From the NCBI RefSeq assembly GCF_016925495.1, contig NZ_CP070491.1, positions 3,596,001 to 3,660,000 on the forward strand: a stretch of 64,000 nt of DNA, given 5' to 3'. The notes under the pieces are model-generated. The model searched no databases, was not told the DNA's origin, and was given only the letters and a program-made list of their open reading frames with translations. Shown piece by piece: positions 1 to 64,000 of this stretch. Origin of the DNA: Methylococcus sp. EFPC2 (GTDB lineage Bacteria; Pseudomonadota; Gammaproteobacteria; Methylococcales; Methylococcaceae). Made by a program: the position numbers and the translations under genes. Numbering within the stretch: position 1 is the first letter of the stretch; each line of letters opens with the position of its first letter.

Positions 1-630
1 TGGCGCTTCGAAGGACATCATCTGTCCCTCAACTTCACCCTGGCCGGCGACCGCCTGGCCGTGGATACGCCGAGCTTTTTCGGCGCCAACCCGGCGACCG
101 TACGCCAAGGACCGAAAAAAGGCCTGCGCGTGCTCGCCGACGAGGAAGACGAAGCCCGCAAGCTGCTGGCATTGCTCACTCCGGAGCAGCGCGCTACGGC
201 GGTTTTCAGCCCTAAGACCTACGGCGAGATCGTGACCGGCGCCGCCGAGCAAGTAACCCCGCTGGACCCGGTCGGCGTCGCCGCCGCACAACTGGACGAC
301 AAGCAGCGCGCGCAGCTCATCCGCTTGATAGCGGTCTATGCCGATAACTTCGAGCCCGGACTCACGGCGGCCCGCATGACGAGGGTCCGCGAAGGCGGAA
401 TCGAGAATATCCGGTTCGGCTGGGCCGGTTCGACGGAGCGCGGTCATCCCCACTATTACCGCGTACAAGGCCCGCTGTTCCTGATCGAATACGACTCCAC
501 CCAGAACGACGGCAACCACATCCACAGCGTCTGGCGCGACTACACGGGCGACTTCGGCCGCGACCTGCTGCGCGATCATTATCTGGCGACGCGGAGCACC
601 GGCACCCCCGATGGCCACCGCCACCCTTGA
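1..630 (+). CDS. DUF3500 domain protein, C-terminal part (5' truncated by window edge)
   Basis: The reading frame is open from base 1, so the start lies outside the window; 209 residues are visible. The segment near residues 6-13 (HHLSLNFT) and the C-terminal stretch with NHIHSVWRDY and DFGRDLL are typical of DUF3500 proteins, a family of unknown function found in many bacteria. No catalytic mechanism is established for the family and none can be read from this fragment. It converges on the yrfG-like gene with about 80 bp between the two stops and no obvious terminator. The family call rests on recognised sequence flavour, not on a search. Confidence 0.75.
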   Translation, partial: WRFEGHHLSLNFTLAGDRLAVDTPSFFGANPATVRQGPKKGLRVLADEEDEARKLLALLTPEQRATAVFSPKTYGEIVTGAAEQVTPLDPVGVAAAQLDDKQRAQLIRLIAVYADNFEPGLTAARMTRVREGGIENIRFGWAGSTERGHPHYYRVQGPLFLIEYDSTQNDGNHIHSVWRDYTGDFGRDLLRDHYLATRSTGTPDGHRHP

Positions 631-711
631 TCGCTCAACGTATGGGAAGGGCGGCGCGACCTCGGTTCCATCCAGAATGCCCTGATCGCGGAGGGACGCC
701 CGGAGGCGAGT

Positions 712-1383
712 TCAGCCGCCGGCCACGCGCTGTACCGGCATGAGCTCGCGGAAATCCTCGATGGCGGTGAATTCGTCGATAGGCCGGCTGGGCCGAGTGC
801 TGTCGTGTTTGCGCACGGCCACCAGATGGTGCAATCCATGGGCGCGGGCGGCGCGCAGCACCGGCAGGCTGTCGTCGACCATCAGGGTGCGGCCGGCGTC
901 GTAAGCCTCGACTTCAGCCAGGGCGTGCCAGAATTCGGGCGCCTCCTTGGGCGCGCCGAGATCGTGCGAGCTGACGATGTTGTCGAAATACACGCCCAGG
1001 CTGGTTTTCTCCAGCTTGAGTCCCAGGCTCTTGCGGTGGGCATTGGTGACCAGCACCAGCCGCCGGCCGCTGTCGCGCACCGCCTGCAGAAACTCGGTCG
1101 CATGGGGCAAGACGCCGATGAGTCCGGCGATTTCCTGTTTCATCCCGGCGATGTCCAGTTCGAGTTGCTCGGTCCAGTAGTCCAGGCAATACCATTCCAA
1201 ACGCCCTTCCATGGCCTTGAAGCGCGGCTGCAAAACCAACTTCGCCTCCGCCGGCGTCAGGCCATGGTGTTCGGCATAGCGCTGCGGGACGAATTCCAGC
1301 CAGAAATGGTTATCGAAGTTCAAGTCCAGCAAGGTACCGTCCATGTCCAGGAATACCTCGTCGATGTCGCTCCAAGTTATCAT
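712..1383 (-). CDS. yrfG: GMP/IMP nucleotidase, HAD superfamily
   Basis: A 223-residue HAD hydrolase expected to dephosphorylate purine 5'-nucleotides (GMP/IMP) in the cytoplasm. HAD motif I is DMDGT with Asp13 and Asp15, motif II Thr113 lies in LVTNAH, the motif III Lys is near 146 and the motif IV acidic pair is Asp170/Asp171. The stretches FDNHFW and WYCLDYW, and the overall length, match E. coli YrfG closely. The gene is divergent from cysQ, whose chosen start lies about 90 bp away, so the two probably share a promoter region. Substrate preference is inferred from YrfG similarity. Confidence 0.85.
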   Translation of the reverse strand: MITWSDIDEVFLDMDGTLLDLNFDNHFWLEFVPQRYAEHHGLTPAEAKLVLQPRFKAMEGRLEWYCLDYWTEQLELDIAGMKQEIAGLIGVLPHATEFLQAVRDSGRRLVLVTNAHRKSLGLKLEKTSLGVYFDNIVSSHDLGAPKEAPEFWHALAEVEAYDAGRTLMVDDSLPVLRAARAHGLHHLVAVRKHDSTRPSRPIDEFTAIEDFRELMPVQRVAGG

Positions 1384-1470
1384 GCGCTACCATCCAGAGC
1401 CCAGATTCGTATCCAGCGAGACCCCGCCATCGTGAGTAGTCCGATAGAAGGAAGTTATTACACGCCGATT

Positions 1471-2349
1471 ATGAGGGAGCCCTCGCGATTTCTGAAAGAC
1501 ATCGTTGAGTTGAGCCGCGAGGCGGGCGGCGAAATACTCAAGATCTACCACTCCAACTTTCGCGTCGCAGAAAAGGACGACCATTCGCCCTTGACCGCGG
1601 CCGATCTGGTTTCCCATCAGCGCCTGTTGCGCGGACTGGAGTCGCTCGCTGCGGTCTATCCCGTGCTGTCGGAAGAATCCGCCGCAGTGCCTTACGCAGA
1701 GCGACAGGCATGGGAGACCTATTGGCTGATCGATCCTTTGGATGGCACCCGCGAATTTGTCAAGCGCAACGGCGAATTCACGGTCAACGTCGCGCTCGTC
1801 CACCAGGGTAAACCGGTGCTGGGCGTCGTCCATGCGCCGGTGCTGGGCGCCTCCTATTTTGCCGCCGAAGGTTGCGGAGCCTTCGTGCAGCGAGGGGATG
1901 ATTTGCCGCACGAGATCGCCGTGCGCACCCCGGCGCCGGCCCGCATCACCGTGGTCGGCAGCCGCTCCCATTGGACGCCCGGCCTGGAGGCTTACCTGGA
2001 GCGGCTCGGCGGGTACGAGCTGAGGTCCATGGGCAGTTCCCTCAAGTTTTGTCTGGTGGCCGAAGGGGTGGCCGACCTGTATCCACGCTTGGGCCCGACC
2101 TCTGAATGGGACACGGCGGCCGCGCAGTGCGTGGTGGAGGAGGCGGGCGGGGCGGTGGTGGATCTGGACGGCGAGCCTCTGCGCTACAACGGCAAGGAGT
2201 CTTTGCTCAATCCCTACTTCCTGGTCTATGGCGACAAGTCGCGCGACTGGAGGGACTATTCCGCGGGTCTGCGCGGGGCGGCGACGCCTCGGCCAGCACG
2301 GCATCCGCCGCTCGATGCGGCCGGAACTCAGCGCTTCGCCCCCCTATAA
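1471..2349 (+). CDS. cysQ: 3'(2'),5'-bisphosphate nucleotidase CysQ
   Basis: An inositol-monophosphatase-family enzyme that hydrolyses 3'-phosphoadenosine 5'-phosphate (PAP) to AMP and Pi, clearing a by-product of sulfate assimilation. Metal-binding residues are visible: Glu68/Glu69 in LSEES, the DPLDGT motif at 88-93 and, near residue 218, WDTAAA. DGTREFVKRNGEFTVN is nearly identical to E. coli CysQ. I chose ATG 1471 because homology begins there; an in-frame GTG at 1432 would add 13 residues. At 292 residues it exceeds the usual 250-270 because of a Pro/Arg-rich tail after the catalytic domain that has no recognised function. Confidence 0.9.
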   Translation: MREPSRFLKDIVELSREAGGEILKIYHSNFRVAEKDDHSPLTAADLVSHQRLLRGLESLAAVYPVLSEESAAVPYAERQAWETYWLIDPLDGTREFVKRNGEFTVNVALVHQGKPVLGVVHAPVLGASYFAAEGCGAFVQRGDDLPHEIAVRTPAPARITVVGSRSHWTPGLEAYLERLGGYELRSMGSSLKFCLVAEGVADLYPRLGPTSEWDTAAAQCVVEEAGGAVVDLDGEPLRYNGKESLLNPYFLVYGDKSRDWRDYSAGLRGAATPRPARHPPLDAAGTQRFAPL

Positions 2350-2421
2350 GCGTTCCCGCATCCGCCGACCGACAGGCCATGGCTATCAGGCTGTCGGTTA
2401 ACCCCCCTCCAGGGTGTCCGG

Positions 2422-3174
2422 CTAAGCCTTGAACTGGTCCTTCTGCCGTCTTAGCTGAGCGAATCTTGCACTGTCGCCCGCGCGCAGGAAGGGATTGGTC
2501 TCCAGTTCCTCGCTCAGCATTGACGGCACCGTCGCTTCATTCCGCGTTCGGGCCTCATCGACCCGTTTCATGCGCTCGATGAGGGCCACGTTGTCCGCTT
2601 CGACGGTCAGCGCGAAACGGCCGTTGGCCTGTGTGTATTCGTGGGCACAGTAGATGAGGGTGGCCGGCGGCAGGTCGCGGATTTTGCCGAGCGAAGTCCA
2701 CATCTGTTCGGCCGTGCCTTCGAACAATCGCCCGCAGCCCAAGGCGAACAGGGTATCGCCGCAGAACAGCGCGTTCGCCGCGGTGAACCAGTAGGCGATA
2801 TGACCGCGCGTATGGCCCGGGACCTCCAGCACCACGGCCGACTGTTCGCCGATGGGGATCCGGTCGCCCTCCTTCACGGCCACGCCGATGCCGGGTATGC
2901 GCGCCCGGTCGCCGGCGTAGCCGACTATGGTGCAGCCGGTGCGCGCCTGCAGTTCCAGATTGCCGCCGACGTGATCGCCGTGATGATGGGTGTTCAGCAC
3001 GTGGCTCAGCCGCCAGCCCCGCCGCTCCAGGGCGAGCAGGACGGGTTCGGCTTCCGCCGGGTCGACCGCGGCCGTCGCGCCGGAGGCCGGGTCGTGGATC
3101 AGATAGACATAGTTGTCCTGCAGCACCGGGATCTGCACGATCTCAGCGGGGGATGTCTCGGTTCGGTCGTTCAT
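2422..3174 (-). CDS. gloB: Hydroxyacylglutathione hydrolase (glyoxalase II)
   Basis: Metallo-beta-lactamase-fold enzyme that converts S-D-lactoylglutathione to D-lactate and glutathione, the second step of methylglyoxal detoxification. The binuclear metal motif THHHGDH places His63, His65, Asp67 and His68. Further ligands are expected in GHTRGH, FCGDTLF and CAHEYT, all present in order. Length (250) is normal for GloB. Its ATG overlaps the TGA of the upstream YdcF-like gene (ATGA), so the two are translationally coupled. A second, differently built glyoxalase II (GloC type) lies at 32014. Confidence 0.9.
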   Translation of the reverse strand: MNDRTETSPAEIVQIPVLQDNYVYLIHDPASGATAAVDPAEAEPVLLALERRGWRLSHVLNTHHHGDHVGGNLELQARTGCTIVGYAGDRARIPGIGVAVKEGDRIPIGEQSAVVLEVPGHTRGHIAYWFTAANALFCGDTLFALGCGRLFEGTAEQMWTSLGKIRDLPPATLIYCAHEYTQANGRFALTVEADNVALIERMKRVDEARTRNEATVPSMLSEELETNPFLRAGDSARFAQLRRQKDQFKA

Positions 3175-3953
3175 GGTTCATGTCCCGGATCGGTGGTCGA
3201 CGCGCGGTAATACTGCCAGCGATACCAGCTACGGCCCACCAGTTCGTGCAGGGCCAGCCAGGTTTTCAGCAGCGATTCGGCGCTCGGCAGCCAGTTGAGC
3301 GGATTACCGGGGGCGTAAGGGCGGTGGAAGCCGGTGGGTGCGGGGATGGTCTTCAGGCCGGCCCGCGCGAAAGCTTCCTGGGCACGCGGCATGTGCCAAG
3401 CATGGGTGACCAGCAAGGCCTCGCCTATGCCGGCTCCCTTGAGTATCGCGGCGGAAAAACGGGCGTTCTCGTAAGTGTTGGTGCTCCTGCTTTCCAGCCA
3501 CCGGACTTCCACGCCGAACTCGTTCAGCACGGATTTCATGAGCTCGGCTTCGGGGACCGGTTCGCCGAGCACCGCACCGCCGCTGACCAGGATGGGCAGC
3601 CCGGTCTTCTTGTGCAGCCAGGCAGCGTAGCGCGCCCGCTCCAGACCGAAGCGGTAGAGCGTGTCTCCGCCGTATTCGGGCGCTTCGACATAGCGGTCTG
3701 CCGCGAGCACCACGATGGCCTCGGCCGCGCTGTGCTCGAGCGGCACCGGCGGGTAGGGTTCCAGATGGCCGCGCAGCCAGGTCGCGGTGGCCGGGACGCT
3801 GCTCAGATACAGGGTGCCCAGGCCCAGCGCGAGAAAAAAGGACCGCTTCGCCGGGGCACGAACCAGCAAGGCCAGCAGCAACAAGAGCAATGACAAGCCG
3901 GGCGGAAACAGCAGCGATTGCAGGCTCGCCGAAATCAAAAAGGCGTCGGACAT
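3171..3953 (-). CDS. YdcF/SanA-family membrane protein (DUF218 domain)
   Basis: A 260-residue protein with two N-terminal hydrophobic segments (about residues 8-28 and 37-55) followed by a DUF218 domain. Family features are the conserved early acidic stretch (AIVVLAADR), LPILVSGG, SRSTNTYENA and VTHAWHMPRA. DUF218 proteins such as ElyC, SanA and YdcF are linked to envelope or peptidoglycan-precursor functions, but the activity here is unknown. The start at 3953 gives the natural membrane-anchored N terminus; upstream in-frame codons run into the neighbouring gene. It overlaps gloB by 4 nt. A GC-rich inverted repeat (3991-3998 with 4017-4024) separates it from the MutS-like gene. Confidence 0.8.
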   Translation of the reverse strand: MSDAFLISASLQSLLFPPGLSLLLLLLALLVRAPAKRSFFLALGLGTLYLSSVPATATWLRGHLEPYPPVPLEHSAAEAIVVLAADRYVEAPEYGGDTLYRFGLERARYAAWLHKKTGLPILVSGGAVLGEPVPEAELMKSVLNEFGVEVRWLESRSTNTYENARFSAAILKGAGIGEALLVTHAWHMPRAQEAFARAGLKTIPAPTGFHRPYAPGNPLNWLPSAESLLKTWLALHELVGRSWYRWQYYRASTTDPGHEP

Positions 3954-4030
3954 TTCAATTCGTTGTTCAGTGGGCCATCTCTCGGTGCGAGCGGCCGGCC
4001 CGACGCGAGCGCCGGCCCGGCCGCTGCCGA

Positions 4031-5635
4031 TCAGGACGATTTCTCGCCTTTCAGCAAGCGGGCGATGTCTTCCTTGCCGAAGCCTATCTTGCGCGCCACC
4101 CGGTCGGCGTGGCTGACCGTCGATACGCCCTCGACCAGGCGATAGGTCGGTTGGTCGTTCTTGAACTCCACCTGCCGTGTCAGGCCTGTCTGCCGTTTCT
4201 GGAAGCGCTCCACCAGTTCGTGATTGTGGGTGATCAATATCGTGGTGGCGCCTTTTTCGCGGAAGCCGTCCAGGATGTCGCTGGAAATGGCGATTTTTTC
4301 CTCGTGCGTCGTCCCTTCCGACAACTCGTCCAGGATCACCAGGCTGCGAGCGCTGGAGGCCAGGAAGATGGCCTTGGTGCGCTTGAGCTCGGCGCCGAAG
4401 CGGCCTTCGCCGTCGCCGAGATGGCTGATCTCGGGCACCTGATAATAAATGCGGTCGGCCACCGTCAGTTCGGCCGATGCCGCCGGCACGTAGCCGCCGA
4501 TCTGGGCCAGCAGCTGGCTCTGCGCCAGGGTCTTGCAGAACGCGGTCTTGCCTCCGCTGTTGGGGCCGGTGACGAACAGCAAGCGTTCGTCCGTCAGGCT
4601 CAGATCGTTGGCGACGTAGTCCGGGGCACCCTTGCCCAGCACCGGATTGCGCACGCCTTTGAGCTTGATCGAGTGATGCGTGCCGGGCAGCAGTTTCGGC
4701 AGGCACACCGGGTGGCCGTAGGCCTCCTTGAAGTTCAGCATGCTCGCCAGTTCGTCCAGCTGGCCCAAGGCATCCAGGGCGGCCTGCACTTCGGGCGAGC
4801 GTTTGAAAATGTCGCGCAGCGGATAGATGCAGCCATCGCGGTCGAATCCGCCGACGATGGGCACGTAGACCATCCCGAGCGGCAGCAGGAAGAGCCAGAA
4901 TACCGGCGCGACGGACGCCGCCAGATCGAGCACGATGGGCGCGAATTGCATGAGCGCCACCAGCACCAGGATCAGCAGGGTGATGGCGAGCGGTTTGAAC
5001 AGCGTGGGTTTGAAGGCGACGGCCGGGATGTACCAGCGTTTCTCGGAACGGGTCAGCAAGCCTTTCTCGCTGCGGTACACCGGCCCCCGCATCAACTCAT
5101 GGGCGCGGCTTTTGGAAAATTCCCGCAGGGTTTGCAACAGCTCGCGCAGATAGCCGCTTGCGACCTCCGGAAAGACCTCCACCTGGCCGGTGAGATTCAG
5201 CAGGAAGCGCGTGCCTTTGCGGTATTGATCGTAGCCGTAACCGCCGAATTCCAGTTCGTGCGCCGGCCGCCCGGCCAGGCCGAGAAATTCGCCGTACAGC
5301 AGCGCCCAGAAATCCGCCTCCCCGCGCGCGGCTTCGTTAATCATCTGGTTCAGCGCCAGACCCAGCTCGGGGCGTTTTTCCAGCTCCCCCAGCGCGTCCT
5401 GTTTGGCTCGTATCTGTTCCGCGTCGTCCAGGGGGCGTGCCAGAGAACGGTACAAAACGGCCTGTCCGATGCGGGTTTGCGTGTGGTTCAGCGCCTGAAA
5501 CAGCGGCTCCACCTCGATGGTCTGAAAATTCGTATCGTCGATCACGCCTTCGCCGTAAGCCGCCGGTGCAACCGACGGGATGCCAGGAGGGCGGGTGGAG
5601 TCGCCCTGTAGCAGGGGCGGGTACGCTGTGCTCAT
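4031..5635 (-). CDS. MutS-related ATPase with transmembrane segments
   Basis: A 534-residue protein with a C-terminal MutS domain V ATPase. Walker A is GPNSGGKT (357-364), Walker B LVILDELSEGT (about 432-442) and a THNHEL switch His is near 470. The MutS mismatch-binding domain I is absent, and two strong hydrophobic segments sit at about 213-232 and 243-262, so the protein is probably membrane-tethered. It therefore belongs with the MutS-like relatives rather than canonical mismatch repair. It lies upstream of the ydcF-gloB pair with a 77-bp gap, so co-transcription is possible. Biological role unknown; annotation pipelines often call such proteins simply MutS. Confidence 0.8.
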   Translation of the reverse strand: MSTAYPPLLQGDSTRPPGIPSVAPAAYGEGVIDDTNFQTIEVEPLFQALNHTQTRIGQAVLYRSLARPLDDAEQIRAKQDALGELEKRPELGLALNQMINEAARGEADFWALLYGEFLGLAGRPAHELEFGGYGYDQYRKGTRFLLNLTGQVEVFPEVASGYLRELLQTLREFSKSRAHELMRGPVYRSEKGLLTRSEKRWYIPAVAFKPTLFKPLAITLLILVLVALMQFAPIVLDLAASVAPVFWLFLLPLGMVYVPIVGGFDRDGCIYPLRDIFKRSPEVQAALDALGQLDELASMLNFKEAYGHPVCLPKLLPGTHHSIKLKGVRNPVLGKGAPDYVANDLSLTDERLLFVTGPNSGGKTAFCKTLAQSQLLAQIGGYVPAASAELTVADRIYYQVPEISHLGDGEGRFGAELKRTKAIFLASSARSLVILDELSEGTTHEEKIAISSDILDGFREKGATTILITHNHELVERFQKRQTGLTRQVEFKNDQPTYRLVEGVSTVSHADRVARKIGFGKEDIARLLKGEKSS

Positions 5636-5715
5636 GTAAAGATCTCCCGGGATGGTGGGTGCTTTTTACCCGTAGCGGCGCCTTATGAAAAGGGCTGCGA
5701 TTCGCCGCGTCGGTT

Positions 5716-8013
5716 TCATTCCGCCGCGGCTTTAAACAATTCCACCCGGTTGCGACCGGATAGCTTGGCGCGGTAGAGGGCCTGGTCGGCCCGGCGCAAG
5801 ATCGCGCTTACACCGGCGTCGGACTGAGCGATGCCGGTGACGCCGATGCTGACCGTGAAGGGTATGTGGCCGTCCGCAAAGCGCACCGGCGATGCCTGCA
5901 CCAGGCCGCGCAAACGTTCGGCGCGCGTCATCGCGTCTTCCGGTCCGGTTCCGGTCAGGAGCACGACGAACTCTTCCCCACCCAGACGGCCGGCGATGTC
6001 GCTTTCGCGCAGATCGCGGGACAGGACGGCCGCGAAGTGCTTGAGCACGGCGTCGCCGCCCTCATGGCCGTGCGTGTCGTTCACCTGCTTGAAATGGTCG
6101 AGATCCAGCATCAGCAGAGAGGCGACCTGCTCGGGTTGACGGCGCAGGCGGGCCAGTTCGGCTTCCAGGCGGGTGAGGAAATGCCGGCGATTGGCCAGCC
6201 CGGTCAGTCCGTCGGTGGTGGCCTGGGCGACCAGCTCGGCTTCTAGGCGCTTGCGCCCGGTGATGTCTTCCTTGATGCCGACGAAATGCGTGACCGCACC
6301 GCCCGCGTCCAGGACCGGGGTGATGGTGAGCTGTTCGGTATACAGTTCGCCGTTCTTCTTGCGGTTGATCACCTCGCCGCGCCATTCCCGACCGCCCTGT
6401 ATGGATTTCCACATCGCTTGGTAGAAGGTCTGGGTCTGCTGGCCGGACTTGACCAGTTCGGCCGGATGCCGCCCGATGGCCTCGCTCATGCTATAGCCGG
6501 TGAGCCGGGTGAAGGCCTTGTTGACCCATTCGATGCGGGCGTCGGGGTCGGTGATGACGATGCCGTCGCCGGCCGATTCCAGCGCCACCGCCAGTAGCCG
6601 CAAGCGCTCCTCCACCCGCTTGCGCTCGGTGATATCGCTGCGGGTGCCGGACATGCGCGAGGGCTTACCGTCCCGGTTGCGGCTATTGAGCCGGCCGCGA
6701 TCCTGCACCCAGACCCAATGGCCTTGTTTGTGGCGCAAACGGTATTCGCAGTCGTAATAGTCGAGTTCACCCGCGAAGTGGCGGCGCAGCAGCGTTTCGG
6801 CGTGTTTCAGGTCGTCGGGATGGGCGAGTTCGCGCCAGGTTGCGATGCCTACGGGGTGCAATTCGTCCAGGGTATGGCCGGTGATCTCCGCCCAGCGCGC
6901 ATCCACGGTCAGCCGGCCGGTCGGTATGTCCCATTCCCAGGTGCCGACCTGCGTGCCTTCTATGAGCGACATCACCCGCGCGTGCTCGTCATCGAGCCGG
7001 CGTTTGGCTGCGAGCAGACGCACCGCGAGCGCCAGGACCAAGGCCGCCATCGTGGCCGCGGCCAGGATCGGCCAACGATAGCGGCGCCAAACGTCGGTAG
7101 GGGTAAATTCCGGTGTCTGCTCGAAAGGCGGCAGGCGCAGCGTACGCAGCAGGTTCTCCACGGAGCGGTAGTCCGCCGGGATGGTGAAGCCGTGTATGCC
7201 CATGCGCTGCGCGACCTCGCCTCCCTGGGGCAAGCTCAGCAAGGCCGCCGTGACCTTGCGGGCCAGGTCGGAATCGCCGAAGTTGAGGGCCGCGAATGCC
7301 CATTGCGGATACAGGCGGGTGGATACGGCGTGGGGGAAGTCCGCCAGCTCTTGCGGATTGACGATGCGCAGCCGGCTCGGATCGAGCTTGCCTTCCTTCG
7401 CCATGGCTTCCAGCAGGCCGGTACGGACGAATCCGACTTCGGCGCGGTTTTCCAGCACCGCGCGCACGGTGTTGTCCTGGGGCAGGCCGGCTTCGATCAG
7501 GCGTGTCTCCGGGGACAGTCGCACGCCGGCGAGTTCCAGTTCATAAGTCTGGGCCTGGTAGCCGCCGAGCGACTCGCGGGTACTGTAGGCTATCCTCCTG
7601 CCTTTGAGGTCGGCGAGTGTCGCGATATCGCGCCGTTCGCTCAGGGTGAATATCACGCCGCCGTAAGCATCCTGGGCCTCGCCGTTGGCCTGGGCGACCA
7701 GGGTGGCGAGCGGAGAGGATAGCCCGTTGCGGTAGGCGAGCTGTACGTAGTGGGCGGGCTGGGTCAGAACGAAATCCAGTCGGCGTTCGCGGATCGCCTT
7801 TTCCAGTCCCGCGAAGTTCAGGGCGACCAGATCAAAGCGCGTGCCCGGTATGGCATGCTCCAGGTAGCCGGCCAGCGGCTGCCAGCGAATCTGGGTGTCT
7901 TCTTCGGCCCGGTAAGCCAGTATTCCCAGGTGTAAAACGGATTCCGCCCGGCCGTTGTCGCATTGAAGAAGCAGAAGCAGGGATAAGCACAGTCGTTTCC
8001 ATGGTCCGCTCAT
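5716..8013 (-). CDS. PhnD-like periplasmic-binding / PAS / diguanylate cyclase
   Basis: A 765-residue sensor predicted to make c-di-GMP in response to a periplasmic ligand. Order: signal peptide (1-22), PhnD/TctC-like binding domain (about 25-290, with DLKGRRIAYSTRESLGGYQ), a transmembrane helix near 325-345, two PAS domains each ending in a PAC segment (ITERKR, ITGRKR), and a GGDEF domain. The active site is intact (GGEEF), and an RxxD inhibitory site (RESD) stands five residues before it, so product inhibition is expected. The start at 8013 was chosen because it gives the signal peptide and an ATGA overlap with the stop of the upstream GGDEF-EAL gene. Last gene of a three-gene operon; the ligand is unknown. 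Confidence 0.88.
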   Translation of the reverse strand: MSGPWKRLCLSLLLLLQCDNGRAESVLHLGILAYRAEEDTQIRWQPLAGYLEHAIPGTRFDLVALNFAGLEKAIRERRLDFVLTQPAHYVQLAYRNGLSSPLATLVAQANGEAQDAYGGVIFTLSERRDIATLADLKGRRIAYSTRESLGGYQAQTYELELAGVRLSPETRLIEAGLPQDNTVRAVLENRAEVGFVRTGLLEAMAKEGKLDPSRLRIVNPQELADFPHAVSTRLYPQWAFAALNFGDSDLARKVTAALLSLPQGGEVAQRMGIHGFTIPADYRSVENLLRTLRLPPFEQTPEFTPTDVWRRYRWPILAAATMAALVLALAVRLLAAKRRLDDEHARVMSLIEGTQVGTWEWDIPTGRLTVDARWAEITGHTLDELHPVGIATWRELAHPDDLKHAETLLRRHFAGELDYYDCEYRLRHKQGHWVWVQDRGRLNSRNRDGKPSRMSGTRSDITERKRVEERLRLLAVALESAGDGIVITDPDARIEWVNKAFTRLTGYSMSEAIGRHPAELVKSGQQTQTFYQAMWKSIQGGREWRGEVINRKKNGELYTEQLTITPVLDAGGAVTHFVGIKEDITGRKRLEAELVAQATTDGLTGLANRRHFLTRLEAELARLRRQPEQVASLLMLDLDHFKQVNDTHGHEGGDAVLKHFAAVLSRDLRESDIAGRLGGEEFVVLLTGTGPEDAMTRAERLRGLVQASPVRFADGHIPFTVSIGVTGIAQSDAGVSAILRRADQALYRAKLSGRNRVELFKAAAE

Positions 8014-11000
8014 CGTTGGTCCTCTTCCATTAACCTGCCTAGGCACTCCGCCGGCTCGGGCTTGCCGTAAAGATAGCCCTGCAGGACGACCTCTGCCCGG
8101 CTGTTGAGGAATGCGGCCTGCTCGGCCGTTTCCACGCCTTCGGCAACCACTTTCAGCCGCAAGTGCCCGGCAACCGCGAGTATGGCCTCCACCAGCGCGG
8201 CATCGTCCGGGTCGACCGGCGCATCCTGCACGAACGTCTTGTCGATCTTGAGTTCGTGGATGGGCAGACGTTTCAGGTAAGCGAGGGAAGAATAGCCGGT
8301 GCCGAAATCGTCGATGGCGAAGCGTATGCCCAGTTCGGCCAAGTCGTTCATCTTGGCGACGATTTCGTTCGGATTGTCGATCAGCACGCCTTCGGTCAAT
8401 TCCAGGGTGATGCGCGAGCCGGATATGCCGTGCTCCCTCAGGCAGGCTTTCAGCCAGGCCGCGAAATCCGCCTTGCGGAAATGGCGCGGACTGATGTTGA
8501 CCGACATCACGCCGTCCCGGCCAGCCAGGAAGCGGCAGACTTCGGTCAGCACCCAGCGGTCCAGTTCGACGATGAGACCGGTTTCCTCCGCCACCGCGAT
8601 GAACGTTCCCGGCGCGAGCAGTCCGCGCCGAGGATGCTGCCAGCGCAGCAATGCTTCGGCGCCGACCCGCGTTCCGCTGGAATCGACCTGGGGCTGCAGG
8701 TAAAGCCGCAATTCCCCGGCGGGGACGGCGGTGCGCAGTTCACGCTCGACCTGAAAATACTGTTCGGCGGCGGTGCGCATGTCGGATTCGTAAAATGCGC
8801 TCTGGCTGTCGCCCGCGCCCTTGGCACGGTGCAGGGCGGTATCGGCGCGGCACAGGATATCGTCCGGTGTGTCCGCATCATCTTCCGGAAAGAGGGTGAT
8901 GCCGATGCTGGCGCCGACCACCAGTTCGTCCTGTCCGATCTGCAAAGGCCGGCGCAGCCCGGCGTGGATCTTTTCCGCGCTCGTCATCGCCTGGTGAGCG
9001 GCCTGCTGGCCGTCGCCGGACTGCAGGAGCAGCACGAACTCGTCCGAGCCTATGCGCGCCAGGACATCGCCCGGCGCCAGCAGGCCGACGAGGCGTTCGA
9101 CGAATTTGCGCAGCACTTCGTCGCCGCGGGCATGCCCGCGGGCGTCGTTGATGGTCTGGAAACGGTCGATATCGAGCACCATCAGGCCCTGCGTACGGAT
9201 GTCGCGTCGAATCGCGGCCAGTTGCTTCGCCAAACGGTCGCGCACGAGGGCACGGTTGGGCAGTCCGGTCAGGGCATCGAAATAGGCCAGCCGTTCGATC
9301 CGGGCTTCGGCTTCCCGCAGCCGGGTGATGTCCTGGAGTGCCAGCAGATAATGGCTGATCATGCCCTTTTCGTCGCGCACCGGCGCGGCGATGGCCCGGT
9401 CGATGCGTTCACTGCCGTCCCGGCGATGATTGCTCAGTTCGCCTTGCCAGTTCTCCCCCAGGCGCAAAGCCTGCCGCATGGCGTCGTAGTGGATATCGGC
9501 GACCCCGTCTGCGGCCTGGAAGTGTAAGGGGCGCCCGATGATTTCGTCCCTGCTGTAACCGCTGCTTTTCACGAAGGCATCGTTGACGTATTCGATGCGC
9601 TCACCGGCGCCCGTGATCAATATGCTTTCCGGGCTTTGTTCGACCGCTTGGAAAAGCCGGTTCATCTGCGCTTCCCGAGCACTCAGCTCGGCCGCCATCC
9701 GGCGCCTTTGGATGGCGATGGCCGCGGTGTGGGTGTAGTGATCGATCAGTTTTTGCTGGGGCGGCTGACGGAAGGCCGGTGTGCGGCTGTAAATGGCGAA
9801 GGTACCCAATACCCGGGCGTCGGCGTCCAGTATCGGGGTCGACCAACAGGCGGCCAGGCCATGGTGGAGTGCGAGTTCGCAATAGTCGGCCCACAAAGGA
9901 TCGGTCGCGATGTCTTCGACCGCGACCGGCTTGACGAAATAGGCCGCGGTTCCGCAAGAGCCTACCTTGGGGCCGATGACGATGCCGTCGATGGCGCTCG
10001 TATAGTCCGCCGGCAGGTTCGGCGCTGCGCCGTGGTGCAGGCGCACGCCGTCGGAGGACAGCAGGAGTATGGAAACCAAAAGCCCCGGCGACTGGGCTTC
10101 GAAGCCTCTGGCCAGGGCGTCCAGGATGTCCGGGAGGGGGCGGTCCGAGGCCACCATTTCCAGCACCCCGGCCTGATGGGCCAGCAAGCGCTCGGAGAGG
10201 CGTCGCTCCTCTTCTTCGGCGACATTGGTCAGCAGCGCGCCGAGCTGGCAAGCGAAAGCGATTTCGTGCGGGCGCCAGGCATGCGGTGTGTCGACATGTT
10301 CCAGGCAGAACACGCCGATGACCCGATCGCCCACCCGCAGCACCACGTCGAGCATGGAAACGATGCGGTTGGGCTTGAGATAACCGTCCCGGTAGCCGGT
10401 CAGCCGCGGGTCGCTCATCGCGTCATCGGCGTCGATGTAGGTGGCCTGCTGCAGCGCGGCGAACTCGTCGGCGAACTGCTTCTGCTGCAGGACTGCGCCT
10501 TGCGTATGGCTGCGGGCGGGCGAGTCGTAGTGGTCTATGCAGTACAGCAGGCTGTCGCCCTCGCGCAGCAACCAGACGTTAGCCCTGGCCACCGCAAAAA
10601 ACTCGCTGGCGGCTTCCGTCATCATGCGGCTGAAACCGGCGAAGTCGCTGAGATTCGTGGTGTGGCGCACCAGCCGGGCGACGATGTCGTTTTGTTGCCG
10701 GAAACGCTCCACGCGGTGCGCTTGCGCGGCGTCCATTTCCGCCAGGCGCTGCGCCATGTCGTGCAGCGCCAGGCCGAGCAGCGCGACTTCGCCTGCCCCG
10801 CCCGTAGCCGAGGGTACGTCGAATTCGCCGCCGCCGATGCGGCGCGCGGTGGTCGCCAGTTCGGCCAGCGGACGGGCCAAGTGCCGGTTGAGCCAGCCGA
10901 TTTGCAACAGCGTCAGCAGCACGACCGTGGCGATGCTGGGGGCGTGCCGGACCAGGTTGGAGACGGCGGCTTCGGCAAGTTCGCGATGGATGTCGTATTC

Positions 11001-11510
11001 CAGCACCACGGCGCCGCGCCGACGGCTGACGAGTTCGCCTGCATCCGGCGGATGGTTGTAGGGCATGAGCACGCTCAATCGCGTGCCGTCGCCCTGCCAC
11101 TGCTCGTTCACCAGCGCGCCGTGCACGGTTCGGGCGAAGCGCGCTACGTTCCAGCTCGGCCGGACGTCCCCTATGGCGCGGTTTTTCCAGTCGACCCGCT
11201 GGGCGAACAATACCGTGCCGTCGGGCGAGACCAAGGCCGCCAAATCCACGCCGCTCCGCTGCGCGGCATGCAGCATGATTTCCCGCTCCAGATCGTCGGT
11301 ATTGTGCTGCGGCAGTGCCCGTTCCGCTTGCCGCGCAAAGCGGGCGGATGCCTCCCTGGCTTGTGCCGTGACCTGCGATGCGAGTTCCCGGCGATATTGC
11401 TGGTGAGTCAGGTAGAGCGAGCTTGCGATGCCGGCCAGCATCGCGGCCGACATCAGCAGGGGGAGGGTCAGGCGCAGTGGCCACCGCGACCAGCTAGGGC
11501 GCAAGCTCAT
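8010..11510 (-). CDS. Membrane GAF/PAS/GGDEF/EAL c-di-GMP phosphodiesterase-cyclase
   Basis: An 1166-residue sensor. Order: TM1 (about 13-34), a periplasmic domain of about 150 residues, TM2 (about 190-208), HAMP (208-260), two GAF domains (about 290-430 and 455-610), PAS (625-740), GGDEF (760-900) and EAL (915-1155). The cyclase signature is GSDEF rather than GGDEF, so synthesis may be weak or lost. The EAL domain keeps its metal and catalytic motifs (EALLRW, ELTEG, IDDFGTGYSS, KIDKTF, AEGVET), so c-di-GMP hydrolysis is the likely output. It overlaps both the upstream solute-binding lipoprotein gene and the downstream PhnD-GGDEF gene by 4 nt, which implies coupled translation and shared function. 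Confidence 0.9.
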   Translation of the reverse strand: MSLRPSWSRWPLRLTLPLLMSAAMLAGIASSLYLTHQQYRRELASQVTAQAREASARFARQAERALPQHNTDDLEREIMLHAAQRSGVDLAALVSPDGTVLFAQRVDWKNRAIGDVRPSWNVARFARTVHGALVNEQWQGDGTRLSVLMPYNHPPDAGELVSRRRGAVVLEYDIHRELAEAAVSNLVRHAPSIATVVLLTLLQIGWLNRHLARPLAELATTARRIGGGEFDVPSATGGAGEVALLGLALHDMAQRLAEMDAAQAHRVERFRQQNDIVARLVRHTTNLSDFAGFSRMMTEAASEFFAVARANVWLLREGDSLLYCIDHYDSPARSHTQGAVLQQKQFADEFAALQQATYIDADDAMSDPRLTGYRDGYLKPNRIVSMLDVVLRVGDRVIGVFCLEHVDTPHAWRPHEIAFACQLGALLTNVAEEEERRLSERLLAHQAGVLEMVASDRPLPDILDALARGFEAQSPGLLVSILLLSSDGVRLHHGAAPNLPADYTSAIDGIVIGPKVGSCGTAAYFVKPVAVEDIATDPLWADYCELALHHGLAACWSTPILDADARVLGTFAIYSRTPAFRQPPQQKLIDHYTHTAAIAIQRRRMAAELSAREAQMNRLFQAVEQSPESILITGAGERIEYVNDAFVKSSGYSRDEIIGRPLHFQAADGVADIHYDAMRQALRLGENWQGELSNHRRDGSERIDRAIAAPVRDEKGMISHYLLALQDITRLREAEARIERLAYFDALTGLPNRALVRDRLAKQLAAIRRDIRTQGLMVLDIDRFQTINDARGHARGDEVLRKFVERLVGLLAPGDVLARIGSDEFVLLLQSGDGQQAAHQAMTSAEKIHAGLRRPLQIGQDELVVGASIGITLFPEDDADTPDDILCRADTALHRAKGAGDSQSAFYESDMRTAAEQYFQVERELRTAVPAGELRLYLQPQVDSSGTRVGAEALLRWQHPRRGLLAPGTFIAVAEETGLIVELDRWVLTEVCRFLAGRDGVMSVNISPRHFRKADFAAWLKACLREHGISGSRITLELTEGVLIDNPNEIVAKMNDLAELGIRFAIDDFGTGYSSLAYLKRLPIHELKIDKTFVQDAPVDPDDAALVEAILAVAGHLRLKVVAEGVETAEQAAFLNSRAEVVLQGYLYGKPEPAECLGRLMEEDQR

Positions 11511-12520
11511 AAGGGTTCGGGGGCGACGAAATCGGGAACGGCGAGACTGTCCAGGGCGTCTTCTGCGCTGAGGAGGCCGCTACCGACCATGAGTGTCGAA
11601 AGCGCGCTGGCCGACTGGATGAGGGACGGCGAGTTGCCGCCGAGCCATTCGAGGTTTTCCGAGCGGTCGGGCAGGCTGAGTCCCTTGTAAACCGAGTAGA
11701 CGTCATGTGCCGGAACGCCCAGCCGCGGCGCCATGCGGCGGACCGCATCCTGCGGGCTGCGGCGAAAATAGTCGAGCGCCCGGAAGTGTGCCTCGACCAG
11801 GGTGCGGACGTCTTCCGCCTTGTCCTGGAGGGCTCGTGGTGTGAGCGCCAGCACGTCCAATATCAGGCCGGGCACGCTGCGGCTGTCGTACAGGCGGACC
11901 GCACCGGTTTTCTCCAGCCGGACGGAGGTCGGGGCATAGCTCACCAAGGCATCCACCTGGCCCGACTCCCAGACGGATTCGTGTCGGGCTACCGGCTGAG
12001 ACGACACCTGCACGTCCCGCGGCGACAATCCCCCCGCCTCCAGGGCCGCGGTGAGCATCAGCGCGCCGGCGGCACTGCTTTCCACCCCGATGCGCAGACC
12101 GCTCAGATCGCGCAGGGCGGCGATGCCGGGCCGGGCCAGCACCACGTCCGCGCCGGCCGATATGTCCAACACGGCCACTACTGAAATCGCCAGCCCTCCG
12201 GCCCGTACCCGCAAGACTTCATCGAGGGTGAGCGCCGCTCCGTCCACCAGTCCGGCCTGGAGCGCATGCATGGAGTCGGTGGCGGTGAGCGTTTCGACCA
12301 GCCGCACGGGCCGGTTTTCCAGCCAGCCCAACATGCGCGCGAGAAACAGGAGTTCGTAACCCGGCCATACATGTCCGGCCACGCGCAGCGGATCGTGGCT
12401 AGTGCAGCCCTGCAGCCATCCGCCGAGCGTCAAGGCCGACAGGGCCGCCAGGGCCCGGCGGCGGCCCGGTGACGGCGGGTTGGGGAGGGGCGGCAGCGGC
12501 CCGTGCGTTCGGAGGGGCAT
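11507..12520 (-). CDS. Solute-binding lipoprotein (NMT1/SsuA-like)
   Basis: A 337-residue periplasmic binding protein with an Arg-rich n-region, a hydrophobic stretch and a lipobox ending at Cys39 (LQGC), so it should be lipid-anchored. The body resembles ABC-type nitrate/sulfonate/taurine binding proteins: an early WPGYE segment, LSGLRIGVESSAAG in the middle, and QVDALVSYAP. No ABC permease or ATPase gene is nearby. Instead it is the first gene of an operon with two c-di-GMP enzymes and overlaps the GGDEF-EAL gene by ATGA. I infer that it presents a ligand to that sensor, as NspS does to MbaA in Vibrio cholerae. A TATATA box at 12632-12637 (minus strand reading) could be its -10. Confidence 0.83.
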   Translation of the reverse strand: MPLRTHGPLPPLPNPPSPGRRRALAALSALTLGGWLQGCTSHDPLRVAGHVWPGYELLFLARMLGWLENRPVRLVETLTATDSMHALQAGLVDGAALTLDEVLRVRAGGLAISVVAVLDISAGADVVLARPGIAALRDLSGLRIGVESSAAGALMLTAALEAGGLSPRDVQVSSQPVARHESVWESGQVDALVSYAPTSVRLEKTGAVRLYDSRSVPGLILDVLALTPRALQDKAEDVRTLVEAHFRALDYFRRSPQDAVRRMAPRLGVPAHDVYSVYKGLSLPDRSENLEWLGGNSPSLIQSASALSTLMVGSGLLSAEDALDSLAVPDFVAPEPL

Positions 12521-12668
12521 GGCGTTCGCGATCGTTAGGCTGTTTGAGTGGGTCGTCGGGGCATGGGGGTGGATTACGGATGGCCGGTCGGTTCGAGCGA
12601 AAAAACGCCACAGCGAGGGCCGCGCAACCCTTATATAGAGTACGGACGGCAGTTCGGCTACTGGCGCG

Positions 12669-13316
12669 TCAGGCCGGCCCCGGCTTTTTGAACAGGAAGA
12701 TGTCCCGCGCGGCTTGCTCGCTTGCGAGGCCTAAGCGTTCCGCCAGCCAGCGGAGCGTGTGCGCGCTGTAAAAGGCAAGGTGGGTGGGATCGTTCTTGTA
12801 TTGCCAGCGCTCGAAGCGCTCGCGGCTGATGACCGGTTGGGTCATCACGGCCAGCCAGGCGCCGGGTTTGAGCAAGGCGGCCAGCCGCGTCCAATCTTCG
12901 GCAGGCCGGCGGAAATGCTCCACGGTTTCGGTGCAGGTGACAAAGTCATACGTCCGTTCGAGGGCGCCGCTGTCCGGCCGATAATGCGGGTCGTACAGAA
13001 CCATGGGCATGCCCGCTTCTTCCAGCATCCGCGCCAGCGCCGGACCCGGTCCGCAGCCATAGTCCAGCCCTTCCATGCCGGGTTTTACACGTTCGAGCAG
13101 CGGTGGCAGCAAGCGGCCGAGGAAGCGACGATAACCGGCGTCGTCAGGATCGTTATCGTGCAGGTCGTAGACGGCTTTTTCCGCCGAGGGGCTCAGCTGG
13201 CTTGCCGGGTCGGCATAGACCAGTCCGCAGTCGGGGCAGCGAAAATAGCTCCGCCGCAGGTCCGCCGTATAGAACTCCGCGGAGCGGTGACACAGCGGGC
13301 AGTCGGGCGCGGGCAT
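12669..13316 (-). CDS. Class I SAM-dependent methyltransferase with N-terminal zinc ribbon
   Basis: A 215-residue protein. Two CxxC pairs (Cys6/Cys9 and Cys27/Cys30) form a probable N-terminal zinc ribbon. A Rossmann-type methyltransferase follows, with motif I DYGCGPG (85-91), an acidic post-II region (LYDPHY) and VTCTETVEHF. The TCTETVEHF signature is common in the Methyltransf_23 group, whose members modify diverse small molecules or lipids; the substrate cannot be predicted. It starts 17 bp downstream of the phosphohexomutase stop and is probably co-transcribed with it. Confidence 0.82.
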   Translation of the reverse strand: MPAPDCPLCHRSAEFYTADLRRSYFRCPDCGLVYADPASQLSPSAEKAVYDLHDNDPDDAGYRRFLGRLLPPLLERVKPGMEGLDYGCGPGPALARMLEEAGMPMVLYDPHYRPDSGALERTYDFVTCTETVEHFRRPAEDWTRLAALLKPGAWLAVMTQPVISRERFERWQYKNDPTHLAFYSAHTLRWLAERLGLASEQAARDIFLFKKPGPA

Positions 13317-13332
13317 GTCCGGCGGCCCCCGC

Positions 13333-15072
13333 TCATGCTATCGCCTGCGCCAGGCGGCGCAGGATGCCGTCCGGTTCTGCTACCGCCGATGCCGCGATGG
13401 CGTCGGCCCGCGCCTGGGTGTCGGCCACCGCGTAGATGCGTAATTCGTCGGCGTTGCCCGAAGGCCTGAGGTGCGCCACGTCGCCGTTGTCGAAATAAAT
13501 GCGCACGCCGTCCACGAAATTGAGTCCGTCGATGGCGCCGAATCCCAGCTCCGGCGTGAAATACGCGCCCAGCTCCCGCCGGACTCCATCCAGCGCCTGG
13601 ATTTCGGCCGCTGTGGGCTCCAAGGCCTTGCCGTCGGCCGCAAGCGCCATCCAGCCGTGCGTCGAGTGCCGCGCGTCGGCGATCCCGGAATCGCCGGGCG
13701 AGAACCGGCTGACGATGGCCAGGCCCTGGCTGCGCGGAAACTGCTTGATGAGGGCCGCACGGCTGTAACGCCTGGGCAGGCGGTCGAACAATCCGCCCAG
13801 GCTCGTTCGCTGCGCCTTCGCCGACGAAAGCACGGCGATGATGGGCAGGACGGCGTCGCGTGTGGGCAAGGCCGCCAGGGTCTTGCCGTTCTTGCTCAGC
13901 TCGGTTCCGGTGAGGAAGCCGCCGTTGGCCTCCCAGCCGCACACCGATTGTTTGCCCTTCAGGCGCGCCGCTTCCATGCCGGCGATGACGTAGGGCGAGC
14001 CGATGCGTGTCTTGGCCTCGACGAGATCTTTCAGGCCGCCCCGGTCGATCGCATCGTTGCAACTGATGGGCACGACCACGGCGTCCGGGGCCAGGTATTC
14101 GGCCGCCACCATGCCGACCAGATCGCCGCCGAAGAAGCGCACGGCGCCGGTATCCGCGTCGACGCCCAGTATGAGCGGGCGGTCGCTGTCGCCGTCCGTG
14201 GAAACCACCGCGTCGATGCGGCCGTGCCGGGCGCGGGCCTCGTCGGCCAGTGCCTGGATGGCGGCGAGTTGTGCGGCGTCGATGTTCTCGGTGTCGATGG
14301 GTACGAAGCTTTCGCTGCGGCCGGCGGTGAAAGCTTCCGCGCCCAGTCGCCGCAGGATGTCGACCAGCAGGTCCCGGCCTACCGCGGAATGCTGGTAGAC
14401 CACAAGGCGCAGGCCGGCCAGGGCCTCCGCGCCGAAAAATTCTTCGTAACGCCCGGCATAGGCCGCAGCCGCTTCATCGCTTTCGGCTCCCAGCGCGGCA
14501 TGGCCGGCCTTGAACAAGCCCCGCTCGTCGAAGGGCGAGTCTTCGTAGGCTTGGCCGTACAGCCTGGCCCGCACCTCCTCCACCTTGCGGTTGATGGGCG
14601 ACTCGTGATGCTTGAGCAGTTCGCCCCGCGAGGTGTTGGTCTTGTAGCCGTTGCGGTCGAAAGGAATATGGCTGCCGGTCACCATGATGCTGCCCTTGCC
14701 GCGCGATACGCCATAGTAGGTTAGGGCCGGGGTTGGGATGCGTCCGAGATTGACGGCTTGCATGCCGGCCGCACCGATGGCGTATTCGATGGCCTGCGCC
14801 AGTTCCCCGCGTTTGGGCTCCCCCTCAAGGTAGGCGCTGGAACTGGGCCTGAGGTCGTAGGCGTAATAAAACGCATCGCCCCGCACGATGCCGCCTTCTG
14901 CGCGCGGCAGGGATTGCAGGTATTCGAGCTCCGCGAGGGCATTGACCACGATCTCCAGCTGGCTGAGATGCACCAGCAAGCCGCGCCGCCCGCTGGTGCC
15001 GAATTGCAGGGGAACGGGCGCTTGCGCGAGGCGTGAAGCCAGGCTGCCGGGCGGGAAGTTCGCGTAGCTCAT
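13333..15072 (-). CDS. Phosphomannomutase/phosphoglucomutase family protein
   Basis: Alpha-D-phosphohexomutase that should interconvert hexose 6- and 1-phosphates. Visible motifs: GTSGRRG (25-31), the phosphoserine loop TGSHIP with Ser134, the metal loop DGDSDR (293-298) and the sugar-specificity loop GWEANGG. The metal loop reads DGDSDR where DGDGDR is usual. At 579 residues it is longer than the typical 450-470, with insertions around 170-220. The start at 15072 was chosen because upstream in-frame codons are low-complexity and outside the family. Phosphomannomutase is the likeliest activity; phosphoglucomutase cannot be excluded. It heads an operon with the methyltransferase gene. Confidence 0.85.
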   Translation of the reverse strand: MSYANFPPGSLASRLAQAPVPLQFGTSGRRGLLVHLSQLEIVVNALAELEYLQSLPRAEGGIVRGDAFYYAYDLRPSSSAYLEGEPKRGELAQAIEYAIGAAGMQAVNLGRIPTPALTYYGVSRGKGSIMVTGSHIPFDRNGYKTNTSRGELLKHHESPINRKVEEVRARLYGQAYEDSPFDERGLFKAGHAALGAESDEAAAAYAGRYEEFFGAEALAGLRLVVYQHSAVGRDLLVDILRRLGAEAFTAGRSESFVPIDTENIDAAQLAAIQALADEARARHGRIDAVVSTDGDSDRPLILGVDADTGAVRFFGGDLVGMVAAEYLAPDAVVVPISCNDAIDRGGLKDLVEAKTRIGSPYVIAGMEAARLKGKQSVCGWEANGGFLTGTELSKNGKTLAALPTRDAVLPIIAVLSSAKAQRTSLGGLFDRLPRRYSRAALIKQFPRSQGLAIVSRFSPGDSGIADARHSTHGWMALAADGKALEPTAAEIQALDGVRRELGAYFTPELGFGAIDGLNFVDGVRIYFDNGDVAHLRPSGNADELRIYAVADTQARADAIAASAVAEPDGILRRLAQAIA

Positions 15073-15592
15073 GGGTCGTCTAGGTCCGGGAAATGGGGCG
15101 CTAAACTCTAGCGTATCGCCGGAGGGAAGTCGAAGACCCGGAGTCGGCCGGATGTGCCGAGTGGCTGCGCGCTTCCGCTCGCTTGTCGCCGACCCCATGC
15201 CCAGATAAGCACGGTCCGTCAAGCCCGTTTCTGTCCCTATATCCCTTCCTGCGCATCGCTGGCATGATTCGGGATTCAATGCCGGATTTTCGCCTTGTGT
15301 CCGAAATGCCGTGAATTCGAATGACGCGAAATGGTTAGTTGCATGGGTTTTGCAAGGGGGTTATGGGGCGCTCGCAACCTGGCGTTCAGCGGCCGACGGG
15401 AAGCATCCAGCGTCGAGGCGCGACGGAGGTCTCACGGGTGGCGGATGCCTCGGTGGACCGTGCATAGCTTGAAGGCAGCCGCAGGCTGGCAGATAGGCGC
15501 CGGCGCCTTTTCGGATGTATGCCCTGTGGAGTGCCGATAGGATGTGGTGCGTAGCCAGTGATTCAGAGATATTCATACCCCGGACCGCTATC
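15073..15592. other. Intergenic region, 520 bp
   Basis: Lies between the divergent phosphohexomutase and STAND genes, so it must contain promoters for both. A short inverted repeat CGCTA-N5-TAGCG is present at 15101-15115, about 30 bp upstream of the phosphohexomutase start. I see no convincing sigma-70 promoter pair, RNA gene or conserved ORF; the short open frames here look random. Confidence 0.5.
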
Positions 15593-17587
15593 ATGAGGGA
15601 GATGCGCGTTTTCGTGTTTACCGCGACCTCCGTTACGGAGGAAAGGGCATTCGTCAGGCGTTTATTCGCCCGATTGAGGTGGGAGTTTCGCGGCATCGTC
15701 GAACTGCGGCCGGAATTTCGTGCGGAGCGCACCTATTTTTCGCCGGACGAAATCAGTGCGGCTGCGCTTGCAGCGGCGGAGGTCGGCGTATTCGTCTTCT
15801 TCGGCGCCGGGCATCCGTTTGTCGGCGAGGCGCTTACCGGGTGCGACCAGTTCGTCTACCGTCTCGCGTCGGCCCCGAACCTGCCGCATGCTCCACCGCG
15901 GAGTGCCGTGGATCAACGGGCGGAAAGCCATCCCGGCGGCGCGAGAGGGCGGGGCGCGGTCCTCCGGGCGTTCGATTCTCTGGCCGACCTGGAAGACAGC
16001 CTGCTTCGCGACCTCCGGCTGTGGTTGACCGTCCGGCTGGGGCCGTGTGCGGGGGCGGGCCGGACGGCCTTCGCCCCTTATCCGGGATTGCGGCCTTTCG
16101 AACTCGACGACGCGAGCTTGTACTACGGGCGTACCCGCGCCGTGCACGAAGCGCTGGAAGAATTGCGCACGCAGGCGGAGAAAGGCGTGCCTTGCCTGCT
16201 GATCCATGGCGCGAGCGGAGTCGGCAAGTCCTCGCTGGCCCGCGCCGGTCTTTTGCCGGCCCTGTTCTGCGACGGGCCGATCAGCGGCTGGCGTTATGCC
16301 TTGCTGAGTCCCGGCGCTCGGGGCGGGGCGGATGTGTTCGACGAACTTGCATCCTGTCTGCTCGCGAGTGACGCCCTGCCCGAATTCGCGGGGGATTACG
16401 GCTCCGGCGCGCTGGCGGAAGCCTTGCGCCGCTACCCCGATGTGCTCATCCCGGCCCTGCGGACTACGTGGGAGCGCATCGCCCGGCCCGCGGTGGATGA
16501 ATCCGGCGAGGCGAAACTGGTACTGCTCATCGATCCGCTGGATACGATGCTGGATACCCATAGGGTACCGCTGGAAACCCGCCACCGTTTCGCCCGGGCA
16601 TTGTCCGCCTTGGCCAACAGCGGCCTGGTCTGGATCGTCGCGACCGTGCGCAGCGATTACGACGATGTGCTGGCGGGCGATTCCGATTGGCGCCATTGGC
16701 TCGGTGACTCCGGGCATTACTGGCTGCCTCCGCCCACGCGCCAGGAACTCCGGCAGATGATAGACCTGCCGGGGGAGCGCGCCGGCATGGTCTTCGAAGA
16801 CGACCCCGAGACCGGCAAACCGCTGAACGAACTCCTGGCTTATTACGTAATTCGGGAGCCGCTGGTGTTCCCCGTACTCGGCAAGGTACTGGAGCGTCTT
16901 TACCTCGAATGCCGGGACGAAGGCGTGGTCCGCGCCCGCGCCTATCGCGACTTGGGTGGCTTTCCCGGGACACTCGCCGCGCAGGCGGGCGCCTTGCCGG
17001 GCGGCATGGCCGGGGAATGGCGGGATGCCTTGTTTTCCTATCTGGTGAGTTATGGCATAGGGCAGACCGAACGGCCCACGCGTCGGCGCGCCTTGTTTCG
17101 GGAGCTGCCCCGCAGCCGGCAAATGGCCGCCCTGGTCGAAGCCTTGGTCGGCGCCCGCCTGCTATGCGCGCATAGCTCGGAGCAGGGCCCGGCGTTGACG
17201 CTGGTTCATGAAGCCCTGCTGGGGCACTGGTCCGTGCTGAGGCTATGGGTCGAGAATCATCGCGGCTTCATGCGGGTGCGCGATGGCGTGGCGTCGGCGC
17301 TGGTGCAATGGCAGCAGCATGCGCGCGACGCCACCCTGCTCCTGCCCAACGGCGAGTTCCTGAGGCAGGCGAGGCGTTGGGCGCGCGGCGCCCCGGCCTG
17401 CTTCAGCAAGGAGCAGGCGGAGTACTTGGAGCGTTCGTACCGGGTCGCCCGGTCGCGTAGGCTGAAACGCTACGCGCTGGCCGGCGTCCTGCTTCTGTCG
17501 GTGCTGGTGCCGGTCTGTTCGGCATATTGGGGCACACCGCAGCGCTTCTGGTCATCGTCCCACCGGATGACCGCCTGGTTGAAGTAA
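15593..17587 (+). CDS. nSTAND1-type NTPase with TIR/SEFIR-like N-terminal domain and C-terminal TM helix
   Basis: A 664-residue STAND-class NTPase. Residues about 5-100 (VFVFTATSVTEER onward) resemble the divergent alpha/beta domain that often precedes nSTAND1 modules. The linker PYPGLRPFE (162-170) marks the entry to the NTPase, with Walker A GASGVGKSS (206-214) and Walker B LVLLIDPLD (309-317). The winged-helix-like region ends with LVHEALLGHW, also typical. A single hydrophobic helix near 640 follows and the protein then stops, whereas many relatives continue into WD40 or TPR sensor repeats. STAND proteins act as signal-triggered switches, some in phage defence; the role here is unknown. 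Start uncertain: ATG 15593 or 15602. Confidence 0.8.
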   Translation: MREMRVFVFTATSVTEERAFVRRLFARLRWEFRGIVELRPEFRAERTYFSPDEISAAALAAAEVGVFVFFGAGHPFVGEALTGCDQFVYRLASAPNLPHAPPRSAVDQRAESHPGGARGRGAVLRAFDSLADLEDSLLRDLRLWLTVRLGPCAGAGRTAFAPYPGLRPFELDDASLYYGRTRAVHEALEELRTQAEKGVPCLLIHGASGVGKSSLARAGLLPALFCDGPISGWRYALLSPGARGGADVFDELASCLLASDALPEFAGDYGSGALAEALRRYPDVLIPALRTTWERIARPAVDESGEAKLVLLIDPLDTMLDTHRVPLETRHRFARALSALANSGLVWIVATVRSDYDDVLAGDSDWRHWLGDSGHYWLPPPTRQELRQMIDLPGERAGMVFEDDPETGKPLNELLAYYVIREPLVFPVLGKVLERLYLECRDEGVVRARAYRDLGGFPGTLAAQAGALPGGMAGEWRDALFSYLVSYGIGQTERPTRRRALFRELPRSRQMAALVEALVGARLLCAHSSEQGPALTLVHEALLGHWSVLRLWVENHRGFMRVRDGVASALVQWQQHARDATLLLPNGEFLRQARRWARGAPACFSKEQAEYLERSYRVARSRRLKRYALAGVLLLSVLVPVCSAYWGTPQRFWSSSHRMTAWLK

Positions 17588-17595
17588 GTCGCGTG

Positions 17596-18318
17596 TCAGG
17601 CGGCGTGGCGCGCCGCGGCGGCCTGGTCCAGCAGCCAGACCAGTTTTCCGGCCGGCTGGATGCGGCCGGCGGGCAATGCGCCCTCACCGTGCCCTTCGCT
17701 GAATACCCGTGCAACCGCTTCCGCCTTGTCCGCGCCGGTCACCAGGAACAGGACGTTGCGAGCCCGGTTGATGAATTCCAGGCTCAGGCTGATGCGCCGC
17801 GGCGGCGGCTTGGGCGAGTTCTCCACGCCGATCACCGTGCCGCCTTGGGGCCAGGTGTGGCCGGGAAAGAGCGAGGCGGTGTGGCCGTCCGGCCCCATGC
17901 CCAACAGGATCAAATCGAAAGCCGGTGCGTCGGACCCGAAATAAGCCGCCAATTCGTCCGCATAGGCTAGCGCGTCCTCGGCCGGCTTGGCGCCCGCGGT
18001 CGGAACGGGGTGGATCTGGTCCGGCGGGATGGGTACGTGATCCAGCAGCGTTTCCCGCGCCATGCGGTAGTTGCTGTCGGGATGATCGTGCGGCACCTGG
18101 CGCTCGTCGGCCAGGAAAATATGCACGCGCGACCAGTCTATGCGCTCGATCCACGGTGTTTGCGTCAGCAGCCGGTGCAAGCGTTGCGGCGTCGAGCCGC
18201 CGGACAGGGCGAGGCTGAAGCGCTCGCCCGGATGAGCCGAGAGCAGTGCGGCGAAACGTTCGGCCGCTTCCGCAGCGACCGCCTCGGCATCGGGCAGAAT
18301 CAGTGTTTCCGTCGTCAT
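17596..18318 (-). CDS. pgl: 6-phosphogluconolactonase
   Basis: A 240-residue DevB-type lactonase that hydrolyses 6-phosphogluconolactone in the oxidative pentose phosphate / cyclic RuMP route. Family motifs: LALSGGSTP near the N terminus, FLADERQVP, NYRMARETLL, and LGMGPDGHTASLFPGH with the conserved Asp and His. It starts only 3 bp after the pgi stop, so both form an operon. It converges on the STAND gene with just 8 bp between the stops. Confidence 0.93.
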   Translation of the reverse strand: MTTETLILPDAEAVAAEAAERFAALLSAHPGERFSLALSGGSTPQRLHRLLTQTPWIERIDWSRVHIFLADERQVPHDHPDSNYRMARETLLDHVPIPPDQIHPVPTAGAKPAEDALAYADELAAYFGSDAPAFDLILLGMGPDGHTASLFPGHTWPQGGTVIGVENSPKPPPRRISLSLEFINRARNVLFLVTGADKAEAVARVFSEGHGEGALPAGRIQPAGKLVWLLDQAAAARHAA

Positions 18319-18321
18319 CTT

Positions 18322-19962
18322 TCAGCGCAGTCGTTTGTAGTGATTGATCAGGCCGTTGGTGGACGAGTCGTGGCCTTCCACCGGCTTGTCGTCTTCCAGC
18401 TCCCCCAGGATGCTGCGCGCGAGCTGTTTGCCCAGTTCCACGCCCATCTGGTCGAAGGAGTTGATGTTCCAAATCGCGCCCTGGACGAAGATCTTGTGTT
18501 CGTACAGTGCGATCAGCATCCCTAAAGTGTGCGGGTCGAGCTGGCGGTAGAGGATGGCGTTGGAGGGGCGGTTGCCGGGAAACGCGCGCGCCATGGACAG
18601 CCGGTCCAGCACCTCGCCGGTGACGCCCTCCTCTTCCAATTCGGCGCGCGCCTGGTCGCGCGACTTGCCGCGCATCATGGCTTCCGGCTGGGCCAGGAAG
18701 TTGGACAGCAGGATGGCGTGGTGCGCCCCCAGGTCGTGATGGCTGCGGGCGGCGGCGAGGAAATCGCAGGGTATCAGTTTGCTGCCCTGGTGGATGAGCT
18801 GGTAGAACGCATGCTGCCCGTTGGTCCCGGGCTGGCCGAAGATCACCGGGCCGGTGCTGTAATCGATGGGGCAGCCGTCCAGGTCGACGGTCTTGCCGTC
18901 GCTCTCCATGTCGGCCTGCTGCAGATAGGCCGGCAGATGCTCCAGATATTGATCGTAAGGCAGGATGGCCTGGCTCTGTGCGTCGAAGAAGTTGTTGTAC
19001 CAGATGCCCAGCAAAGCCATGACCACCGGGATGTTGCGCTCGAAGGGTTCGACCCGGAAATGCTCGTCGACCTGATGGGCACCGGCCAAAAGCTCCTCGA
19101 AGTGGTCCATGCCTATCGCTACGGCGATGGGCAGGCCGATCGCCGACCACAGCGAGTAGCGTCCGCCGACCCAATCCCAGAACTCGAACATGTTGGCCGT
19201 GTCGATGCCGAACTGCGCCACCCGCTCGGCGTTGGTGGAAACCGCCACGAAATGACGGGCGATGGCGTCTTCGTCGCGCGCCTTGGCGAGGAACCAGTCG
19301 CGCGCGGAATGCGCGTTGGTCATGGTCTCCTGGGTGGTGAAGGTCTTGGAGGCCACGATGAACAGCGTGGTTTCCTGATCCAGTTCACGGACGACTTCCA
19401 TCAGGTCGGCTTCGTCCACGTTGGAAACGAAATGCACCTTCAGCCCGACCTTGTGGAAAGGGGTCAGGGCCTTGACCACCATCTTGGGGCCGAGATCGGA
19501 GCCGCCGATGCCGATGTTGACCACGTTGGAAATGGGCTTGCCCGTATAGCCTCGCCATTCGTGCGAGCGCAAGGACTCGCTGAAATGCCGCATCTTCTGC
19601 AGGACGCGGTTCACTTCGGGCATCACGTCATGGCCGTCGACCCGTATGGGGCGCTGAGAGCGGTTGCGCAGGGCGACATGCAAGACGGCCCGGTTTTCCG
19701 TCACATTGATGCGGTCGCCGCGGAACATCGACTCGATCCGGGCTTTCACATCGGTCTCATGGGCCAAGTCGACGAGGATGCGGAATGTCTGGTCGGTGAT
19801 GCGGTTCTTGGAAAAGTCGAACAGCAAATCGCCGAGCTGCAGGGAAAAACGCTGAAAGCGCCCCGGTTCGTGAGCGAACAAATCCCTCATATGCAGCTTG
19901 GAGGTTTCCCGAAATTCCTCCTGCAGAGCCAACCAAGCCGGCTTGTGGGTGAGTTGAGGCAT
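18322..19962 (-). CDS. pgi: Glucose-6-phosphate isomerase
   Basis: A 546-residue isomerase interconverting glucose 6-phosphate and fructose 6-phosphate. Length and sequence match the E. coli-type enzyme. Signatures include [11 protein letters not shown] for phosphate binding, TFTTQETM, and the PGI signature [18 protein letters not shown]. An AAGGAC ribosome-binding site lies 8 bp before the start at 19962. It forms an operon with pgl. In RuMP-type methylotrophs Pgi feeds the dissimilatory cycle, which fits the tal-tkt pair at the right end of the window. Confidence 0.96.
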
Positions 19963-20116
19963 AGACAGTTGTCCTTTGCTCGTTGCGCATGGTTTTTTGA
20001 TAACTTCTTATTTTAGCCTTGGCTGGGTAACGAAAAATACCCCGCCATGGAAAATCATGTCGGATCGATGCAAGGCGCGCTCCGCCGAGCGACTCCGGCC
20101 GCTTGGGCGATGCGGT

Positions 20117-20122
20117 TATAAT
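20117..20122 (+). promoter_or_regulatory. Candidate -10 element for argH
   Basis: A consensus TATAAT stands 33 bp upstream of the argH start. No good -35 hexamer is found 16-18 bp before it, so the promoter may be activator-dependent or the match fortuitous. Confidence 0.4.
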
Positions 20123-20155
20123 GCCCGCCGATCTTACGTTTCCGGAGCATCCGAC

Positions 20156-21544
20156 ATGAGCAGCGCACACAAACCCTGGGGAGGTCGTTTCACCGAGTCG
20201 ACCGACGCCTTCGTCGAAGCCTTCACTGCCTCGGTAGACTTCGATCAGCGCCTGGCGCCCTACGACATTCAGGGCTCCATCGCCCATGCCACCATGCTGG
20301 AGCGCATCGGTCTGCTCACCCCTAAGGACCTGGAGGCCATCGTCAAGGGTCTGGAAAAAATCCGCGACGAGATCGAGCGCGGCGACTTCCATTGGGCCGT
20401 CCAACTGGAAGACGTGCACATGAACATCGAGGCTAGGCTGACCGACCGCATCGGCGACGCCGGCAAGAGGCTGCACACCGGCCGCTCGCGCAACGATCAA
20501 GTCGCGACCGACGTGCGCCTGTATTTGCGGGCCGAGATCGACCTGATTCGGTCCGAACTGGTCCGCCTGCAGACTGCATTGATCGACCTGGCCGAGCGCG
20601 AGGCGGATACCATCCTGCCGGGCTTCACCCATCTGCAGGTTGCCCAGCCCATCACCTTCGGCCATCACCTACTGGCCTGGAACGAAATGCTGGAGCGCGA
20701 CCGCGAAAGGCTGGCCGACTGCCGCAAGCGGGTCAACGTCATGCCCCTGGGCGCGGCGGCCCTGGCAGGCACCAGTTACCCGCTGGACCGCGAGCTGACC
20801 GCGGAACTGCTGGGATTCTCGCGTCCTTCGGCCAACTCCCTGGACGCGGTCAGCGACCGCGATTTCGCTATCGAATTCGCCGCCGCGGCCAGCCTGATCA
20901 TGATGCATTTGTCGCGCTTCTCCGAGGAGCTCATCCTCTGGACCAGCGCCCAGTTCGGTTTCATCGACCTGCCCGACAAGTTCTGCACCGGCTCGTCCAT
21001 CATGCCGCAGAAGAAAAACCCGGACGTGCCCGAACTGGTGCGCGGCAAGTCCGGCCGGGTGTATGGCCATCTGGTCGGCCTGTTGACCCTGATGAAGAGC
21101 CAGCCGTTGGCTTACAACAAGGATAACCAGGAGGACAAGGAGCCGCTGTTCGACACCGTCGACACGCTCAAACACTGCCTGCGCGCCTTCGCCGACATGA
21201 TGCCGCACGTGGCGCCCCGACGGGCCGCCATGCTGGAGTCAGCGCGCAAGGGGTATGCGACCGCGACTGATCTGGCGGATTATCTGGTGCGCAAGGGCGT
21301 GCCCTTCCGCGACGCCCACGAAATCGTCGGCAAGGCCGTGCGTCTCGGGGTGGAAAGCGGCCGGGATCTTTCGGAAATCGCGCTGGACGAGTTGCAGCAA
21401 TTTTCTGCACACATCGCCGACGACGTGTTCGAGGTACTGACCCTGGAAGGCTCGGTGGCGGCCCGCGACATCATCGGAGGAACCGCGCCGAAACGCGTGC
21501 GGGAAGCGGCCGGGAAAGCGCGCAAGCGGCTGCAAGCGGCCTAG
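20156..21544 (+). CDS. argH: Argininosuccinate lyase
   Basis: A 462-residue enzyme that cleaves argininosuccinate to arginine and fumarate, the last step of arginine synthesis. Motifs are HTGRSRNDQ with substrate-binding residues, [12 protein letters not shown] with the conserved His, and the fumarase/lyase signature [11 protein letters not shown] near residue 280 that carries the catalytic Ser. The start at 20156 gives the family's usual N terminus (KPWGGRF at residues 6-12). It stands alone between pgi-pgl and a small leftward gene, and is divergent from pgi. Confidence 0.96.
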
Positions 21545-21571
21545 GCGCTCGCAGCCGCTGCGGGGGAGGAC

Positions 21572-21895
21572 TTATTTGAAATAGTCCCAGGGATACTCGG
21601 GGCTCAGGATAGGGCGAAAGCCGGGTGGCACGGGAAACGGGGCGGTGAGGAATTCGTAAACCCCGACCAGTTCGCGGGTCACGATCATGCCCACGCCCAA
21701 GGCCAGGCCGACGGGTATGCCTATCGGGCCTTTGGCCCGCGTTTCCTTGACGATGTTGCCGGGCAGTTCCAGGACACCGCAGGTCATGCCGGCCAGGCCG
21801 CGGCCGAACTTTTGCGCGGAGTCGGCCTGCGCGCCGCTAGCCAGGGTCATCAGGGCGAACGCGGTCGCCAGGGTCAAAGTGCGAAATTGCTTCAT
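21572..21895 (-). CDS. Exosortase system-associated protein, TIGR04073 family
   Basis: A 107-residue exported protein with a clear signal peptide (cleavage near ASGAQA-DS). The mature part reads KFGRGLAG, LPGNIVKE, a Gly-rich hydrophobic middle, and ends GVYEFLTAPFPVPPGFRPIL-SPEYPWDY. This is the pattern of the TIGR04073 family, which tends to occur in genomes carrying an exosortase/PEP-CTERM system. Function is not established. A PEP-CTERM-type substrate is encoded 1.1 kb away at 23028, but no exosortase gene is in the window. It converges on argH, stop to stop 27 bp. Confidence 0.8.
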   Translation of the reverse strand: MKQFRTLTLATAFALMTLASGAQADSAQKFGRGLAGMTCGVLELPGNIVKETRAKGPIGIPVGLALGVGMIVTRELVGVYEFLTAPFPVPPGFRPILSPEYPWDYFK

Positions 21896-21910
21896 TTTTT
21901 CTCCAGGTTG

Positions 21911-22150
21911 TCACAGTTTTGCGTGAGTACCGTCGCAAAAGGGTCGGTTGTGGGTGTGTTTGCAACCGCAGAGCCAAACCTGCTTGGTTTCCGTCAGCTC
22001 GAAGGCGACCGGGGTGAATTCCGTGCCTTTGTGCGATCCGTCGCAAAACGGTTGCTTGGCCGAACGGCCGCAGGCACACCACCAGTACTTGCCGGCTTCC
22101 AACTCGATTCCGTAAGGGGCTTTTTGAGGCGAGAGGGGTTCGCTCATCAT
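21911..22150 (-). CDS. CDGSH iron-sulfur domain protein (two CDGSH motifs)
   Basis: A 79-residue protein with two tandem CDGSH-type Fe-S motifs: CACGRSAKQPFCDGSH and CGCKHTHNRPFCDGTH. Each supplies the three-Cys/one-His ligand set for a [2Fe-2S] cluster. Bacterial double-CDGSH proteins are soluble, probably redox or Fe-S handling proteins; the partner is unknown. A GGAG ribosome-binding site lies 4 bp upstream of the first of two adjacent ATG codons (22150, 22147). It is just upstream of the TIGR04073 gene in the same direction, so co-transcription is possible. Confidence 0.9.
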   Translation of the reverse strand: MMSEPLSPQKAPYGIELEAGKYWWCACGRSAKQPFCDGSHKGTEFTPVAFELTETKQVWLCGCKHTHNRPFCDGTHAKL

Positions 22151-22268
22151 CGTTCTCCAGTTGAAAAGGAAAGTCACGCGGGCGCGATGATACGCGCAAG
22201 CGTCATTGCGGCAACAGGTACATTGGTCAACCGTTCGTACGCCTGCCGAAGCAGAGCAAAATTCTTCC

Positions 22269-22889
22269 ATGATCACTGAACCCATAAATGGACTTGTCCC
22301 GGCCGTACCGGTCGGTCTGTTGCTGGCGGCAGGCTCCGGCAGCCGCTTCGGCGCGGACAAGTTGCAGCAGTCCCTGCCGAACGGCTTATGGCTGGCCCAG
22401 CAGGCCTGCCGCAACCTGGTGCTGGGCATAGGCCGTGTCGTCGCCGCGGTGCGCAGCGAATCCGAACTGGCCGAACGGTTGCGGGCCGAGGGGGCGGAGG
22501 TGGTCGTCTGCGCGGAGGCGGAGGGCGGTATGGGGATCAGCCTGGCCTGCGGAGTGCGGCATGCATGGGGAGCCGGCGGGTGGCTCATCGCCCTGGCGGA
22601 CATGCCCTGGATCGAACCCGAGACGATACGCAGCGTCGCGGGTGCCCTTCGGTCGGGCGCTCCGATCGCCGCGCCGGTGTTTGAGGGGCGGCGCGGCCAT
22701 CCGGTCGGCTTCGGCCGCGAATTTGGAGCCCGGCTTGCGGCACTGCAGGGCGACGAAGGCGCGAAAAGCCTGCTGCGCGCGCACGCCGACCAGTTGCGAT
22801 CGATCGCTTGCCGAGACCCGGGCATTCTGCGCGACGTGGACGTTCCGGCCGATTTGCCCGAGGGATCGAGTGGTCGCGAGTACGCCTAG
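22269..22889 (+). CDS. Nucleotidyltransferase, MobA/MocA-like
   Basis: A 206-residue NTP-transferase. The N-terminal signature LLAAGSGSRFGADKL is the nucleotide-binding loop of MobA-like transferases. GGMGISLACGV and ALADMPWI (with the conserved Asp for Mg2+) and RGHPVGF match MocA/MobA-type molybdenum cofactor cytidylyl- or guanylyltransferases. No other molybdopterin gene is nearby to settle the nucleotide or target. Start chosen at 22269; an in-frame ATG at 22206 would add 21 residues lacking family similarity. Confidence 0.8.
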   Translation: MITEPINGLVPAVPVGLLLAAGSGSRFGADKLQQSLPNGLWLAQQACRNLVLGIGRVVAAVRSESELAERLRAEGAEVVVCAEAEGGMGISLACGVRHAWGAGGWLIALADMPWIEPETIRSVAGALRSGAPIAAPVFEGRRGHPVGFGREFGARLAALQGDEGAKSLLRAHADQLRSIACRDPGILRDVDVPADLPEGSSGREYA

Positions 22890-22968
22890 GGTCCATCGAT
22901 TCGAAATGCCCCTGGGGGTGCCGAGTTCCTTTGTCTTCCAGGTTGACATTCCCGTTGGCCGAAACGGA

Positions 22969-22994
22969 AGAGGCCCCGACGATGCGGGGCCTCT
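22969..22994 (-). terminator. Hairpin, probable terminator of the PEP-CTERM gene
   Basis: A perfect 10-bp stem (22969-22978 with 22985-22994) with a 6-nt loop lies 34 bp beyond the stop of the leftward gene at 23028. Read leftward it is followed by a moderately T-rich stretch (TTCCGTTT). It could also serve the rightward MobA-like gene, although no U tract follows on that side. Confidence 0.6.
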
Positions 22995-23027
22995 ACACGT
23001 GTGCGACGGGCTATACCGTGGTCGCGG

Positions 23028-23633
23028 CTAGGCCCGACGTTTGCGGGCGAACGCGGCGAGACCCAGCAGACCGGGCGCGAAAAGGGAAATGGCGGCCGGC
23101 ACAGGAACGAGCGCCGTGGAACTTACGGTCAGGTTGTAGAAGAAGTCCGTGTCGCCGTCTCCAGAATTGAAGCCTGAGTCGCCGTGACCGCTGACCGCCA
23201 CGAAATAAGTTCCGAAGGCGGGTGTGGTCCACGTCAGCAGGGAGTCATAACCGGCGCCGCCATTGTCGGCGAACTCCAACAAGGTGCCATCGTCAGAAAA
23301 CAAGCCCACGATCGGATCGTCATTGAGTTGGGGGCCATCCGGCGTGTGAACCTCGATGGTCAGGAGTTGGCCGGCACCGGCAGTGAAACTATAAAAATCC
23401 GCTCTGTCGTCGTCGTTGACCTGTACGCCGAATACGTTGACGCTGCCGCGGACGCCGAACAAATTGACGCTTTCGTTAATGTCGAGATCGCCCAGGAACT
23501 GCGAATTTTCCAGGGTTGGCGATGAGTTGTCGTTGGTCAGATCTTCATAGGAAACGGCGGCCTGCGCCGAGTTGGCGGCACCCAGGCCGAACGCCAGCAG
23601 GCTCGTCGCCAGGGCAAGCGATTTCATATTCAT
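23028..23633 (-). CDS. PEP-CTERM-type sorting domain protein (VPVPAA variant)
   Basis: A 201-residue secreted protein. Signal peptide at 1-26 (ANSAQA-AVS). The middle domain resembles bacterial pre-peptidase C-terminal (PPC) beta-sandwich domains: DDDRADFYSFTAGAG, then PIVGLFSDDGTLLEF and GTYFVAVSGHGD. The C-terminal 25 residues form an exosortase sorting tag: the VPVPAA motif, a hydrophobic helix, then ARKRRA. The predicted fate is recognition by exosortase and export to the envelope or biofilm matrix. Preceded by an AGGAG-like site and followed by a hairpin terminator. No exosortase gene is in the window. Confidence 0.85.
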   Translation of the reverse strand: MNMKSLALATSLLAFGLGAANSAQAAVSYEDLTNDNSSPTLENSQFLGDLDINESVNLFGVRGSVNVFGVQVNDDDRADFYSFTAGAGQLLTIEVHTPDGPQLNDDPIVGLFSDDGTLLEFADNGGAGYDSLLTWTTPAFGTYFVAVSGHGDSGFNSGDGDTDFFYNLTVSSTALVPVPAAISLFAPGLLGLAAFARKRRA

Positions 23634-24058
23634 GAGGTGTAGCTCCTTAAAATTTATGGCTGGTTGAAGACACTCATGGGCTGTGCGCTGGCCTCGCCCT
23701 GCTGAGCCCGCTAGTCAAGCAAACACGATGCCACTAGTATTTTTCTTTATAAGTCAATAAATTGACGATTATGACCGGGCGCTTTGTAACGCAGACTTTA
23801 CAAGTCGAACGGTTCGCGGGCAGGGGCGAAGCCGGCGTCCGAGATATTGAACTGTTTTCGCCCTCAATGGTAGTTTGTCTCCCATGAACATCCGCTCGAA
23901 CATTTTCGTGTCCTTTGCATTCCGACTGTGGCCTTGGGTTGCTACCCGAAGCCGCGGCGAGTTGAGCTGAGTTCTTCCAGACGTGCCAACTTAACCACTG
24001 CGGGCCAGCCGCAGTCGGTTATGTCCGGTCGGGGCCCGCGCCAGACAGCGAGGCTTCC
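23634..24058. other. Intergenic region, 425 bp, with AT-rich segment
   Basis: Separates divergent PEP-CTERM and EamA genes. The part at 23730-23770 is AT-rich compared with its surroundings and contains the perfect inverted repeat GTCAAT-AA-ATTGAC at 23753-23766. No RNA gene or credible ORF was seen in the remaining 290 bp. Confidence 0.5.
23753..23766. promoter_or_regulatory. Perfect inverted repeat, candidate operator
   Basis: GTCAAT-AA-ATTGAC is a fully symmetric 14-bp site, 120 bp upstream of the PEP-CTERM start. On the minus strand it contains TTGACT, a near-consensus -35, although no well-spaced -10 follows. It could bind a dimeric repressor or activator. Confidence 0.4.
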
Positions 24059-24982
24059 ATGACCACCGTCCATCTCCCTCCCCGCCGCTTAGTCGACAGT
24101 GCCCCCTTGAGTGGCAGTCTGCTCGTGGCCCTGGCCGCTTTCGGTTTCTCGGCGAAAGCCGTATTGGTCAAGCTGGCTTATGGCCATCAGGTCGATGCCG
24201 TGACGCTACTGGCCATGCGCATGGCGTTTTCGCTGCCGTTTTTTCTGCTCATGGCCTTGTGGCGCCGGCCCGCAGGCGGGGCTGGCGGGATATCCGCCGC
24301 GGACGGATGGGCGGTGATCGGTCTCGGGCTGTTGGGTTATTACCTCGCGAGCTGGCTGGATTTCTGGGGCCTCGAGTTCATCTCCGCCGGTCTCGAGCGC
24401 TTGATACTGTTTCTTTACCCCACTCTGGTCGTGCTGCTGTCCTGGCTGATGCTGGGGCGCGCGATAGCGGGACGGGAGGTCGTCGCGCTGGTCCTCAGCT
24501 ATATCGGGATAGCGCTGGTCGTCTATCGGCAGATCACGACCGGATCAGCCGATCTGATCCTCGGCGCCGCGCTGGTTTTCGGCAGCGCGGTCGCCTACGC
24601 GCTTTATCTCCTGGGCAGTCACGGGGTCATCGCCAGATTGGGCGCCACCCGCTTCACCGCCTATGCGATGACGGCGGCGAGCGGAGCCTGTTTGGTCCAG
24701 TTCGCGCTGACGCGTCCGCTCTCGGCCCTGTTCGTGGATGCGCCGGTTTACGCGCTGGCTCTCGCCATGGCGATCTTCTCGACCGTCCTGCCGTCCCTGC
24801 TGTTGTCCTTGGGCATACAGCGCATCGGCGCCAGCCGGGCCGCCCTGGTCGGCAGCCTAGGCCCCGTGGCGACCATCGCCCTGGCCCATGTGTTCCTGGG
24901 CGAAGTCCTGAGCCGGGAGCAAAGCTTGGGCGCGCTGCTGGTCATCGCCGGTGTGCTGTGGGCCGGCCGCGGAAAAAATTGA
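24059..24982 (+). CDS. EamA/DMT-family transporter
   Basis: A 307-residue integral membrane protein with about ten hydrophobic segments and two EamA repeats (about 20-155 and 165-300). The second repeat ends with FLGEVLSREQSLGALLVIAG, typical of drug/metabolite exporters. The family exports amino acids, nucleotides or other small solutes; the substrate cannot be predicted. Monocistronic in appearance; an 80-bp gap separates it from the rhodanese gene. Confidence 0.9.
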   Translation: MTTVHLPPRRLVDSAPLSGSLLVALAAFGFSAKAVLVKLAYGHQVDAVTLLAMRMAFSLPFFLLMALWRRPAGGAGGISAADGWAVIGLGLLGYYLASWLDFWGLEFISAGLERLILFLYPTLVVLLSWLMLGRAIAGREVVALVLSYIGIALVVYRQITTGSADLILGAALVFGSAVAYALYLLGSHGVIARLGATRFTAYAMTAASGACLVQFALTRPLSALFVDAPVYALALAMAIFSTVLPSLLLSLGIQRIGASRAALVGSLGPVATIALAHVFLGEVLSREQSLGALLVIAGVLWAGRGKN

Positions 24983-25063
24983 AGGGTCGGTTGGCGCGAA
25001 GATTCCGGCGGACGCGCCTAGCGGTAGAATGAACCGGTCGAATCCACTCACCAAGGAAAGCCC

Positions 25064-25462
25064 ATGTCGCTCATCAAAACATTGAATCCCAAGCAGGCCT
25101 ACGACGCGGTGCGGGCCCAACCCAACGCCGTGCTGCTGGACGTGCGCGACCGCATCGAGTTCGCCTTCGTCGGCCATCCCAAGGGGGCGGTCAATATTCC
25201 CTGGAAGGATGCGCCGGACTGGAAGCCCAATCCGAATTTCGTCGACGAGGTGCGCCAGCGCATCGCCAATCCCGACACGCCCATTTTCCTGCTCTGCCGC
25301 AGCGGCCAGCGTTCGCTGGATGCGGCCAAGGCGCTGGCGACTGCGGGTTATCTGGATCTGAGCAATATCGACGAAGGTTTCGAAGGCCCCCTGGATGCCG
25401 ACAAGCACCGCGGCACCCTGGGCGGGTGGCGCTTTTATGGCTTGCCTTGGGAGCAGAATTGA
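25064..25462 (+). CDS. Rhodanese-like domain protein
   Basis: A 132-residue single-domain rhodanese. The active-site loop CRSGQRS contains the persulfide-forming Cys, and the N-terminal DVRDRIEFAFVGHPKGAVNIPW is the conserved rhodanese entry motif. It lacks a signal peptide, so it is cytoplasmic. It probably acts as a sulfur carrier or transferase, partner unknown. An AAGGAA site lies 5 bp before the ATG. Its TGA overlaps the TTG start of the lytic transglycosylase gene. Confidence 0.88.
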   Translation: MSLIKTLNPKQAYDAVRAQPNAVLLDVRDRIEFAFVGHPKGAVNIPWKDAPDWKPNPNFVDEVRQRIANPDTPIFLLCRSGQRSLDAAKALATAGYLDLSNIDEGFEGPLDADKHRGTLGGWRFYGLPWEQN

Positions 25463-27447
25463 GCCACGCCCGGCGAAGTCGTGCCATCTGGGGGGCGACG
25501 CTGGTGCTGGCGTTGCTCTTCGGCTCGGCCGCGCGAGCCGAGTTCGAGGCGCAGCGTCCTCTGTTCGCCAAGGCCGAGGAGGCTCTTGCGCAGAACCGGC
25601 TGGACGAGGCTGACAAGTTGATCGAAGCCCTGCGCGGCTATCCTCTGTATCCCTGGCTCAAGGCCAAGCGCACGGCGCTTTCTCTGGACGATACCGCGTC
25701 AACGGAAGCGATAGACCGTTATCCCTGGACGCGGCAGACCGAGATCCTGCGCGCCCGCTGGCTGGAAAAGCTGGCGAATGCGGGCGACTGGGCCGCCTTC
25801 GAGCGCTATTACCGCGACACCGAGCAGCCGGCCCTGCAATGCGCCCATAACCTGGCGCTGCTGCAGTCAGGCCGGGCCGCGGAGGCCTATGCCGGTGCCG
25901 AAAAGCTTTGGGCCAGCGGCGAGACGCGTCCCGCCCTGTGCGAAAGGCTGTTCGCCGCCTGGCGGACCGGCCCCGGTTTCGATAACGGGCAGATCTGGAA
26001 GCGCTTGAGTCTGGCCCTGCTAAAGAACAACGGGGCTCTGGCTGCTCAACTGGAAGCGCTGTTGCCGCCGGGCGAGCGCGAGCGTGCGGCCTTGCTGCAT
26101 CAGGTTCACGACCATCCCAGGCTGGTTCTCGCCTGCCAGCATAGTGAGCGGCCCGATGCCGTGAGCGCCAGGGTGTTCGTCCACGGCATCGAGCGGCTGG
26201 CCGCGGAAGAGCCGCTGCTGGCGCAGGCCGCCTGGGCCCTGAATCAGCCCCGTTTTCCTCTGGATGCCGAAACGCGTGCGCGGCTGGACCGCAAGCTGGC
26301 GACGAATCTGGCCACCGATCGCTACGATCAGGCCACGGCGTATCTGCTTGCCGTGCCGCCGGCGCACGCCGATGCGCAGACGCGCGCCTGGCGGGTGCGG
26401 GCGGCTTTGCGCCAGCAGGATTGGGTCGGCGTACTCGAGGCTTTGTCCTTGATGTCGCAGGAGGAGCAAAGCCAGGCGCAATGGCGCTACTGGCACGGTC
26501 GGGCGCTGGAAGCCCTGGGTCGCGGCGCGGAAGCCGCCGATCTGTACCGGCAGGCGGCGGTCGAGCGCGATTTCCACGGCTATCTGGCCGCAGACCGCCT
26601 GGGCCAGCCGTATCCTCTAGTCGACCGTCCCGCCGATGTCGATGCGTCCGTGACGCAACGCCTGCTTTCCAGTGAGGCCCTGGTCGCCATAGCCGAGTGG
26701 CGCGCGCTGGGGCGCGACGGCGAAGCGCGCGCGGAGTTTGCCTTCACCCTCCGGTCGCTGGGGCAAGCCGACCAACTGGCCGCGGCCAAGCTGGCCCAGC
26801 AATGGGGCTGGGACGCCCTGGCTATCAGCGCGGCCGCCAAGTCCGGCGCCTGGGACGATTTATCTTTACGCTTCCCGCTGGCTTTTAAACCGGCGGTGAT
26901 GGAGCAGGCCACTCTGCAGGGTTTGAATCCGGCTCTCCTCTACGGCCTGATCCGGCGGGAAAGCGCCTTCGATCCGGGGGCGGGCTCGTCGGTCGGGGCG
27001 CGCGGTCTGATGCAGTTGATGCCGGCCACCGGCGAACAACTCGCGCGTCGCTTCAACGAAAAACTCCCCGGCGGCGACGCCTTGTTCGAGCCGGAACGCA
27101 ATCTGCGCTATGGTTCGGCGTATCTGCGCGGTCTGCTGGACCGCTTCGGCCATTTCGCCCTGGCCGCGGCGGGTTACAATTCGGGGCCTAACCGGGTCGA
27201 TCGCTGGCTGCCCGTTTCTGCGCCGATGCCGGCCGACATCTGGATAGAAACCATCCCGATCGCAGAAACCCGGCAATACGTCAGCGCCATCGTGGCCTAC
27301 GCCGCCGCCTACCAGTTGAGGCTGGGATTGCCGACGGCGCGCATCACGTCCTGGCTGCCGGACGTGCGGCCGGGAAACGGGGCGAACGCCAAGCCGGATC
27401 GGGTGGCGGCGGTGCCGGTATGCGAAAGTGAGAAGGGAACGTACTGA
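25459..27447 (+). CDS. Soluble lytic murein transglycosylase (Slt70-like)
   Basis: A 662-residue periplasmic lytic transglycosylase that cleaves peptidoglycan glycan strands to 1,6-anhydro-muropeptides. It has a signal peptide (about 1-29, ending ARA), a long helical superhelix (about 30-470) and a C-terminal Slt domain. The catalytic Glu lies in IRRESAFDP, followed by GLMQLMP and AAAGYNSGPNRV. I chose the TTG at 25459: it overlaps the upstream stop as TTGA, has GGGAG 5 bp before it, and gives a compact RRSR signal peptide. An in-frame ATG at 25426 would add 11 residues and lies inside the rhodanese gene. Confidence 0.9.
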   Translation: MSHARRSRAIWGATLVLALLFGSAARAEFEAQRPLFAKAEEALAQNRLDEADKLIEALRGYPLYPWLKAKRTALSLDDTASTEAIDRYPWTRQTEILRARWLEKLANAGDWAAFERYYRDTEQPALQCAHNLALLQSGRAAEAYAGAEKLWASGETRPALCERLFAAWRTGPGFDNGQIWKRLSLALLKNNGALAAQLEALLPPGERERAALLHQVHDHPRLVLACQHSERPDAVSARVFVHGIERLAAEEPLLAQAAWALNQPRFPLDAETRARLDRKLATNLATDRYDQATAYLLAVPPAHADAQTRAWRVRAALRQQDWVGVLEALSLMSQEEQSQAQWRYWHGRALEALGRGAEAADLYRQAAVERDFHGYLAADRLGQPYPLVDRPADVDASVTQRLLSSEALVAIAEWRALGRDGEARAEFAFTLRSLGQADQLAAAKLAQQWGWDALAISAAAKSGAWDDLSLRFPLAFKPAVMEQATLQGLNPALLYGLIRRESAFDPGAGSSVGARGLMQLMPATGEQLARRFNEKLPGGDALFEPERNLRYGSAYLRGLLDRFGHFALAAAGYNSGPNRVDRWLPVSAPMPADIWIETIPIAETRQYVSAIVAYAAAYQLRLGLPTARITSWLPDVRPGNGANAKPDRVAAVPVCESEKGTY

Positions 27448-27515
27448 ATTTATTCTCCGGCTGAGGGATAATGGTCGCCTTTTATCAGCGCGCGCTCCAG
27501 GAAACTATAACTACA

Positions 27516-28031
27516 ATGCAAAAGCAGCACAGCTACACCCGGGACGAATTGCTACAGTGCGGCCGGGGTGAAATGTTCGGCCCCGGCAATGCCCAGCTCC
27601 CCTTGCCCCCCATGCTGATGTTCGACCGCATCAGCCATATCGACTCGAAAGGCGGCACCCACGACAAGGGACTCATCGTCGCCGAACTGGATATCCAGCC
27701 CGATCTGTGGTTTTTCGGCTGCCATTTTCAGGGCGATCCCGTCATGCCGGGCTGCCTGGGGTTGGACGCCATGTGGCAGATGGTCGGCTTCTATCTGGGC
27801 TGGATGGGTGGCCAGGGACGAGGCCGGGCGCTGGGCGTGGGCGAAGTGAAGTTTCGCGGCCAGGTCTTGCCGCAGCATAAACAGGTGACCTACCGTATCA
27901 ACCTGAAGCGGGTGATACTGCGCAAGCTGGTCATGGGTATCGCCGACGCCGAGATGGAGTGCGACGGTAAGATAATTTACGAGGCGGTCGACTTGCGGGT
28001 GGGCCTCTTCACTTCCACAGACGCTTTCTGA
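27516..28031 (+). CDS. fabA: 3-hydroxydecanoyl-ACP dehydratase/isomerase
   Basis: A 171-residue bifunctional enzyme that dehydrates 3-hydroxydecanoyl-ACP and isomerises trans-2- to cis-3-decenoyl-ACP, the branch point to unsaturated fatty acids. Catalytic His70 and Asp84 fall at the E. coli positions in WFFGCHF and [10 protein letters not shown]. An in-frame ATG at 27471 would add 15 residues; 27516 matches the E. coli N terminus. fabB follows after 13 bp, the classical fabA-fabB pair. Confidence 0.96.
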
Positions 28032-28044
28032 GGGAGTTGCCGAG

Positions 28045-29262
28045 ATGAGACGAGTAGTGGTTACCGGCCTGGGTGTCGTGTCCAGCCTGGGCAACAACAA
28101 GCATGAAGTTACCGACGCGTTGCGCGAGGGCCGTTCAGGCCTGGCGCTCAGCGAGGAATACCGCGAGCTGAATTTCCGCAGCCATGTTTATGGCCCCATT
28201 CGGCTCGACGTGGACGAGCTGATCGACCGCAAGATACGCCGCTTCATGGGCGATGGTGCGGCCTTCAACTATCTGGCCATGCAGGAAGCCATCGCTGACG
28301 CCGGCCTGGAGGCGGACGACGTTTCCAATCCGCGCACCGGTCTGATCATGGGCTCGGGTGGTCCGTCCACGGGCAACATGCTGTTGGCCTGGGACAGTTT
28401 CCGGGAAAAAGGCGTGAAGAAGGTCGGCCCCTACATGGTGCCTCGCTCCATGTCCAACACCAACTCCGCCTGCCTGGCGACGCCTTTCAAGATCAAGGGC
28501 GTGAACTATTCCATCAGCTCGGCCTGCGCCACCAGCGCCCACTGTATAGGCAGCGGTGCCGAACAGATCCAGCTAGGCAAGCAGGACATCGTATTCGCCG
28601 GCGGCGGCGAGGAAATCCACTGGACCATGACGGTGCTGTTCGACGCCATGGGCGCCCTGTCCTCCAAGTACAACGACACTCCGGAAACGGCCTCGCGCCC
28701 CTACGACGAGACCCGCGACGGCTTTGTCATTTCCGGCGGCGGCGGGGTGCTGGTGCTGGAAGAACTGGAGCACGCCAAGGCGCGCGGCGCGAAGATCTAT
28801 GGCGAACTGGTGGGCTACGGTGCCACTTCGGACGGTTACGATATGGTGCAGCCCTCCGGCGAAGGCGCGGTGCGCTGCATGCTGCAAGCCATGGCAACCA
28901 CCGCGGGCTCGATCGATTACATCAATGCCCACGGCACCAGCACACCGGTCGGTGATCTCAAGGAGTTGCAGGCGGTGCGTGAAGTCTTCGGCGACCACAT
29001 TCCGCCCATCGCCTCGACCAAGTCCCTGACCGGCCATGCCCTGGGCGCAGCGGGCGTGCACGAGGCGATCTACTCGCTGCTGATGCTGGAAGCCGGCTTC
29101 ATCGCCGCCTCGGCCAACATCACCCAGCTCGACCCGCAGGCCGATGGTGTGCCGGTGGTGCGCCAGCGTATCGACAACCCCAAGCTCGACACCGTCATGT
29201 CCAACAGCTTCGGTTTCGGCGGCACCAACGCCACCCTGATCTTCCAGCGCTATGCCGGATAA
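28045..29262 (+). CDS. fabB: Beta-ketoacyl-ACP synthase I
   Basis: A 405-residue condensing enzyme that elongates the cis-3-decenoyl-ACP made by FabA. The Cys-His-His triad is visible: Cys161 in SSACATS, one His in [11 protein letters not shown] and one in [10 protein letters not shown]. Length equals E. coli FabB. It is co-transcribed with fabA, and its last 11 bases overlap ttcA. Confidence 0.96.
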
Positions 29263-30205
29263 GGCCGCCGCGCGATCCGCTCCGCCCGAATCGGGCGGGG
29301 CGATCGCCGAACACCCCATCGTATTCACGCCCCCCGCCCACTACCGGCCCGAAGGCCTGAGCGAGCGGCGGCGCTTCGAATACAACAAGTTGAAGAAGCG
29401 CCTGCGTCGCCTGGTCGGCGAGGCCATCGCCGACTTCAACATGATCGCCGAGGGCGACAAGGTGATGGTGTGTTTGTCGGGCGGCAAGGATTCCTACACC
29501 CTGCTGGACATCCTTCTGAGCCTGCGGGTGAACGCGCCAGTGTACTTCGACATCGTCGCCGTCAACCTGGACCAGAAGCAGCCCGGCTTCCCCGAGCACG
29601 TGTTGCCGGAATATCTCGCCGGCATCGGGGTGCCTTACCACATTATCGAGCAGGATACCTACAGCGTGGTCAAACGGGTGGTGCCCGAGGGCCAGACCAC
29701 CTGCGGGCTATGCTCGCGTCTGCGGCGCGGCGCGCTCTACCGTTACGCGTCGGATAACGGCGTTACCAAGATCGCTCTAGGCCACCATCGCGACGACATC
29801 CTGGAGACCTTTTTCCTCAACCTGTTCCACGGCGGCAATCTCAAGGCCATGCCGCCCAAGCTGTTGAGCGACAACCGCAAGCACATCGTCATCCGTCCGC
29901 TGGCCTACTGCAAGGAGCGCGACATCGAGGCCTACGCGCGCATCCGCGACTTCCCCATCATCCCTTGCAATCTCTGCGGCTCGCAGGAAAACCTGCAGCG
30001 CCGAGCGATGAAGGAAATGCTCAAGGAGTGGGAAAAGAAAACGCCGGGCCGGCTGGACTCCATCTTTTCCGCGCTGCAAAGCGTTGCTCCTTCGCAACTG
30101 GCCGACCGCACCCTGTTCGATTTCGCCAACCTGGAATCCCTGCGCGGCGGCGCCGCGGAGTCGGCGGCGGACGAGTCAGACGGGCTCGACATCCTCGGCG
30201 CCTGA
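29252..30205 (+). CDS. ttcA: tRNA 2-thiocytidine(32) biosynthesis protein TtcA
   Basis: A 317-residue PP-loop ATPase that adds sulfur to C32 of certain tRNAs. The PP-loop SGGKDS is at 76-81. The Fe-S cluster cysteines are Cys151 and Cys154 (CGLC), and a further Cys lies in the CNLCGSQEN motif. It begins inside the end of fabB (11-nt overlap), so it is probably the third gene of that operon. The first 35 residues, with an AEHPIVFTP segment, are a poorly conserved extension. Confidence 0.95.
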
Positions 30206-30350
30206 GGGCGCAGTTTGAAATAGCGAGGCTTTTCGACTCGACAGGAAGGATACCGGTAGGAGCGACCGATAGGTCAAGTGGATTGCATCGCCGCGGCGAA
30301 AGTCCTATCGTGCCGACTCCACAACCATGGAAAAACGAGGGGTAAGCGCT

Positions 30351-30611
30351 ATGAACAAACTACTTGGTTTCATCCTCGCTCTGATCGTTACCGCTCCCGC
30401 GTTCGCGGGCAAAACCTACCAGGTGACCGGCCCGGTCGTGGAGATCACCGACACCGCCGTCGTCGTGCAAAAGGGAAAGGAAAAGTGGGAAATCGCCAAA
30501 TCTGCCAGCACGCCGGTTAAAGGTGATTTGCAAAAAGGATCGAAAGTGACGGTGGAATACACGATGTCGGCGACCAATATCGAAGTCAAACCCGGCGCGC
30601 CCAAGAAATAA
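30351..30611 (+). CDS. Small secreted protein of unknown function
   Basis: An 86-residue protein with a signal peptide (MNKLLGFILALIVTAPAFA, cleavage after AFA) and a mature part of about 67 residues, Lys-rich and beta-strand-like (TGPVVEITDTAVVVQKGKEKW, SKVTVEYT). This pattern suggests a small OB-like or beta-barrel domain. A GAGGGG ribosome-binding site lies 8 bp before ATG 30351. I do not recognise the family. It stands alone, followed by a REP-like palindrome 17 bp after the stop. Confidence 0.7.
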   Translation: MNKLLGFILALIVTAPAFAGKTYQVTGPVVEITDTAVVVQKGKEKWEIAKSASTPVKGDLQKGSKVTVEYTMSATNIEVKPGAPKK

Positions 30612-30627
30612 CCCCAGCTCGAAGTAG

Positions 30628-30654
30628 GGCGGATACCCGGCAGGGTGATCCGCC
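30628..30654. repeat. REP-like palindrome (GGCGGAT...ATCCGCC)
   Basis: A 7-bp perfect arm GGCGGAT/ATCCGCC is extended by ACCC/GGGT around a GGCA loop, with one bulged G. It is preceded by GTAG. Intergenic palindromes of this look are common as dispersed REP-type elements; it may also act as a transcription stop for the small secreted protein gene. Confidence 0.5.
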
Positions 30655-30737
30655 AATCAAGCAGCGGAAAATCAAACCATCCTCGACTCATCACAAAACG
30701 CTGGGGAACGGCTGGCACCGTGGAGCGTTTTCCCTCC

Positions 30738-30766
30738 GGCGGAACCGAATAAAAACCGGTTCCGCC
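30738..30766. repeat. Palindrome GGCGGAACCG / CGGTTCCGCC next to a stop codon
   Basis: A perfect 10-bp inverted repeat with a 9-nt A-rich loop directly abuts the stop codon of the leftward caspase-like gene. It shares the GGCGGA/TCCGCC ends with the palindrome 85 bp away. It could terminate the leftward transcript, or be a second REP-like unit. Confidence 0.5.
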
Positions 30767-31384
30767 TTACGCAGGTGCCGAAACCGTATTACTCCCCTTA
30801 CAATCGAACCATTGGATGTGATCCAGTTGGGCCAGCACGTACTCGTTGTCCCGAGCCTCGAAGCTTGAACGGGTGCCGAAATCCGGGTCCGATGAGATGA
30901 AACTGCCGGGCCAGCCCCCGACAAGGATACTGAAATAGCGCCTCATCCCCAACGCCTTCCCGAGGATAGATGCGAGGCATTCTCCCTTCTTATTGTTTTT
31001 GACAATTAAATCAGCAGCCGGTACGCGTGCGGCACCCGTGGGGTTTTTCATCTTCGAGCTACCCCCGCCGAAGCAGGTGATGAGCAGAATGCTCTGGTGG
31101 CTCTTGGCCAGGCCGCCTGTCTCGAGCATTTCGGCCAGCTCACTCGCCGTGATCGCCACATCGCCCGCCTTGCCGTTCATTGCCAACGTACCGTCGCCCA
31201 AGTCGCCGTGGCCCGCGATTATGAGAAGGTCATCGTCCCCGACGTCCCTTAGGGTCACAGGTGGTCTCTGCCAAACGATTACTTCAAACTTCAGCCCGCT
31301 TTTGCGCAGGTCTTCTACATCCTCTTTCAGGACATCGTCTTCGGAATAATTCTTGAATGGGAAGAACAGAAAAATCTTGGCCAT
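30767..31384 (-). CDS. Caspase-fold (clan CD) cysteine peptidase candidate
   Basis: A 205-residue protein with no signal peptide or membrane segment. Alternating strands and helices carry a putative His/Cys dyad: His59 in LLIIAGHGD and Cys104 in ILLITCFGGG, 45 residues apart. This is the arrangement of clan CD peptidases (caspases, metacaspases, CHAT). Other strands are KIFLFFPF, KFEVIVW and RYFSILVGG. No prodomain or obvious small subunit is seen. A GGAGG site lies 6 bp before the ATG at 31384. It is divergent (80 bp) from a kinase-like small protein. The fold and dyad are inference from motif spacing; no close family is recognised. Confidence 0.6.
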   Translation of the reverse strand: MAKIFLFFPFKNYSEDDVLKEDVEDLRKSGLKFEVIVWQRPPVTLRDVGDDDLLIIAGHGDLGDGTLAMNGKAGDVAITASELAEMLETGGLAKSHQSILLITCFGGGSSKMKNPTGAARVPAADLIVKNNKKGECLASILGKALGMRRYFSILVGGWPGSFISSDPDFGTRSSFEARDNEYVLAQLDHIQWFDCKGSNTVSAPA

Positions 31385-31464
31385 GATGCACCTCCAGTCG
31401 CAGGGCCCGGCGAATCTATCTTCGAGGTAACCGGCGCTGCGCGCCACGAAAGGAAAACGAAGCC

Positions 31465-31869
31465 ATGAACGACCAGACACAGACACCCTCAACGACGCCA
31501 ACAGGCGCAGCGTCCGCGTTGACCGTGGAGTTAGGGGCCACGCGGGCTGTGCTGCTGGTTGGGAGGATGGCTATCAAGGTTCCGCGGTTGAGTACATGGC
31601 GGACGTTCTTGAATGGGCTGCTCGCCAACATGCAAGAGCGTGAGTTCTGGCGCACGCGGTGGGCTGAGTTATGCCCTGTGCTGTTTTCGCTTCCCGGCGG
31701 ATGGCTGGTTGTAATGCCAAGAGCGAAGCCACTGACGGATGCGGATTGGTGCGCGTTTGACACGGAAGAGTTCATCGAACGGAGCGACGGAGTAATCCCG
31801 GTCGAAGAAAAGCAAGACTCGTTCGGATGGCTGAATGGGCGCATCGTGGCAATTGACTATGGCACCTAA
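31465..31869 (+). CDS. Minimal kinase-like (probable pseudokinase) protein
   Basis: A 134-residue protein that reads like a miniature protein-kinase fold. MAIKVP resembles the VAIK beta3 strand, FLNGLLANMQEREFW an alphaC helix, LCPVLFSLPGGWLVVMPRA the beta4-beta5 hinge, and GWLNGRIVAIDYG a catalytic-loop Asn plus a DYG in place of DFG. The HxD catalytic loop is not complete (KQDSFGWLN), so activity is doubtful. I recall similar short proteins from phages and integrated elements, but cannot verify this. It is divergent from the caspase-like gene, which suggests joint regulation. Base composition seems somewhat less GC-rich than the core genes. Confidence 0.55.
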   Translation: MNDQTQTPSTTPTGAASALTVELGATRAVLLVGRMAIKVPRLSTWRTFLNGLLANMQEREFWRTRWAELCPVLFSLPGGWLVVMPRAKPLTDADWCAFDTEEFIERSDGVIPVEEKQDSFGWLNGRIVAIDYGT

Positions 31870-32013
31870 CTTCGGGGTTGTCGTCAGGGGCGGTGCCGGC
31901 GTGGCGATATAATGATCGCTGCTACGCAGCCGTTTCGCGTGGTTCACTGACGTCGCACTAACGATAGTGCAAAGTAACCCGTTTTCCAGCGCCTCCCGGA
32001 GAACCGCACGGTT

Positions 32014-32661
32014 TCATCGCGCTCCATCTCCCACAAAAGGATTAGTTCGCCGTTCGTCGCCGAAGGTGGATACCGGTCCGTGTCCCGGTATGAAAACCAC
32101 ATCATCGCCGAGCGGAAATAATTTTTCGCGGATACTGCGGATGAGCGCGTCGTAGTCGCCGCGGGGGAAGTCGGTGCGGCCTATGGAACCTTTGAACAGA
32201 ACGTCGCCGACGATGGCGAGGCGCGCTTGGCGGTGGAAGAAGACGATGTGGCCGGGGGTGTGGCCGGGGCAGTGCAGGACTTCCAGGGTTTCGTCGCCGA
32301 ACTGCACGGTGTCGCCCTCTTCCAGCCAGCGGTCGGGGGTGAAGGGTTCGACGGGCGGAAAGCCGAACATCTCGCATTGCTTGGGCAGCAGGTCTATCCA
32401 GAACTGGTCTTCCTTTTGCGGCCCTTCGATGGGGATGCCCAGCCGCTGGGCCAGTTCGGCAGTGCCGCCGGCGTGGTCGATGTGGGGATGGGTCAGGAGG
32501 ATCTTGACCAGGCGCACGCCCGCTTCTTTCGCCGCGGCGAGAATTTCGTCCAGATCGCCGCCCGGGTCTATCGCCACGCCTACTCCCGTTTCATCGGTCC
32601 ACAGCAGCGTGCAGTTTTGCTGCAGAGGGGTGACGGCAATGACTTGGGCTTTTAGGCTCAT
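32014..32661 (-). CDS. gloC: GloC/YcbL-type glyoxalase II (MBL-fold hydrolase)
   Basis: A 215-residue metallo-beta-lactamase-fold hydrolase. The metal motif THPHIDH gives His58, His60, Asp62 and His63; LHCPGHTPGHIVFF, GDVLFKGSIGR and FIPGHGP supply the rest. Length and sequence track E. coli YcbL (GloC), which hydrolyses S-lactoylglutathione with a minimal C-terminal domain. A longer glyoxalase II (gloB) is at 2422, so both types coexist. A DUF6524-type membrane gene lies 9 bp upstream, so the two are probably one transcript. Confidence 0.9.
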   Translation of the reverse strand: MSLKAQVIAVTPLQQNCTLLWTDETGVGVAIDPGGDLDEILAAAKEAGVRLVKILLTHPHIDHAGGTAELAQRLGIPIEGPQKEDQFWIDLLPKQCEMFGFPPVEPFTPDRWLEEGDTVQFGDETLEVLHCPGHTPGHIVFFHRQARLAIVGDVLFKGSIGRTDFPRGDYDALIRSIREKLFPLGDDVVFIPGHGPVSTFGDERRTNPFVGDGAR

Positions 32662-32670
32662 GGGCGCCCC

Positions 32671-33108
32671 TCAATCGGCTTCATCGACGTCCACCTGCCC
32701 GGTCAGGCGCCGGTGTAAGTGCGACCAGGACAGGCCGACGGCGAGCACGATGGCTACGACCACGAGAGTGAGGTAGGTGATGACGACCTGATCGTCCGCG
32801 GCGAACAAATCGAGCTCTGCCGCGAACCAGATGATGCCGGCGCACAGCGCCACAGTCAGAACCACTCCGAAAAAGCCGAGGGATAAACGGGTGGCATTGA
32901 GGAAGATCGCCCATCCAGCCAGCAACACGGCGCCAGCTAGGAATTTGAGGGCGTGGGAGTCTGCCCAGGACTTGTCCGGCCCGTCGTAGGTCGGCACGAT
33001 CAGCCAGTGGAAATAGGACAAGCCGCCGGGGTTATAGGTGGCGAAGACCAGTAGCAGCGCCAGGGCAAAACGGACGAGAAAGCCGCTGGGACCGAAAGTG
33101 TTATTCAT
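32671..33108 (-). CDS. DUF6524-like inner-membrane protein
   Basis: A 145-residue protein with four predicted membrane helices. The start GFLVRFALALLLVFATYNPGG and the segment SYFHWL look like the DUF6524 family of unknown function. The helix near LKFLAGAVLLAGWAIFLNAT is also typical. It ends 9 bp before gloC in the same direction and is probably co-transcribed. No functional inference is possible beyond membrane location. Confidence 0.75.
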   Translation of the reverse strand: MNNTFGPSGFLVRFALALLLVFATYNPGGLSYFHWLIVPTYDGPDKSWADSHALKFLAGAVLLAGWAIFLNATRLSLGFFGVVLTVALCAGIIWFAAELDLFAADDQVVITYLTLVVVAIVLAVGLSWSHLHRRLTGQVDVDEAD

Positions 33109-33656
33109 GTTTTATCCCTGTAGTTTCGAAAGGGCTCCAGTCGTAGCCCGGCGTGCGTCGTGATAGCCGGGGATCTCGGGAGTGCGCGGCAAAAATATAC
33201 CGCGTGCGCGATCGGCATGGATATCGGCAAAGCGCAGCCAAATGCGATGTCCCGCAGATGATGGGGCCGAGGCGCGGGTCGCATGAGGGTGGACGCGGGG
33301 TCCTTAGTCGCTGACCGGCTTCGGTCCGATGTCTCGGGGAGCCACCAGCCTATCGTCGGTTGGTTTGACGCACACTAAATGGCAGGGGCGAACTCCCCGA
33401 TTACTACGACTGCAGAAGCTTAGATTGTACCCGGCGATTCCGGCATAGGCCGTTGCCAGATCGGCTATGGCCGGGGGTATGCGGCGCGGGGCAACTGGCG
33501 GGCGGTGGGGCGGTCGACACAATACCGGCCGTCCCGGCCGCGGAGGATCAGCCCCGGCGTTGGCCGCACATGCCGAGCAATACGGCGTAGGATCGTTGAA
33601 TGCCCGCCATGCGGGCACCCATGGGCAGTGGCGGGGCTACGTAAGCTCGGTCTGAA
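33109..33656. other. Intergenic region, 548 bp
   Basis: No convincing gene. A 104-residue leftward frame at 33304-33618 (Pro/Arg-rich, four CxxC-free Cys) shows no family features and is probably random. The segment 33467-33550 is extremely GC-rich. The right end carries one copy of a 16-bp palindromic repeat (33603-33618) that recurs at 34655. Confidence 0.5.
33603..33626. repeat. Direct repeat, copy 1 (CCCGCCATGCGGGCAC ... CATGGGC)
   Basis: The 16-bp CCCGCCATGCGGGCAC is itself palindromic (CCCGC-CAT-GCGGG). It is followed one base later by CATGGGC. Copy 2 lies 1052 bp to the right, in the same orientation, on the other side of the DSVLRRH-repeat gene. Confidence 0.7.
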
Positions 33657-34430
33657 TCAGGCGCTTTTACGCAACTCGTCGTAACGGCGGGCCACGCTTT
33701 CCAATTTCACGCCGTCGCTCAATACGTCTTCCAGTTCGCTCGCGATGAATTGCTCGTAATGGCGACGCAGCACGCTGTCGGTCGGGAGCGGAAAGCTCAG
33801 GGACTCGATCAGGGACTTTATGTGCGTCTGAAAATGCCGTCGCAGCACGGAGTCTTCAGGAACGCCGAGGTGGGAGGCAGGGGGGGCCGAGGACGTCGGA
33901 GCATGGGCCGTGGTCGTCGATTCGACTGGCCCCGGTTCGATCACTGCGCGTTCGACAAGCGATAGGCGCCGGCTCAAGGCGGTTTTTCGGTGTTCGTCGT
34001 AGATGCGAATAAGGTTTTTCAGTTTCGAGTCGTCGCTCAAGACGGCTTCCAATTCGCTGGCTACCGATTGTTCATGATGGCGGCGCAATACGCTGTCGGT
34101 CGGGCGCTGAGCACTGACCTCCTCGATCAGGTATTTCAGGTGAGCGAGATAATGCCTTTTCAGTACGGAATCTTCCGGAGTATTTGAGGAATCCGCTCTG
34201 CTTGCCGCAGTAGCCGGGAGGTCGCCGGTGGAATGGCGGCGTTCCAGCACCAAATCTCCTGCAATGGCCCCGCCTACGGTTTCGCCGGCCGGCGAACCCT
34301 GAGTATCGGCGGAGATTTCATCCGGAATGAGTTCACCGGCTTGCTTTTTCCGTAGGAAATAAAAAAGCACCAGAAATAAGGCGATCGCGACAAAGAAATA
34401 CTGTAAAAAGCTGGAATGCTCGGCTTGCAT
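33657..34430 (-). CDS. Membrane-anchored DSVLRRH-repeat protein, unknown family
   Basis: A 257-residue protein with one N-terminal membrane helix (about 7-26), then RKK, then a Ser/Thr/Ala/Gly-rich linker (30-84), so the bulk is probably cytoplasmic. The rest is two 67-residue repeats (85-151 and 191-257) joined by a low-complexity linker. Each repeat has two DSVL(K/R)RH motifs 25 residues apart (87-93, 112-118, 193-199, 218-224). The second motif of each pair leads into ASELE-VLSD--KL and ends YDE-RK. A weaker relative (DLVLERRH) stands at 59-66. I know no function for it. The start at 34430 is chosen to begin at the membrane anchor. Confidence 0.75.
   Translation of the reverse strand: MQAEHSSFLQYFFVAIALFLVLFYFLRKKQAGELIPDEISADTQGSPAGETVGGAIAGDLVLERRHSTGDLPATAASRADSSNTPEDSVLKRHYLAHLKYLIEEVSAQRPTDSVLRRHHEQSVASELEAVLSDDSKLKNLIRIYDEHRKTALSRRLSLVERAVIEPGPVESTTTAHAPTSSAPPASHLGVPEDSVLRRHFQTHIKSLIESLSFPLPTDSVLRRHYEQFIASELEDVLSDGVKLESVARRYDELRKSA
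33660..33860 (-). repeat. Intragenic repeat unit 2 of the DSVLRRH protein
   Basis: Encodes residues 191-257. It aligns without gaps over 67 residues to unit 1 (33978-34178), starting PEDSVL in both and ending in a YDE-RK motif. Confidence 0.75.
33978..34178 (-). repeat. Intragenic repeat unit 1 of the DSVLRRH protein
   Basis: Encodes residues 85-151, starting PEDSVLKRH and ending YDEHRKTA. Together with unit 2 it shows an internal duplication of the coding sequence. Confidence 0.75.
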
Positions 34431-34930
34431 GACGATATTCACCCCGTAATGATGGAAAGAAAGACGCGTTGTTGCATGTAAAGTGCCGGGCACGGTTTCC
34501 GTGTCGGCGACCCTCTCGGTTTATATCCTTCCCTTCGATGTCATGGAACCAAGCCGGTCCCCATCCTCCGTCGAAACCGCATGGAGTGCACACTACCGCA
34601 GGTGGACCGGCTTAGTCTGAACCGCTATTTTCACGACGGCAAGCGCAAACTTGACCCGCCATGCGGGCACGCTCATGGGCGACTTTACTTGCCGAACGCC
34701 GGGTTCGGGCTGGTTTCGAAAGATTTCGACTTTCGGGAATAAGGAAAAAGCCGGTGTAGTTCCTGAGAGTAAATTGTTTATCCACCGGTGAGATGCCTGT
34801 CGCCACGCCGAACTCCCGCATACGCCTCATTCGGTCCTGATTCGGCGGGACAGGGAATTTTCGTGCGTGCGAATCGAAGATTCCCGTATACTCGCGCCTT
34901 ACGGCTACTAGCGAGTTAAACTCCGGCGAC
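34431..34930. other. Intergenic region, 500 bp
   Basis: Between the leftward DSVLRRH gene and the rightward metal-efflux region. It holds the second copy of the 16-bp direct repeat (34655-34680). Near the right end are a TATACT box (34887-34892) and a 6-bp inverted repeat ACTCGC/GCGAGT (34890-34895 with 34911-34916) just before the next gene. An antisense frame at 34612-34977 shows no protein-like features. Confidence 0.5.
34655..34680. repeat. Direct repeat, copy 2 (CCCGCCATGCGGGCAC ... CATGGGC)
   Basis: Sixteen bases are identical to 33603-33618, followed after three bases by CATGGGC. Together the two copies bracket the DSVLRRH-repeat gene. Confidence 0.7.
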
Positions 34931-35335
34931 ATGCTGTTCACATCCCGTTTCCTGCTCATCGGCCTGCTGGCGCTCATGCAAATGTTCGCCCCGCTGGTCC
35001 ATGCCCATAGTGGCGGGGCAGGCGTGACGGTGGGTTTTCCTCACCTGCCCGAACTGGAGGTCCTGTCGCGGACTTCCCCCGCGGGAATCGAAATCGGCGC
35101 CGACCGGGGTATAGCGGAGTTTGTGATCGGTCTCGCCCCGGCTCTCAAGTCGGACGGCGACGGGCTAGCGCCCGGCCCCGGTAGCGATGCGCCGGCCGTC
35201 CTGCCAGACCGCATCCGCGTGAGCCCGACGTCGGCGCAGACCGTTTCCGTCGTTCACGCCACGCAAACCGGCCAGCGTGTCCGGTACGCCGCCTCGGAGC
35301 CGCGCGGCCCTCCCAGGACTACTCTCACCCATTGA
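34931..35335 (+). CDS. Small secreted protein preceding a metal-efflux operon
   Basis: A 134-residue protein with an N-terminal signal peptide (LLIGLLALMQMFAPLVHAHS) and a His-containing cleavage region (HAHSGG). The mature part is Gly/Pro/Ala-rich without recognisable domains. Short secreted proteins of this look often precede czcCBA-type operons, so a role in periplasmic metal binding or sensing is plausible but unproven. A 100-bp gap separates it from the TolC-family gene. Confidence 0.65.
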   Translation: MLFTSRFLLIGLLALMQMFAPLVHAHSGGAGVTVGFPHLPELEVLSRTSPAGIEIGADRGIAEFVIGLAPALKSDGDGLAPGPGSDAPAVLPDRIRVSPTSAQTVSVVHATQTGQRVRYAASEPRGPPRTTLTH

Positions 35336-35435
35336 TGTCAGTCCGTCGCCCGCCGTCTTTCGCGATGGCGGGGGACGTATGCCCGGATCGCGCGCCCGGC
35401 GAGGCGCCGCGATGCCCACCCGTGGAGAGTTCTCT

Positions 35436-36695
35436 ATGTCCGCCCCAATCCGAGTGGCCGCCCTGATCGGCCTTTGTTGTCTTTTCGGCCCTGTCTTCGC
35501 CGCCGAGGACCTACGCTACGTCGACCATTACGACGAATTGCGGTCCGATCCCAAGCTCAGCTTGCAGCAAGTGGTCGATGCCACTTTCCAACAATATCCG
35601 CAAGGTGCGGTGATCGCCGCCCTGCAAGACGAGGCGCAGGCCTTGCACCGGCGTAGCGACAGCCTGGTGGCCGGCTACCCCATGGTCTACCTGCAGTGGA
35701 TCAACGATGCGCCGTTCAACGACCGGGGGCGCAACGAGATCCAGACCGGCTACCAGATTCCCGTGTGGATGTGGGGCCAGCGCGCCGCCAGCCGCAACGT
35801 GGCCGGCGAGGCCGAAAAGGGTGCCCGGCGCTTTGCCGATGCGGTCAAGCACGAGGTGGCCGGCCTGGTCAGGGAGACTTTGTGGAACCTCGCGCTGGTC
35901 GAAAACCGGCACGAGCTGGCCCGCAAGGTCTACGAGGTGTCCGAACAGACTCTGCATGCTGTCACGCGGCGGGTGGAGCTCGGCGATCTGGCCCGCACCG
36001 ATCAACTGATGGCCGAGAGCGATCTGCTGGACAAGAAAAACCTGCTGGTGCTGGCCGAGGCGGAGGTGATGCACGCCCGCAAGGCCTATCAGAACCTGAC
36101 CCGCATGGAACGCGCTCCCGCCGTGTACGACGAGCATAAGAGCCCGCTGCACGAAATCGCCGAACAGCATCCGGCGGTCGCCGCCGCCAATGCCGTGGTC
36201 GAGCGCGCGCAAGCCGAGGTGGAATTCACCCGACTTTCCAAACAGGGCAACCAGCCCTCCATCCTCATCGGCTCCCAGCACGACCGGGGCGCGCGCGGCG
36301 AAGGCTACGACAACGGCACCAATCTGGTCGTGCAGATTCCCTTTGGCGGCGAGGCCTGGAACGCGCCCCAGGTGGCTGGCGCCAGCCTCACGCTGAATCA
36401 GAAAATCGCCGACCGCGGAACCCTGCTGCGCCAGCTGGAAAAAGCTTTGCACGAAGCCCAGCACAATCTGGAAGTGGACGAGAAGGCGCTGGAACTGGCC
36501 GGCCGGCGCCGGGAAATCGCCGAGACCCATCTGCGCATGAGCAAGCTGGCCTTCGAGGCCGGCGAGATACCGCTCATCGATTATCTGAAGATCCAGGCCA
36601 ACGCCCAGGCCGCCATCCGCGATGCCGCGGAGCGGGCGATATTGCTCAAGCGCGATACCGCGTTCTACAACCAGGTCGTGGGGGTGATGCCATGA
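35436..36695 (+). CDS. czcC: CzcC-like outer-membrane factor (TolC family)
   Basis: A 419-residue outer-membrane efflux protein with a signal peptide (cleavage near VFA-AED). It contains the two long coiled-coil OEP repeats typical of TolC-fold proteins (LSLQQVVDATFQQYP at the start of repeat 1; RRREIAETHLRMSKLAFEAGEIPLIDYL in repeat 2). It should form the outer-membrane channel of the RND pump encoded next. ATG 35436 is preceded by GGAG at 8 bp and gives a proper signal peptide. Its stop overlaps the adaptor gene start (ATGA). Confidence 0.85.
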   Translation: MSAPIRVAALIGLCCLFGPVFAAEDLRYVDHYDELRSDPKLSLQQVVDATFQQYPQGAVIAALQDEAQALHRRSDSLVAGYPMVYLQWINDAPFNDRGRNEIQTGYQIPVWMWGQRAASRNVAGEAEKGARRFADAVKHEVAGLVRETLWNLALVENRHELARKVYEVSEQTLHAVTRRVELGDLARTDQLMAESDLLDKKNLLVLAEAEVMHARKAYQNLTRMERAPAVYDEHKSPLHEIAEQHPAVAAANAVVERAQAEVEFTRLSKQGNQPSILIGSQHDRGARGEGYDNGTNLVVQIPFGGEAWNAPQVAGASLTLNQKIADRGTLLRQLEKALHEAQHNLEVDEKALELAGRRREIAETHLRMSKLAFEAGEIPLIDYLKIQANAQAAIRDAAERAILLKRDTAFYNQVVGVMP

Positions 36696-37792
36696 GGATG
36701 TTCAAGCTGACGATACTCGCCTGGCTGGCGCTGGGCGGCTTGGCTCAAGCGCAGGATAACCTGCTCAAGATGACGCCGGAGCAGTCCCAGCACATCGGCA
36801 TCAAGACCTTGAAGCCTCAGGTCACGCACCAGATGCCGTTGGCGCGCGCCCCGGCCCGGGTCAGCCTGCCGCCGCAGAACGAGCAGACGGTGGCCGCGCC
36901 GGTGGCCGGGTTCGTCGACAAGATCGAAGTCGCGCTGGGTGTGGAAGTGCAGGCCGGCCAGACGCTGGCGCAGATCCGCAGCGCCGAACTGCTCGCCCTG
37001 CAACGCGCCGCCCTGGATGCCGACACCCAGTTACGCCTGGCCGGCGCCAAGCTGAATCGCGACAAGACCCTGCTGGCCGAAGGCATCATCGCCCACATCC
37101 GCTACGAGGAGACCCGCGCCGATCACGAACGTTATCTCACCGCCCAGAAGGAGGCCGACCAATTGTTGACTTCCGTGGGCATGAGCGCCGCGGAAATCCG
37201 CACCCTCAAGCGCAACCACAAGCTGGACGGCACATTGACGGTACATGCGCCATTCGCCGGGGTGATCCTGGAACGCTTGGCCGCCCCCGGCCAACGCGTC
37301 GACCTGCTGGCACCCTTGTTCAAGGTGGGCAAGCTGGACGAATTGTGGCTGGAGATCGATATGCCCATGGAGCGCCTGGCGGAAGCACGAGTCGGCGACT
37401 CGGTGGCCATCGAGAACACCGGCTTGAACGCACATATCACCCACATCGGGCAGGCCATCAACCCGGCCAGCCAGAGCGCCCTGGTCCGCGCGGTGGTGAG
37501 CGGACGCACCGATGCCATCAGGCCCGGCCAGCACGTCAACGTGCAGCTCATGCACGCCAGCAGCGACGATTTGTTCCGTCTGCCGATAGGCGCGCTGGCC
37601 AGCCAGGAAGGCAAGGACTATGTCTTCGTGCGCGTATCCGGCGGCTATGCGCCACGCGAGGTGAGCGTGGCCAGCAAGGAGGAGCGTGAGGCGATCATCC
37701 ATGCCGGGCTCAAGCCGGGCGATGAAGTGGTGGTGCAGGGCGTGGCCGCTCTCAAGGCCAGTTGGGTCGGCATAGGCGGGGGGGGCGATTGA
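36692..37792 (+). CDS. czcB: RND efflux periplasmic adaptor (CzcB-like)
   Basis: A 366-residue membrane-fusion protein with a signal peptide (about 1-20). The lipoyl/barrel-sandwich halves are visible (VAAPVAGFVDKIEVALGVEVQAGQ and, after the coiled-coil hairpin, GTLTVHAPFAGVILERLAAPGQRV). A beta-barrel (ELWLEIDMP) and a C-terminal membrane-proximal domain (LKPGDEVVVQG) follow. It links the inner-membrane pump to the outer-membrane channel. No His-rich metal-binding N-terminal extension, as in some CzcB proteins, is present. Coupled by ATGA to czcC; one base separates its stop from the permease start. Confidence 0.88.
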   Translation: MRMFKLTILAWLALGGLAQAQDNLLKMTPEQSQHIGIKTLKPQVTHQMPLARAPARVSLPPQNEQTVAAPVAGFVDKIEVALGVEVQAGQTLAQIRSAELLALQRAALDADTQLRLAGAKLNRDKTLLAEGIIAHIRYEETRADHERYLTAQKEADQLLTSVGMSAAEIRTLKRNHKLDGTLTVHAPFAGVILERLAAPGQRVDLLAPLFKVGKLDELWLEIDMPMERLAEARVGDSVAIENTGLNAHITHIGQAINPASQSALVRAVVSGRTDAIRPGQHVNVQLMHASSDDLFRLPIGALASQEGKDYVFVRVSGGYAPREVSVASKEEREAIIHAGLKPGDEVVVQGVAALKASWVGIGGGGD

Positions 37793-37793
37793 G

Positions 37794-40700
37794 ATGGCCG
37801 GCCTCATTCAATTCGCGCTCACGCAGCGCCTGCTGATCCTGCTGCTGGTCTTCCTCCTGGCCGGCGGAGGTTATTACGCCACCACCACCATCCCCATCGA
37901 CGCATTTCCCGACGTCTCGCCGACCCAGGTCAAGGTCATCGTCAAGGCGGCGGGCATGACGCCCGAGGAAGTCGAGGCGCGCATCACCGCGCCCATCGAG
38001 GTGGAGTTGCTGGGCATCCCCAAGCAGACCATGCTGCGTTCCATCGCCAAATATTCGCTGACCGACATCACCGTCGATTTTGAGGAAGGCACCGACATCT
38101 ACTGGGCACGCCAGCAGATCGCCGAGCGCATCAACGGGGTGTGGGGCAGCCTGCCCGAAGGCGTCGAGGGCGGCATCGCGCCCATGACTACCCCGTTGGG
38201 CGAAATGTTCATGTTCACCGTCGAAGGCGGCGAACTGAGCCTGATGGAGCGGCGCAACCTGCTCGACTGGGTCATCCGCCCGGCCTTGCGCACCGTGCCC
38301 GGCGTGGCCGACGTCAACACCCTGGGCGGCCTGGCGCGCAGCTACGAGGTGATACCCGACAACGGCCGATTATCCGCGCGCGGCATCAGCATCCAGCAAC
38401 TCACCGAGGCGCTGAAATCCAACAACCGCAACGACGGCGCCGGGCGTTTGACGGAGGGTGAGGAGTCGCTGCTGGTGCGCGCCGAAGGCCGCATCCAGAC
38501 ACTGGATGACGTGCGCGCCATCGTCATCGCCAGCCCGGACGGCGTCGCGGTGACCGTGGGCGATGTGGCCGAGGTGCGCATAGGCGCGTTGACCCGCTAC
38601 GGCGCGGTGAGCCAGAACGGCCAGGGCGAGGTGACCGAGGGACTGGTGCTGAGTCTGCGCGGAGCCAACGCCCGGCAGGTGGTGGAGGGCGTCGAGGCCA
38701 AGCTGGAGGAAATCAAGCCGGCCCTGCCCGAAGGCGTGAAGGTCGACGTGTTCTACAACCGCGGCGATCTGGTCGGGCGGGCCGTGCACACCGTCAGCAA
38801 GGCCCTGGTGGAAGCGGTGGTGCTGGTGTTGGTGCTGCTGATGCTATTCCTCGGCGAATGGCGCGCGGCCCTCACCGTCGCCTGTTCGCTACCGCTGGCG
38901 GCCTTGTTCACCTTTATCATGATGCGCTGGTTCGGCATGTCGGCCAATCTGATGAGCCTGGGCGGCCTGGCCATCGCCATCGGCATGCTGGTGGACGCCG
39001 CGGTGGTGGTGGTGGAAAACATCGCCACGCAACTGGGCGACGCAAGCAAGCACCATAGCCTGCCGCGTTTGCACCTGATCTACCGATCGGTACGCGAAGT
39101 GGCCGCGCCGGTGACTTCCGGCATACTCATCATCGTCATCGTCTTCCTGCCGCTGCTGACCCTGCAAGGCTTGGAGGGCAAGCTGTTCGGGCCGGTGGCG
39201 CTGACCATCGTGTTCGCGCTCAGCGGCTCGCTGCTGCTGTCGCTGACGGTCATCCCGGTGCTGGCCTCGTTTCTCTTGAAAACGATGTCGCACCAAGAGC
39301 CCTGGCTGCCGCGTACCCTGCATAGTCTGTACGAGCCGGCGCTGGACTGGTGCCTGCAACATACCCGCGTGGTGCTTGTCACCGCCGGCGTGCTGCTGGC
39401 CATCACGGCCGTGATTTATACCCAGATCGGCAAGACCTTCATGCCGACCATGGACGAGGGCGACATCATCGTGCAGGTGGAAAAGCTGCCGTCCATCAAT
39501 CTGGACCAGTCGGTGCGCCTGGACGGCCGCATCCAGGAAGCGATCCTGCAGCACGTGCCGGAAGTCACCCGTGTGGTGGCCCGCGTCGGCGCCGACGAGA
39601 TCGGCCTGGATCCCATGGGCCTGAACGAGACCGACACTTTCCTCATCCTCAAGCCGCGCGATGAGTGGCGCATGGACAGCAAGGAAAAACTCATCGAGGA
39701 GATCCGCAAGGTGATAGCAACCGTTCCCGGCATCGCATTCGGTTTCACCCAGCCGATCCAGATGCGCGTGACGGAAATGCTCACCGGCGTGCGCGGTGAC
39801 GTGGCGGTCAAACTCTACGGGGCCGATCTGGCCGTGCTCAACGCCAAGGCGGAGGAGATCGCCGCGCTGCTGCGCACCATACCCGGCGCGTCCGACGTGT
39901 TCACCACCCGCAACGAGGGCATGCAGTATCTGCAACTAAAGATCGACCGCCTCGCCGCCGGCCGCTTGGGCCTGGACGGCGACCGCTTGGAAGAGATGCT
40001 GCGCGCCCAGATCGAGGGGCTGAAGCTGGGCATCGTGCAGGAAGGCATACGCCGCACGCCCCTGCTTCTGCGTGGTGCGGGCGATCCGGCCAATTTCTCA
40101 GGCTTGCAGGTGAGTTTGCCCAACAATCAGCGCGTGCCGCTGTCCGCCGTCGCCAAGATCGAGCGGGTCGAAGGCGTGGTGTCGGTCGCCCGCGAACGCG
40201 GCCAGCGTTTCTCCGTGGTGCGCAGCAACGTGCGGGGCCGTGACCTGGTCGGTTTCGTGGCCGACGCCCGCGCCGCGGTGGAAAAGAACGTCGAACTGCC
40301 CAAGGGCTATTACATCCAGTGGGGCGGACAGTTCGAGAACCAGCAACGCGCCGCGGCACGTCTGGCCCTGGTCATCCCGGTCTCCATCGGCCTGATCTTC
40401 CTGCTGCTGTTCACCACCTTCGGCTCGGTGAAACAGGCGGTGCTGGTGCTGTCCAACATCCCGCTGGCGATGATAGGCGGCGTCGTGGCCTTGTGGATCT
40501 CCGGCGAATACCTGTCGGTGCCGGCCTCGGTGGGCTTCATCGCCCTGCTGGGCATCGCGGTGTTGAACGGCGTGGTAATGCTGAGCTATTTCAACCAGTT
40601 GCGCGCGCTGGGCATGGAAATCGGCCGGGTGGTGGTGGTCGGTTCGCTGCGCCGGCTGCGGCCGGTGATGATGACCGCCAGCATCGCCGCCTTCGGCCTG

Positions 40701-40835
40701 ATACCCCTGCTGTTCGCCACCGGGCCCGGCTCGGAGATCCAGCGTCCGCTGGCGGTGGTGGTGATCGGCGGCCTGGTCACCTCAACGCTGCTCACTCTGA
40801 TACTGCTGCCGATACTCTACCGGCGTTTTGGTTGA
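37794..40835 (+). CDS. Heavy-metal RND efflux permease, CusA-like TM4 motif
   Basis: A 1013-residue proton-driven RND pump with twelve predicted membrane helices and two large periplasmic loops. The TM4 motif is GGLAIAIGMLVDAAVVVVEN. The second Asp and the Glu are kept, but the DFG Asp of CzcA-type pumps is replaced. This pattern is associated with the CusA (Cu+/Ag+) branch of HME-RND proteins, so monovalent metals should be considered despite the czc-like gene order. Encoded after the outer-membrane factor and adaptor genes and followed by DUF3240. Confidence 0.88.
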   Translation: MAGLIQFALTQRLLILLLVFLLAGGGYYATTTIPIDAFPDVSPTQVKVIVKAAGMTPEEVEARITAPIEVELLGIPKQTMLRSIAKYSLTDITVDFEEGTDIYWARQQIAERINGVWGSLPEGVEGGIAPMTTPLGEMFMFTVEGGELSLMERRNLLDWVIRPALRTVPGVADVNTLGGLARSYEVIPDNGRLSARGISIQQLTEALKSNNRNDGAGRLTEGEESLLVRAEGRIQTLDDVRAIVIASPDGVAVTVGDVAEVRIGALTRYGAVSQNGQGEVTEGLVLSLRGANARQVVEGVEAKLEEIKPALPEGVKVDVFYNRGDLVGRAVHTVSKALVEAVVLVLVLLMLFLGEWRAALTVACSLPLAALFTFIMMRWFGMSANLMSLGGLAIAIGMLVDAAVVVVENIATQLGDASKHHSLPRLHLIYRSVREVAAPVTSGILIIVIVFLPLLTLQGLEGKLFGPVALTIVFALSGSLLLSLTVIPVLASFLLKTMSHQEPWLPRTLHSLYEPALDWCLQHTRVVLVTAGVLLAITAVIYTQIGKTFMPTMDEGDIIVQVEKLPSINLDQSVRLDGRIQEAILQHVPEVTRVVARVGADEIGLDPMGLNETDTFLILKPRDEWRMDSKEKLIEEIRKVIATVPGIAFGFTQPIQMRVTEMLTGVRGDVAVKLYGADLAVLNAKAEEIAALLRTIPGASDVFTTRNEGMQYLQLKIDRLAAGRLGLDGDRLEEMLRAQIEGLKLGIVQEGIRRTPLLLRGAGDPANFSGLQVSLPNNQRVPLSAVAKIERVEGVVSVARERGQRFSVVRSNVRGRDLVGFVADARAAVEKNVELPKGYYIQWGGQFENQQRAAARLALVIPVSIGLIFLLLFTTFGSVKQAVLVLSNIPLAMIGGVVALWISGEYLSVPASVGFIALLGIAVLNGVVMLSYFNQLRALGMEIGRVVVVGSLRRLRPVMMTASIAAFGLIPLLFATGPGSEIQRPLAVVVIGGLVTSTLLTLILLPILYRRFG

Positions 40836-40886
40836 AGCCAAGCCGGGTGGCCTGTCTGCCCGGCACTTAGTCGAAAAAGAAAGCAT

Positions 40887-41189
40887 ATGACGGCACATAA
40901 TCTGATTACACTCACCGTCTCGCCCTCAATCGAGGAAGCCCTGGTCGACTGGCTGCTGGGCCTCGAAACCACGCGCGGGTTCACCAGCTTTCCGGTTCAT
41001 GGCCATTCCAGCCAGTTGCAGGGGCTCAGCCTGGCCGAGCAGGTGGCAGGGCGCAAGAAGCAGGTACGCTTCCAGATCCACCTGCCGGAAAGGGAGACTG
41101 CCGAATTCATCGCGCGGCTCCAGCAGGACTTCCAGGGTACCGGCCTCCATTACTGGATTTCGCCAGTCACGGAAAGCGGCCACCTTTGA
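40887..41189 (+). CDS. DUF3240 family protein
   Basis: A 100-residue cytoplasmic protein of the DUF3240 family, which has a ferredoxin-like, PII-like fold and is typically encoded beside CzcA/CusA-type pumps. Typical features are LVDWLL-GLETTRGFTSFPV, LSLAEQVAGRKKQVRFQI and GLHYWISPV. It probably modulates or senses for the pump encoded 51 bp upstream. The function is not established for the family. Confidence 0.85.
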   Translation: MTAHNLITLTVSPSIEEALVDWLLGLETTRGFTSFPVHGHSSQLQGLSLAEQVAGRKKQVRFQIHLPERETAEFIARLQQDFQGTGLHYWISPVTESGHL

Positions 41190-41197
41190 CTGCCGGA

Positions 41198-41539
41198 TCA
41201 GTCGGCGAAGCCGTACATGTCGAGCAGATAGCGGATACACGACAGGGCCTTTTCATCGATGTTCAGTAGCCTGAAACCGCTGTCGAAAAACTCGGGATTA
41301 ACGTCGTTGCCGCTCCATAAACATTCGGCGTCCAAATCCAGGCGGCCGTGGGGGAACATTTCGGCGGGAAGCTCCATGCGGAGATGGTAAAGATTGCCGA
41401 CCCCCAGCTCATGCTCGCTCACCAGCATGACGCCTTCGGAAGTGATGTCCACCAGGTTGCCGACCGGCACGCCGGTTTCCCGATCGAACACCCGCAGATA
41501 AAAGATCAGATGGCGGCGCGGTATTTTTCTTTGGTTCAT
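41198..41539 (-). CDS. PilZ-domain protein (c-di-GMP binding)
   Basis: A 113-residue single PilZ domain. The c-di-GMP contact motifs are present: an Arg cluster at the N terminus (RKIPRRH) and VDITSEGVML corresponding to DxSxxG. It probably acts as a small effector or adaptor for c-di-GMP, which the enzymes at 5.7-11.5 kb could make or degrade. It ends 8 bp from the convergent DUF3240 gene stop and lies downstream of phrB in the same direction (65-bp gap). Confidence 0.85.
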   Translation of the reverse strand: MNQRKIPRRHLIFYLRVFDRETGVPVGNLVDITSEGVMLVSEHELGVGNLYHLRMELPAEMFPHGRLDLDAECLWSGNDVNPEFFDSGFRLLNIDEKALSCIRYLLDMYGFAD

Positions 41540-41604
41540 CTTCTTTCCCTCTCATACCCGTGGTATCTGCCTGCCGTCCGAGCTGGGCGGCTCAAGCCCG
41601 GGGG

Positions 41605-43032
41605 CTAGCCGGTCGACTTGATTGACGAATACGCCGCCAAAGCCTCTTCCCGACTGTGCTTCAAATCGACGACGGGCAAAGGATAGCTCACGCCCAGCCG
41701 CACGCCGGCGGCGTTGAGTATGCCCGCAGGCGCCTCCCAGGGGTGGTGAATATAAGCGGCCGGAAGGTGCGCGAGTTCCGGCACCCAGCGGCGCACATAG
41801 TTGCCTTCGGGGTCGAAACGCCGGCCCTGCAGTACGGGATTGAAGATGCGGAAATAAGGCGCGGCATCGGCACCGCAGCCGGCGGTCCATTGCCAGCCCA
41901 AGGTGTTGTTGGCGAGATCGGCGTCGACCAGGGTGTCCCAGAACCAGCGCGCGCCTTCCAGCCAGTGGATGCGCAGATTCTTGGTCAGGAAAGAGGCGAC
42001 GATCATGCGTACCCGGTTATGCATCCAGCCCGTGTGCCACAGTTCGCGCATGCCGGCGTCGACCATAGGAATGCCGGTGCGGCCGCGCTGCCAGGCTGCG
42101 AGCAAGGCAGGTTCCGGCGCGGCCCAGGGAAACGAATGAAAGCGCGGGTCCAAGGATTCCGAAGCGGTCTGCGGAAAATGGTATAGGAGGTGATGGGCGA
42201 ATTCGCGCCAGGCCAGCTCGCGCAGATAAGAGTCCGCGCCGGCGCCGATGGCGCCTCGCGCAGATAGCGCCTGGATGATCTGGCGCGGGCCGATCTCGCC
42301 GAAATGCAGATGCGGTGAAAGCCGGGAAACACCGTCGAGATCCGGCCGGTCGCGCGCGTCGTGGTAGTCCGTCAGGGCGGAATCGAGAAATGAGGCAAGC
42401 CGGTTCAGTGCGGCTTCCTCGCCCGGTCGCCAATGTTCGCGCAGGCCATCGTCCCAGGCGACGCGCGGCAGTAGTTCGAGTTCCTCCAGAGACAAACTGG
42501 CCAGATTTTCAGGCACCGATGGTAAAGCGGCCGGCGCGGTCAGGAGGGTCTGGCTCAAGCCCCGGGCCTGCAAGGCTTTCCAGAAAGGCGTGAAAACTTG
42601 GTAGGGTCGATCCCGTCCGTGCGTGATCTGCCAGGGCTCGTACAATAACGCGGCGTTGTAGGTATGCACGATGCAGCCATCCGCCCGCAATTCGCGCTTG
42701 AGCTCGCCGTCGCACGCGATAGCGGCCGGCTCGTAACGCCGGTTCCAGCAGGCCCGCCGGGCGCCGGTTGCGGCCAGCAATTCCCGCAAGACAGTCAGCG
42801 GCGGCCCGCGCCGGACGATCAGCCGTGAACCGAGGGCGCGCACAGAACCATCCAGGGCGGCTAGGCTGTGATGCAGCCACCAGCGGCTCGCCGAACCCTC
42901 CGGCCAGTCGCCGCCGGCTTCGGGATCGTGGATATAAACCGGGATCACCGGCCCGGCCTCCACGGCCGCGCACAGGGCTGGGTTATCGGCTAGCCGCAAG
43001 TCGCGGCGGAACCAGAGCAGGGAAGTCACCAT
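41605..43032 (-). CDS. phrB: Deoxyribodipyrimidine photolyase
   Basis: A 475-residue FAD-dependent DNA photolyase that splits cyclobutane pyrimidine dimers with light. The N-terminal antenna domain starts LLWFRRDLRLADNPAL. The FAD-binding C-terminal region includes LAWREFAHHLLYHFP, GIPMVDAGMRELWHTGWMHN and NRVRMIVASFL, the class I photolyase signatures. The antenna chromophore cannot be told from sequence. It is the first gene of a leftward pair with the PilZ gene. Confidence 0.93.
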   Translation of the reverse strand: MVTSLLWFRRDLRLADNPALCAAVEAGPVIPVYIHDPEAGGDWPEGSASRWWLHHSLAALDGSVRALGSRLIVRRGPPLTVLRELLAATGARRACWNRRYEPAAIACDGELKRELRADGCIVHTYNAALLYEPWQITHGRDRPYQVFTPFWKALQARGLSQTLLTAPAALPSVPENLASLSLEELELLPRVAWDDGLREHWRPGEEAALNRLASFLDSALTDYHDARDRPDLDGVSRLSPHLHFGEIGPRQIIQALSARGAIGAGADSYLRELAWREFAHHLLYHFPQTASESLDPRFHSFPWAAPEPALLAAWQRGRTGIPMVDAGMRELWHTGWMHNRVRMIVASFLTKNLRIHWLEGARWFWDTLVDADLANNTLGWQWTAGCGADAAPYFRIFNPVLQGRRFDPEGNYVRRWVPELAHLPAAYIHHPWEAPAGILNAAGVRLGVSYPLPVVDLKHSREEALAAYSSIKSTG

Positions 43033-43233
43033 GAGCGGTCCTTTTTACGGCGCAGTCTATCGGCTTTCGTCTCGGCGTGTTTCCAGTCGAGCCTGAACTT
43101 TGACGTCGGGCTAGGCTCAAAAGTGGGCAGCAACCCGCGGGAGGACCACAGCGATGAGCCCCAGCCTTGGCATTTTCGCCGCCGCGGTGCGCACGGCGCC
43201 TGTGCCATAGAAATTCCCTGAAGGAGATCGCCC

Positions 43234-44133
43234 ATGCATTTCTTGATCACCGGCGGTACTGGTTTCATCGGTCGGGCGCTGTGCGCGGACTTGCTCGCGC
43301 AAGGGCACGAATTGACGGTGCTGAGCCGGCAGCCATCCGAGCGAGTGCGCGGCGTGTGCGGGCCCGTCACCCCTCTAGGCTCGCTGGATCTGATCTGCGA
43401 CGACGCGCGCTACGATGCCGTCATCAATCTGGCCGGCGAACCGATCGCCGACTCGCGCTGGACGGCGGCGCGCAAGGCCCAGCTTCGCGCCAGCCGGGTC
43501 GACGTCACTCGGGAACTGGTGGGCCGTTTGGCCCGGTTGCGACATAAGCCGGATACATTGCTCAGCGCCTCGGCGATCGGTTACTACGGCGACCAGGGCG
43601 ATACGCCGCTGGACGAATCCAGTCCACCGCATGTCGAATACACCCATACCCTATGCCTGGAATGGGAGGCCGAGGCGCGCAAGGCCGAAACGCTGGGTAT
43701 CCGCGTCTGCGTGCTGCGCAGCGGGCTGGTCGTCGGCCGCGACGGCGGGTTCCTGAAAAAAATGCTGCCGCTGTTCCGGGCCGGTCTGGGCGGGCGCATA
43801 GGCGACGGCAAGCAGTGGATGAGCTGGATTCATCTGGCTGACCACATCGCCATCCAGAACTTCTTGTTGAAAGATCCGCAACTTTCCGGCGCATTCAATC
43901 TGACCGCCCCCGATCCGGTCACCAATGCCGAATTCACCCGCATCTTGGCGCAAAGCCTGAAGCGGCCGGCCGGCCTGCCGGTGCCCGCCGCCATGCTGAA
44001 ACTCATGCTGGGCGAGCTGGCGGGTCTGTTGTTGGGCGGTCAGCGGGTGCTGCCCGAGCGTATTCTCCGGGCGGGCTACGCGTTCCGTTTTCCGCATTTG
44101 CAGCCGGCGCTGGAAGATGTGTTGCGGCCGTGA
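43234..44133 (+). CDS. TIGR01777 family (YfcH-like) epimerase/SDR protein
   Basis: A 299-residue extended short-chain dehydrogenase-like protein. The Rossmann start ITGGTGFIGRAL binds NAD(P). NLAGEPIADSRWT, SASAIGYYGDQGD, and the C-terminal DUF1731 region (LPVPAAMLKLMLGE, LLGGQRVLPERI) mark the TIGR01777 family. It is cytoplasmic and its reaction is unknown. GAAGGAG precedes the ATG by 7 bp. Its stop overlaps the GTG start of the small lipoprotein-like gene (GTGA). Confidence 0.9.
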   Translation: MHFLITGGTGFIGRALCADLLAQGHELTVLSRQPSERVRGVCGPVTPLGSLDLICDDARYDAVINLAGEPIADSRWTAARKAQLRASRVDVTRELVGRLARLRHKPDTLLSASAIGYYGDQGDTPLDESSPPHVEYTHTLCLEWEAEARKAETLGIRVCVLRSGLVVGRDGGFLKKMLPLFRAGLGGRIGDGKQWMSWIHLADHIAIQNFLLKDPQLSGAFNLTAPDPVTNAEFTRILAQSLKRPAGLPVPAAMLKLMLGELAGLLLGGQRVLPERILRAGYAFRFPHLQPALEDVLRP

Positions 44134-44357
44134 ATGCTTGGTTCCTGCGCATCGGTGCCGTCCTGCTGCTGCTCGCCGCCCTTACCCGCTGCGGCGCCAC
44201 GGAGGAGGGATTTGCCGCCGTGCACCAGGTGGTTTCCGATCCGCTCATCCTGCATCTGGCCGGGCCGTATTATCTGGCCAAGGAACGCAACGGCGACCTG
44301 CTGCTGATCGAACTGGATGCCAATAACGAGGTGGTGGCGGTCAGCACCTTGTGGTGA
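44130..44357 (+). CDS. Small lipoprotein-like protein
   Basis: A 75-residue protein starting with GTG at 44130, which overlaps the preceding stop by 4 nt. The hydrophobic N terminus ends LLAALTRCGA, compatible with a weak lipobox (LTRC), followed by a short mature part of about 55 residues. The family is unknown. It is translationally coupled to the TIGR01777 gene, so it is probably expressed with it rather than with the efflux operon that begins 80 bp later. Confidence 0.65.
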   Translation: MNAWFLRIGAVLLLLAALTRCGATEEGFAAVHQVVSDPLILHLAGPYYLAKERNGDLLLIELDANNEVVAVSTLW

Positions 44358-44382
44358 CTTAGTGAGCCCTGTTGAAGCGTAA

Positions 44383-44388
44383 TATAAT
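44383..44388 (+). promoter_or_regulatory. Candidate -10 element of the second metal-efflux operon
   Basis: TATAAT 47 bp before the adaptor start. A weak -35 (TTAGTG at 44359-44364, 18-bp spacer) precedes it, and an imperfect GTTGAA/TTCGAC inverted repeat spans it. This is what a regulator-dependent promoter might look like, but no regulator gene is adjacent. Confidence 0.4.
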
Positions 44389-44435
44389 TTCGACACCGTA
44401 CCATTCTGCGCGACCGCGACATAATTACCATCATC

Positions 44436-45575
44436 ATGCGGACTCCCTTTTTTCTCGCCCTTCTTCTGACGGTGGCCGCCGCGGGTTGCGGCTCGCCCGA
44501 ATCTCCCACTCAAACCCCTCTGGCGGACCAAGAGAGCCTGGATGCACAAGGAGACGCGGGTGGCGCGCAGATGAAGAGCCGAGGGGTGCGGCTGCGCCCC
44601 GAATCACTGCCTTATATCTCGGTCACGACCATAGAGCCCAAGCCTTTCGCGGGTGCGATCAGTGCGCCGGCGCACGTGGATTTCCGGGCCAAGGCCATTT
44701 CTTCCGCGGGCACGGTGGTGGCCGGCAGGATCAGCAAAATACACGTGCAGGTGGGCGACAAGGTCAAGGCGGGCGACCCGCTGGCAACTTTGGCGAGCGC
44801 GGAAGCTGCGCAGATGCGCTCGGATTTCCTGCGCGCCAAGGCGGAACTGGAGCGCGAGGAAAACCACTATCGCCGCCAGGAAGAAATGAAACGCACGGGG
44901 GTTGGACTGGAAATCGAGCGCCTGGATGCGGAAGCGCAACGGGACGAAGCCCGCGCCGATTACACCCGCAGCCTGGAAGCCTTGCGCATGCTCGGCGAGG
45001 GATCCGGCGAAGAGGTCATCGTACATGCCCCTGTGGCAGGCACCGTGCTGAAAGCGAATGCGGCGGTCGGTTCCGCCGTCCAGCCGGGCGCGGCCCTCTT
45101 CGATCTGGGTGAGTCGTCCGCTCTTTGGATCATCGCCGACGTTTTCGAACGCGACCTGCTGCTGGTGGAAAAAGGCTCTCGAGTCACCATCGATATCCCC
45201 TCTCTGGACCATCCCATCACGGGCCATGTCGTGGGCGAAAGCGCGGCCATCCAGGCCGAGTTGCGTCGCGCCTCGGTGTTCATCGAAACGGACAGCGCCG
45301 AGGTGCCGTTGCGGCCGGGCATGTTCGCCCGCGTGTCCATACAGGCCACCGCGCCCAAGCAAATCGTGCTGCCGACTTCGGCCGTGCTGATCAAGGACGG
45401 CAAGCAAACCATCGTCTACGTGGAAATTGCCGAAGGCCTGTTCGAGCCCCGCAACGTGCTGGTCGGTCAGGCGCGCGAGGGCATGACTCCGGTGCTGGAA
45501 GGTTTGCAAGGCGGCGAGCGCGTGGTCGTCAAGGGCGCTTTGCTGATCGACGCCGAAGCCGCCATGCTGCTCTGA
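44436..45575 (+). CDS. RND efflux periplasmic adaptor lipoprotein (CusB/CzcB family)
   Basis: A 379-residue membrane-fusion protein with a lipobox (AAGC, Cys near 18), so it is probably lipid-anchored. The lipoyl halves are GRISKIHVQVGDKVKAGDPLATL and VIVHAPVAGTVLKANAAVGSAVQPG, with a coiled-coil hairpin between them. A beta-barrel (LWIIADVFERDLLLVEKGSRV) and C-terminal domain follow. It precedes the RND permease by 12 bp. Gene order here (adaptor-pump-channel) differs from the first operon (channel-adaptor-pump). Confidence 0.88.
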   Translation: MRTPFFLALLLTVAAAGCGSPESPTQTPLADQESLDAQGDAGGAQMKSRGVRLRPESLPYISVTTIEPKPFAGAISAPAHVDFRAKAISSAGTVVAGRISKIHVQVGDKVKAGDPLATLASAEAAQMRSDFLRAKAELEREENHYRRQEEMKRTGVGLEIERLDAEAQRDEARADYTRSLEALRMLGEGSGEEVIVHAPVAGTVLKANAAVGSAVQPGAALFDLGESSALWIIADVFERDLLLVEKGSRVTIDIPSLDHPITGHVVGESAAIQAELRRASVFIETDSAEVPLRPGMFARVSIQATAPKQIVLPTSAVLIKDGKQTIVYVEIAEGLFEPRNVLVGQAREGMTPVLEGLQGGERVVVKGALLIDAEAAMLL

Positions 45576-45587
45576 TCGGGGCCGACG

Positions 45588-48500
45588 ATGCTGAAAATCC
45601 TGATCGAATATTGCGTGCACCGACGCCTGGCCGCCATCGTCGTCACCGCGCTGATCGCCGCCGTCGGCATCCACGCCTATCTGGATACCCCGATCGAGGC
45701 CTATCCGGACGTCACCAACACCCAGGTCACGGTGATCGCCCTGCATCCGGGCTATGCCCCGGAGGAGGTGGAGCGGCAAGTCACCGTGCCCCTCGAGCGC
45801 GTGCTGAACGGCACGCCCGACATGCTGCAGATGCGCAGCCAAAGCCTGTTCGGACTGTCGCTCATCACCATCACCTTCGAAGACGACGTCGACAGCTTCC
45901 ATTCGCGCACCCTGATTTCCGAGCGCATCACCGGAGCCGAGCTGCCCGCAGGCGTGACGCCGGTACTGGCGCCCGATTACACGCCGCTCGGCGAGATCTA
46001 CAAATTCGTCGTGGTGAGCGACCGCCATTCGCTCTACGAACTGCGTTCGGAAATGGAATGGAACGTTTCGCGGGCCTTGCGTCAGGTGCAGGGGGTGGCC
46101 GACGTCCTGACCTTCGGCGGCTACTACAAGGAAATCCATGTCGAAATCGATCCGGTCCGCCTGGAGTCCTTCGGCCTGACTCTGGACGAGGTGAACCAGG
46201 CCATCGCCAGCGCCAACCGCAACGTCGGCGCCGGATTCCTACGCCACGGCGACCAGCAGATGGTGGTGCGCGGCGTCGGCTTTCTCGCCAACCCCGAAGA
46301 TGTCAAGAACATCGCGCTGAAAAGCACCGGCGGAACCCCGGTCACGGTGGGCGACGTGGCCCGCCTGGTGCAGGCTTACACGCCGCGCCAGGGCACGGTC
46401 GGCATGGACGATCAGAAGGAGGCCGTGGAGGGCATCGTGCTGCTGCGGCGCGGGCAGAATCCCTCGCGCGTGCTGGACGCCGTGCATCGGAAAGTGGATG
46501 AGCTGAACAAGAGCATACTGCCGGCGGGCATGAAGATCGTGCCCTTCCTGGACCGCACGGAACTCGTTCACAACACCTTGCATACGGTATACGACAACCT
46601 GCTGCACGGTTTCCTGCTGGTCGTCGGCGTGGTCTGGCTATTCCTGCGCAGCGTGCGCGGTTCGCTGATCGTCGCCCTGGTGATACCCCTGTCGCTGTTG
46701 ATCGCCTTCACTGGCCTTTATCAGATGGGGCTGCCGGCCAATCTGATTTCCATGGGCGCCATCGACTTCGGCATCATCCTCGACGGCGCGGTGGTGCTGA
46801 TGGAAAACGTCATCCACCAGGCCACCCACGAGAAGCCCGAGTCCAGCCGCGACATGGTCAAGCTGATCGTCACGGCGGCGTTCGACGTCGCCAAGCCAAC
46901 CTTCTACGCCATGCTCATCATCATCGCCGCGCTGCTGCCGGTATTTACGCTGGAGCGGGTCGAGGGCCGCATCTTCCGGCCCCTCGCCCTGACTTACAGC
47001 TTCGCGCTGGTGGGCGGACTGGTGTTCGCCTTGACCCTAGTGCCGGCGCTGTGCGCCGCGCTGATACATCCCAAGCACGCGGTCATCGAGGAGCCCGGTT
47101 TTTTGGTGCGGATACGCAAGATTTACCGCCGCCTGCTGGATCGGTTTCTGCGCCGGCGTGCCCTGGTGATGGCCTCCGCCCTGGTGCTGCTGGCCTTGGG
47201 CGGCGTGGCGGGCAGCCGGCTGGGCACCGAATTCCTGCCGGAACTGGACGAGGGCGACGTGCACGTGTTCGTCGAAATGCCGGCCAGCATCGCACTGGCC
47301 AAGGGCCAGGACATTTTGGTCGATATGCGCGAGCGCCTGCTGCAATTCCCCGAGGTCAAGAGCATACTCAGCCAGCAGGGGCGCTCCGAGGACGGCACGG
47401 ACAACGAGGGCGTGAACATGAGCGAAACCTTCGTGCACCTCAAGCCGCGCGACCAATGGCGCGAAGGCTGGCACAAGGACAGGCTGGTGGATGCCATGCG
47501 CGAATCTTTGGCGGTGATCCCCGGGGTGCGCTTCAATTTCTCGCAGCCCATCAAGGACAATGTGGAAGAAGCCGTGAGCGGCGTGCGCGGCAAGGTCGTG
47601 CTGAAAATCTACGGCACCGATCTGGAGAAGATGCGCGCCACCCTGGAAGAAGCCAAGGCGATGCTCAAAAGCGTTCCGGGCGTCATCGAGCTGGATCTCT
47701 ACCGTGAATCCCGCGTCCCACAGCTGCAAATCGAGCTGAACCGGCCGGCCCTGGCTCGCCACGGCGTCTCGGTGGATGCCGCGCAAGACACTCTGGAAAC
47801 CGCCATGGCGGGGCGAGTCGTCACGGAACTGTGGCAGAACGAGCGGGCCGTGCCGATCCGGGTGATCTTGCCCGGCACCGAACGCAGCGACGCGGAACAG
47901 ATCGCCAATCTGATGGTCCCCACGCCGTCCGGCGCCCGCATTCCCTTGCGCGAAATCGCCGATCTGCGGGTCACGGGCGGCCGGACCTCGATCGAGCGCG
48001 AAGCCAACCGTCGCTTCCTCGCGTTGAAGTTCAACGTCGAGGGACGCGATCTGGGTTCGGTGGTGCATGATGCCATGGCGGTCGTCGAGGCCAAGGTCAA
48101 GGCGCCCGAAGGGCACTTCTTCGTCTGGGGCGGCGAATTCGAGAACCAGCAACGCGCCATGGCCCGCCTGGGCGTGGTGATTCCGGTCGCCGTCATCATC
48201 GTTCTGGGTCTGCTCTACAGCGCCCTGCAATCGGCCCGCAGCGCCTTCGCCATCCTGCTTTCCACGCCCTTCGCCATGACCGGCGGATTGTTCGTCCTGT
48301 TCCTGGCGGGCATCCCGCTGTCGGTCAGCGCCACCATCGGATTCATCGCCCTGTTGGGCCAGGTGTCGCTGATGGGGCTGCTGGTGCTCAGCGCCACGGA
48401 GCAGCGTCGTCACGCCGGCCGCGCCCTCAACGAGGCCATCGTCGAAGGCGCCACGGAACGTTTGCGGCCGGTATTGATGGCCTCCATGCTGGCACTGCTC

Positions 48501-48686
48501 GGCCTGCTGCCCATGGCCGTTTCCACCGGCATCGGCAGCGAAACCCAGCAGCCCTTCGCCGTGGTGATCGTCGGGGGCATGTTCACCACCTTCTTCGTGG
48601 CCATGTTCGTGCTGCCCGTCATCTATTCCTACATCACGCCCAAACGGCTGATATCGCCCGAAGAAGCCGACGAATTACTGGAATGA
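45588..48686 (+). CDS. czcA: Heavy-metal RND efflux permease, CzcA-type TM4 motif
   Basis: A 1032-residue RND pump with twelve membrane helices. The TM4 motif GAIDFGIILDGAVVLMEN keeps both Asp and the Glu characteristic of divalent-cation HME-RND pumps (CzcA/CnrA branch). SQQGRSEDGTDNEGVNMSETFVHLKPR lies in the second periplasmic region, as in CzcA proteins. Divalent cations such as Co, Zn, Cd or Ni are the likely substrates, in contrast to the CusA-like motif of the pump at 37794. Its end overlaps the outer-membrane factor gene (ATGA). Confidence 0.88.
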   Translation: MLKILIEYCVHRRLAAIVVTALIAAVGIHAYLDTPIEAYPDVTNTQVTVIALHPGYAPEEVERQVTVPLERVLNGTPDMLQMRSQSLFGLSLITITFEDDVDSFHSRTLISERITGAELPAGVTPVLAPDYTPLGEIYKFVVVSDRHSLYELRSEMEWNVSRALRQVQGVADVLTFGGYYKEIHVEIDPVRLESFGLTLDEVNQAIASANRNVGAGFLRHGDQQMVVRGVGFLANPEDVKNIALKSTGGTPVTVGDVARLVQAYTPRQGTVGMDDQKEAVEGIVLLRRGQNPSRVLDAVHRKVDELNKSILPAGMKIVPFLDRTELVHNTLHTVYDNLLHGFLLVVGVVWLFLRSVRGSLIVALVIPLSLLIAFTGLYQMGLPANLISMGAIDFGIILDGAVVLMENVIHQATHEKPESSRDMVKLIVTAAFDVAKPTFYAMLIIIAALLPVFTLERVEGRIFRPLALTYSFALVGGLVFALTLVPALCAALIHPKHAVIEEPGFLVRIRKIYRRLLDRFLRRRALVMASALVLLALGGVAGSRLGTEFLPELDEGDVHVFVEMPASIALAKGQDILVDMRERLLQFPEVKSILSQQGRSEDGTDNEGVNMSETFVHLKPRDQWREGWHKDRLVDAMRESLAVIPGVRFNFSQPIKDNVEEAVSGVRGKVVLKIYGTDLEKMRATLEEAKAMLKSVPGVIELDLYRESRVPQLQIELNRPALARHGVSVDAAQDTLETAMAGRVVTELWQNERAVPIRVILPGTERSDAEQIANLMVPTPSGARIPLREIADLRVTGGRTSIEREANRRFLALKFNVEGRDLGSVVHDAMAVVEAKVKAPEGHFFVWGGEFENQQRAMARLGVVIPVAVIIVLGLLYSALQSARSAFAILLSTPFAMTGGLFVLFLAGIPLSVSATIGFIALLGQVSLMGLLVLSATEQRRHAGRALNEAIVEGATERLRPVLMASMLALLGLLPMAVSTGIGSETQQPFAVVIVGGMFTTFFVAMFVLPVIYSYITPKRLISPEEADELLE

Positions 48687-49984
48687 CCATGCCGAGATCA
48701 CTCCTCCGATTACGCCCGCTGGCGCTGGGCCTGCTGTTGGTCGGCACTTGCGCAGTCGCCGACGACCTGGCCAAAGCCAGCCTGCCGCAGTCCGTAACCA
48801 TCCAGCAGTTGCTGCAAATCGCCCGCGAACAGAGTCCGCGGGTCGCCGCCACCCGCGCGCAGATCGGGACCGCCCGGGCCGAAATCGTCGCCGCCGGCGT
48901 GCTGCCCAATCCGCGCATCACCTATGGGCGTTACCAGTTGCTCAGCCAGAAGAACACGATGTACGACGGCAACGTGCAGCAGGAATACACCCTGGAAGTG
49001 CCGGTACAGATCGCGGGTCAGCGCGGAGCCCGGGTCGAGGCGGCGGAAAAGCGCGTGGCCAAGACGGAAGCCGAAGTCGAGGCCGATTTCGCCGAACTGA
49101 CCCGTAATGTCTGGACGCTGTTCATCAAGCTGCTGGTCGGGCGCGAGCGCGTCGCCATACTGGAGCAGGCTGCGCAGGACTTGAACTATCTGCGCACCCT
49201 GGTCGCCGGACGCGAACAGGCCGGCAGCGCCAGCCCTTACGACGTGTTGCGCATGAGCGTGGAGGCGCAATCGGTGGAAACCCGGCTGGACAGTGCGCGC
49301 GCGGATCTCGCCGCGACCGGTGGCGAACTGGGCATGCTGCTGGGATTCCCCGACTGGAAGCCGGACGCGCTCGGCACGCTGGCCCCCATAGGTATCGCGG
49401 CGGACTCCCGCCGCCTGTGGGAGGAGGCGGAACACAGCAACCCCGAGCTGGTCGCAGCGCAGCGCGCGGAGCAGGCCGCCGATGCCGGACTGGAGCAGGC
49501 CCGCCGGGAGCGCTGGCCGACGCCTTCGATCCTGCTGGGCAGTGCATTCACCAATCGCCCTTACGGCAACGCGTTCTTCGCCGGCGTTTCCGTCGAACTG
49601 CCCCTGTTCGACCGCGGACAGGGCGGCATGGCGCGCGCGGCGGCGGAAAAGCAGACGGTGCTGCTGGAGCGGGATCTGCTGCGTGCGAAGACCCGCACGG
49701 AGCTGGACCGGGCGGTCGAGCTTTTGGCGCGTCGTCGCGCGTCTCTCGACAAGTTCGAGCGGGAAGTGCTGGGGAGGCTGCCCGATCTTAAACAAATGGC
49801 GGAGAGCGCTTACCGGCTGGGCAAGGGCACCCTGCTGGAGCTGCTCGACGCCGCCCGCTCGCGCACCGACATCCGGCTCAGCCATGTGGAATTGATCCAG
49901 GCCGAAACCGAGGCCGAGCTGGATGCATTGAAAGCATCGGGTTTACTGGTGTCCACCCTGGAAAGCGGCAAAGCGCAAAATTGA
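48683..49984 (+). CDS. Outer-membrane efflux factor (TolC family)
   Basis: A 433-residue TolC-fold channel with a signal peptide (cleavage near CAVA-DDL). Two OEP repeats are visible: SVTIQQLLQIAREQSPRVAATRAQIG at the start of the first, and RLPDLKQMAESAYRLGKGTLLELLDAARS at the end of the second. It closes the second RND operon and is coupled to the pump gene by a 4-nt overlap. Confidence 0.88.
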   Translation: MTMPRSLLRLRPLALGLLLVGTCAVADDLAKASLPQSVTIQQLLQIAREQSPRVAATRAQIGTARAEIVAAGVLPNPRITYGRYQLLSQKNTMYDGNVQQEYTLEVPVQIAGQRGARVEAAEKRVAKTEAEVEADFAELTRNVWTLFIKLLVGRERVAILEQAAQDLNYLRTLVAGREQAGSASPYDVLRMSVEAQSVETRLDSARADLAATGGELGMLLGFPDWKPDALGTLAPIGIAADSRRLWEEAEHSNPELVAAQRAEQAADAGLEQARRERWPTPSILLGSAFTNRPYGNAFFAGVSVELPLFDRGQGGMARAAAEKQTVLLERDLLRAKTRTELDRAVELLARRRASLDKFEREVLGRLPDLKQMAESAYRLGKGTLLELLDAARSRTDIRLSHVELIQAETEAELDALKASGLLVSTLESGKAQN

Positions 49985-50163
49985 TCGCGGGAGATCGCGC
50001 TGAATTCCCGCGGGCCGCTGTTGAGCCCCCTGCAGCTCGAATCGACGAGCGGATCGAATTCATGCACACTCGCCGGCCGACGAGGGCGTAGCAGTCCACA
50101 CCGGCGCGTGCGGCGCGCGGTGGAGTCCTGCGCTCTCTGGCCACTTAAAAACAGGGAGTCCCC

Positions 50164-50685
50164 GTGTTCAGATCTCATCGTCCCCATGCTCCAACAAGAC
50201 CTGCCGGGGCAAAACCGCTCCGCACCCGGCTGTGCGCCGCCGTGTTCATCCTGTCGCCGCTTGTGGCGGGATGCACGGCGCTCGGTCTGGATGAGTCCTT
50301 GTGGCATAACGATGACGACGGTTTCTATCTCGACGCGCAGTCTTGCCGCACCTCGGCGGCTTTCAAGACCAAGGTCCGGATGAATGCCGGCGGCATGAGC
50401 GAACTCGACTTGGACGCCGGCTACGACGAAAAGGCTTATCGGATCTGTATGACCGAGCATGGCTGGGAGGCGAAAGTCGTCGATGAAACCCGATCAGCGG
50501 TTGACGAGTGCCGCAACCATGCCCTGCGTCTCGGCGTAGCGACGCCGGCGGAAAGCGATCCCCGCTTGATCCGCTACTTGGATACGGAAACATTCGACGA
50601 ATGCTTGCTCGAACACGGTGTCGAGGGCATCGTGCGGGTCAAGCCGCTGCGGCCGGCACAGCCGACTTCGGGAAGCGATCGTTAA
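50164..50685 (+). CDS. Lipoprotein of unknown function
   Basis: A 173-residue predicted lipoprotein. The N terminus is long and basic (about 22 residues) before a hydrophobic stretch ending LVAGC with Cys37. The mature part has four regularly placed Cys residues (in QSCRTS, RICMTE, DECRNH, DECLLE), suggesting disulfides. The GTG start at 50164 has AGGGAG 5 bp upstream. I do not recognise the family; it stands alone between the efflux operon and the convergent methyltransferase gene. Confidence 0.65.
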   Translation: MFRSHRPHAPTRPAGAKPLRTRLCAAVFILSPLVAGCTALGLDESLWHNDDDGFYLDAQSCRTSAAFKTKVRMNAGGMSELDLDAGYDEKAYRICMTEHGWEAKVVDETRSAVDECRNHALRLGVATPAESDPRLIRYLDTETFDECLLEHGVEGIVRVKPLRPAQPTSGSDR

Positions 50686-50716
50686 TTGCCGGTGTTGGGC
50701 GGCTCGTCGTTGCCCG

Positions 50717-51724
50717 CTAGGACCGCATCAACGCATAGATCAATATGGCCGCGCTGGCCGAGACATTGAGCGATTGCACGGTGCCACTGCCGGGTATGGT
50801 GGCGACGAGTTCGCAGGCCGCCAGGGTTTGCGGCGGGACGCCGTGTTCTTCGTTGCCCAGCACCAGCAAGGTCGGGCGAGGGTCGGGGGGGATGTCGTCG
50901 ATGGGCGCCGCGGTGGGCGACAGCGCGGAACCCACGATCCGGTAGTGGGTTTGCAGACGTTTCAAGGCCTGGGGCAGATGCGCGAGTCGATAGAGGGTCA
51001 CCGCCTCCAGCCCGCCTTCCGCAATGCGGTAAGCGGCGTCGGAAAGGCCGGCCTGGGCGGGATGGTCTGAAACCAGCAGGCGCTCGTGGCCGAAGAAGGC
51101 CAGGGTGCGGGCGATGGCGCCGAGGTTGTGGGGATTGCCGACACCGTCGAGCACGAGCAGCGGCTTTCCTTGCTGCGCCCAGCGGCTGACTTCGGCCCAG
51201 TCGACGTCGATCACTTCCTTGGGAGCGGCGGCGACTACGATGCCGCCATGCAGTACCGTACCGGCGATGCGGGTGAGTTCCTCGTCGCCGACCAGCCGGT
51301 AAGGCCTGTGCATGCGGGCCATCTGGGCGCAAAACGGGCCGGCCTCATGCTTCAGTTCTTCGGCGTAATAGAGCCTGAGGGCTCGTTCGGGCTCACGCTC
51401 GAACAAGGCGGATATCGCCGACAAGCCGGCAATCTTGTCGAATGTTGTGGCTAGCGCGCGCGCCGTTTTTTTCTCGCCTCGGTCGTGCGTCACGCCTTTG
51501 TCCGGGCGGCCCGGACGTGGCCTCTCGTGTCCCCGTCCAGGTTCCGTGCGAGCGACGCGCGGATCGGCGCTCCGTGCCGCCTTCCGGTCGGGTCGCGCTT
51601 CCGCCGATGCCCGGTCGGCCGAGCTTTTGCCGACGGTTTTTGGCCGCGGCTTGCGTGGAGTGGCCTCGGTGGGCCGGCTTCCGGGTTTGGCGGGCGGGCG
51701 CTTCGGTTTGTCGGAGTGGCTCAT
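50717..51724 (-). CDS. TrmH/SpoU-family RNA 2'-O-methyltransferase
   Basis: A 335-residue SPOUT methyltransferase. The first 85 or so residues are a disordered basic tail rich in Pro, Arg and Lys. A SpoU_sub_bind domain follows ([20 protein letters not shown]), then the knotted catalytic domain with motif 1 [16 protein letters not shown], motif 2 [10 protein letters not shown] and motif 3 [18 protein letters not shown]. It probably methylates a ribose in rRNA or tRNA; the target is unknown. Start uncertain: ATG 51724 or ATG 51739, neither with a strong ribosome-binding site. It is divergent from rluE. Confidence 0.87.
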
Positions 51725-51784
51725 GTAAACTGGTTCCATGCAAAAACGCCTTATTCTAACGGAAACCGACGCGGAGCCACGCGC

Positions 51785-52384
51785 ATGGCCCGCCTGATCC
51801 TGTTCAACAAACCCTACGACGTACTTACGCAGTTCACCGACCGCGAAGGGCGTGCCACTTTGGCGAATTACCTGGACATTCCCGGAGTCTATCCGGCGGG
51901 GCGGCTGGATCGCGACAGCGAGGGTCTGCTGCTGCTCACCGATGACGGGTCGCTGCAGACCCGCATCGCCGACCCTCGCCACAAAATGGCCAAGGTGTAT
52001 TGGGCCCAAGTGGAAGGCCTGCCGGATGAAACGGCCCTGAGCCGCTTGCGCGGCGGCGTGCTTCTAAATGATGGCCCGACCCGGCCCGCCGGGGCCAGGC
52101 TGATCGGCGAACCGCACGGCTTGTGGCCGCGCGACCCGCCCATCCGCTATCGCGCCGCCATTCCGGCAAGCTGGATCGAGCTGACGCTGCGCGAAGGCCG
52201 CAACCGACAGGTGCGCCGGATGACCGCCGCGGTCGGTTTTCCCACCTTGCGCCTGATCCGTTATGCCATCGGCGAATGGACCTTGGCTGGTTTGTCTCCC
52301 GGCGAGTGGCGCGAATTGTCGGTGTCCGTGCCGCCGCGCGGACACCGATCCCCTTCGCGCCCCCGAAATGGCCGCCTATCATGA
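51785..52384 (+). CDS. rluE: 23S rRNA pseudouridine synthase RluE-like
   Basis: A 199-residue RsuA-family pseudouridine synthase without the N-terminal S4 domain, as in RluE, which modifies U2457 of 23S rRNA. The catalytic Asp42 lies in [35 protein letters not shown] and LIRYAIG are the other family motifs. Its stop overlaps the start of the YigZ gene (ATGA). Confidence 0.9.
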
Positions 52385-52980
52385 GCGCCTATTTCACGCT
52401 GGCGGAGCTCGCGACCCACCAGGAAGAGGTCAAGGCCTCGGTATTCATCGCTTATGCCGACCGGGCCGATACGCCGGAGCTGGCCTTGCGATTCCTCAAC
52501 GGTGTCCTCCAGCGTCATCCCGATGCGTCCCACTTATGCTGGGCTTACAAGATCGGTCAGCAATACCGCTTCAGCGATGGCGGCGAACCGGGCGGCACGG
52601 CGGGACAGCCCATCCTCCGGGCCATCGACGGCATGGGGCTGGATCATGTGGTGGTCGGGGTCATTCGCTATTTCGGCGGCACCAAGCTGGGCGCAGGCGG
52701 ATTGATGCGCGCCTACGGCGGCGTCGCGGCCGAGGCCTTACGCAGCGCGCCGAAAAGAGAAGAAAGCCCGCGGGAGACGCTGACGGTGGAGGTGTTTTTC
52801 GAGCATCTGGGCGTGTTGTACCGCCTGCTGGACAGCCACGGCGCGGAAGAGCGGGCGGAGGAGTACCACGAGCGGGGGGTGAAGCTGCGTTTTACCCTGG
52901 CCCAGGCAGAAATCGAGCGGTTCCAGACCGGGTTGAGGGACGCGACAAAAGGGCGATCGGCATCCGTTTCGTCGCCTTAG
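52381..52980 (+). CDS. yigZ: YigZ/IMPACT family protein
   Basis: A 199-residue protein with an N-terminal IMPACT domain. [26 protein letters not shown] and the stretch [22 protein letters not shown] are its hallmark. A C-terminal DUF1949-like ferredoxin fold follows. The biochemical function is uncertain; links to translation have been proposed for eukaryotic IMPACT. Coupled to rluE by ATGA. Confidence 0.9.
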
Positions 52981-53024
52981 TGCCCGCCTCCGGGGAGCGC
53001 TTGGAGGCGGGCGGCTTGACGCTC

Positions 53025-53360
53025 TTACTTCTTCGGCAGAGCCAGTTCGAGATGCTTGACCGCTTCCTTGGCGTGGGTCGTTCCGACGTCGGCGTGGCCC
53101 AGCTTGCCGTGCTCGATCGCCTGCTTGAGGTGGGTGATGGCTTCCGCGGTGTGCGGGTTGTGTTCCGCTTTTTCCGCGGCTTCGGCGTGTGTCAAGGAGG
53201 TTTGCGCATGCTCGACCAGGACCGGAGCATGCCCGGCTTCGCCGTGCGTAATCGCCGCTTTCGCATGTTCCAGGCTTTGAGTGGTGTGTTCGGTTTCAGC
53301 GAAGGCCAAAGAGCCGAACAGTGCGAGCGCGCTCGCCAAGGCTATCAGTAATTTTTTCAT
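53025..53360 (-). CDS. SmbP-like small metal-binding protein
   Basis: A 111-residue periplasmic protein with a signal peptide (MKKLLIALASALALFGSLAFA). The mature part is a four-helix-like, His-rich sequence with repeated HAKAA, HAQTSLTHAEAAEKAEH, HLKQAIEHGKLGHADVGTTHA units spaced about seven residues apart. This matches the small metal-binding protein SmbP described from Nitrosomonas europaea, which binds Cu and other metals. Start at 53360: AGAGG lies 8 bp upstream and the signal peptide begins there. It fits the metal-handling theme of the window. Confidence 0.85.
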   Translation of the reverse strand: MKKLLIALASALALFGSLAFAETEHTTQSLEHAKAAITHGEAGHAPVLVEHAQTSLTHAEAAEKAEHNPHTAEAITHLKQAIEHGKLGHADVGTTHAKEAVKHLELALPKK

Positions 53361-53567
53361 TGCATAAACCTCTTGGTGATCTTCCATATGATTATTGACG
53401 CAACCTGGAGGGGCGACGCCTCCGGCGTGGCCGCCAGAAACGAGCGCGGTCCGGTTGCGCCTTGGATGAAGCCCGTCTTGCGCAGGCGGCCCCAGTATTT
53501 TGGCCGCGGCTACTCAAGTCAAGACGTTTCGCCCATATGATTATGCGCAGTGCGGGCGGGGAGGTGC

Positions 53568-54578
53568 TCAAGGAGTGACTGATTCCAGTGGCCAGCGTGG
53601 GAGGGCGAGAATCTCGAGCGAATCGCGCTGGCCGGCGAGCAGCCGCCGACAGCCGGCATAGGCGATCATGGCGCCGTTGTCCGTACAGAACTCGGGACGT
53701 GGGAAATGCACCGAGGCACTTTCGCGGCTGGCCAGTTCGGCCAGCTTTTTCCGTATCAGCCGGTTGGCGCTGACCCCGCCGGCCGCTACCAGGCGTTTCA
53801 AGCCGGTTTCCCGCAGCGCTCGGCGGCATTTGATCACAATGGTGTCCACCACAGCTTCCTGGAACGCCCGTGCGACGTCGGCCTTGTCCTGGTGGGTGCC
53901 ATCGGTGCCGGCCAGGGTGACGAGAGTGTGGGTCTTCAGGCCGCTGAAACTGAAGTCCAGTCCGGGGCGATCGGTCATCGGGCGGGGAAATTCGAAGCGG
54001 TCCGCGAGTCCCTCCTCGGCGAGCCGGGCCAAGGCCGGGCCGCCGGGGTAGCCCAGGCCCATGAGTTTGGCGGTCTTGTCGAAGGCTTCGCCAGCGGCGT
54101 CGTCGAGCGATTCTCCCAGCAGGCGATAACGGCCGATGCCGTCCACACGCACCAACTGGGTGTGGCCTCCGGATACCAGTAGTGCGACGAAGGGAAAGTC
54201 CGGCGGATTCGGTTCCAACAGGGGGGCGAGCAAGTGGCCTTCCATGTGGTGCACGGCCACGGCCGGCACATCCCAGGCCCAGGCCAGGCTGCGTGCCACC
54301 GATGCGCCGACCATCAGGGCGCCGATCAGGCCGGGGCCTGCGGTGTAGGCGACGCCGTTGATTTGGCTCGATGTCAGTTGGGCATCGGCCATGGCTTGCT
54401 TGATCAGGGGTACCAGCTTGCGGATGTGGTCTCTGGAGGCCAGTTCCGGTACGACGCCGCCGTATTCGGCGTGAAGCTCCACCTGGCTGAACAGCGTGTG
54501 CGCCAGTAAGCCGCGCTTGGCGTGATAAACGGCGACGCCGGTTTCGTCGCAGGAGGTTTCGATGCCGAGCACGTACAT
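53568..54578 (-). CDS. tsaD: tRNA N6-adenosine threonylcarbamoyltransferase
   Basis: A 336-residue ASKHA-fold enzyme that transfers threonylcarbamoyl to A37 of ANN-decoding tRNAs, working with TsaB, TsaC and TsaE. Metal-binding His111 and His115 lie in [11 protein letters not shown], and [11 protein letters not shown] opens the protein as in E. coli. LVSGGHTQL and [10 protein letters not shown] are further signatures. A GTG two codons upstream (54584) is an alternative start. It is divergent from rpsU, the classic arrangement in gammaproteobacteria. Confidence 0.95.
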
Positions 54579-54591
54579 GCGCACAAGTCTT

Positions 54592-54619
54592 TTGATTTGG
54601 TCAGGGTGGCGAGTATAAT
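54592..54619 (+). promoter_or_regulatory. Sigma-70 promoter for rpsU
   Basis: TTGATT (54592-54597), a 16-bp spacer and a perfect TATAAT (54614-54619), 73 bp before the rpsU start. The transcript would carry an AU-rich leader with a small GC hairpin (54641-54656) followed by TTTATTTAATTTTT. Confidence 0.7.
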
Positions 54620-54692
54620 CCCGCGTCTATTTCCCGCGGTAGCCCCGAAGACGGGCTTTATTTAATTTTTCGTAATATTTTCAGGAAGTTAC

Positions 54693-54926
54693 ATGCCGTC
54701 CATTAAGCTCAGAGAGAACGAACCTTTCGAAATCGCCATTCGTCGCTTCAAGCGTGCCTGTGAAAAAGCCGGTGTGTTGTCCGAAGTGCGTCGCCGCGAG
54801 TTTTACGAAAAGCCGACCGAAGAGCGCAAGCGCAAGGCCGCCGCCGCCGTCAAGCGCCACCTGAAAAAGCTTTCACGCGAACGTTTCTCGTTGAAGATCC
54901 TGCGCCAAGGTCGTCCGACCACCTAG
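54693..54926 (+). CDS. rpsU: 30S ribosomal protein S21
   Basis: A 77-residue basic ribosomal protein of the small subunit. The N terminus [25 protein letters not shown] and [10 protein letters not shown] are diagnostic. It is a little longer than the usual 71 residues because of a short C-terminal tail (RQGRPTT). It opens the macromolecular-synthesis cluster with yqeY and dnaG downstream. A strong sigma-70-like promoter is just upstream. Confidence 0.96.
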
Positions 54927-54947
54927 TTGCTGCGGCAAGTTTCGCTT

Positions 54948-55397
54948 ATGAGCGAGTTAAAGCAGCGTATACAGGATGAAATGAAGGCCGCCATGAAGGC
55001 GGGTGAGAAGGATCGTCTGGGAGTGATCCGTCTGATTCTGGCGGCCGTCAAGCAGCGAGAGGTCGACGAGCGCATTCAGCTCGATGATACTCAGGTGATC
55101 GCCGTGCTCGATAAGATGCTCAAACAGCGCCGCGAGTCGATCACCCAATATACGGCGGCGGGCCGACAGGATTTGGCTGATGCGGAAAGCGCCGAAATCC
55201 GGGTGCTTCAGGACTTTTTGCCGCAAGCCTTGAGCGAATCCGAGATCGATGCCTTGGTGCGGGATGTCATCAGTGAGACCGGTGCCGCGGCGATAGCCGA
55301 TATGGGTAAGGTCATGGCCTTGCTCAAGCCCAAGATGCAGGGGCGCGCCGATATGGCCTCGGTCAGCGCCCGCATTCGCGCGCTGCTCAGCGCTTAA
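54948..55397 (+). CDS. yqeY: GatB/YqeY domain protein
   Basis: A 149-residue protein of the YqeY family, related to the tail domain of GatB amidotransferase subunits, which bind tRNA. Helical N terminus (IQDEMKAAMKAGEKDRL, with LGVIRLILAAVKQ) and the Ala/Gly C-terminal part (IADMGKVMALLKPKMQGRAD) match. The role is unsettled, perhaps in tRNA quality control. It is often found between rpsU and dnaG, as here. The first in-frame ATG with family similarity is 54948. Confidence 0.92.
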   Translation: MSELKQRIQDEMKAAMKAGEKDRLGVIRLILAAVKQREVDERIQLDDTQVIAVLDKMLKQRRESITQYTAAGRQDLADAESAEIRVLQDFLPQALSESEIDALVRDVISETGAAAIADMGKVMALLKPKMQGRADMASVSARIRALLSA

Positions 55398-55414
55398 AGG
55401 CCTAACCCGATAGG

Positions 55415-55434
55415 GCCGCCATCCAGATGGCGGC
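55415..55434 (+). promoter_or_regulatory. Hairpin between yqeY and dnaG
   Basis: Perfect 8-bp stem GCCGCCAT / ATGGCGGC with a CCAG loop, 17 bp after the yqeY stop and 13 bp before the dnaG start. There is no U tract, so it may attenuate or affect dnaG translation rather than terminate. In E. coli a terminator between rpsU and dnaG lowers primase levels; this could be the counterpart. Confidence 0.5.
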
Positions 55435-55447
55435 TCCGTCGTTCCGC

Positions 55448-57169
55448 ATGGCCGGCAAGATTCCTCGCCAGTTCGTTGATGATTTGATCGCCCGGGTCGA
55501 CATTGTCGATCTCATCGACGCGCGCGTGCCGCTGAAAAAAGCGGGCGTCAATTACGTCGCCCGCTGTCCGTTTCACTCGGAAAAGTCGCCCAGCTTCAAC
55601 GTCCATCGCGACAAGCAGTTCTATCACTGCTTCGGTTGCGGCGCGCACGGCAATGCCATCGGCTTTCTCATGGAATACGAGCGGCTGAGCTTCGTCGAGG
55701 CGGTGGAGAGTTTGGCCGAGTCCTTGGGGCTCGAGGTGCCGCGCGAGGTCTCCCGCGCGGCCGGGCAGGCTGAGCCGGGAGCGGACGCGCTTTATGCATT
55801 ACAGGAACGGGTCGCGCAATTTTATGCCAGACAGTTACGCGAACACCCGGATGCCGAAAAAGCCGTTGCTTATCTGAAAAAGCGCGGGGTCAGCGGCGAA
55901 GTCGCGAAGCAATACGGCCTGGGTTATGCCCCGCCGGGATGGCGCAGCCTCCCCGCCAGCTTTTCTCAGGAGGAATTGCATCGCGCAGGCTTGGTCATAG
56001 TCCGCGAGCAGGGCGGTTACTACGATCGCTTTCGTGATCGCGTCATGTTTCCCATACGCGATCGGCGGGGGCGCGTGGTGGGGTTCGGCGGACGGGTGCT
56101 GGGGGATGAGACTCCCAAGTATCTGAATTCGCCGGAAACGCCCGTTTTCAAGAAACATCGTGAAGTCTACGGGCTTTACGAGCTGTTGCACGCGGTCCGG
56201 CGCCCCGAGCGCATCCTGGTCACGGAAGGCTACATGGACGTCATCGCTCTGGCCCAGCACGGCATCCCTTACGCCGTCGCTACCTTGGGAACCGCGACTT
56301 CCGGCGAGCATATTGAACTGTTGTTCCGTTATGCGCGCGAACTGGTGTTTTGTTTCGACGGCGACAACGCCGGGCGAAGCGCGGCTTGGAAGGCGCTGGA
56401 AGCGGCTCTGCCGGTTTTGCGGGAAGGTCGTACGATACGCTTCCTGCTGCTGCCGCAGGGGCAGGACCCGGACAGCATGGTACGCGACGAAGGTATGGAC
56501 GCTTTCGAAAGACGCATCGGGCAAGCTCAGCCGTTGTCCGATTATTTTTTTCAGTATTTATCCTCCCCCCTCGATCTGCAAACGCTGGAGGGGCGTTCGG
56601 CGCTGGTCCGCGAAGCGCGTCCGCTCGTCGAAAAAATGCCGCCGAGTACCTTTCGCGAGCTGATGAATGAACGGCTGAGCGAGCTTTCGGGTTACAAGAC
56701 GAGCGAAAAAGTCAAAAATTCGACTAAGCTTCTGTCTCATCGGCTTGGCGCAGTCGCGGAACGTGCCAGACCTTCGTTGCTGAGGACTCTGCTTGGCCTG
56801 CTGGTGCAAAACCCCTGGCTTTTCCGTCTGCTCGACGACGAAACGCGACGGCTGGTCGAGAGCGACAAAAATGCCGGGCACTTGGCGAGCAAGCTTTTTT
56901 CGGCGCTGGAAGTAAATAGCGGCATCGGAGTTGGTGGCATCCTGGAGCTTTTTCGGGGTGATCCGGCAGAAAAGCAAGTCAAGGCCCTGAGCCTCGTAGA
57001 GCGCGCGTTGTCGCCTGCGCAGGAGGAGGCCGAGTTTGTCGGCGCGGCTCGACAATACAAGCGTCGGTGCCAGGATATGCGGCTAAAGGAGCTGGAAGCA
57101 AAGGGTAGCGGAGGTGCGTTGAGTCCCGCGGAGCGCGAGGAAATGCGGCGACTGTTGAGCGAGCGGTAA
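55448..57169 (+). CDS. dnaG: DNA primase
   Basis: A 573-residue primase that synthesises RNA primers at the replication fork. The N-terminal zinc ligands Cys40, His43, Cys61 and Cys64 are at the E. coli positions. The TOPRIM core has VTEGYMDVIAL with the catalytic Glu and FDGDNAGR with the acidic motif. The C-terminal DnaB-interacting region is present but divergent. Start 55448 (MAGKIPRQF) matches E. coli; an ATG seven codons upstream falls inside the preceding hairpin. Confidence 0.96.
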   Translation: MAGKIPRQFVDDLIARVDIVDLIDARVPLKKAGVNYVARCPFHSEKSPSFNVHRDKQFYHCFGCGAHGNAIGFLMEYERLSFVEAVESLAESLGLEVPREVSRAAGQAEPGADALYALQERVAQFYARQLREHPDAEKAVAYLKKRGVSGEVAKQYGLGYAPPGWRSLPASFSQEELHRAGLVIVREQGGYYDRFRDRVMFPIRDRRGRVVGFGGRVLGDETPKYLNSPETPVFKKHREVYGLYELLHAVRRPERILVTEGYMDVIALAQHGIPYAVATLGTATSGEHIELLFRYARELVFCFDGDNAGRSAAWKALEAALPVLREGRTIRFLLLPQGQDPDSMVRDEGMDAFERRIGQAQPLSDYFFQYLSSPLDLQTLEGRSALVREARPLVEKMPPSTFRELMNERLSELSGYKTSEKVKNSTKLLSHRLGAVAERARPSLLRTLLGLLVQNPWLFRLLDDETRRLVESDKNAGHLASKLFSALEVNSGIGVGGILELFRGDPAEKQVKALSLVERALSPAQEEAEFVGAARQYKRRCQDMRLKELEAKGSGGALSPAEREEMRRLLSER

Positions 57170-57179
57170 AATCATCCGC

Positions 57180-57207
57180 TTGCTAAGAATTTTTTGAACG
57201 ATATAAT
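57180..57207 (+). promoter_or_regulatory. Sigma-70 promoter for rpoD
   Basis: TTGCTA (57180-57185), a 16-bp spacer and TATAAT (57202-57207), between the dnaG stop and the rpoD start. This would give rpoD its own promoter in addition to read-through from dnaG. Confidence 0.65.
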
Positions 57208-57252
57208 GCAATGTTCCGTGTTGCGGTAACAAAGCGAGACGCGAGTTAGTCG

Positions 57253-59052
57253 ATGAACCAAGAACAGCAGCAATCCCAGCTCAAAGAGCTGATCGCCAAG
57301 GGCAAGATGCAGGGTTTTCTCACCTATTCCGAGGTGAACGACCATCTGCCCAGCGATATCGTCGATCCCGAGCAGATGGAAGACATCATCGCCATGATCA
57401 ACGACATGGGGATCGAAGTCCATGAAGATGCGCCGGATACCGATATCATTCCGGATGCCGCAGTGGTCAGCGACGACGAAGACGAAGCGGCGGAGGTCGC
57501 TGCCGCCCTGGCCTCCTCGGTCGATGCCGAACTAGGCCGCACCACCGACCCCGTCCGCATGTACATGCGGGAAATGGGTACGGTTGAATTGCTTACCCGC
57601 GAAGGCGAGCTCAGCATCGCCAAGCGTATCGAAGAAGGCCTTAATCAGGTCGCCCGCGAGCTTGTGCGCTTCTCGCCCTCCATGGACTATTTCATCGGCG
57701 CTTTTGAGCGTATCGATAGCGGAGAACTGCGGCTTTCGGATCTCATTTCCGATTTCTTCGATCCAAACCAGCCCGAAGCGGTCGCGGAAGATGAGGATGG
57801 CGAAGGGGAGTTGCTGGCGGACGAAGAGGGCGAGTCGGGGCCCGATCCCGAACTCGTAAAGGAAAAGCTGGAGGCGTTCAAAAAACAACATAAGGCCGCC
57901 TTGGCTGCCCAAAGCAAATATGGGCACGATCACGAGCGTACTGAAAAGGCGTTTGCGCTTTTGGCCGAAAGCTTTCTGGAATTCAAGAAAACGCCCGCGT
58001 TTTTCAAGGAGCTCACGGATATACTGCACGGCGCGGTGGGGCGCATCCGGGAGCAAGAACGCATCATCCAGAATTTGGTGGTCAACAGGGCCAAGATGCC
58101 GCGCGCCGAATTTTTGAAGAGTTTCACGGAAAAAGGCACGAGTCCCGGTTGGCTCGATGACCTAATCGCGAGTGGTCAGCCTTATGCGCAGGCCTTGCTC
58201 TCTCATGCGGAAGATATTCGCCGTGCGCAGGGTAAAATCCTGCAGGTCGAAAAGGAAAACTCGCTCAGCGTCGGTAAGATCAAGGAAGTTAACCGCCGCA
58301 TGTCGGTGGGTGAAACCCAGGCGCGCTTGGCCAAGAAGGAAATGATCGAGGCGAACCTGCGTCTCGTTATTTCCATAGCTAAAAAATACACCAATCGCGG
58401 TCTGCAGTTCCTCGATCTGATCCAGGAAGGCAATATCGGCCTCATGAAGGCAGTGGACAAGTTCGAATACCGGCGAGGTTACAAATTCTCGACCTACGCA
58501 ACCTGGTGGATACGCCAGGCGATCACCCGGTCCATCGCAGACCAGGCGCGCACCATACGGATACCGGTGCATATGATAGAAACGATCAACAAGCTGAATC
58601 GCATTTCCAGGCAGATGCTGCAGGAAATGGGGCGCGAACCGACGCCGGAGGAACTGGCCATCCGCATGGAAATGCCCGAAGACAAAGTGCGCAAGGTCTT
58701 GAAGATCGCGAAAGAGCCCATCTCGATGGAAACTCCCATCGGTGATGACGAAGATTCGCATTTGGGCGATTTTATTGAAGACTCCAGGGTCATGTCTCCT
58801 GTAGAATCTGCAACTGTCGCAGGTTTGCGGGAAACCACCCAGCATGTATTGGCTGGCTTGACCGCGCGCGAAGCGAAAGTGCTGCGCATGCGTTTCGGCA
58901 TCGATATGAACACCGACCATACCTTGGAAGAGGTCGGTAAGCAGTTCGATGTTACCCGTGAACGCATCAGGCAGATCGAAGCAAAAGCGCTCCGCAAGCT
59001 CCGCCATCCTTCCCGGTCCGAGCAGTTGAAGAGCTTCCTGGATCTGGATTGA
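57253..59052 (+). CDS. rpoD: RNA polymerase sigma factor RpoD (sigma-70)
   Basis: A 599-residue primary sigma factor. Region 1.1 is at the N terminus ([21 protein letters not shown]). Region 1.2 has [21 protein letters not shown]. The acidic non-conserved region carries a Glu/Asp-rich insert (about 175-200). Region 2 has [20 protein letters not shown], and region 4.2 has [21 protein letters not shown]. It directs transcription of housekeeping genes. Last protein gene of the rpsU-dnaG-rpoD cluster; a tRNA follows 7 bp after the stop. Confidence 0.97.
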
Positions 59053-59059
59053 CAGACAC

Positions 59060-59136
59060 GGGCCCTTAGCTCAGTTGGTCAGAGCAGGGGACTCATAATC
59101 CCTTGGTCCAAGGTTCAAGTCCTTGAGGGCCCACCA
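59060..59136 (+). tRNA. ileX: tRNA-Ile2 (CAU anticodon, lysidine type)
   Basis: A 77-nt cloverleaf with acceptor GGGCCCT/AGGGCCC, encoded CCA (59134-59136) and anticodon CAT at 59094-59096. The anticodon-arm and variable-loop sequence (CTCATAATC, CTTGGTC) and the D arm CTTAGCTCAG match E. coli Ile2 rather than the elongator Met tRNA. The C34 is therefore expected to become lysidine through TilS and read AUA. It starts 7 bp after rpoD; E. coli ileX is also close to rpoD. An automatic caller might label it tRNA-Met. Confidence 0.88.
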
Positions 59137-59144
59137 ATAAAAAC

Positions 59145-59174
59145 AAAGGCTTGCAGCGATGCAGGCCTTTTTTT
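59145..59174 (+). terminator. Rho-independent terminator after rpoD-tRNA
   Basis: An 11-bp stem (AAAGGCTTGCA / TGCAGGCCTTT, one G-U pair) closed by a GCGA tetraloop and followed by a run of seven T (59168-59174). This is the clearest intrinsic terminator in the window and closes the rpsU-rpoD-tRNA unit. Confidence 0.92.
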
Positions 59175-59891
59175 GTTTCTGCCTGAGTAATGCTAGCAGG
59201 ATAGTTTGTCCCGCTTTGCTAATGAAATTTCCCCCTGGTCCACCGCTTCCGATAGGACATGGCCCGAATGTTTTGCAAACCCGTGAGCCTGCCTATTGTC
59301 CCGGCAGTGCGCGGCTGACGCGGCGTATGCTTCTGCCATCCAGCATCGGGTCCGCTGCGAGCATGTTACCGAGATTTGATGGTTCAAAGACTGGGCACAT
59401 GATCAACGTATCGCTCTTCCAGCTCTCGAGTTTGCAGGGTGTCAGCCTGTGAGCATTCCCAATGCGACCGACGTCGGACGGCTCCCCGTCGCGGCGATGA
59501 CTTGGGCGGACAACTGTAGCTCCGCCGCGTAGACAACAGCTCAGCGGCTGGCCTTGGGTCAAACCAATTAGAACCCGGCGGCAAATGCATCCTCACCGCC
59601 GGTCCGGTCGACCAAAGTGGTCCGGAAATGCGTTGCGAAAACCTCTTCGCTCGGCTTGGACGCCATGGTGCTTGCAAGTAACCAGCACCGTGTGTGGTGC
59701 CAGGCGTTGCGCCCTGCGCGCGGGCCGTTAGCCATCGGAGGCGGCCAACCCATCTGTTACAGGCGACAGGCGTACTGTGCTACAGGGATACCTTATCCGG
59801 TGCGATGCGCATCCAATGGCAAGTTGCTGTCAGCGCCGTGGGTCGCGGGTCCGGCCGCATGCTGGATAACTGCACCTCAGAGGAATTGATC
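59175..59891. other. Non-coding stretch, about 720 bp, with decayed kinase fragment
   Basis: No intact gene can be supported. Short frames on both strands are without family features, except a leftward segment at 59442-59612 listed separately as a probable kinase remnant. No duplicate of the tRNA 3' end, integrase remnant or transposase was seen. Confidence 0.55.
59442..59612 (-). pseudogene. PfkB/adenosine-kinase-family C-terminal remnant
   Basis: Read leftward, one frame gives LVDRTGGEDAFAAGF, close to the PfkB catalytic signature (DTTGAGDAFAAGF), and stops. A shifted frame continues LIGLTQGQPLSCCLRGGA, and a third gives SAQVIAATGSRP before a TGA. Together these follow the order of the C-terminal part of a ribokinase/adenosine-kinase-type sugar or nucleoside kinase. 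At least two frameshifts and an altered GAGD anion hole (GGED) imply a dead fragment. No N-terminal part is recognised upstream. Confidence 0.4.
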
Positions 59892-60770
59892 TCAGCATCG
59901 CGCTGAACGAACCGATCCGGCCGCGTCGCAATGCAGAGCGCCCACGACGGCAATACCAAGGCGGTTGGCGGCGGCTATCGTTTCCTCGCGATCGACGATT
60001 ACCGTCTTGTCGGCTTCGATGACGAGCGCACTGGCGCCGTGCCTTTGCAGGTTCGCTATCGTGTCCGGTCCCACGGTCGGAACGTCGAAGCGCATGTCCT
60101 GATCCGGTTTCGCTACCTTGACCATCATCCACCCGCCGCTCCTGCACAGCGCTCCCGCACGTTCGATCATCTGGTCGGTGCCTTCGATGGCTTCCACGGC
60201 GATGACTTCGGCATCCTTGACGGCGATGGACTGGCCGATGTCCAAGCGTCCCATCTCCTTCGCGATGGACCAGCCGAGCGCCAAGTCCCTGCGCTGAGCG
60301 GCCGTGAGGGTCGCGGTACCGAGGGTGCCCTCCCCGGCGACGGCCGAGCCGCAATGTCGGGTGACATCCTCCAGCACGATCCCGTGTCTTGCCAATAGCA
60401 CGGCCACCGCCTTCAGCACGGTGTCGTTGCGCCGGTCGGGAATGTCAAGAAACCAGAGCTTGAGGAAGCGCCAGTCCGGGAGGAAGCTCAATATCCCGAA
60501 GCGCCGGTACATGGTCTGCTTGCGCACGTAGCCGGCCATGACGGCGCTTCGGGCACCGCTCCGGTTCAGCGTTCGCATCCATTGGCCGAGATGCAAGGGG
60601 GCGACCCAGTGAAACTCGTCCGCCAATTCCGCCAGAGCCGGATCAGCGATTTCCTTGAGGCCGAGAACCACCACGCGATGACCGGCGCGGTGAGCACCTT
60701 CGATCACCATGATGGGAAATTTCCCGGCACCCGCAATCACGCCCAGTGTTGCCACAGGGCTCTTACTCAT
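59892..60770 (-). CDS. lpxI: UDP-2,3-diacylglucosamine pyrophosphatase LpxI
   Basis: A 292-residue enzyme of the LpxI (DUF1009) family that hydrolyses UDP-2,3-diacylglucosamine to lipid X and UMP in lipid A synthesis, replacing LpxH in many bacteria. The N terminus LGVIAGAGKFPI, GWSIAKEMGRLDIGQSIAVKD, VEAIEGTDQMIERAG and MRFDVPTVGPDTI are family hallmarks. It overlaps the end of lpxD by 8 nt, so the two lipid A genes are coupled. Confidence 0.9.
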   Translation of the reverse strand: MSKSPVATLGVIAGAGKFPIMVIEGAHRAGHRVVVLGLKEIADPALAELADEFHWVAPLHLGQWMRTLNRSGARSAVMAGYVRKQTMYRRFGILSFLPDWRFLKLWFLDIPDRRNDTVLKAVAVLLARHGIVLEDVTRHCGSAVAGEGTLGTATLTAAQRRDLALGWSIAKEMGRLDIGQSIAVKDAEVIAVEAIEGTDQMIERAGALCRSGGWMMVKVAKPDQDMRFDVPTVGPDTIANLQRHGASALVIEADKTVIVDREETIAAANRLGIAVVGALHCDAAGSVRSARC

Positions 60771-61824
60771 CGCAGGCCAGTCTTTCGCGCAAATCGTGTA
60801 CTTCCTCTTCCAGGCGGTGCAGCTTTTTCAATACGTCGGGCAATTCCTTTACCGCCGCGATCTGGCGCCAGAACTGCTTCCATTTGAAGGCGGGACTGCC
60901 GAAATAGCGCTCGTTGGATGGGATGTCGCTCCACACGCCGCTTTTGGCGCCGATGGTGACATGGTCGCCGATGGTCAGATGTCCCGCGACGCCCACCTGC
61001 CCGCCCATGGTGACGTGCTCGCCGACCGTGACCGATCCCGCGAGCCCGGTCTGGGCCACGAACATGCCGTGTTTGCCGACCTTGGTGCCATGTCCGATGA
61101 CGACCGCGTCGCTGAACTTGGTGCCGGCGCCGATCCGGGTTTCACCCAAGGTCGCCCTGTCGATGGCGCAATTGGCGCCCATCTCGACGTCGTCCTCGAT
61201 AACCACCCTGCCGGCCTGGGGAATCTTGACCCAGCGACCGTCGACAGGGGCGTAGCCGAGCCCGTCCTGGCCCACAACGGTTCCCGCGTGCAGGGTCACC
61301 CGATTGCCGATGCGGCTGCCGTCGTAAATGACGACATTCGGATAGAGCGTTACTTCGTCGCCCAGTGTGACGCCCTTGCCGATATAGCAGCCGGGATAAA
61401 GGGTGACGTTGTCGCCGATGACCACGTTGTCGTCTATGGTCACGAAAGGGCCGATGTTGGCGGCCTGGCCGATGCGGGCGGACGCCGCGATTTCCGCCCG
61501 CCGATCACGCCCCCAGTGCGGGTGCTTGCGCACCCCGTGTATGAAATGAATGGCATGGGCCACGGCGCCATACGGATCCTGGCAGCGCAGCACGGTCAGC
61601 CGTTCGGGCACGGGTTCGTTCACGCCCACGATGGCCGACGAGGCGCGAGTTTCGAACAACTTCGCCCGATATTTCAAATTGGCCAGGAAAGTCAGCTCCC
61701 CCTCTCCGGATTCCAGCAGCGTATTTACGCCGAATAGATAGGGATCGTCCGGCCCGTCGATGTGATTCGAAAAGCCATGTTCGGCAAGATGACCGGATAA
61801 TTCGGATAGCTTCACCGCGTTCAT
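60763..61824 (-). CDS. lpxD: UDP-3-O-acylglucosamine N-acyltransferase
   Basis: A 353-residue left-handed beta-helix acyltransferase adding an N-linked hydroxyacyl chain in lipid A synthesis. The N-terminal uridine-binding domain is about 1-105. Hexapeptide repeats follow (IGDNVTLYPGCYIGKGVTLGDEV and onward), and the C-terminal helix ends LEEEVHDLRERLACDE. It is not next to fabZ-lpxA as usual, so it may be a second, lpxI-linked copy. It precedes lpxI. Confidence 0.88.
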   Translation of the reverse strand: MNAVKLSELSGHLAEHGFSNHIDGPDDPYLFGVNTLLESGEGELTFLANLKYRAKLFETRASSAIVGVNEPVPERLTVLRCQDPYGAVAHAIHFIHGVRKHPHWGRDRRAEIAASARIGQAANIGPFVTIDDNVVIGDNVTLYPGCYIGKGVTLGDEVTLYPNVVIYDGSRIGNRVTLHAGTVVGQDGLGYAPVDGRWVKIPQAGRVVIEDDVEMGANCAIDRATLGETRIGAGTKFSDAVVIGHGTKVGKHGMFVAQTGLAGSVTVGEHVTMGGQVGVAGHLTIGDHVTIGAKSGVWSDIPSNERYFGSPAFKWKQFWRQIAAVKELPDVLKKLHRLEEEVHDLRERLACDE

Positions 61825-62370
61825 GTCTTTGTCCCCCGGGTCATAAACGAATGAGACGGCCTGCAGCCGAGCCCAGGACCATCGCCGTCTGGATTCTAAG
61901 AGGATTGTCCCTGACGTACTAGAGCCGCCGTTCTGGCTACATCTATTCTGCCGGTGAGCGGATCACGGGCGGGAGCCAAGCGCCTGCGATCTTGATCCGG
62001 GCTTATGCAGCCGGTGGCCGCATGCGTTCAAAACCGGATCACCTCGCAGGCGGCGGGAAAACTCCTCAATTGTGCGCCAGACCTGGAATTTGCTACCATG
62101 TCCGGCGCAATTGTGCGGGCAGGGCGGCTGGCATGGCTAGACGGAAATCGGCGATCGCATCCTGCGGCGGCTTGTTGTACGCAGCTTCCGGACCTTACGC
62201 GTACCTTGGATCGCAAATAATTAATAGCAAACCGCAGGAGCGTAGCTTTAAGCAAACCCGTTAATGTGCATGCCCTCGTCGGCGGGGTCGTTATGCCATC
62301 GTGATCGGGCGCCGGAATATCCGGTGGGTCCCAAACTAATTCACACCTCAGTAACCTTAGGAGACTATCA
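61825..62370. other. Intergenic region, 546 bp
   Basis: Between the leftward lpxD and rightward tal genes. No gene is supported. It contains the 10-bp direct repeat CAATTGTGCG at 62067-62076 and 62108-62117, a weak sigma-70 match (TTGTGC at 62070, TACCAT at 62094, 18-bp spacer) between them, and an AT-rich segment near 62215-62230. AGGAGA lies close before the tal start. Confidence 0.5.
62067..62117 (+). promoter_or_regulatory. Paired direct repeats around a weak promoter upstream of tal
   Basis: CAATTGTGCG occurs twice, 41 bp apart start to start, about four helical turns. A TTGTGC/TACCAT promoter-like pair overlaps the first copy. The spacing suits cooperative binding by a regulator of the tal-tkt genes. 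Confidence 0.35.
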
Positions 62371-63360
62371 ATGTCGAAAAATCTACTCGAGCAGCTTCGG
62401 GAAGTGACCGTGGTTGTAGCCGATACCGGCGATATCGAAGCGATTGAGAAGTTCAAACCGCGCGACGCGACCACCAATCCTTCGCTGATCACCGCCGCCG
62501 CGCAATTGCCGCAATACCAGGGCATCGTGGACGACACCCTGAAGGGTGCGCGTAAAACGCTGGGTGCCGGCGCTACCGCCGCCCAAGTTTCGAATCTCGC
62601 TTTCGACCGCTTGGCTGTCTCCTTCGGTCTGAAGATCCTGGAAATCATCGAGGGCCGTGTTTCCACCGAAGTGGACGCTCGCCTGTCCTATGACACCGAC
62701 GCGACCATCGAGAAGGCGCGCGACATCATCAAGCAGTACGAGGCTGCCGGTGTTTCCAAAAAACGCATCCTGATCAAGATCGCCGCCACCTGGGAAGGCA
62801 TCCAGGCCGCTGCCGTGCTGGAGAAGGAAGGTATCCACACCAATCTGACCCTGCTGTTCGGCATCCACCAGGCCATCGCCTGCGCCGAAAACGGCATCAC
62901 CCTGATCTCGCCCTTCGTCGGACGCATCCTCGACTGGTACAAGAAAGATACCGGCCGCGACTCTTATGCGCCTGAGGAAGATCCGGGCGTCCTGTCGGTC
63001 ACCCAGATCTACAACTACTACAAGAAGTTCGGCTACAAGACGGAAGTCATGGGTGCCAGCTTCCGCAACATCGGTGAAATCACCGAACTGGCCGGTAGCG
63101 ACCTGTTGACCATCGCGCCTTCGTTGCTGGCTGAACTGCAAGCCACCACGGGCGACCTGCCGCGCAAACTGGACCCGGCCAAGGCCGCCGATTTGCCGAT
63201 CGAGAAGATCCACGTCAACAAGTACGAATTCGACCGGCTGCATGCCGAGAATCGTATGGCCAACGACAAGCTGGCCGAGGGCATCGAGGGCTTCACCAAG
63301 GCGCTGGAGCAGTTGGAGAAGCTGCTGGCCGAACGCCTGGTCCATCTGGAAGCGGCCTAA
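62371..63360 (+). CDS. tal: Transaldolase
   Basis: A 329-residue TalB-type transaldolase exchanging dihydroxyacetone units between sedoheptulose 7-phosphate and glyceraldehyde 3-phosphate. The Schiff-base Lys136 lies in [19 protein letters not shown] (32-38) and [12 protein letters not shown] are further signatures. It is the usual transaldolase of RuMP-cycle rearrangements. AGGAGA precedes the ATG. It is followed by a strong hairpin and then tkt. Confidence 0.96.
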
Positions 63361-63367
63361 GGTATGG

Positions 63368-63400
63368 GGCCGTTGCGCGGGGAAACCTGGCGCAACGGCC
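63368..63400 (+). terminator. Hairpin between tal and tkt
   Basis: A perfect 11-bp stem GGCCGTTGCGC / GCGCAACGGCC around an 11-nt loop, 7 bp after the tal stop, followed by TGTTTCC. It is a partial terminator or processing site that could set different tal and tkt levels. Confidence 0.6.
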
Positions 63401-63511
63401 TGTTTCCTCCAGAATTGGCTACGCCAAACATAATGGCGGTGTGACCGCCGGTGCTGGATGGTTTCCCGCTAACTTATTGTTTTTCAAACTATAAAACCAA
63501 GGAGAAAAAAC

Positions 63512-64000
63512 ATGCCTTCGCGTCGAGAACTTGCTAACGCCATACGCGCCTTGAGCATGGATTCCGTGCAAAAGGCCAACTCCGGACATCCGGGCGCGCC
63601 CATGGGCATGGCCGACATCGCCGAGGTCTTGTGGAACGACTTTTTGCGCCACAACCCCGCCAATCCGAACTGGCCCGACCGCGACCGTTTCATTCTGTCC
63701 AACGGCCACGGCTCCATGCTCATCTACTCGCTCCTCCACCTGACCGGCTATCCTCTGCCGATCGAGGAGCTGAAGAACTTCCGCCAGCTGCATTCCAAGA
63801 CCCCGGGTCATCCCGAATACGGTTATACGCCGGGCGTGGAAACCACCACCGGTCCGCTGGGGCAGGGCATCACCAACGCCGTGGGCTTCGCCCTTGCCGA
63901 GCGCACCCTGGCCGCCCAGTTCAACCGTCCCGGCCATGACATCGTCGACCACTACACCTACGTGTTCCTCGGTGACGGCTGCTTGATGGAAGGCATCTCC
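63512..64000 (+). CDS. tkt: Transketolase, N-terminal part (3' truncated by window edge)
   Basis: The first 163 residues of a thiamine-diphosphate transketolase. The start [48 protein letters not shown] and the [10 protein letters not shown] of the ThDP-binding motif are all typical. The enzyme moves two-carbon units in the pentose phosphate and RuMP pathways. AAGGAG stands 7 bp before the ATG. It follows tal after 151 bp. Confidence 0.95.

Follow-up and report, generated by a model that had tools for sequence, protein, structure and literature searches.

In the window, as the whole analyzed stretch of 64,000 nucleotides from Methylococcus sp. EFPC2 is called here, two short genes diverge from each other beside a palindromic repeat. 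The upstream neighbors are fabA-like, fabB-like, and ttcA-like genes and a gene for a secreted-looking protein of 94 residues (names assigned by eye), and the downstream neighbor is a gene of the metallo-β-lactamase type (Lactamase_B by Pfam). The preliminary description of the locus had core genes on both sides, a statement that stands for the downstream gene by its Pfam match and for the others as names given by eye. The features of the locus are as follows.

30612-30776: REP-like palindromic repeat of 165 bp, adjoining the 3' end of the 205-residue gene
30767-31384, minus strand: orphan gene for 205 residues by translation, with a putative dyad H59/C104; probably clan CD cysteine peptidase-like
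31385-31464: divergent intergenic region of 80 nucleotides, between the two ATG codons
31390-31395, minus strand: Shine-Dalgarno sequence GGAGGT of the 205-residue gene, read from the sequence
31465-31869, plus strand: gene for 134 residues with a predicted half-size kinase fold, a member of phrog_4301

Translation of 30767-31384 places His59 in DDDLLIIAGHGD (IIAGHGD) and Cys104 in SILLITCFGGGSS, the longer context of the latter being ILLITCFGGGSS. The GGAGGT sequence (plus-strand positions 31390-31395) lies 5 nucleotides ahead of the ATG; an alternative upstream TTG start would give a protein of 244 residues, and the ATG is preferred because the position of the Shine-Dalgarno sequence supports it. 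Translation of 31465-31869 gives the 134-residue protein with MAIKVP and IVAIDYG. Both reading frames are thus confirmed as they were initially reported, the minus-strand one with the His of GHG, the Cys of TCFGGG, and a strong Shine-Dalgarno sequence, and the divergent one 80 bp away with its two motifs. The adjacent palindromic repeats that had also been reported are borne out, parts of 30612-30776 having matches at 14 further genomic sites, of which four lie together at C1:2085566-2086294.

In codon use, the frame of the 205-residue gene is narrowly the best of six (0.052, with the next frame at −0.026), and that of the 134-residue gene is also the best of six yet falls below zero (−0.061, with the next at −0.181), on a scale on which the first 30 ORFs of the training set span −0.206 to 0.354; five neighboring genes score 0.128-0.262, above both. 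The GC content over 30.6-32.0 kb is about 0.56-0.60 as against 0.585-0.667 over 27.0-30.2 kb, and the window's 34.0-34.8 kb are equally low. On account of the codon-use frame scores and the lower GC content, both genes are taken to be real and probably foreign. Neither gene is matched in 37 other genomes of the family.

Several possible traces of an insertion were considered and rejected. Flanking direct repeats would have marked its ends, but only short two-copy repeats are present; a tRNA integration site was discarded with the window's one tRNA 27 kb away; and a common origin visible in the DNA was discarded with blastn of 30612-32013 giving no match in plasmids or phages. A comparison with empty sites also led nowhere, since none of 29 other loci with a gene of the metallo-β-lactamase type (about 1.5 kb examined, some being paralogues at 31-34% identity) holds the ttcA or fabB gene or the genes for the 94- or 145-residue upstream proteins. 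Among the ORFs read by eye beside the 134-residue gene, no phage genes were recognized. Two further observations concern the surroundings. The 94-residue protein (30327-30611, plus strand) has a subthreshold NCBIfam match to ExtJ (E 1.8e-4, 21.8 bits versus a cut-off of 52.5), a selenite/tellurite operon protein. Adjoining the low-GC stretch at 34.0-34.8 kb is an ORF of 278 residues (33657-34493, minus strand), membrane-anchored-looking and with an internal duplication when read by eye, whose two duplicated segments start EDSVL[KR]RH[YF] and then TDSVLRRH[HY]EQ...ASELE.VLSD.

The 205-residue protein gave nothing above cut-off in Pfam, PHROGs, PADLOC, or NCBIfam (Dmrt1 at E 0.047 being below the cut-off), and no Pfam match at E up to 1 to DUF4347 (PF14252) or Peptidase_C14 (PF00656). 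Relatives were found in 0 of 397 other genomes of the phylum, in none of the phage records searched, and in none of the viral contigs or genome contigs, in scans sensitive to close relatives alone; the plasmid search returned one match, with an E of 0.3. The genome holds two Peptidase_C14 (PF00656) matches (best E 3.5e-21, above the family cut-off), which must be other genes because the 205-residue protein has no match to PF00656.

What points, indirectly, to a clan CD (caspase-type) peptidase is, in the first place, the succession of a His-Gly and then a Cys, each behind a hydrophobic strand, at H59 and C104. A pattern of this kind is uncommon by chance, occurring in 78 of 20,000 shuffles and in 16 other of 1,915 open stretches (120 residues or more, some of them from duplicate contigs); it should be noted that the pattern was loosened after its first version missed the 205-residue protein, so that the estimate leans in the protein's favor. 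The loosened pattern is found in 24 of 25 DUF4347, 24 of 25 C14, and 1 of 25 CHAT sequences, and with a Gly after the Cys in 15 of 25, 0 of 25, and 0 of 25, respectively, as well as in 29 of the 20,000 shuffles and in 8 other ORFs. When phmmer was run against a pool in which these 75 sequences were mixed with 2,537 ORFs, the two leading non-self rows, at E 0.0032 and E 0.021, came from DUF4347, as did 14 of the leading 22, which count as one observation because the sequences are mutually related; no C14 or CHAT sequence appeared among the best 30 rows. H59 and C104 coincide with the His and the Cys that are invariant in DUF4347, whether the register is taken from a multiple alignment or from hhalign. 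The hhalign comparison with a 12-sequence DUF4347 alignment, a single uncontrolled one, gave a probability of 3.9% and an E of 0.011.

Against profiles of DUF4347, C14, and CHAT, the 205-residue protein did no better in hhalign than control proteins (34 sequences, comprising 23 window ORFs, 10 shuffles, and 1 reversal): its probability was beaten by seven controls for DUF4347 and by six for C14, and it lay outside the top 8 for CHAT. In profile searches, it ranks 99 of 1,300 reported for DUF4347 and is not reported at all for C14 and CHAT. The AlphaFold2 model, made from the single sequence, has a pLDDT of 38.6; its best Foldseek matches are riboflavin synthase and flavodoxin, none being at E ≤ 1e-3, and its best VIA Z is 5.3, to unrelated α/β proteins. 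Clan CD chains make up 15 of the top 50 Foldseek rows for this model and come from nine entries, of SAVED-CHAT, legumain/butelase, caspase-3 and -11, and GPI transamidase. The caspase-like label of the preliminary description is plausible: the motif, the phmmer search, the DUF4347 register, and the clan CD chains in Foldseek lean towards it, whereas the model, Pfam, the hhalign controls, VIA, and the profile searches do not.

The main alternative is another α/β (Rossmann-like) protein in which the GHG and the Cys occur by chance, a reading favored by the low confidence of the model, by structural matches that include lumazine synthase and receiver domains together with riboflavin synthase and flavodoxin, and by the want of a family match above cut-off. 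It is unlikely, if still a serious contender, given that the weak DUF4347 match is in register and puts H59 and C104 at invariant positions, and given the clan CD chains among the top Foldseek rows. Judged from its sequence, the protein quite likely belongs to clan CD, and the gene would most likely encode a stand-alone cysteine peptidase-like protein whose nearest family is DUF4347. A solved chain of 201 residues named as a DUF4347 domain-containing protein (PDB 9qpe_G) could be a template for it.

For the 134-residue protein, the AlphaFold2 model built with 13 aligned sequences has a pLDDT of 87.1 and a pTM of 0.76 and consists of three strands and a long helix (residues 45-62), then a strand at 82-85, two short helices, and, just ahead of DYG, a last hairpin at 120-129. 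In Foldseek against the PDB, capreomycin phosphotransferase (8e-4) alone reached E ≤ 1e-3; a choline kinase family protein, TTK/MPS1, and APH(2'') came next, at 5e-3 to 4e-2. The viral models yielded 22 matches at E ≤ 1e-3, one of them, at 1.4e-7, being a "Protein kinase domain-containing protein" of Ralstonia phage RP12. The best Z in VIA-align 2 is 8.3, to PRPK (3.2 Å over 114 residues), with values of 7.2-8.2 to APH(2'')-IVa, MPS1, BRAF, and others; a Z near 8 is modest, and by the tool's own warning values below 8 may reflect just a common arrangement. The VIA alignments end with D131 placed on residue 183 of PRPK (7sza_C), 217 of APH(2'')-IVa (4dbx), 664 of MPS1 (4o6l_B), and 594 of BRAF (4mnf_A), the DFG-type Asp of those kinases, and a few rows end one residue off (6cd7_B at 218 and 4yht_A at 593). 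The match to kinases appears specific because D131 pairs with the DFG-type Asp position in kinases that are unrelated to one another. The kinase-like character proposed in the preliminary description is thus supported by a model of pLDDT 87 and by structural matches to kinases and phosphotransferases.

Sequence comparison by itself is less telling. In Pfam, the protein matches no kinase family, DUF5898 (E 0.0067) being below the cut-off. The A2 sequence profile found no significant kinase in the PDB: TTK, aligned in register, came at E 0.66, after an unrelated methylase (0.27), and the narrower A1 profile found just MbtH (0.25) and no kinase. Because the profiles alone give no significant kinase match, the statement on the fold rests on the model together with conservation. 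A PDB match to "ORF378" (9jn8, E 0.69) was a dead end; according to PMC8504454, ORF378 of the phage treated there is a portal protein, unrelated to the present one.

Conservation was read from an alignment of 47 rows (46 distinct relatives and the window protein). All 46 rows that bear a residue at the respective positions share K38, N55, E58, and D131. The 134-residue protein has the hallmarks of a kinase N-lobe, the β3 Lys (K38) and the αC Glu (E58), and by structural alignment D131 occupies the position of the Mg-binding, DFG-type Asp. Seventeen residues ahead of this Asp is a catalytic-loop stretch, recognized by alignment with phage relatives that read DxKxxN, which in the window copy is E114-x-K116-x-x-S119 (ExKxxS). 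Position 114 is Glu in 36 rows, Asp in 9, and Val in 1, and position 119 is Ser in 31, Asn in 11, and Asp in 4, with one gap at each. The combination E114-K116-S119 is present in 31 of the 47 rows, including the window copy; D114 and N119 occur together in 9, of which 6 also have K116 and so display the kinase DxKxxN pattern, read as DxKPxN in three of them (L055, L057, and L060). Relatives in the coliphages IME341 and 121Q carry a DxKPxN loop. The chain of the window protein ends D131-Y132-G133-T134, leaving no activation segment and no C-lobe, and of the 46 rows extending as far as DYG, 36 stop 3 or fewer residues past the column of T134. The phrog_4301 family is thus a kinase core that lacks the activation segment and the C-lobe, and its predicted structure is a half-size kinase fold made up of an N-lobe, a hinge, two short helices, a catalytic-loop stretch, and a terminal DYG.

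It had been stated at first that the 134-residue protein has no complete HxD loop. An HxD-type catalytic loop with the catalytic Asp and Asn is indeed absent from the window copy, but the loop is altered to ExKxxS and not missing altogether. Because the canonical catalytic Asp and Asn are replaced (E114 and S119), the window copy may be inactive as a kinase, and it is more likely a nucleotide-binding variant; other members of phrog_4301 could be catalytic. We consider it improbable that two things hold together, namely that the phrog_4301 proteins are working phosphotransferases of about 110 residues, the smallest enzymes with a kinase fold, and that the window copy was captured by a bacterium beside a stand-alone caspase-type protease, which would either be regulated by it or sense it. 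Phages would then use phrog_4301 proteins with neither activation segment nor C-lobe, the active site perhaps being completed by a partner protein.

The assignment to the family comes from PHROGs, in which residues 23-134 match phrog_4301 (E 1.1e-20), an entry annotated as of unknown function that is also matched by 20 of 20 aligned relatives. By tblastn, relatives occur in 65 of 50,697 phage records, every one at less than 60% identity, and the carriers include genomes of more than 200 kb, a Straboviridae phage, a Schitoviridae phage, and Aeromonas phages. Among the 40 best of the 65 phage rows, four are annotated as serine/threonine kinase, these being two phages and their RefSeq copies, and most of the others as hypothetical protein. 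Relatives are also present in two plasmid records, one with phage-plasmid-like neighbors including Phd/Doc; in 14 and 35 viral-contig loci in two scans whose contigs are partly shared; in four genome contigs, the nearest relative, 64% identical, being on a Hyphomonadaceae metagenome-assembled genome contig; and in 2 of 298 other genomes of the phylum. In the open-licence literature, no title or abstract opening was found that names phrog_4301 as a minimal or phage-encoded kinase. In Shewanella phage SXP01 (L172), two places match the 134-residue protein, one of them within an ORF of 250 residues, and these two matches to the half-size kinase are a possible duplication or fusion.

A stray chromosomal copy with an altered ExKxxS loop might suggest a decayed, functionless fragment of a full-length kinase, but this view is very doubtful, since phages of several groups keep the short form ending in DYG with its invariant Lys, Glu, and Asp, and since the E-K-S pattern is common to two-thirds of the alignment (31 of the 47 rows). 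For the 134-residue protein, family membership, conservation, and the predicted fold are established.

The preliminary description had proposed that the two genes form a module under one divergent promoter, and a lack of recurrent pairing in other genomes had been set beforehand as one ground for refuting it. As the 205-residue protein has no known relatives, pairing can be tested from the side of the 134-residue protein alone, where none was found. Loci with a relative of the latter numbered 63 including the window's own, leaving 62 others with 46 distinct sequences, and a relative of the 205-residue protein was detected in 0 of these 62, whose flanks span 1.5 to 8 kb as far as the contigs extend. 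When the 205-residue protein was searched by tblastn against 169 loci, these among them (869,074 bases, with L019 left out), only the window's own locus scored below E 0.05, and the next rows were antisense frames of a metallo-β-lactamase gene and DUF4347 domains. Viewed by eye, the neighbors of the 134-residue family vary from phage to phage. In the 80-nucleotide intergenic region, a promoter scan revealed no σ70-like site (0 found, 0.7 expected), and neither protein matches known defense proteins in PADLOC at E up to 1. Because of the 62 loci without a partner, the changing neighbors, and the missing promoter-like site, the module under one divergent promoter is not upheld, and the two genes most plausibly came to lie together by local chance or were acquired jointly. 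A stress or defense module with the kinase-like protein as restraint or trigger of the caspase-type protease is suggested by the divergent 80-bp arrangement, by the foreign look of both genes, and by the use of both folds in bacterial defense, but is highly improbable in view of the unpaired loci, the lack of a PADLOC match, and the character of the 134-residue gene as a general phage gene whose neighbors, by eye, change.

The locus is best explained, with moderate confidence, as an islet of foreign cargo, some 1.4 kb long, that carries two probably independent genes, one for a phrog_4301 half-size kinase fold and the other for a clan CD-like orphan. The 134-residue gene would be a stray copy of a gene that is widespread in phages. 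Of the kinase fold, its product appears to keep the ATP-binding N-lobe, a helical part that is shortened, the stretch at the catalytic-loop position, and, in DYG, the Asp that binds Mg. Proteins of phrog_4301 would accordingly be expected to bind ATP and Mg, and in phage would probably act as tiny phosphotransferases on a host or phage protein; alternatively, the large ExKxxS subgroup to which the window copy belongs may consist of nucleotide-binding pseudokinases that work by docking. The adjacency of the two genes would most likely reflect their separate or joint acquisition and not a conserved functional pair. The outcome is a description, as a predicted half-size kinase fold with conserved ATP-site residues, for a common phage family filed under unknown function, and this description opens the question of whether a C-lobe is needed for a kinase core to work or to bind nucleotide. 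The 205-residue protease candidate matters only if it is truly an active clan CD enzyme.

Comparison with known systems places the two proteins differently. The 205-residue protein resembles DUF4347 (PF14252) in having its His and Cys in register, with 21-24% identity when aligned with five members, and the distance from His to Cys is 45 residues as compared with 43 in DUF4347 (H55 to C98). However, 24 of 25 fetched copies of DUF4347 are in open frames of at least 431 codons, whereas the present protein stands alone. With the C14 orthocaspases, it shares a GHG behind one hydrophobic strand and a Cys behind another, but it differs from them in having no PF00656 match. The sequence family of the window's 134-residue protein is phrog_4301, from whose phage members it differs in being chromosomal and, with respect to six of the 47 rows, in having an ExKxxS loop in place of DxKxxN. 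In the alignments with PRPK/Bud32, APH(2'')-IVa, and MPS1, the N-lobe, the hinge, and the Mg-binding Asp correspond over mostly 103-118 residues, with Z values of 7.2-8.3 in the best 50 rows, one of which aligns 66 residues; in contrast to these enzymes, the 134-residue protein has neither activation segment nor C-lobe after DYG, and the catalytic Asp and Asn are replaced in the window copy. Minimal kinases of the OspG/NleH type are also reduced in the C-lobe, but these are near 200 residues or longer, whereas members of phrog_4301 are mostly about 110-135 residues.
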